IMG/VR virus record: IMGVR_UViG_3300017732_000092 | Location: 1 to 20,308 of that record | Reading direction: 5' to 3' (one strand) | DNA length: 20,308 nt | Source: a virus | In this document: positions 1 through 20,308 of the stretch, one piece after another | Layout of the letters: each line of letters begins with the position of its first letter | Numbering within the stretch: the first letter of the stretch is position 1 | Translations under genes and position numbers: made by a program | The notes under the pieces: generated by a model | Seen by the model: only the letters and a program-made list of their open reading frames with translations | Told to the model about the DNA's origin: nothing | Databases searched by the model: none

Positions 1-78
1 AAATTCATAGAGCAATTTAAGACCGCGAAGCGTCCTAGTAACGAATATATAAAGAAAAACGACAATCAAAAGAAATAG
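1..78 (+). CDS. C-terminal end of upstream gene, possibly small terminase subunit (partial)
   Basis: Frame 1 is open from the left edge to a TAG at 76-78 and encodes 25 residues ending in a Lys/Asn/Gln-rich tail (EYIKKNDNQKK). It stops 10 bases before the large terminase start. In T4-like phages the gene directly upstream of gene 17 is the small terminase subunit (gene 16), and a charged tail would fit. The fragment has no recognisable motif of its own, so the identity rests on position only. It could also be an unrelated small gene. Confidence 0.5.
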   Translation, partial: KFIEQFKTAKRPSNEYIKKNDNQKK

Positions 79-88
79 AAAAAATGAA

Positions 89-1018
89 ATGGGATTTAAA
101 TTATCGAAAAAAGATATTGTAAAAGAGATTGTGAAGTCCGGAAAAGACCCTAAGTACTTCATCAATAACTATTGTCGAATATCTCACCCAATGAAAGGAC
201 TTATACCTTTCCAAACTTATCCATATCAAAACGATCTTATTGATGATTTTAATGATTTTCGTTTTACTGTGATTTTAAAAGCAAGACAGCTTGGAATTTC
301 AACAATTTCGGCTGCTTATTGCGTTTGGCTTATGTTGTTCCATCGCGATAAGAACGTTCTTGTTATCGCAACAAAGTTTGCTACCGCTGCGAATCTCGTA
401 AAGAAGGTTAAAAATATAATGAATTATCTTCCGGAATGGATGCGGGTAGCAAAAATTAAAGTTGACAATAGAACATCCTTTGAGCTTTCAAATGGATCTC
501 AAATCAAAGCTGCTTCTACTTCCGGAGATGCCGGTCGTTCGGAAGCATTGTCTCTTCTGGTGATTGACGAGGCAGCACATATCGACGGACTTGGAGAATT
601 ATGGACAGGTCTTTATCCAACTCTGTCAACGGGTGGTCGCTGTATTGCTCTATCTACCCCTAATGGTGTCGGTAATTGGTTTCACAAAACATACGTTGAC
701 GCAGAAGAAAAGCAAAATGATTTTAAGCCGATTATTCTCCCATGGGACGTGCATCCCGAAAGAGACCAAGCTTGGTTTACTAAAGAAACTAAAAACATGT
801 CTCGAAGACAAATAGCGCAAGAATTAGAGTGTAACTTTAATACGTCCGGTGATACTGTCATACATGCGGACGATATAGCATGGCTAAACGAACAAATAAG
901 AGAACCTCAATATAGAACAGGATATGATAGGAATTTTTGGATATGGGAGAAACACCAAGAAGGAAGCACTTATTTATTGGTAGCGGATGTAGCAAGAGGT
1001 GACGGTGCAGACAATTAA
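89..1018 (+). CDS. gp17: Large terminase subunit, N-terminal ATPase part (frame broken by in-frame stop)
   Basis: Encodes the ATP-driven DNA packaging motor that docks on the portal and fills the prohead. Residues 64-72 (KARQLGIST) form a deviant Walker A motif with the lysine at its start rather than before the Ser/Thr. Residues 156-162 (LLVIDEA) are Walker B with the catalytic Glu161, and ALSTPNG near 187-193 is the coupling motif. The nuclease domain begins near residue 290, and VADVARGDGAD carries its first metal-binding Asp (D300). The frame then meets TAA at 1016-1018, while the rest of the nuclease domain continues in the same frame from 1019. The start is the first ATG after an in-frame stop, with only a weak purine-rich ribosome site. 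The family is certain; whether the gene makes one protein, two, or a dead product is not. Confidence 0.95.
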   Translation: MGFKLSKKDIVKEIVKSGKDPKYFINNYCRISHPMKGLIPFQTYPYQNDLIDDFNDFRFTVILKARQLGISTISAAYCVWLMLFHRDKNVLVIATKFATAANLVKKVKNIMNYLPEWMRVAKIKVDNRTSFELSNGSQIKAASTSGDAGRSEALSLLVIDEAAHIDGLGELWTGLYPTLSTGGRCIALSTPNGVGNWFHKTYVDAEEKQNDFKPIILPWDVHPERDQAWFTKETKNMSRRQIAQELECNFNTSGDTVIHADDIAWLNEQIREPQYRTGYDRNFWIWEKHQEGSTYLLVADVARGDGADN

Positions 1019-1672
1019 GTGTTTCATGTTTTAAAATTAGAAACTATGGAAATTGTAGCAGAATATCAGGGCAAGCCAAATCTTGATATGTATTCTCAAA
1101 TGATATTCTCGGCGGCAACAGAGTATGGAGAGTGCCTCTTAGTTGTTGAAAATAATGGAATTGGCATTTCGGTTTTGGAAAAACTAATTACTCTAGGATA
1201 TCAAAATATCTACTACTCGATCAAAGGAACTCATGAATACATAAGCCAAACTCAAGGCGAACATATGGCAAATACTGTTCCGGGTTTTACAACATCGATC
1301 AAAACAAGACCTTTAGTGGTGGCAAAACTTGAAGAGTTTGTAAGAAATAAAATTTTAAAAATATATTCCTCTAGGACATTTCATGAATTTAGAACCTTTA
1401 TTTGGAATAATGGAAAACCACAAGCAATGAGATCGTATCATGATGACTTAATAATGTCTCTAGCTATTGTATGTTGGGTACGAGATACAGCACTAACTGT
1501 TTCAAAGAGAGATGTAGAATACAAAAAAGCAATGTTGGGTGGTATGTACTTAAAAACAAATCGCCTAAATACTACCATAAAGGGAATGGAAGGTCATAAA
1601 GACGATTTCAAAACTAAATATGAAGAAGAGTTGTCTTTGCCGACAAAGTTCCCATGGATCTTCAAAGGATAA
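1019..1672 (+). CDS. gp17: Large terminase subunit, C-terminal nuclease part (same frame, after the stop)
   Basis: This is the rest of the RNase H-like headful nuclease of gp17. VVENNGIG supplies the second acidic residue (E44 of this part) and YHDDLIMSLAI the third (D142/D143), matching the acidic set known for T4 gp17 (D401, E458, D542). The codon after the stop is GTG, in a position where an intact protein would simply have Val. Both parts together give about 527 codons, close to but shorter than T4 gp17 (610 aa). The nearest SD-like sequence (AGAGGTGA, 994-1001) is about 17 bases from the GTG, too far for efficient initiation, so a natural split gene is not well supported. A point mutation (for example TCA to TAA, since many homologues have Ser here), a sequencing error or readthrough are alternatives. 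Confidence 0.93.
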   Translation: MFHVLKLETMEIVAEYQGKPNLDMYSQMIFSAATEYGECLLVVENNGIGISVLEKLITLGYQNIYYSIKGTHEYISQTQGEHMANTVPGFTTSIKTRPLVVAKLEEFVRNKILKIYSSRTFHEFRTFIWNNGKPQAMRSYHDDLIMSLAIVCWVRDTALTVSKRDVEYKKAMLGGMYLKTNRLNTTIKGMEGHKDDFKTKYEEELSLPTKFPWIFKG

Positions 1673-1678
1673 AAATAA

Positions 1679-3637
1679 GTGGCTAAAAAGAAAAGAAATT
1701 TGGGTAAAAACCCATATAATCCGGAAAATAATTTATTTCGTTCACTAACGAGATTGTTTTCTGGTCCTATAACCAATAGAAGAACACAGACCGGTCGACA
1801 ACTTCGAAGAAGACATTTGGATATATATGCCAATCGTTTCAAGTCAGCATCTGGTAAGCAGTTTAAGAAAGTGGAATACAACCCCATGACTGTTCTCGCT
1901 GCGAATATGATTTCGAATAGAAATCGTAGTGAAAGATATGTTGATTTTGATCAAATGGAATACACACCAGAAATAGCTTCTTCATTAGATATATACGCCG
2001 ATGAAATGACTACTCATTCTTCTCTACAAAACATGTTAAGAATTAGTTGTCCAAACGAGGAGATAAAGTCAATACTAGATAATCTTTACCATAATGTGTT
2101 AAATATTGAACACAACTTGTTTGGGTGGTGTCGTACCATGTGTAAGTACGGAGACTTGTTTTTATACTTGGATATCGAAGAAAAAATGGGTATAAAAGCA
2201 TGCATAGGATTACCAGCACAAGAAGTTGAAAGATTAGAGGGTGAAGATGAATCTAATCCCAATTATGTTCAATATCAATGGAATTCTGCTGGTATGACTT
2301 TGGAAAATTGGCAAATGGCACATTTCAGAATATTAGGAAATGATAAACACGCACCTTATGGAACTTCTGTATTGGAGCCCGCGCGAAGAATTTGGAGACA
2401 GCTTACTCTATTAGAGGATGCAATGATGGCATATCGTATTGTTCGTTCCCCCGAAAGAAGAGTTTTTAAAATAGACGTTGGGAACATTCCTCCACAAGAC
2501 GTTGAACAATACATGCAAAAAGTCATGACTCAAATGAAACGACATCAAGTTGTTGACCCCACAACAGGACGACTAGATTTAAGATATAACCCTTTATCAA
2601 TTGAAGAAGATTATTATATCCCGGTGAGAGGCCAGTCGCAGACTGATATACAAAATCTAGCTGGTGGTCAATTTACTGGTACCGTTGAAGATGTTAAGTA
2701 CCTAAGAGATAAGCTGTTCTCCGCCCTTAAAATACCCCAATCCTATCTTACGATGGGAGAGGGAGCGACAGAAGATAAGACCACTCTTGCCCAAAAAGAT
2801 ATTCGTTTTGCTCGAACAATACAGAGACTACAAAGAGTAGTTATTTCCGAGCTTGAAAAGATTGGTATTATACATTTGTTCACAATGGGTTTTAGAAATG
2901 ATGATCTATTATCATTTAGCTTGAAGCTTAACAACCCTTCAAAGATAGCAGAATTGCAAGAACTGGAACAATGGGACAAAAAATTTAGTGTTGCTGGTAA
3001 TGCAACTGAGGGTTATTTCTCTAGAAGATGGATTGCTGAGAAGCTTTTTGGATTATCGGAAGAAGAATTTTTGCGAATGCAAAGAGAGATGTATCATGAT
3101 AGAAAATTCGCCGCTAGCTTGGAAGCCGCAGGTCAAGCGCCTGAAGCCGGAGCAGGTGGAGGTGGCCTAGGAGATCTTGGCGGTGGAGAAGGTGACCTTG
3201 GTGATTTAGGCGGTGGAGAAGGTGACCTTGGTGATATTGGTGGAGATGCACCTGCTGATGAGCCGGCTGGTGACACAGGTGGAGATGATGAGATACTTCT
3301 TGCTGAGCCACCTGCTAAGCGAGATGATGAAAAGAAAAAAGAAGATAAGCCAAAATACAAAAGAGGTCGATATAAGAGACATAAAACCTCCTACTCCAAG
3401 GGAGGCTTATCAAAGCAATTAAAAAGAACTCACACACCAGAATTTGGTGATACCAATAGGACACTGTTTCCCGGCAAGTCTGGTTTCGGTGGACTTGATT
3501 CTCTAGCTAGAGGAGTTACTGAGGGTACTGACGTGAATAAAATAGAAGAAGAAAAACTATTTAGTACATCTCGGCAAGTAGATCTGTTGATTGAGAGTTT
3601 ATTAAAAACAAAGGTAGCAGAAGATGAAACACAATAA
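1679..3637 (+). CDS. gp20: Portal vertex protein
   Basis: Forms the dodecameric ring at the special head vertex through which DNA enters and leaves, and nucleates prohead assembly. The sequence shows the gp20 family pattern: a basic N-terminus, DIYADEM near residue 105, a wing/crown region, and SYLTMGEGATEDKTTLAQ near residues 355-372 followed by the long helical segment. The GTG start follows AAAGGAT at good spacing. At 652 aa it is well over the 524 aa of T4 gp20. The excess is a C-terminal tail from about residue 485: an Ala/Gly/Asp stretch with repeated GGGEGDLGD units, an acidic stretch, then a Lys/Arg-rich segment around 555-580. ILLAEPPA near 540 contains an LxE, the recognition pattern of the T4 protease, so tail removal during maturation is possible but unproven. 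The end overlaps the next gene by 14 nt. Confidence 0.96.
   Translation: MAKKKRNLGKNPYNPENNLFRSLTRLFSGPITNRRTQTGRQLRRRHLDIYANRFKSASGKQFKKVEYNPMTVLAANMISNRNRSERYVDFDQMEYTPEIASSLDIYADEMTTHSSLQNMLRISCPNEEIKSILDNLYHNVLNIEHNLFGWCRTMCKYGDLFLYLDIEEKMGIKACIGLPAQEVERLEGEDESNPNYVQYQWNSAGMTLENWQMAHFRILGNDKHAPYGTSVLEPARRIWRQLTLLEDAMMAYRIVRSPERRVFKIDVGNIPPQDVEQYMQKVMTQMKRHQVVDPTTGRLDLRYNPLSIEEDYYIPVRGQSQTDIQNLAGGQFTGTVEDVKYLRDKLFSALKIPQSYLTMGEGATEDKTTLAQKDIRFARTIQRLQRVVISELEKIGIIHLFTMGFRNDDLLSFSLKLNNPSKIAELQELEQWDKKFSVAGNATEGYFSRRWIAEKLFGLSEEEFLRMQREMYHDRKFAASLEAAGQAPEAGAGGGGLGDLGGGEGDLGDLGGGEGDLGDIGGDAPADEPAGDTGGDDEILLAEPPAKRDDEKKKEDKPKYKRGRYKRHKTSYSKGGLSKQLKRTHTPEFGDTNRTLFPGKSGFGGLDSLARGVTEGTDVNKIEEEKLFSTSRQVDLLIESLLKTKVAEDETQ
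3179..3238 (+). repeat. Two-copy 30-bp tandem repeat in the portal tail
   Basis: GGCGGTGGAGAAGGTGACCT begins at 3179 and again at 3209, giving two near-identical 30-bp units that encode GGGEGDLGD plus Leu or Ile. A degenerate further copy lies just upstream (GGLGDL). The near-identity at DNA level suggests recent slippage expansion inside the low-complexity Gly/Asp tail. Confidence 0.85.
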
Positions 3638-4442
3638 GAAAAGAAATACCGCTTTTCTTTACGAATGTCTTTTAAAAGAATTGACAAAAACAATTGTAAG
3701 GAAACAAGCTAATGATAAGGAGAATGTAATCTCAATAATAAGAGAAAATTTTTCCAAAGGAAAGATTCTATATCATGATTTGCAATTATATAAATCGATA
3801 TTGGAAAATAATGATAAGATGACATCGGACTTTTCAAAGCGTTTTCTTGTTGAGACTCAAATTGATTTTAAAAAAATCAATAGAAAGTCTGTCTTTAACG
3901 CACAGACAAAGTTAATTTCGCAAATCAATCAAAGTTTGGGATCCAATGTGTTCAAGAATTTTGTTCCAAATTACAAAGATATAGCAACTGTTGGAACTTG
4001 GCTAAATTCAGATTCGTTAAATGCAAAATCTAGATTAATCGTTGAGACAAAGGTGTTGCAAATATTGACGCCTAAAAACAACCAGAAAAAAGAAATGCGA
4101 CATATTGATAATCTAACATATCAAACGTTTATACAAAAATTCAATGAAACCTATAAAAGATCTTTGGGTGACAATCAAAAAGCATTGCTTACAAATTATA
4201 TTGTGTCTTTTTCTGATAATGGGCTTGGACTTAAAACATTTATGAACGAAGAAATAAGTAGGATCAGAGAAAACCTAAGCAACATGTTAAAAAAGAATAA
4301 CCTAGATGAACAATACAGAAGTAACACACAGAAGGTTTTAGATAAACTCGATTCTTTCAAAAAACAACCAATAAATGAGAGTATGGTCAAATCTCTATTC
4401 TATATACAAGACTTAGTGGAGGAGATGAATAATGGCCATTAA
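3624..4442 (+). CDS. Unassigned 272-aa protein between portal and protease
   Basis: I do not recognise this family. The protein is rich in Lys, Asn, Ile and Leu, looks largely helical, has no membrane segment or signal peptide, and has no clear catalytic motif. The start overlaps the portal stop region by 14 nt, with AAAGG about 9 bases upstream, so it is translationally coupled to the portal. In T4 the slot between genes 20 and 21 holds the small core proteins gp67 and gp68; this protein is far larger and not visibly related. Position suggests a head-core or portal-associated role, which is inference only. Confidence 0.85.
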   Translation: MKHNKKRNTAFLYECLLKELTKTIVRKQANDKENVISIIRENFSKGKILYHDLQLYKSILENNDKMTSDFSKRFLVETQIDFKKINRKSVFNAQTKLISQINQSLGSNVFKNFVPNYKDIATVGTWLNSDSLNAKSRLIVETKVLQILTPKNNQKKEMRHIDNLTYQTFIQKFNETYKRSLGDNQKALLTNYIVSFSDNGLGLKTFMNEEISRIRENLSNMLKKNNLDEQYRSNTQKVLDKLDSFKKQPINESMVKSLFYIQDLVEEMNNGH

Positions 4443-5007
4443 TGTCACAATAAGTTCGCCAAACCAAGCAGAGCCTAAAAAAGTATTAAAGGTGACTCTG
4501 AAGGGTTTGCAAAAAGTAGATTATTCCTATAATTTAAACGTTAGAGAGGCCCTCAATGGTGACTTTCTAATATTTGATCACAATGATATCGATATCGTAG
4601 TGCTAAAGGGTCCGAAAAAAGTTGTGGCTTTTGCAAAAGATTTAATGACAGAGACAGTATATGGTGCGGAAGCTAGATTATTTGAATACTTAAGGAAAAA
4701 AGGAATTATACAATATGATTCAATCCAAGGTGGAAATGTATATGGATCATTAGAAGGAGCAATCATAGATTCTAAAGAGCATGATATCTATGAAGCAACA
4801 GTTGTTAATATTGCTGAATGGCTCACTAGTGAAAAACCAATGATGGATGACGCCAGAGAGTACGATGATGATTTGGATAATTACTACGCTAATCCGGACG
4901 ACAATGAAACTACAGAACTCGGAGAAGTTCCTCATGAGGAAGAGAAGGGATCAATGGCCCAAAGAGGTATGTTTGCTCCATATATCTATGGAAGATATAC
5001 ATACTGA
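4432..5007 (+). CDS. Unassigned 191-aa protein with acidic tail
   Basis: Start ATG lies 11 nt inside the previous gene, preceded by GGAGGAG at good spacing. The N-terminal half (to about residue 125) looks like a compact mixed alpha/beta domain with alternating hydrophobic strands (DIDIVVLKG, KVVAFAKDL). From about residue 135 the chain becomes strongly acidic (runs of Asp and Glu) and ends in an aromatic Tyr-rich segment (APYIYGRYTY). No family recognised. An acidic tail is common in phage core or scaffold-associated proteins, and the location between portal and protease fits that, but this is inference. Confidence 0.83.
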   Translation: MAINVTISSPNQAEPKKVLKVTLKGLQKVDYSYNLNVREALNGDFLIFDHNDIDIVVLKGPKKVVAFAKDLMTETVYGAEARLFEYLRKKGIIQYDSIQGGNVYGSLEGAIIDSKEHDIYEATVVNIAEWLTSEKPMMDDAREYDDDLDNYYANPDDNETTELGEVPHEEEKGSMAQRGMFAPYIYGRYTY

Positions 5008-5013
5008 GGGATC

Positions 5014-5328
5014 ATGGATTTAATACATTTTATTCTTGCCTCTTACGGTATGACTTTTATTATTGTATATGGAAAGATCTTTGAAGACATAAGACCAAAA
5101 AAAGATTACTCCAAAAAATGGAACACACTGTTTCATTGTCCTCTATGCATGGGATTTTGGGTTGGTATCTTTATGTGGTCCGTAAATGGTTTTACAGAAC
5201 TATTTACATTTGAATACAATCTAATCAATGCTTTTGTGTGCGGATGTATTTCTGCCGGTACAAGTTATTTGTTATCTATGATCGTTGATGATTTTGGAAT
5301 TAGAAGTGGAGCTAAAAATGATGACTAA
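5014..5328 (+). CDS. Small membrane protein with CPLCMGFW motif (DUF1360-like)
   Basis: A 104-aa protein with three probable membrane helices: residues about 3-21, 44-62 and 68-92. The second begins at CPLCMGFWVG, a Cys-x-x-Cys followed by Gly-Phe-Trp that resembles small DUF1360-type membrane proteins of phages and bacteria, whose function is unknown. The gene starts 6 nt after the previous stop, with GAGG just ahead. A membrane protein inside a head-assembly cluster is unusual; possibilities include anchoring of prohead assembly to the membrane, a lysis or exclusion function, or a redox or metal role for the CxxC. The DUF1360 link is from motif memory and not tested. Confidence 0.78.
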   Translation: MDLIHFILASYGMTFIIVYGKIFEDIRPKKDYSKKWNTLFHCPLCMGFWVGIFMWSVNGFTELFTFEYNLINAFVCGCISAGTSYLLSMIVDDFGIRSGAKNDD

Positions 5329-5374
5329 AAAATGGATGCTACAGCCAGTTAGACGTTGTTGCTCAGGATCCTGA
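5318..5374 (+). CDS. Possible 18-codon mini-ORF
   Basis: ATGATG at 5318 opens a frame encoding MMTKKWMLQPVRRCCSGS and ending at TGA 5372-5374. TGGAG lies about 7 bases upstream, a reasonable ribosome site. It overlaps the end of the membrane-protein gene and its stop falls within a perfect palindrome. It may be a leader peptide, a remnant, or chance. Confidence 0.25.
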   Translation: MMTKKWMLQPVRRCCSGS

Positions 5375-5375
5375 G
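5362..5375. repeat. Perfect 14-bp palindrome before the protease gene
   Basis: CTCAGGATCCTGAG is identical to its reverse complement. It sits in the 83-nt gap between the membrane protein and protease genes. No T-run follows, so it is not a standard terminator. A protein-binding site or an RNA processing hairpin are options. Confidence 0.6.
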
Positions 5376-5411
5376 ACGAGCGGAGAGAGACCGCATTTAC
5401 TGGAGAACAAT

Positions 5412-6020
5412 ATGAAAAAATTATTAACAGAGTTTCATGAACTTTGTAAAGATGGAATTTGCTTGGATCTCTTAACTGAAAGAGAAAAGAAAGAAGTTGC
5501 AAACGGCATGCTTTATTTATCTGGTAGAATTCAGACAGCAGATAAAAAGAATGGCAATGGTCGATCTTATCCTTTTAAAGTACTTAAGAGAGAGATTGAG
5601 AACTATAGCAATATTATAAAAGACAATCGCGCTTTGGGAGAACTTGATCACCCAGACGATTCTGTTATCAATCTTAGAAACGTATCTCACATTATCACAG
5701 ATGTTTGGTGGGAAGGTAAAGATGTTATGGGCAAGATTAAAGTTCTTGATACACCGTCTGGTCGTATTCTTAAAGATTTGATCAATGCTGGTGTTAAGCT
5801 TGGTATTTCTTCTCGTGGTCTTGGATCTGTCAAAGAGAGCATGGGCAGCACCGTTGTTCAAGAAGATTTTGAGTTAATTTGCTTTGATATCGTATCAGAA
5901 CCATCAACACCAAATGCTTATGTTTACCCAGATAAAAAGAAAGATATGTATGAAAATAAGATAAACGAAGCAAAAAGAAATATTGTTGATGATTTATTTA
6001 AGAAGATTTTGGAAGACTAA
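5412..6020 (+). CDS. gp21: Prohead core protein and protease
   Basis: Serine protease of the T4 gp21 family that resides in the prohead core and cleaves scaffold and capsid proteins during maturation. The catalytic His is H80 in GELDHPD. The catalytic Ser is in GISSRG (S133/S134). FDIVSEPS (D159) follows and may complete the triad. At 202 aa it is close to T4 gp21 (212 aa). The ATG is preceded by GGAG 6-7 bases upstream. Its last base overlaps the next start (TAATG). In T4 gene 21 is followed directly by 22 and 23; here those partners lie nearly 12 kb downstream. Confidence 0.95.
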   Translation: MKKLLTEFHELCKDGICLDLLTEREKKEVANGMLYLSGRIQTADKKNGNGRSYPFKVLKREIENYSNIIKDNRALGELDHPDDSVINLRNVSHIITDVWWEGKDVMGKIKVLDTPSGRILKDLINAGVKLGISSRGLGSVKESMGSTVVQEDFELICFDIVSEPSTPNAYVYPDKKKDMYENKINEAKRNIVDDLFKKILED

Positions 6021-6427
6021 TGAAAAAAGATGATTTAAAAAAAGTGTTAAAGCCGCTAATTAAAGAGTGTATAAAAGAAGTAATATTTGAAGAAGGAGCC
6101 TTGTCAACCATAATATCCGAGGTTATGAAGGGTACTTCTCAAACTCAACAAATTGTTGAAGTTAAACGTGAAGAAAAAAATAAAAGATCCAATCAAAAAA
6201 ATATGGAAAAATTAAAACAACGCAAAAGAAAGATTTTAGATTCAATAGGCAAAGACGCATATAATGGCGTTAACCTCTTTGAAGGAACAACACCAGCACC
6301 TGCTGCATCATCAGCGCAAGGGCAAGGTCCACTTAGTGGCATGGCCGCAGAGGACGCAGGAGTTGATATATCTGGTATCTTTTCTGATAATTCTTCAGCA
6401 ATTTGGAAAAAACTTTCAAGGAAATAG
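6020..6427 (+). CDS. Unassigned 135-aa protein, possible head-core component
   Basis: Starts in a TAATG overlap with the protease gene, so it is probably translationally coupled. Residues 1-40 are helical and charged (LIKECIKEVIFEEG), 45-80 are very basic, and the C-terminal half is low-complexity Ala/Pro/Gly/Ser followed by a short structured end. LFEGTTPAPA contains an LxE followed by Gly, which matches the gp21-type cleavage pattern, so it could be a protease substrate packaged in the core. Family not recognised; role inferred from position and composition. Confidence 0.8.
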   Translation: MKKDDLKKVLKPLIKECIKEVIFEEGALSTIISEVMKGTSQTQQIVEVKREEKNKRSNQKNMEKLKQRKRKILDSIGKDAYNGVNLFEGTTPAPAASSAQGQGPLSGMAAEDAGVDISGIFSDNSSAIWKKLSRK

Positions 6428-6428
6428 A

Positions 6429-6641
6429 ATGGCCAACAACTTAACAATCAAACCTCGAAAAAACGAGAACCAAGATCGATTAATTAAGAGATTTATCAAA
6501 AAAGCAAAGAAGCTTGGAATCTTAGAGGAGGTTAAAGATAGAAGACATTATACAAAACCCTCCGATAAAAGACGCAGAGCAAAACAGAAAGCCATTGCTC
6601 GGAGAAAGAAAGAAGAAGCAAAAAGAAATAAGAACAACTAA
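6429..6641 (+). CDS. rpsU: Phage-encoded ribosomal protein bS21
   Basis: A 70-aa, strongly basic protein matching bS21 of the small ribosomal subunit. The core RLIKRFIKKAKKLGILEEV, then RRHYTKPSDKRRRAKQKA, lines up with E. coli bS21, where the equivalents are ALRRFKRSCEKAGVLAEV and RREFYEKPTTERKRAKASA. The length equals that of cellular bS21. The ATG at 6429 was chosen over upstream in-frame starts because AAGGA lies 6-7 bases ahead, inside the previous gene, and the bS21 match begins right after it. bS21 sits near the anti-Shine-Dalgarno end of 16S rRNA and takes part in initiation. Phage copies are known from cultured and uncultured viruses. Here it is one base after the preceding stop, in a late cluster, so it would be made with structural proteins; a role in favouring late phage translation is inference. 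Confidence 0.92.
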   Translation: MANNLTIKPRKNENQDRLIKRFIKKAKKLGILEEVKDRRHYTKPSDKRRRAKQKAIARRKKEEAKRNKNN

Positions 6642-6665
6642 TTATTTTAGTTTTTGGAGAATTAA

Positions 6666-7076
6666 ATGTCAGTACATAAATACAATAGTTGGGGCCGAAC
6701 AAGGCAACCTAAAAATCTCGCAGGAGCACATGGAACAGAGGCGTTGGCCTCTGGAAACGTAGATCCAAGTGCCGTAACAGATGGATACGCAACAGAAAAT
6801 CAAAGATACTTACATCTTTACTTTGAAAATAGTGAAGCAAACGATAAAACAATTGAAGTGTATGGCTATATTCACGCTTTTGGAGAATGGTTTATTTTGA
6901 AAGACACTGCCGGTACACAAGTAAAGTTTACAACCATCAATAATACATCAAGTTATATTGTTCATGAAATTGCTGGTGTTGATCGAGTATTTTTTAAACA
7001 CACCACACATGGTTCAAATGCAATAGTGGCCAACGATAAGCTTTTTGCTGCTGGTTCTACCTTCCAAGGTTCATAG
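6666..7076 (+). CDS. Unassigned 136-aa probable virion protein
   Basis: Follows bS21 after 24 bp; TTGGAG precedes the ATG at good spacing. The product has no membrane segment and looks like a small beta-rich domain with many aromatic residues (YLHLYFE, YGYIHAFGEWF, DRVFFKHTTHG). Lysine is sparse and Asn/Thr/Gly are frequent, as in the fibre proteins that follow. It probably starts the fibre block as an adaptor, decoration or base component, but no family is recognised. Confidence 0.82.
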   Translation: MSVHKYNSWGRTRQPKNLAGAHGTEALASGNVDPSAVTDGYATENQRYLHLYFENSEANDKTIEVYGYIHAFGEWFILKDTAGTQVKFTTINNTSSYIVHEIAGVDRVFFKHTTHGSNAIVANDKLFAAGSTFQGS

Positions 7077-7086
7077 AGAGGTTTAA

Positions 7087-10000
7087 ATGGCTGAATTCGG
7101 CTGGGCCTTCATCGGTGGGGGCGCTATTACAGAGGCCCTAGGTGTTACCGGGTCAGTATTGCTCAAGAAGGGCGATAAGCAGATCAGTGGATCTTCCAAT
7201 CTTACTTTCAACACAAGCAGCAATCAGCTTGATATAGTCGGAAGCCTAAGTGCTTCTTCTAATATTTCTGCTTCTGCTTTTTATGGTGATGGTTCAAATC
7301 TCACAAACATAGGCGCCGCTGGTAGTAATACACAAATACAATTTAATAACAGCGGCGACTTTGGAGCTTCCGCTAACTTAACATATAATGGCTCGGTGCT
7401 AGCTTTAGCAGGCAATCTAGAAGTATCTGGATCTATTTTTGCAAACGAGCTTGTAACAAATGTAACAAGCAAGAACGTCGTCAACATATCAGCAACTGGA
7501 TCTACACAGTTTGGAGATAGCTCAGACGATATACATACATTTGCTGGGTCCATAACAGGATCAAAAATGAGCTTAACAGGTCTTGCTTCTGGGACTGCTG
7601 CTTCGACTAAATTTGTAGCCCTAGATGATTCGAATAATTTGATATTAACTTCCTCCGGTGCGGGGGCTGGTGGAACACTTGGGGCCGCTGAAGATGGAGA
7701 CTATACTGATGGTCTCTTTTCGGATTTCACCACTAACACCACGGTAGGAACAGCAGTTGATAAAATAAATGAAGTATTGAAGATATTGGCTCCATCGCCC
7801 GCTCCGGCATTATCTAGAGTGAATTCTGATAACACCGCTGGTATTGCTGCAAAACTAAGCTTTGGGGCATCTAGTCCTATTACTGGATATACCTCTTCCG
7901 CAACGGCTGCTGGATTCAGTGCAGTAGATAGAACTGGGACGTATCAATCTGCTACTTCTGGAGATAATTTTAGATTAGGTGTATATGACGGAACACAAGA
8001 TATAACCGGTTTTTTAAATTTTCATGTTACACAAAACACTACAAATGGATATGTTGCTTATTCTACCGATGCTTTTGGCAATGCAGAAACAGGCACATTA
8101 AAACTTGAATTAAATGGAACAGTGATACATTCAATAGCTTTATCCGGGTTAGCTGGTAGCGGCAACCCAAATGCTGGTTCTGCTACTTCTTTAACTTCTG
8201 ACTCTGGTTTTACAAATGTTTCTATTACTGCGTCATCTTTTGATGGAAATAATGCCGAATGGCACATTTTTAAACATCGAACAGCAAAATTTAAAATTGA
8301 TACAAACCAACAAAAAGTCGGATGGAATTATGCGAGAGTAATCCACACAGTTGGAAGCACGGATAATGCAACAAACTTTATCGAATGGATAAATGATCCT
8401 TCTGGTGCTGTCAATGATCTTTCTGTGACAAACGCTAGAATTGAAAACATCTCACTGGTTGGGTCGAAATACTTGTCTGGTGTTCAATATAACACCGATG
8501 TGACAGCAAACTACAAAGCAGATATCAATAATCTGTACAGAAATGTATACGCATCCTCTGGTACTCCGATATCTTTCACGGTGTCAAATAGCAGTACTCC
8601 AGCGGCACAAGCTGTGCCGGATCTCGGAGGAGGAGAAACAAACGCTAAAGTTCTAGGAGTGACGGGGGCTTTAGATTACAATGGGAACTCTTTAATAAAT
8701 GGAGCAATAACAGCCAACACAACTGTCACTCATCCGTTCAAAAACACTATATCGAATCAAGGTTCTGTAACCACCGGCAATGGTTTTTTGATTGACAACA
8801 GAAGTTTGGCAAGTTCAAATCTTTTAGAAAAGTTTCACGATGAAACCTATAGAATAACATCTGGTGCATACGGCTCCCAATCAGATGTCACAGCAGGAGC
8901 CGCAACATGGAATAGTCAAAAACATATGACAGGATCAAATGTTGATGGTCATCAAGATGGACTGTTGTATTTCAATCAAAAATTATATAGTCCCGTTGAT
9001 GGAGACGTACCCAATGGTGGCAATTTCTCAGGTATAACCAATGTAGAGTCTGGTCAACCCAACATGTCCTCTGTTAGTGGCACAAGAACATTTTATAGGA
9101 AGGTGCAAAATACTTCCGGTGCCAATAAGCATGATATGAAAATAGTAAGCACCAAGAATAGTACCACATATAACAATTCTTCCCTAGGTACTGGTAATGT
9201 TCATGTATTTATAAAGATTCCGGAAAAAACGGGATGGATGGATGTATCACAGAACTTTGCTTATAACAATTCCGCTGATGGTAATGGTGCACTGATCAAT
9301 GGAGCGTCCAATGACACAGACTCCGGAGATAATACTCATAATATAACGTTTGGAACATTGACGGTAAATAGTAATGAATATGTTACTGTTAAGATAATAG
9401 CTGATGCTTCTTGGGCCGGTTATATATCTCAATTGCAATTCGTATTTGGTGCATCATCCGAGACACCATCTTCTGCTCCTGCCTTAGACGATATCGATGC
9501 TGATATTTCTGGTACGGATGCCAAATTATCATTTGGATCTTCTAATGGAATTTCTGGATATATTAATGTTCAAGGTTCAGGCGTTGGAGCAATGAGTACT
9601 ATCGATAGTAACGGATCATATACTTTGTCCGGAGATAGAAGGGGTATATTCACCAGCAAAGCAAACTTCACAGGGACTTTAAATGAGGATGTTGGAGCTA
9701 GTGGAAACAATTATCCAAATGATTCATTCTTCAATGGATATCTTGGGTCTTTAGTTTTAGAGGTCAATGGTAGCGAGATTCACACTACAAACATAGCTAG
9801 CAGTCTCAATGCCATAACAAACAATTTTAATGGTAACAACTCCGGCTTTTCTGTTAGTGCTGTGGAATTCTCAAAGACTTCGGATAATATTCCTAGCTAT
9901 CTTAAGCCCTACAGAACAGGAACTTATCAGATAGGGGCGGATGATCAAAGAATCGGATGGAACTACGCTAGGGTTCTACATAGAGTTGGAGGAGGTACAC

Positions 10001-11253
10001 CCGACACAACAACAAATTATGTTGAATGGGCGATAGATCCCTCCGGCGCAGTTAATGATATGGCAGCTTCATCTGTAGCTTTAACTAACTTTGATCATTC
10101 TAATAAATATTATCAGTCTGGTGTTGGATATTTTGCTTCAAGACCAAGTGGAAGCTATAGCTACACAGCGGCAAACGTATATCGAAATACCTACAGTGCA
10201 CTTTCCAATGCATTGACATTTCCTATAACAACAAACTGTTCAATATCAAATATACGTATCTCAGGCGATGGTGTCACAACATTTGACTCGGCAGTATCTC
10301 AAGCTGGTTTGCCAAATCTAGATAATGGAGCAGATTGTGAAGAAGATAACATTGCTGTGGTTGGTACTGTTCTTTTCGATAATCTTACATCAATTGCCGA
10401 AGGTCTCAGTCTATTCACAGACCATGATGTATCGGTTAATTCAACTTTAGTTCATCCTTTCAAAAATAATGTAACTACATCAACCTTGTCAAAGACCTCC
10501 TTTATGGTTTATTCTGGGGCGGTTGGAAGTACAAACTTGAACACCAATGAGTATTTTAATACCGAGACGTATAGGATTGTCTCCGGTAATTACACATCTC
10601 AATTAAGTGCGACATCTTCAGCTAATGCATGGAATTCTGAGTACTCTGTCAATGATCCCGGAAGTTATGCTAGTCATGCCGATGGAATGGTTACGATAAA
10701 TGGATACGCGATATCTCCTTTGAAAATAGGAAACTCAGGAGATACCAGAAACGTAGCTGATGGTGGCTCATTGCAAGCTCCAGCTAATAATCCAAACTAC
10801 TCCACTCTCACAAACAATGTGAGAACCTTCTACAGATATTTTAGAAATCAAACCGGCCTTTCAAAAGCTACATTCTCGATAAAACTATACGGAGACGCCA
10901 ACTTGGTTGCTAAGTCAGGTGCTTTTTATACTGGTACTCTCGGGGCAAACAAAAATATAAATGTTGAATTAAAAGTTCCATCCGACCCAGATTTTACTGG
11001 TTTAGATGATACCTCAACAGCTTGGGGTGATTGTATAAAACCATACTCGGCAGGTGTACAGCCCACATCCGATGGTGTTGGTATATACAATGGCGGTGGC
11101 TCCGGTCTAGATCAAAGTGTGGATGGAGCAGGAGCAACTGTACCTTTGCAACTACAAGAAAAACAAGTCAGAAATACACAATATTTTGTTGTTAAGATTT
11201 CCGCACATAAAGATTGGACAGGATATCTGTCCAGAGTTGAGATGATATACTAA
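7087..11253 (+). CDS. Giant fibre/adhesin-type structural protein with internal tandem duplication
   Basis: A 1388-aa protein, rich in Ser, Thr, Asn and Gly and poor in charge. Residues about 20-190 are short beta-repeats of phage-fibre style (SASAFYGDGSNLTNI, GSNTQIQFNNSGDFG). Residues 236-793 and 794-1388 are two diverged copies of one large unit. Shared landmarks are PALSRVN/PALDDID then AKLSFG, GWNYARV (about 412 and 957), EW-x-x-DPSGAVND, HPFKN (549 and 1123), ETYRI-x-SG, TFYR, and a final W-x-GY(I/L)S. The start has AGAGAGG a few bases upstream, and the stop overlaps the next start (TAATG). It is probably a virion fibre or surface adhesin. No enzymatic motif or intramolecular chaperone domain was seen. 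Confidence 0.9.
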   Translation: MAEFGWAFIGGGAITEALGVTGSVLLKKGDKQISGSSNLTFNTSSNQLDIVGSLSASSNISASAFYGDGSNLTNIGAAGSNTQIQFNNSGDFGASANLTYNGSVLALAGNLEVSGSIFANELVTNVTSKNVVNISATGSTQFGDSSDDIHTFAGSITGSKMSLTGLASGTAASTKFVALDDSNNLILTSSGAGAGGTLGAAEDGDYTDGLFSDFTTNTTVGTAVDKINEVLKILAPSPAPALSRVNSDNTAGIAAKLSFGASSPITGYTSSATAAGFSAVDRTGTYQSATSGDNFRLGVYDGTQDITGFLNFHVTQNTTNGYVAYSTDAFGNAETGTLKLELNGTVIHSIALSGLAGSGNPNAGSATSLTSDSGFTNVSITASSFDGNNAEWHIFKHRTAKFKIDTNQQKVGWNYARVIHTVGSTDNATNFIEWINDPSGAVNDLSVTNARIENISLVGSKYLSGVQYNTDVTANYKADINNLYRNVYASSGTPISFTVSNSSTPAAQAVPDLGGGETNAKVLGVTGALDYNGNSLINGAITANTTVTHPFKNTISNQGSVTTGNGFLIDNRSLASSNLLEKFHDETYRITSGAYGSQSDVTAGAATWNSQKHMTGSNVDGHQDGLLYFNQKLYSPVDGDVPNGGNFSGITNVESGQPNMSSVSGTRTFYRKVQNTSGANKHDMKIVSTKNSTTYNNSSLGTGNVHVFIKIPEKTGWMDVSQNFAYNNSADGNGALINGASNDTDSGDNTHNITFGTLTVNSNEYVTVKIIADASWAGYISQLQFVFGASSETPSSAPALDDIDADISGTDAKLSFGSSNGISGYINVQGSGVGAMSTIDSNGSYTLSGDRRGIFTSKANFTGTLNEDVGASGNNYPNDSFFNGYLGSLVLEVNGSEIHTTNIASSLNAITNNFNGNNSGFSVSAVEFSKTSDNIPSYLKPYRTGTYQIGADDQRIGWNYARVLHRVGGGTPDTTTNYVEWAIDPSGAVNDMAASSVALTNFDHSNKYYQSGVGYFASRPSGSYSYTAANVYRNTYSALSNALTFPITTNCSISNIRISGDGVTTFDSAVSQAGLPNLDNGADCEEDNIAVVGTVLFDNLTSIAEGLSLFTDHDVSVNSTLVHPFKNNVTTSTLSKTSFMVYSGAVGSTNLNTNEYFNTETYRIVSGNYTSQLSATSSANAWNSEYSVNDPGSYASHADGMVTINGYAISPLKIGNSGDTRNVADGGSLQAPANNPNYSTLTNNVRTFYRYFRNQTGLSKATFSIKLYGDANLVAKSGAFYTGTLGANKNINVELKVPSDPDFTGLDDTSTAWGDCIKPYSAGVQPTSDGVGIYNGGGSGLDQSVDGAGATVPLQLQEKQVRNTQYFVVKISAHKDWTGYLSRVEMIY
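7792..9465 (+). repeat. Large protein repeat, copy 1
   Basis: Codes for residues 236-793 of the 1388-aa protein. It begins at PSPAPALSR and ends just before the equivalent PSSAPALDD of copy 2. The copies are related at protein level but clearly diverged in DNA, so the duplication is old. Confidence 0.82.
9466..11250 (+). repeat. Large protein repeat, copy 2
   Basis: Codes for residues 794-1388. It is about 37 residues longer than copy 1, mainly through insertions in the middle and near the C-terminus (a Gly-rich segment around residues 1337-1353). Its end coincides with the end of the protein. Confidence 0.82.
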
Positions 11254-12461
11254 TGAGTACGGGAAAAACAAACTTAACTTCAACCCAGTTCGCAGCTAAA
11301 AAGCTGTTGGGCAAAGCGCACACATCCAATCTCAAAGGCGATGTCAATGAGTCGATACCTTCAAATGTTTCAATTGTTTCAGATGGTGTGTTTGCAGAGT
11401 CTATACCAAACTCTCCGGGAACCGATACATATACAGGATACAGTGCATCTGCTGGTGGACCGGTAACTACTGAAAAGGTGTTTTTTGATGTGGTGGCTAT
11501 TTCAGATACCATATATGATGCAAATGATGCTGGTGGCGGTGGAGATGAGTCGTCCGCGAGTGGTACACATGGTTACTACCTAAAGCTACCATCTAACTAT
11601 GAATCAGTCTCAGCAAATTCAGATCGAGGCAATGGCAATTATACTAATGGAAAGAGAGTTTACGATTCGCGTGGTGGACTACAATTGGTGCCCCCATTTG
11701 CCTCTAATGCAAGTCCCAATAGATATTTCTTACAACTATGGAAAGGTGATCCAACAGACGCTGCTAATGAGATAACATCCGGAGATTCAGTTGACTGGCA
11801 GGTTGATTATTATTCGGGAGTTGTTTTTGTGCAGGACTATAATGCATCAACAATACCTGTTACCGCATCTGCTTATCTTTATATTGGTAAATACCTAAAT
11901 GAGAAAATATCATCAGGTACAAATTTAACAGTAAAAGATGAAGGATCGAATTTAACAACTGAAGCCGGTAGTTTAAATTTTGTTGGTGCCGGGGTAACCG
12001 CTACAACATCCGGTGCCGATGTGACCGTTACAATTGCCAATGCTTCTTTGGTAGCAAAAGATGAAGGATCGAACCTAACAACACAAGCAGCGAGCTTTGA
12101 CTTTGTTGGTAATGGAGTAACCGCTACAACATCCGGAGATGATGTAACAGTAACGGTCACAAAAGGAATAATATTTTCTAGAACAGCAGTTACTGTAGAT
12201 GTAACTGCTTCAGTTTCGTCTGCAATACTTGGAGTATCAGCTTCATCAGCCTTACAGATCAGACTGCCCTCAGCGGGAGATTATGAGGCTGGTCAATATT
12301 TTACAATAAAAGATGAGGCAGGAAATTCCAATACAAATAACATAACAATCATAGCCACAGGAGCGGAAACTATTGACGGGCAAACCTCTATAATCCTCGA
12401 ATCACCTTATGCAGCGGTGAATTTATACTCAGATGGAACGTCAAAATTCTTCATCTATTAG
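11253..12461 (+). CDS. Fibre protein with 41-residue tandem repeat and C-terminal knob-like module
   Basis: A 402-aa protein coupled to the previous gene through TAATG. Residues 1-215 form a globular-looking region (DWQVDYYSGVVFVQDY near its end). Residues about 227-308 are two copies of a 41-residue unit (KDEGSNLTT ... FVG-x-GVTATTSG-x-DVTVT). The last 60-70 residues (FTIKDEAGN, ETIDGQTSIIL, YAAVNLYSDG, KFFIY) are a beta-rich end module seen widely in phage fibres; a related module ends the next protein. Likely a tail fibre or head fibre with the C-terminal module as trimerisation or binding tip. Function inferred from composition and context. Confidence 0.88.
   Translation: MSTGKTNLTSTQFAAKKLLGKAHTSNLKGDVNESIPSNVSIVSDGVFAESIPNSPGTDTYTGYSASAGGPVTTEKVFFDVVAISDTIYDANDAGGGGDESSASGTHGYYLKLPSNYESVSANSDRGNGNYTNGKRVYDSRGGLQLVPPFASNASPNRYFLQLWKGDPTDAANEITSGDSVDWQVDYYSGVVFVQDYNASTIPVTASAYLYIGKYLNEKISSGTNLTVKDEGSNLTTEAGSLNFVGAGVTATTSGADVTVTIANASLVAKDEGSNLTTQAASFDFVGNGVTATTSGDDVTVTVTKGIIFSRTAVTVDVTASVSSAILGVSASSALQIRLPSAGDYEAGQYFTIKDEAGNSNTNNITIIATGAETIDGQTSIILESPYAAVNLYSDGTSKFFIY
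11931..12176 (+). repeat. Tandem 123-bp repeat, two copies
   Basis: Two in-frame 123-bp units (11931-12053 and 12054-12176) encode 41 residues each. Stretches such as AAAAGATGAAGGATCGAA and GTAACCGCTACAACATCCGG are kept at DNA level in both copies, indicating fairly recent duplication. Confidence 0.85.
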
Positions 12462-12468
12462 GTACTTT

Positions 12469-12476
12469 TATAAATT
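12469..12476 (+). promoter_or_regulatory. Possible T4-type late promoter element
   Basis: TATAAATT matches the T4 late -10 consensus TATAAATA at seven of eight positions and lies in the short gap before the highly repetitive 826-aa gene. A transcript from it would have to pass the hairpin at 12497-12518. No other convincing intergenic copy was found in the window, so this is weak. Confidence 0.25.
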
Positions 12477-12496
12477 GTGTTTACTATTTAAGATCG

Positions 12497-12518
12497 AGGG
12501 CCCTACGTGGGCTTTTGT
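12497..12518 (+). terminator. Rho-independent-type terminator after the 402-aa fibre gene
   Basis: GGGCCC-TACGT-GGGC followed by TTTTG: four G-C pairs (12500-12503 with 12509-12512), extended by G-T wobbles and one A-T pair, a 5-nt loop and a short T-run. The short T-run suggests partial termination, leaving some readthrough into the next gene. Confidence 0.65.
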
Positions 12519-12543
12519 CATATTTTCTTGGAGGAATATATTT

Positions 12544-15024
12544 ATGGCTTATAAATTTCAATTAGGTGCTGCTGTACTCAGTGGTTCCATTAAAGCAGAG
12601 GACGGTCTCGTTGCAACTGATGTTGACGATACTACCGCTGCTAACATTATCGCACAAGTCGATGCTGGAGAAATTCCAATTGCAAAACTTGCTGCAAAAA
12701 CAATTTCCGGTAAGGATCTTGGTGCAAACTTGGACAATCTTTCTTTGTCTTCTAACTCCGGTCTTGGAATGTCCGGAAACTATAACGGCTCTGCTGCTGT
12801 TTCTTTTGGACTTTCTTTGGATAGTCTTGCTGCTGCTGATGTTAACGTTGGTGCGGATTTTTTAGCTCTATATGATGCTGACGCTGATGCTACCGTAAAG
12901 GAATCTATTGCTGACCTTGCTACTGCAATGGCTGGTTCTGGTATTGCTGCTGCTTCTGGTGTATTTTCTGTAGATATCGATGAGCTTTCTGCTCTTGGAT
13001 CTGCTGCTCTTCATCAAACTCAAGATCACTTCATGTTTTCTGACAATGGTACTGAAAAGAAGATTACTTTTAGCAATCTTCAAGATGCCGTTTTCGCAGA
13101 TGTAAGTGGTGATGTTGCTGTTGCTGCCGGTGGTGCTGCTACAATTCAAGCAGACGCTGTTGAAGGTTCAATGCTTAATGACAATGTAATTTCAGGTCAA
13201 ACCGAGTTGGCTCACGCTGACATCGTTGCTGCTGATGAACTTATGATTTCTGATGGTGGTACTCTTAAAAAAGTTGGTGTAGATAGTCTTGGTGATTTTT
13301 ACTACGGTAATGTTTCTGGTGACGCTACAATCGCTGACGGTGGTGCTTTGACTATTGGAGCGGCTGCTGTTGAAGGTTCCATGCTTAATGTTAATGTTGT
13401 TACTGGTCAAACTGCTCTTGCGAACGGTGCTGCTGTAGCTGCTACTGATGAATTGTTGATTGCTGATGCTGATGCTGGTTCTCTTAAGAGAGTTGACACA
13501 CAACATTTGGCAGACTTCATTTATAGTAATGTCTCCGGAGACGGTACAATTGCTTCTGGTGGTGCTCTTACTATAGCTAACGATGCTATTGAATCTGGAA
13601 TGCTTAATGATAATATTATTTCGGGCCAAACTGCTCTTGCTGCTGGTAGTGATCTCGCTGCTACTGATGAATTGTTAGTTTCCGATGCTGGTGTTCTTAA
13701 AAGAATCGATGCTCAACATTTTGGTGATTTTATTTATAGCAACGTTTCTGGTGATGCAACAATTGCTTCTGGTGGTGCTCTTACCATAGCTAACGATGCC
13801 GTAGAGCAAGCAATGATCGCAGACGATGCTGTTGGTGCAGACCAATTGGCCTCAGATGCTGTTGTAAATGCTTCCGTAGCTTCAAACGCTGCAATTGCTC
13901 TTTCCAAGATCAACACCAATGTTGATATGGGTGGCTCTTTCACAATCGGTAGTCAATCTGATGATGTTGCTACATTTACTGGTGGTCTTATCGTTGGTGG
14001 CGACTTGACAATCAATGGTACAACCACATCTGTTAACTCTACTACTATTAACATCACTAGTTCTTTCACTTTCGAAGGCCCTGCTGATGCTCACGAGACC
14101 ACTCTTACTTGTGGTACTCCTACAGCGGACATCACAGTAACTTTACCACAATACAACTCTGCTGGAACTGTTCACATGGCTGTTCTTGCTGATGCGACTA
14201 CCGCTGCTGCGGCTGCTGTAACTGCTGCTGAGTTTGCTCTTCTTGATGGTGGTTCTACTGTTGGAACAACTGCTCTTGCTTCTGGTGATGGTTTCCTTCA
14301 CAATGATGGCGGAACAATGAAGCATACCTCTATCGATAAGCTTGCTGATCTATTTGCTGGTAACGGTCTTTCTTCCGCTAGTGGTGTTATGGCTCTTGAT
14401 ATTGATGAAATGGCAGAACTCTCTGCTGCTCCTCATGCTAGTGAAGATATGTTTGCTGTTTCTGATAACGGTACAGAAAAGAAAGTATCTATGACTAATG
14501 TTGCTAATGGTGCTTTTGCTCTTGTTTCTGGTGATGTTTTGATCGCTTCTGGCGGTGCTGCAACAATTCAAGCAACTGCTGTTGAAGGATCTATGCTTAA
14601 TAACAATGTTATTTCTGGTCAATCCGATATCGGTGCTGCAATCGTTGCAACTGACGAGATCTTGATCTCTGATGCTGGTACTATCAAGCGTACAGATATG
14701 TCTCGTATCAAAACCTACATTGGTTCTGGTAAAGCTGCTATTAATGCTATCGGAGATGCGAATGGAACTCTTGCTGTTGGTGTTAACGCTCCTTCTGCGA
14801 ATGCTTCTGCTTCTCGCACATGGACTCTTCCTGCTTCTGCTGATTTGGAAGTTGGTGAATCAATCGTAATCAAAGCTTATGGTAACGCAGGGGCTCAGCC
14901 TTTGACGATCGCTCAAGCTGGTTCTCAAGAAATTGACGGTTCTACCGCTAATCTCGTACTTGAATCAGACAACGCGGCTATTACTTTGTATTATGTTGCT
15001 GCTGACACTTTCGTAATCGTATAA
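12544..15024 (+). CDS. Ala-rich modular repeat structural protein (826 aa)
   Basis: ATG at 12544 was chosen because TTGGAGGAA is a strong ribosome site before it; the open frame extends upstream only through the terminator. Residues 1-21 form an N-terminal motif shared with the 604-aa fibre. The body consists of roughly 70-residue modules of the form VSGD-x-x-IASGGALTIA ... SGQTALA ... TDELL-x-SDAG-x-LKR(I/V)D ... DFIYS. Three full copies start at 13099, 13309 and 13528, with a partial one at 13741 and another full one near 14521. A larger module (GSASGV-type, DIDE, SDNGTEKK) occurs at 12934 and again at 14359. The end (ESIVIKAYGN ... EIDGSTANLVLES ... AAITLYY) resembles the end of the preceding fibre. 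Ala is mostly GCT and Leu often CTT, a bias shared with the capsid gene and suggestive of high expression. Probable abundant virion fibre or decoration. Confidence 0.9.
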   Translation: MAYKFQLGAAVLSGSIKAEDGLVATDVDDTTAANIIAQVDAGEIPIAKLAAKTISGKDLGANLDNLSLSSNSGLGMSGNYNGSAAVSFGLSLDSLAAADVNVGADFLALYDADADATVKESIADLATAMAGSGIAAASGVFSVDIDELSALGSAALHQTQDHFMFSDNGTEKKITFSNLQDAVFADVSGDVAVAAGGAATIQADAVEGSMLNDNVISGQTELAHADIVAADELMISDGGTLKKVGVDSLGDFYYGNVSGDATIADGGALTIGAAAVEGSMLNVNVVTGQTALANGAAVAATDELLIADADAGSLKRVDTQHLADFIYSNVSGDGTIASGGALTIANDAIESGMLNDNIISGQTALAAGSDLAATDELLVSDAGVLKRIDAQHFGDFIYSNVSGDATIASGGALTIANDAVEQAMIADDAVGADQLASDAVVNASVASNAAIALSKINTNVDMGGSFTIGSQSDDVATFTGGLIVGGDLTINGTTTSVNSTTINITSSFTFEGPADAHETTLTCGTPTADITVTLPQYNSAGTVHMAVLADATTAAAAAVTAAEFALLDGGSTVGTTALASGDGFLHNDGGTMKHTSIDKLADLFAGNGLSSASGVMALDIDEMAELSAAPHASEDMFAVSDNGTEKKVSMTNVANGAFALVSGDVLIASGGAATIQATAVEGSMLNNNVISGQSDIGAAIVATDEILISDAGTIKRTDMSRIKTYIGSGKAAINAIGDANGTLAVGVNAPSANASASRTWTLPASADLEVGESIVIKAYGNAGAQPLTIAQAGSQEIDGSTANLVLESDNAAITLYYVAADTFVIV
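12934..13308 (+). repeat. Large module of the 826-aa protein, first copy
   Basis: Encodes GSGIAAASGVFSVDIDE, then SDNGTEKK, then a VSGD-type unit. It is repeated 1425 bp downstream (14359 to about 14730) as GNGLSSASGVMALDIDE, SDNGTEKK and a VSGD unit. The paired block shows duplication of a composite module, not only of the single 70-residue unit. Confidence 0.78.
13099..13740 (+). repeat. Three tandem roughly 70-residue modules
   Basis: Unit starts at 13099, 13309 and 13528 (spacing 210, 219 and 213 bp), each opening with (D/N)VSGD and containing SGQT or TGQT and a DEL(L/M) ... LK(R/K) segment. A fourth, truncated unit starts at 13741 and leads into a different segment. Confidence 0.85.
14359..14730 (+). 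repeat. Large module of the 826-aa protein, second copy
   Basis: Second copy of the composite module starting at 12934, with the VSGD unit at about 14524 followed by VEGSMLNNNVISGQ and TDEILISDAG. The end is approximate. Confidence 0.75.
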
Positions 15025-15050
15025 ACCAAATACACAAGATTTACTCTTGG

Positions 15051-15080
15051 GGGTTCCGACTTTTGTCGGGCCCTTTTTTT
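15051..15080 (+). terminator. Strong rho-independent terminator after the 826-aa gene
   Basis: GGGTTCCGAC-TTTT-GTCGGGCCC followed by seven T residues. Five pairs (CCGAC/GTCGG) plus a G-T wobble, one bulged T and three G-C pairs form the stem, with a TTTT loop. This is the clearest terminator in the window and separates the 826-aa gene from the next unit. Confidence 0.9.
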
Positions 15081-15115
15081 ATTTGAGAATAATTACTCTA
15101 GAACGTGGAGGAATT

Positions 15116-15802
15116 ATGTTCGCCTTATTAACATCTCTTTTATTTGGAGGAGAGCCAATACCAGAAATTGTTGTGGAGTCTCATGCAGACATTGAAATTT
15201 TTGTTGCTCCAACAACAGTAATTAACAATACAAAGATACCTTATCAACTTGACTCAACATCAGTGTTCGGACACACTATAAATGATGCCCGTAATGCCAA
15301 AAAATTGACACAATATGGTTATGTTTCAATCGATGAAGACATTTACGTGTATAACCCCGATACAATAAAATTCGCATGGGAAAATTGCAACTATTCGGCA
15401 AATTTTCGGAAGTGTTCTCATGAGAATGGACACTACCTTCTGGAGAGTTATATTGTCTTTAACAAAGAACAAGTGACTGTTCGTCTTATTCTTTTTGATG
15501 AGAACATGACACCTGTCCATCAATCGGTTCAAAACAATACGAGAATAATGAAAATATTTAAAAGACAAAAAGTATCGAGAGCAATTATTCCCATGGGTGG
15601 AACATCAGTGGCACCTAGAAGACAATGTGGTCCAACATCCTGTTCAACAGTTAGAGGGGGTGGTGGTGGATCAATATCAGCTTACACCCAAACAACAACT
15701 GAGGATCTTGAACCATCCGTGGTTATTATTGAGCCGAGACTACTAGATAGAGATATACAACAAGCGTCCGTAAGATTATGGACTTCAGTGAGGATTGATT
15801 AA
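15116..15802 (+). CDS. Unassigned 228-aa protein in the fibre block
   Basis: ATG at 15116 follows GTGGAGGAATT, a very strong ribosome site; the frame also runs upstream into the terminator, which is not coding. The first dozen residues are hydrophobic (MFALLTSLLFGGEP) but lack the positive charge of a classic signal peptide. Residues about 25-150 alternate polar and hydrophobic in beta fashion. Four Cys lie in two pairs (ENCNYSANFRKC and QCGPTSC), followed by a run of five Gly near residue 178. The stop overlaps the next start (TAATG). Not recognised; probably a virion or fibre-associated protein by position. The cysteine pairs could bind metal or form disulfides if exported. Confidence 0.83.
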   Translation: MFALLTSLLFGGEPIPEIVVESHADIEIFVAPTTVINNTKIPYQLDSTSVFGHTINDARNAKKLTQYGYVSIDEDIYVYNPDTIKFAWENCNYSANFRKCSHENGHYLLESYIVFNKEQVTVRLILFDENMTPVHQSVQNNTRIMKIFKRQKVSRAIIPMGGTSVAPRRQCGPTSCSTVRGGGGGSISAYTQTTTEDLEPSVVIIEPRLLDRDIQQASVRLWTSVRID

Positions 15803-17616
15803 TGTCATATAAATATACAAAAGGATCAACAGTTCAAGGCGATATCAAAGCAGCCGATGATACAGAAAGAAATACAATCATTGATTTTGGTGAAGACCAG
15901 ATCGAATTTCAAACAAGTGGATCTACTAGATTAAAAGTGGATAATAATGGTGTGAAAGTAAGCGGCGTGAATCTGGGTGTTGGAACAGGACAAGGCGGAA
16001 GTTCAGATGGTGGAGGAAATCCAGTTTATACAAACGGAGAAGCGAATCCTAAATATACTATTCATGCAATTGGAGACATAAACAACGGTGCCGTTTTTGC
16101 AACTGAAACTTATGCAGACTCGGTTGGAGCAAGCAAGTTTAGATTTATAAAAGCAAGAGGAACACCGGGCTCTCCGGCTGGAGTTAACACAGATGATGAG
16201 ATTGGTAGATTAGAGTTTTATTCACACATAGGCTCTGATGCTTTTAAGCTTTCCGCAATGATTCTAGGTACTGCTGATTCGGATGGAGATGGTAAACTTA
16301 GCTTTAGAGCAACTCACGGTGGTAGCGATAATGAGGCATTTTATATACACAATAACCTTGCAAGATTCAATGATCAAATTGTATTAGGATCTTCGGGGAT
16401 GGTTCCATATGCAAACAAAGGAGCATCTCTTGGAGGAGCAAGTTCTCAATGGAATCAAGTAAACGCTGCAACAGTTAAAGCTTTCGAGACCCTTTTCGTC
16501 GGAGCAACAAATCAGATATTCGATCAGTCTGGATTAGGTATAGGTATAAACGATGATTATGAGCCACACGGCAACAATTCAGATATGGAAGGTTTAATCA
16601 TAAATACCAAGTATACTTCATCAAGTAATTTAGTTTTGGGACTTGTTAAGACAGGATCTCATACAGTTGGTATAGGAACGGCTGGTACTGGTAATTCAAA
16701 TGAGAAGCTAGTTTTCTTTGGAGAATACAACACAACTTCATTTGAATTTAGAAACAATGTTGGGACCGCCCCTCTTGGATTACAGACTTCTGGTAGTGTA
16801 TTGATGACTTTGTCCGCTGCTGGGAATCTAGGCATAGGATCGGCAAGTCCGATATCAAAACTTGATGTTGCAGGAAAAATTGCAATTACCGCTGAATCTG
16901 CAACACCCTCTCAGCCCTCTGATGGACAAGGCTATTTGTATACAAAGTCTGATGGTAAGCTATACTGGAGGTCTTATGATGTTACAGAGACTGATCTGAC
17001 TTCCGGTGGTGGTGGTTCACCTGCCGGTAGCAATACACAGGTTCAATATAATAACAACGGATCTTTTGCCGGAAATGCTAGAATGACGTTTGATTCAGAC
17101 GATGGTGCTTTGGCAGTTAGTGGATCGGTTCAAGTGATAGGCGAAGAATATATCGTACCAAAAGAATTAACTACTGATGCTGATAGGCGAATGTGCTTTA
17201 CCCTTAAGAGGCAATTTCACTTTAGCAACTCCGCCGCAAACACTTGGCATGATGTGATTTCATGGAGACCTTATGTGGCGGGCGGTTCGTCAGATCCCGG
17301 CGATAATACTTTTTGGGGAGCAGTATCTTTTAAACAAGAAATGTCCGGACATCAAAGCGGTGTTGGAAACGGATACCGCAGCAGAGTTGGAATGGTACAA
17401 TATGAAGGATCATCAGCAAGTGCTGCGTCGGCAACGGATACGAATTTTGGCTCCCCAGTTACTTTTCGGGTCAATAGATCCGGATGGGTAACAACCTTGC
17501 AATTTAATCCTAATTCTGGTGGTTCACTTGGTTTCATTGGTATGTGTTATGTTGAGATACACTTTGCTAGAGGAGCCGGCGGAAACGGAGCGAATATTTA
17601 TTGGAGCATAACATAA
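15802..17616 (+). CDS. Tail-fibre/receptor-binding type protein (604 aa)
   Basis: Typical phage fibre composition and motifs. The N-terminus YKYTKGSTVQGDIKAADD resembles the start of the 826-aa protein. IDFGEDQIEFQTSG and LKVDNNGVKVSG are beta-repeat shaft segments. LGGASSQWNQVNA near 210-222 and LGIGSASPISKLDVAGKIAI near 345-364 are patterns common in fibres that often precede a C-terminal tip domain. GSNTQVQYNNNGSFAGNARM near 408-427 matches a segment of the 1388-aa protein. The last 150 residues form a distinct domain with several Trp, ending HFARGAGGNGANIYWSIT, probably the tip. No peptidase or chaperone end domain is evident. Coupled to the upstream gene by TAATG. Confidence 0.88.
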   Translation: MSYKYTKGSTVQGDIKAADDTERNTIIDFGEDQIEFQTSGSTRLKVDNNGVKVSGVNLGVGTGQGGSSDGGGNPVYTNGEANPKYTIHAIGDINNGAVFATETYADSVGASKFRFIKARGTPGSPAGVNTDDEIGRLEFYSHIGSDAFKLSAMILGTADSDGDGKLSFRATHGGSDNEAFYIHNNLARFNDQIVLGSSGMVPYANKGASLGGASSQWNQVNAATVKAFETLFVGATNQIFDQSGLGIGINDDYEPHGNNSDMEGLIINTKYTSSSNLVLGLVKTGSHTVGIGTAGTGNSNEKLVFFGEYNTTSFEFRNNVGTAPLGLQTSGSVLMTLSAAGNLGIGSASPISKLDVAGKIAITAESATPSQPSDGQGYLYTKSDGKLYWRSYDVTETDLTSGGGGSPAGSNTQVQYNNNGSFAGNARMTFDSDDGALAVSGSVQVIGEEYIVPKELTTDADRRMCFTLKRQFHFSNSAANTWHDVISWRPYVAGGSSDPGDNTFWGAVSFKQEMSGHQSGVGNGYRSRVGMVQYEGSSASAASATDTNFGSPVTFRVNRSGWVTTLQFNPNSGGSLGFIGMCYVEIHFARGAGGNGANIYWSIT

Positions 17617-17667
17617 TATCAGATAGAGCAACAGAGATAAAAAACCGGAAAGAAAGTCATAATAACC

Positions 17668-17742
17668 ATGGAAAAGATGATTCGCAAATTGAAACAAATT
17701 ACTAGTGAATCCTTCTTTGAAGAGTACTTAGAGGCTAAGTAA
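17668..17742 (+). CDS. Possible 24-codon ORF upstream of the scaffold gene
   Basis: ATG at 17668 to TAA at 17742 encodes a 24-residue amphipathic, charged peptide beginning MEKMIRKLKQI and ending FFEEYLEAK. Purine-rich GGAAAGAAAG lies upstream but farther than ideal. It sits in the 198-nt gap between the 604-aa fibre and the scaffold. It could be a small core peptide, a leader or the remnant of a gene; the support is weak. Confidence 0.3.
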   Translation: MEKMIRKLKQITSESFFEEYLEAK

Positions 17743-17814
17743 AACAGTAATTAGTCTTTTTCTCGTATTTAGCACTATTTACAGATGATACGTATATACT
17801 AGGAGAAAACATTA

Positions 17815-19074
17815 ATGTCTTCAATGTTAGAACAAGCTATCGTGGACGCTAAAGCTCTACGAGAAGCAGCACTTAAAAATGCAGAACAAGCAATAATTGA
17901 AAAATATGCACCAGAGATTAAAAAAGCAGTTGATTCTCTACTGGAGGAGTCAGACAAAGACACCATTATAGAGAACCAAGAAGGTGAGAAAGAAGTGATT
18001 AAAGAAGAACAAGAAGCTTCTCCAGATACCGGCTTTTCCGCTCCTCATGCTTTCAATCCTTTGGATACTGGTGAATCGGTTCAATACAATGCGAAGTTTG
18101 AAGAACCAGTCTATGAATTCAATCTTATGGACTTTGAACCCAAAGAAGAAACCACAGAGGAGCCAGCGATGGATCTTGGTGGACTAGGTGGATTAGAAAC
18201 TCCAGAGACCCCAGAAGAACCCAAAGCTGGTGGAGGAGATGAATTGGATCTTGGAGATCTCGATGCATTGCAAGAATCCAAAAGCAAAGATTACAAACAG
18301 GGTTACAGCGATGCTATAGCAGGTCATGAAATGGCTGATGATGCGCCTCGTGATGGTGGTTACGATGATGGCTACAAAGCAGGTGAAGCCGAGAGATTAG
18401 AGCAAGATTCTAAAGCAGGACGCGAAATTAAAAATCTTAAGAAAGAAAACAACAGTGAAGAAGATGGCATCATGGAACAAATCATGGAACTTCTTGGCGA
18501 GATGGATGATGATCTTCTCGAAGAAGAACTTATTGTTGATACATCCATGCAAAAGAATGGAACGTTCGAGACAAATGAAGCAACTCTTCAATATATGCAA
18601 GAGCTTGAGTTGGCTAAAAGAGAGTCAACAAAGTATAAAGAAGAGAACGAAGCTCTTGAAGAAAAACTAAAAGAATTAAAAGAAAGCTTTAAAAAGCTTA
18701 CATTAAAGAACAAACAGTACAAAAGCGTTGTTGAGAAGATCAATGAGAAACTTAACGAAACACTTTTGTCAAACGCTAAGTTGCTTTATAGCAACAAAAC
18801 ATTGTGCGATGCCTCCTTGAATGAGCGACAAAAATCAAAAATTGTCGAAGCCATCGCAAAGGCTAAAACTCCCGAAGAAGCGAAATCTCTTTGCGAAGCT
18901 CTGAATGCTACAGTGACATCTGGGAACAAGAAACATAATCCTAGAACTCTTAGCGAGTCCGTGCAAAGAAAATCAAATCTATCTGGAATTTTGCCACGTA
19001 GAAATAAGCAAGTTAATGAATCTACCGAGCATCTTTTTGCCGAGAAGATGAAAAAACTTGCTGGCATTAAATAA
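17815..19074 (+). CDS. gp22: Prohead scaffold (core) protein
   Basis: Immediately upstream of the capsid gene, as gene 22 is in T4, and with the expected acidic, coiled-coil composition. Residues 1-50 are helical (LEQAIVDAKALREAALKNAE), with the Glu/Lys-rich pattern of core proteins. The middle (about 120-160) is low-complexity Gly/Leu/Asp/Glu, and residues 160-190 have two GY-x-D-x-x-x-AG motifs. A long coiled coil occupies about 265-325, and the C-terminal part (LLYSNKTLCDASLNERQKSKIVEAIAKA, split here by role) resembles scaffold ends of marine T4-like phages. At 419 aa it is much longer than T4 gp22 (269 aa). AGGAG precedes the ATG by 9 bases. Expected to fill the prohead and be degraded by the gp21-type protease. 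Confidence 0.87.
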   Translation: MSSMLEQAIVDAKALREAALKNAEQAIIEKYAPEIKKAVDSLLEESDKDTIIENQEGEKEVIKEEQEASPDTGFSAPHAFNPLDTGESVQYNAKFEEPVYEFNLMDFEPKEETTEEPAMDLGGLGGLETPETPEEPKAGGGDELDLGDLDALQESKSKDYKQGYSDAIAGHEMADDAPRDGGYDDGYKAGEAERLEQDSKAGREIKNLKKENNSEEDGIMEQIMELLGEMDDDLLEEELIVDTSMQKNGTFETNEATLQYMQELELAKRESTKYKEENEALEEKLKELKESFKKLTLKNKQYKSVVEKINEKLNETLLSNAKLLYSNKTLCDASLNERQKSKIVEAIAKAKTPEEAKSLCEALNATVTSGNKKHNPRTLSESVQRKSNLSGILPRRNKQVNESTEHLFAEKMKKLAGIK

Positions 19075-19087
19075 CAATAATTTAAGG

Positions 19088-19101
19088 AGGTTAAAATAAT
19101 G
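19088..19101 (+). promoter_or_regulatory. Strong ribosome-binding site and start of the capsid gene
   Basis: TTTAAGGAGGTTAAAATAATG places a full AAGGAGG (19084-19090) eight bases before the ATG at 19099, the best SD match in the window, as expected for the most abundant virion protein. Confidence 0.85.
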
Positions 19102-20308
19102 TCTATAATTGAAACTTTAACCGAAGGTATCGTAAACCGTGACATGAAGAAAGAAGGCGCTGCTCTTCTTGATAAGTGGACAAGAACCGGTTTGCTTGAG
19201 GGCCTTCAAACCGAGCATCAGAAGTCAACCATGGCTCGTCTGCTCGAAAATCAAGCAAGAGAACTTCTTCGTGAATCTAGCTCTATGGCTGTGGGTGACG
19301 TTGAAGGTTTCGCTGCTGTTGCTTTCCCAATCGTTCGTCGTGTATTCGCCGGACTTATCGCTAACGATCTTGTAAGCGTTCAACCAATGAGCCTTCCTTC
19401 CGGACTCATCTTCTTCCTTGATTTTGCGTATTCTCCGAATGTTGCCGGACAATCCGATATTACTTCTCGTCTTGGAAATGCTGTAAATAAATCGATCTAT
19501 GGTACAGATCAACTTGCTTCTGAGGTAATCAATGGTGTTGACCTTGTCGATGCCTCTACCAAAGCCGGTTTTGGTGGCCCGGGACGTGATGGTCAAACTG
19601 GGTACGCATTCGCTTCACCAACTGGGTCTCTTGCAGCAGTTGCCGCCGGCGTCCGAGCAAAATGTGCTATTTTTGATCTAGATGGCGCTGTGACTGAGGC
19701 AAATGCAAAGTTGATCCAGTATGACCCAGATCTATTGTCTATTACAGATTCTTCACAGAAAGTTGCTGTTATTGATGTTGATGTTAAGCTCTTAACCAGT
19801 ACCGAGGGCGACCCAGACTTCAACAACTTGTCTGCTTTCGTTTTTGATAGTGCTAATATTGTAAACGCTGTTACTAACATTTCAACTACCGCTACTCAAA
19901 TCCGTCGTTTGAGTGCGCGAGTTAAAGAAGCAGATGCAATTGCTGCGCCTACAACCAACTCTGATTGTATCAGATTTGTTTTTGCAGTTGCGTCGGCGTC
20001 AACTGCACAGTCAGCTAATAATATAGATGCTAATTTAGGAGCAGCAGGTACGCAATCTTGTCCGCTTGCAGACAGTATTTCAACAGGTGGATCTCTTGGG
20101 TCTGTTGGTTCATCAAGCAACTTGTTTCCACTTGAAGGTAACGAATCAATTCCTGAAATCGATATCAAGGTTGATTCAACTGCGATCGTTGCTCAAACTA
20201 AGAAGCTTAAAGCTAAGTGGACTCCTGAGCTTGGTCAAGACTTGAATGCTTACCACAACTTGGATGCTGAAGTAGAACTTACTTCTATTCTTTCTGAGCA
20301 AATTGCTT
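19099..20308 (+). CDS. gp23: Major capsid protein (3' end beyond the window)
   Basis: The frame is open from the ATG to the window edge (403 codons). Family marks: GLLEGLQTEHQ near residues 31-41, then FPIVRRVFAGLIANDLVSVQPM near 75-96, followed by SLPSGLIFFLDF; the equivalent T4 gp23 stretch contains IAFDICGVQPM and GQVFALR. The N-terminal roughly 59 residues are helical and charged and end in LRE before SSSM; L-x-E is the gp21 recognition pattern, so cleavage after E59 is likely, as T4 gp23 is cleaved after E65. From residue 69 on, the HK97-type capsid core follows, including a Gly-rich segment (GFGGPGRDGQ). The gene is rich in preferred codons such as CTT, GCT and CGT. The C-terminus is missing. 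Confidence 0.95.
   Translation, partial: MSIIETLTEGIVNRDMKKEGAALLDKWTRTGLLEGLQTEHQKSTMARLLENQARELLRESSSMAVGDVEGFAAVAFPIVRRVFAGLIANDLVSVQPMSLPSGLIFFLDFAYSPNVAGQSDITSRLGNAVNKSIYGTDQLASEVINGVDLVDASTKAGFGGPGRDGQTGYAFASPTGSLAAVAAGVRAKCAIFDLDGAVTEANAKLIQYDPDLLSITDSSQKVAVIDVDVKLLTSTEGDPDFNNLSAFVFDSANIVNAVTNISTTATQIRRLSARVKEADAIAAPTTNSDCIRFVFAVASASTAQSANNIDANLGAAGTQSCPLADSISTGGSLGSVGSSSNLFPLEGNESIPEIDIKVDSTAIVAQTKKLKAKWTPELGQDLNAYHNLDAEVELTSILSEQIA

Follow-up and report, generated by a model that had tools for sequence, protein, structure and literature searches.

The window analysed here is the whole 20,308-nucleotide stretch of the IMG/VR virus record IMGVR_UViG_3300017732_000092, in which a large terminase gene (terL) is followed by genes for the portal, the head maturation protease and the major head protein. 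The letters of the record hold an in-frame TAA within terL at 1016-1018, and a GTG at 1019 opens a second open reading frame directly after it, with the frame unchanged. The features that bear on this interruption are as follows.

89 to 1018, plus strand: upstream part of terL, with the ATPase domain, the linker and the first strand and first Asp of the nuclease; 309 aa; Terminase_6N, 5.6e-10; ended by the premature TAA
983 to 1003, plus strand: first nuclease motif, ADVARGD, which stays on the N-terminal fragment and aligns with the LDCSEGR region of T4 gp17
1016 to 1018, plus strand: in-frame TAA; its middle base, 1017, is the sole difference from contig L001 over window positions 1-4357; Ser in all relatives examined
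1019 to 1672, plus strand: downstream part of terL, with nuclease motifs 2 and 3 and the C-terminus; 217 aa; phrog_24361 (terminase), 3.5e-14
1142 to 1159, plus strand: nuclease motif 2, VVENNG, with E354 at 1148-1150, from the alignment with gp17
1436 to 1456, plus strand: nuclease motif 3, YHDDLIM, whose Asp pair aligns with the third catalytic position
1679 to 3637, plus strand: portal gene, intact, next downstream of terL; phrog_213, 2.4e-73

Judged by its sequence, the gene is an ordinary large terminase of the T4 gp17 type from an uncultured marine phage. The ATPase domain matches Pfam PF03237 (Terminase_6N) at 5.6e-10, above the family cut-off, and the ATPase part also matches phrog_5989 and phrog_2. 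When the frame is read through the stop, it aligns with T4 gp17 over residues 8-468 of PDB 3ezk (E = 3.4e-44) and residues 8-467 of 3cpe, and the two-domain layout, the nuclease motifs and the downstream gene order are alike in the two systems. The catalytic triad of the T4-family nuclease is D401, E458 and D542, and T4 packages its DNA with gp17 as the motor protein (PMC3012670). Three acidic residues of an RNase H-fold nuclease align with gp17 on this read-through, with the stop falling between the first and the other two: the first catalytic Asp is D300 (codon 986-988), and the TAA, which takes the place of residue 310, follows ten residues later. In contrast to gp17, the chain has a premature stop, and it has one in this record only. 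Flavobacterium phage vB_FspM_immuto, the nearest named phage, is distant (46.6% identity over 91% of the terminase query) and, unlike this record, carries its terminase as an intact single gene; a megablast search of the window against named phages gave no match.

The Walker A motif also differs from that of T4 gp17, being KARQLGIST, with no Lys in the place of GKT, where gp17 has RQLGKTT. Across this terminase clade (window 278-304) the motif reads KARQLGIST in 108 of 117 aligned copies and KGRQLGIST in eight, with Ile replacing the usual Lys of GKT/GKS and a Lys opening the motif. The gpA protein of phage lambda has a deviant Walker A, likewise with Lys at the motif start, which resembles KARQLGIST.

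The remaining genes of the window are open, so general decay is not seen, and most genes of the window terminate with TAA; the sequence-only reading had noted several such ends in holding the genetic code to be unchanged. Elsewhere in the window, a 30-base tandem repeat of 2.5 copies (3160-3235) codes for Gly/Asp-rich GDLGDLGGGE near the C-terminal part of the portal protein, and a 213-base tandem repeat in nearly two copies (13381-13799) lies inside an 863-aa open reading frame at 12433-15024. This frame and the other large ones in 7087-19074 have no PHROG match.

Relatives of the phage were collected in a scan of IMG/VR, which gave 80, with 79 covering the site of the stop. They align across residues 1-527 as one tblastn segment, and this, together with the structure alignments to gp17, bears out the earlier proposal that the frame is the same and homology continuous on both sides of the TAA. 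Its placement of the stop between the first and second nuclease motifs is likewise confirmed, since ADVARGD (Asp at 986-988) and VVENNG (Glu at 1148-1150) flank the codon. All 79 relatives that cover the site have Ser at the position of the stop, and so has every one of the 142 copies aligned from a wider set of loci that partly comprises the same contigs. The codons used are TCT, TCA, TCC, TCG and AGT; to pass from TCN to AGT takes more than one base change by way of a residue other than Ser, yet both are in use, so it is apparently the residue itself that is selected and the Ser appears to be held at this position by selection. The claim that homologues often have Ser here and that one base makes the stop thus stands, although close relatives mostly show DNS-V-FHV in place of the DYS-x-FHV given with it.

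Among 146 related loci, whose terL genes total about 70,000 codons, none showed an interior stop or frameshift in that gene. A few in-frame stops do occur in the relatives' portal or protease alignments, at alignment ends near the start or natural end of the gene, and offer no parallel. Nitratidesulfovibrio phage SRB7757 has terL in two pieces, parted at Walker B of the ATPase domain, elsewhere than here. In that phage (PV062637.1, about 2000-2390 of the locus) terminase homology is broken just past Walker B by an insert that begins CVTGDTMVTVKGTG and looks like the start of an intein.

The closest comparison is with contig L001 (IMGVR_UViG_3300017759_002544), which aligns without gaps to window 1-4357 and is identical at 4,356 of the 4,357 bases. 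Base 1017 alone differs; the codon in L001 is Ser and its terL is intact. TerL is a single continuous chain in this contig and in all relatives, and in the present record it is not. A second contig, L002, has 98.3% identity over 5,300 bases and again Ser at the stop codon; it differs from the window by 81 synonymous codon differences, four replacements and the one stop. Differences that are so nearly all silent point to purifying selection in this population both before and after the stop. A pattern scan of viral contigs for the 25 bases around the site, allowing either base at 1017, found an exact match in L001 only, with the sense base, and searches for other near-identical contigs through the protease, a tail-region gene and the capsid gene gave best protein identities of 87, 89 and 69%, respectively; such searches may omit the records closest to the window, and further TAA-bearing contigs may exist. 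Coverage apart, the situation that the sequence-only reading named as a refutation, in which related genomes are all intact and this one is a lone variant, is what was found, every relative examined being intact and the TAA private to this contig. The contig that differs by one base all but settles the question of the stop.

Several readings of the stop as a real feature can be weighed against these comparisons. Stop-codon readthrough or local recoding, giving a full-length motor, would suit a frame that runs on with both halves well conserved, but every relative examined is without the stop, including the otherwise identical L001, and the conserved stop of a programmed event is replaced by Ser in all 79 and all 142 copies. 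Moreover, no tRNA gene that might act as a suppressor lies within the 20.3-kb window, the scope of that search, and most window genes end at TAA; together these speak against general recoding. A reading of TAA as Ser is not known as a phage code. Readthrough, which the earlier note had listed as an option, is thus unsupported and seems very improbable. Even less credit can be given to a split motor, also on that list, with ATPase and nuclease as two chains and the second restarting at GTG 1019. The GTG adjoins the stop, which makes a coupled restart thinkable, and a short PHROGs terminase family, phrog_24361 (162 positions), matches the C-terminal piece. However, the break does not separate complete domains; it cuts through the RNase H fold after nuclease motif 1 and before motif 2, leaving the first catalytic Asp on the N-terminal chain and the motif 2 Glu and motif 3 Asp on the other. 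With the catalytic residues so parted, a complete nuclease would be present on neither chain. Upstream of GTG 1019, only weak anti-Shine-Dalgarno pairing is predicted (-3.1 kcal/mol, compared with -5.4 for the portal and -12.8 for the capsid), but the start of terL itself has even weaker pairing (-0.9 kcal/mol), so the argument from the ribosome site is soft. No relative examined is split at the stop site, and the intact close relatives make an evolved split very unlikely. A very recent real split, in which translation restarted at GTG 1019 to give two chains that joined through an open beta-sheet and so restored the nuclease, is scarcely credible either. Internal starts in T4 gene 17, invoked earlier in support of a separate nuclease product, were not confirmed in the titles and abstracts of the literature, in which neither such starts nor natural terL splits bearing on this break were found; a C-terminal piece without the first catalytic Asp would in any case not be helped by starts of the T4 kind.

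A rare but real nonsense variant deserves more weight than these, though it too is unlikely. The genome or sub-population concerned would be unable to package its DNA unless an intact co-infecting relative helped, and would be a dead end and not a lineage. The assembled consensus carries the A at 1017, L001 shows that an intact twin occurred in nature and could act as helper, and packaging is lost in gp17 ATPase mutants (PMC3012670). On the other side, a genome that has lost an essential gene would not be expected to make up the consensus of a population, and no second difference separates the window lineage from L001 over 4,357 bases.

A sequencing or assembly error in this contig is the probable explanation of the TAA. 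Since natural differences in the population are nearly all silent, one taken alone would seldom be nonsense, whereas the nonsense share of random substitutions in these genes is 5.4% (12.3% for random C>A/G>T changes). Near-identical relatives cover only the left 5.4 kb of the window, so that any judgement of its error rate applies to that part and not to the other 15 kb. A lone difference that is nonsense in an essential gene looks unselected, that is, either an error or a variant not yet through selection, and one substitution alone cannot separate error from mutation. The change at 1017 is a C:G to A:T transversion. The shearing of DNA forms 8-oxo-guanine, which gives rise to changes of this type; the artefact described consists of low-fraction errors in human capture data, and the match here is by type of change only (PMC5521083). 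The wrong base may have arisen at library preparation, at sequencing or in consensus calling at thin coverage. The error and dead-phage options of the sequence-only reading are both supported by the private stop and by the Ser in an otherwise identical contig.

To summarize, the stop is most likely no real biological feature and, failing an error, most likely marks a single dead variant. The case is mainly a caution: anyone who meets a single in-frame stop in a metagenomic contig should compare near-identical contigs before proposing that the gene is split or recoded. The phage itself would very probably have Ser at this codon and make the protein as one ATPase-nuclease chain.

Follow-up and report, generated by a model that had tools for sequence, protein, structure and literature searches.

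Among the ribosomal proteins encoded by phages, bS21 is the dominant one, and it is under purifying selection (Mizuno et al. 2019, PMC6375957); aquatic phages commonly carry it. That survey also describes repeated transfer of bS21 between cells and phages, the entry of the bS21 of phage HTVC008M into E. coli 70S ribosomes, and the production by such ribosomes of about 5% of the normal amount of GFP in an E. coli in-vitro system (PMC6375957). For bS21 genes located in head clusters, late expression has been described and a hijacking of the ribosome suggested; of 900 published phages, 310 have a prohead protease close to bS21, as a rule two to four genes away (Chen et al. 2022, PMC9723584).

The bS21 gene analysed here belongs to an uncultivated virus of bacteria, a 20,308-base IMG/VR virus record, the whole of which is referred to as the window. 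The window displays a T4-like order of head genes: terminase, gp20 portal, gp21-type protease, a 135-aa gene, bS21, several large unassigned ORFs, a gene in the gp22 position, and gp23. The features are as follows.

89 to 1672, plus strand: terminase large subunit (first part matches PF03237 and PHROG terminase families)
1679 to 3637, plus strand: gp20-type portal protein (PF07230, E 6.5e-79)
5412 to 6020, plus strand: gp21-type prohead protease, Peptidase_S77 (PF03420, E 6e-34; phrog_207, E 3e-63)
6020 to 6427, plus strand: 135-aa protein with no family assigned, the invariant neighbour of bS21
6413 to 6428, plus strand: translation start region of bS21, with AAGGA in the last codons of the 135-aa gene, TAG at 6425-6427 and one spacer base before the ATG
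6429 to 6641, plus strand: bS21 (ribosomal protein S21), 70 aa, ATG start (PF01165, TIGR00030, PHROG 21469, PDB bS21 chains, three-helix model)
17815 to 19074, plus strand: gene occupying the gp22 (scaffold) slot ahead of the capsid gene, named by position only
19099 to 20307, plus strand: gp23-type major capsid protein, cut by the contig end (PF07068, E 1.7e-29)

The flanking terminase, gp20, gp21-type protease and gp23 genes bear out the placement of bS21 inside a head-assembly cluster, which had been proposed from the sequence alone. The terminase frame is broken by a single in-frame TAA at 1016-1018 (DGADN*VFHVL), which separates the ATPase part from the remainder; it could reflect a sequence error, a mutation or a two-part gene.

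The freshwater Bacteroidetes phages of Chen et al. resemble the window in that bS21 lies amid terminase, portal, prohead protease and capsid genes, with a late role proposed. In those phages, however, bS21 and the head genes lie on opposite strands, whereas the window and 66 of 66 relatives have them on one strand; in the window bS21 abuts the previous gene. In Microcystis phage Mel-JY01 (PP395634) and its IMG/VR relatives (L255-L267), RpsU is, as in the window, on the same strand and the second gene after the prohead protease. The Mel-JY01 portal is T4-like and 44% identical to that of the window, but its RpsU is only 32% identical to the window bS21, and the gene between protease and RpsU has no detectable homology to the 135-aa gene. 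A common origin of the Microcystis-phage and window-clade bS21 was neither shown nor rejected (AU p 0.39). In one Microcystis-phage-like contig, a volactin/MreB-like actin homologue (L268:8322-9353; PF25216, E 9.5e-71) separates the prohead protease from a displaced bS21. The Pelagibacter myophages HTVC008M and Mosig EXVC030M likewise carry a phage bS21, 34% identical to the window protein; the neighbours of the Mosig gene are non-structural, AAA and clamp genes among them, unlike the head-cluster gene of the window. A phage bS21 in a head cluster is thus already published, and the coupling to a single gene throughout the lineage, the absence of an aromatic residue and the Shine-Dalgarno (SD) result presented below are modest additions, not found stated in the accessible portion of the phage-bS21 literature.

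The assignment of the 70-aa product as a full-length bS21 is upheld by three independent profile libraries and by solved bS21 chains. The protein scores above the cut-offs of both Pfam (PF01165, 49.5 bits against 27, E 3.5e-13, profile positions 1-54 of 55) and NCBIfam (TIGR00030, 36.0 bits against 28.95, profile positions 2-57 of 58), a comparison that the sequence-only reading had named as one that could refute it, and it matches PHROG 21469, 'ribosomal protein S21', with E 9e-13. The PDB matches listed by phmmer are bS21 chains, the best from E. coli (E 4.9e-9). An AlphaFold model consists of three helices (mean pLDDT 84); Foldseek gave just three matches, each of them to a ribosome structure and each with E no lower than 0.1, the protein being too small for a firm match. 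Judged by these homologies, positions 6429-6641 encode a genuine phage bS21.

The gene upstream had been taken for a probable core-protein gene, a label that the analysis does not bear out: family searches with the 135-aa protein gave no convincing match, and its model is of low confidence (pLDDT 64). The protein contains a motif, [I/L/M]xE(E/D)G at residues 22-26, which is conserved according to motif counts in the relatives. The gp22 scaffold slot more likely corresponds to 17815-19074, directly before gp23, than to the 135-aa gene, although the product of 17815-19074 has no convincing family match in Pfam or PHROG either. As described earlier for the junction itself, bS21 begins one base after the preceding gene, whose TAG ends at 6427 and whose last codons hold the AAGGA ribosome site.

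We collected relatives by searching with the window bS21 protein, which returned 10 viral loci, and with the window protease, which returned 80. Among the relatives L012-L091, those that contain the whole 135-aa gene plus 250 nt or more of downstream sequence have a readable junction, and in 66 of 66 of them bS21 comes after the 135-aa gene on the same strand. The bS21 start falls between -11 and +12 nt of the stop of the 135-aa gene in 81 of the 83 copies with a settable start (a set that includes the window and counts a few contigs twice), a one-base overlap (-1) being the commonest spacing (30 copies), and usually an AGG/GGA-type site precedes the start closely, inside the upstream gene. 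This anatomy suggests that the two genes are apparently translationally coupled. The two exceptions are L089, with a 1.0-kb insert of two tandem, closely similar genes of 155 and 164 aa (L089:9616-10587), and L092, a doubtful fusion in which the 135-aa gene and bS21 form a single ORF (L092:2208-2942). L145 (L145:5001-5733), 99% identical to L092, is two A shorter in an A run and keeps the two genes separate, so the fusion was rejected as a finding. The frame between the two genes varies among relatives, so that a programmed fusion is unlikely, and a programmed frameshift or read-through across the junction was also rejected.

Four relatives of 184-191 kb have a single bS21 copy each. The phage genome of one 191-kb relative (IMGVR_UViG_3300025096_000004) carries, besides bS21, a complete tmRNA gene (L156:10801-11135; Rfam RF00023, 114 bits; tag ANNNYYFEQALAA). 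The contig of L092, LBWB01000054.1, has been placed in a Woesebacteria genome bin, probably wrongly, since it is of phage origin and carries this head cluster. Variable genes with no clear family lie between the protease and the 135-aa gene in several relatives (L010:5680-7574, L048:7252-8440, L074, L079, L086 and L015). They have short leaders ending in [LIV]xE, such as MSYSSDKKHKL.FE.WR.F and MKITKEQL..IIKEEL, and are candidates for packaged or injected proteins.

In a phylogeny set against cellular and viral bS21, as the sequence-only reading had recommended, the viral copies group with the L145 copy in a single starred clade (99/92), separate from 105 cellular sequences and from the Pelagibacter and Microcystis phage bS21; the tree is built on 70 columns, has little resolution beyond this main clade and samples the proteobacteria by one E. 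coli sequence. None of the cellular sequences compared exceeds 48% identity to the window bS21, and assignment of a host from bS21 was abandoned at this best identity. The bS21 distances track those of the protease (Mantel r 0.79) and of the 135-aa gene (r 0.77; p 0.001), so that for the most part bS21 has been passed on together with the head module. bS21 is under strong purifying selection: its pooled dN/dS is about 0.09 (9 pairs), between those of the protease (0.06) and the 135-aa gene (0.13), and the window and L002 copies differ by a dN of 0.05 and a dS of 1.09.

The window keeps the core residues R21, K25, G30, E34, K43-P44-S45 and R49, which are retained by 79-100% of the clade. Parts of the first helix are altered, with the cell-conserved A18, L19 and K23 nearly or wholly missing, and K27 and K28 are invariant in the clade. 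The net charge of the shared core is +15.9 in the clade against +11.5 in cells, about four more positive charges. An aromatic residue that stacks on the anti-Shine-Dalgarno (ASD) sequence, Tyr54 of F. johnsoniae, has been described for Bacteroidia bS21 (PMC9976891). The phages of Chen et al. have an aromatic at this position in 61 of 61 cases, in contrast to 0 of 72 distinct viral sequences of the window clade; the window has Ala57.

Gene starts were set at the first ATG of every ORF of 100 aa or longer, and SD sites of at least 4 nt were counted before them. The earlier remark that many genes carry strong sites is correct, as they precede 67% of window genes (n 15) against 19% of internal ATGs, and 80% of the genes of close relatives against 18%. 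The lineage differs in this respect from a Flavobacterium phage, in which 5% of genes have them. The abundance of these sites makes it very likely that the host uses SD sequences and is not a typical member of Bacteroidia. A Bacteroidia host with an ASD-freeing bS21, suggested by the missing Tyr54 aromatic, was considered and rejected; SD sites also precede early genes, so that an ordinary SD-using host is simpler.

Genes were classed as late (26) or early (15) where they resembled proteins of T4 or of Microcystis, Flavobacterium and Pelagibacter phages. SD energy does not differ between the classes (late -7.22 against early -6.38 kcal/mol, p 0.44), in a sample small enough for a modest difference to escape. 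T4, which has no annotated bS21 within the 150 kb read, likewise shows no difference (p 0.55). SD richness is therefore ordinary and lends no support to a late switch driven by bS21, and SD strength was discarded as a sign of such a switch. Of the earlier interpretation, the part in which bS21 is made with the head genes and functionally selected is supported by the invariant synteny, the apparent coupling and the dN/dS of about 0.09, whereas its appeal to SD richness fails. The window shows no excess of the T4 late promoter TATAAATA when one mismatch is allowed (38 occurrences against 36.7 expected).

The fixed place of bS21 among head genes in every checkable relative indicates that the virus evidently needs it while new particles are made. 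As a joint reading, we consider it probable that bS21 entered this T4-like lineage long ago and has since been inherited with the head module, and that it is made late and exchanges onto host ribosomes. bS21 would be read from the same gene run as the gp21-type protease and the 135-aa gene; ribosomes finishing the 135-aa gene might restart at the overlapping bS21 site, as the anatomy of the junction suggests. The protein would probably be made in step with the head proteins, late in infection, and might compete with or top up any exchangeable bS21 of the host on 30S subunits, so that initiation on phage mRNA could be kept or tuned during bulk virion synthesis. Exchange onto ribosomes is plausible because the conserved core is kept and one phage homologue does so in E. 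coli (PMC6375957). Several observations count against this explanation: SD strength has no bias toward late genes, synteny alone fits a head-assembly role too, and the published phage bS21 nearly halted E. coli translation, which could mean inhibition, not help.

Such inhibition would arise if phage bS21 replaced host bS21 and made many mRNAs initiate less, so that host translation was shut off late. HTVC008M bS21 cut E. coli in-vitro translation to about 5% (PMC6375957), and the changed part of the clade's protein, the first helix, lies close to the site of mRNA binding. The assay, however, used a mismatched host and reporter, and late phage genes still need translation and have ordinary SD sites; we regard a shut-off as unlikely.

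An equally improbable alternative is that bS21 has moved into head biology as a small basic protein built into the prohead or packaged, where it would aid nucleic acid packaging or be injected to act on ribosomes from the very first minute. The idea of an injected bS21 was raised by Chen et al. 2022 (PMC9723584). A head role would agree with the invariant place of bS21 between the prohead protease and the capsid gene and with the raised charge of the shared core (+15.9 against +11.5). The genes inserted just upstream in relatives have short N-terminal leaders ending in [LIV]xE, and the internal proteins of T4 have capsid-targeting leaders resembling these. Yet [LIV]xE occurs within the first 28 residues of only 3 of 72 bS21s, so they have no such leader; the single ORF of L092, which would favour a head protein, is contradicted by the 99% identical L145; the frame between the 135-aa gene and bS21 is not conserved; and the conserved ribosomal-protein residues are retained. 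Very unlikely, in our estimate, is the stronger form in which bS21 would be an obligatory head-module protein of this large T4-like lineage, highly basic, made in lockstep with its neighbour and acting in the virion or in prohead assembly, beside or instead of the ribosome. A neutral passenger acquired from a host, with no selected role, is extremely improbable: bS21 is small and has repeatedly moved between cells and phages (PMC6375957), but its retention in 66 of 66 relatives, its dN/dS of about 0.09 and its old single clade stand against this.

The negative result on SD strength takes away an argument that is easily offered for late-made bS21 acting on host ribosomes. The lineage makes a clean test case for that action: bS21 is never missing where its presence can be checked, occupies one fixed spot and has no ASD-blocking residue of the Bacteroidia kind. 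If the phage bS21 does shift the choice of mRNA, it would offer a clear instance of a virus that edits the ribosome through the exchange of one part.
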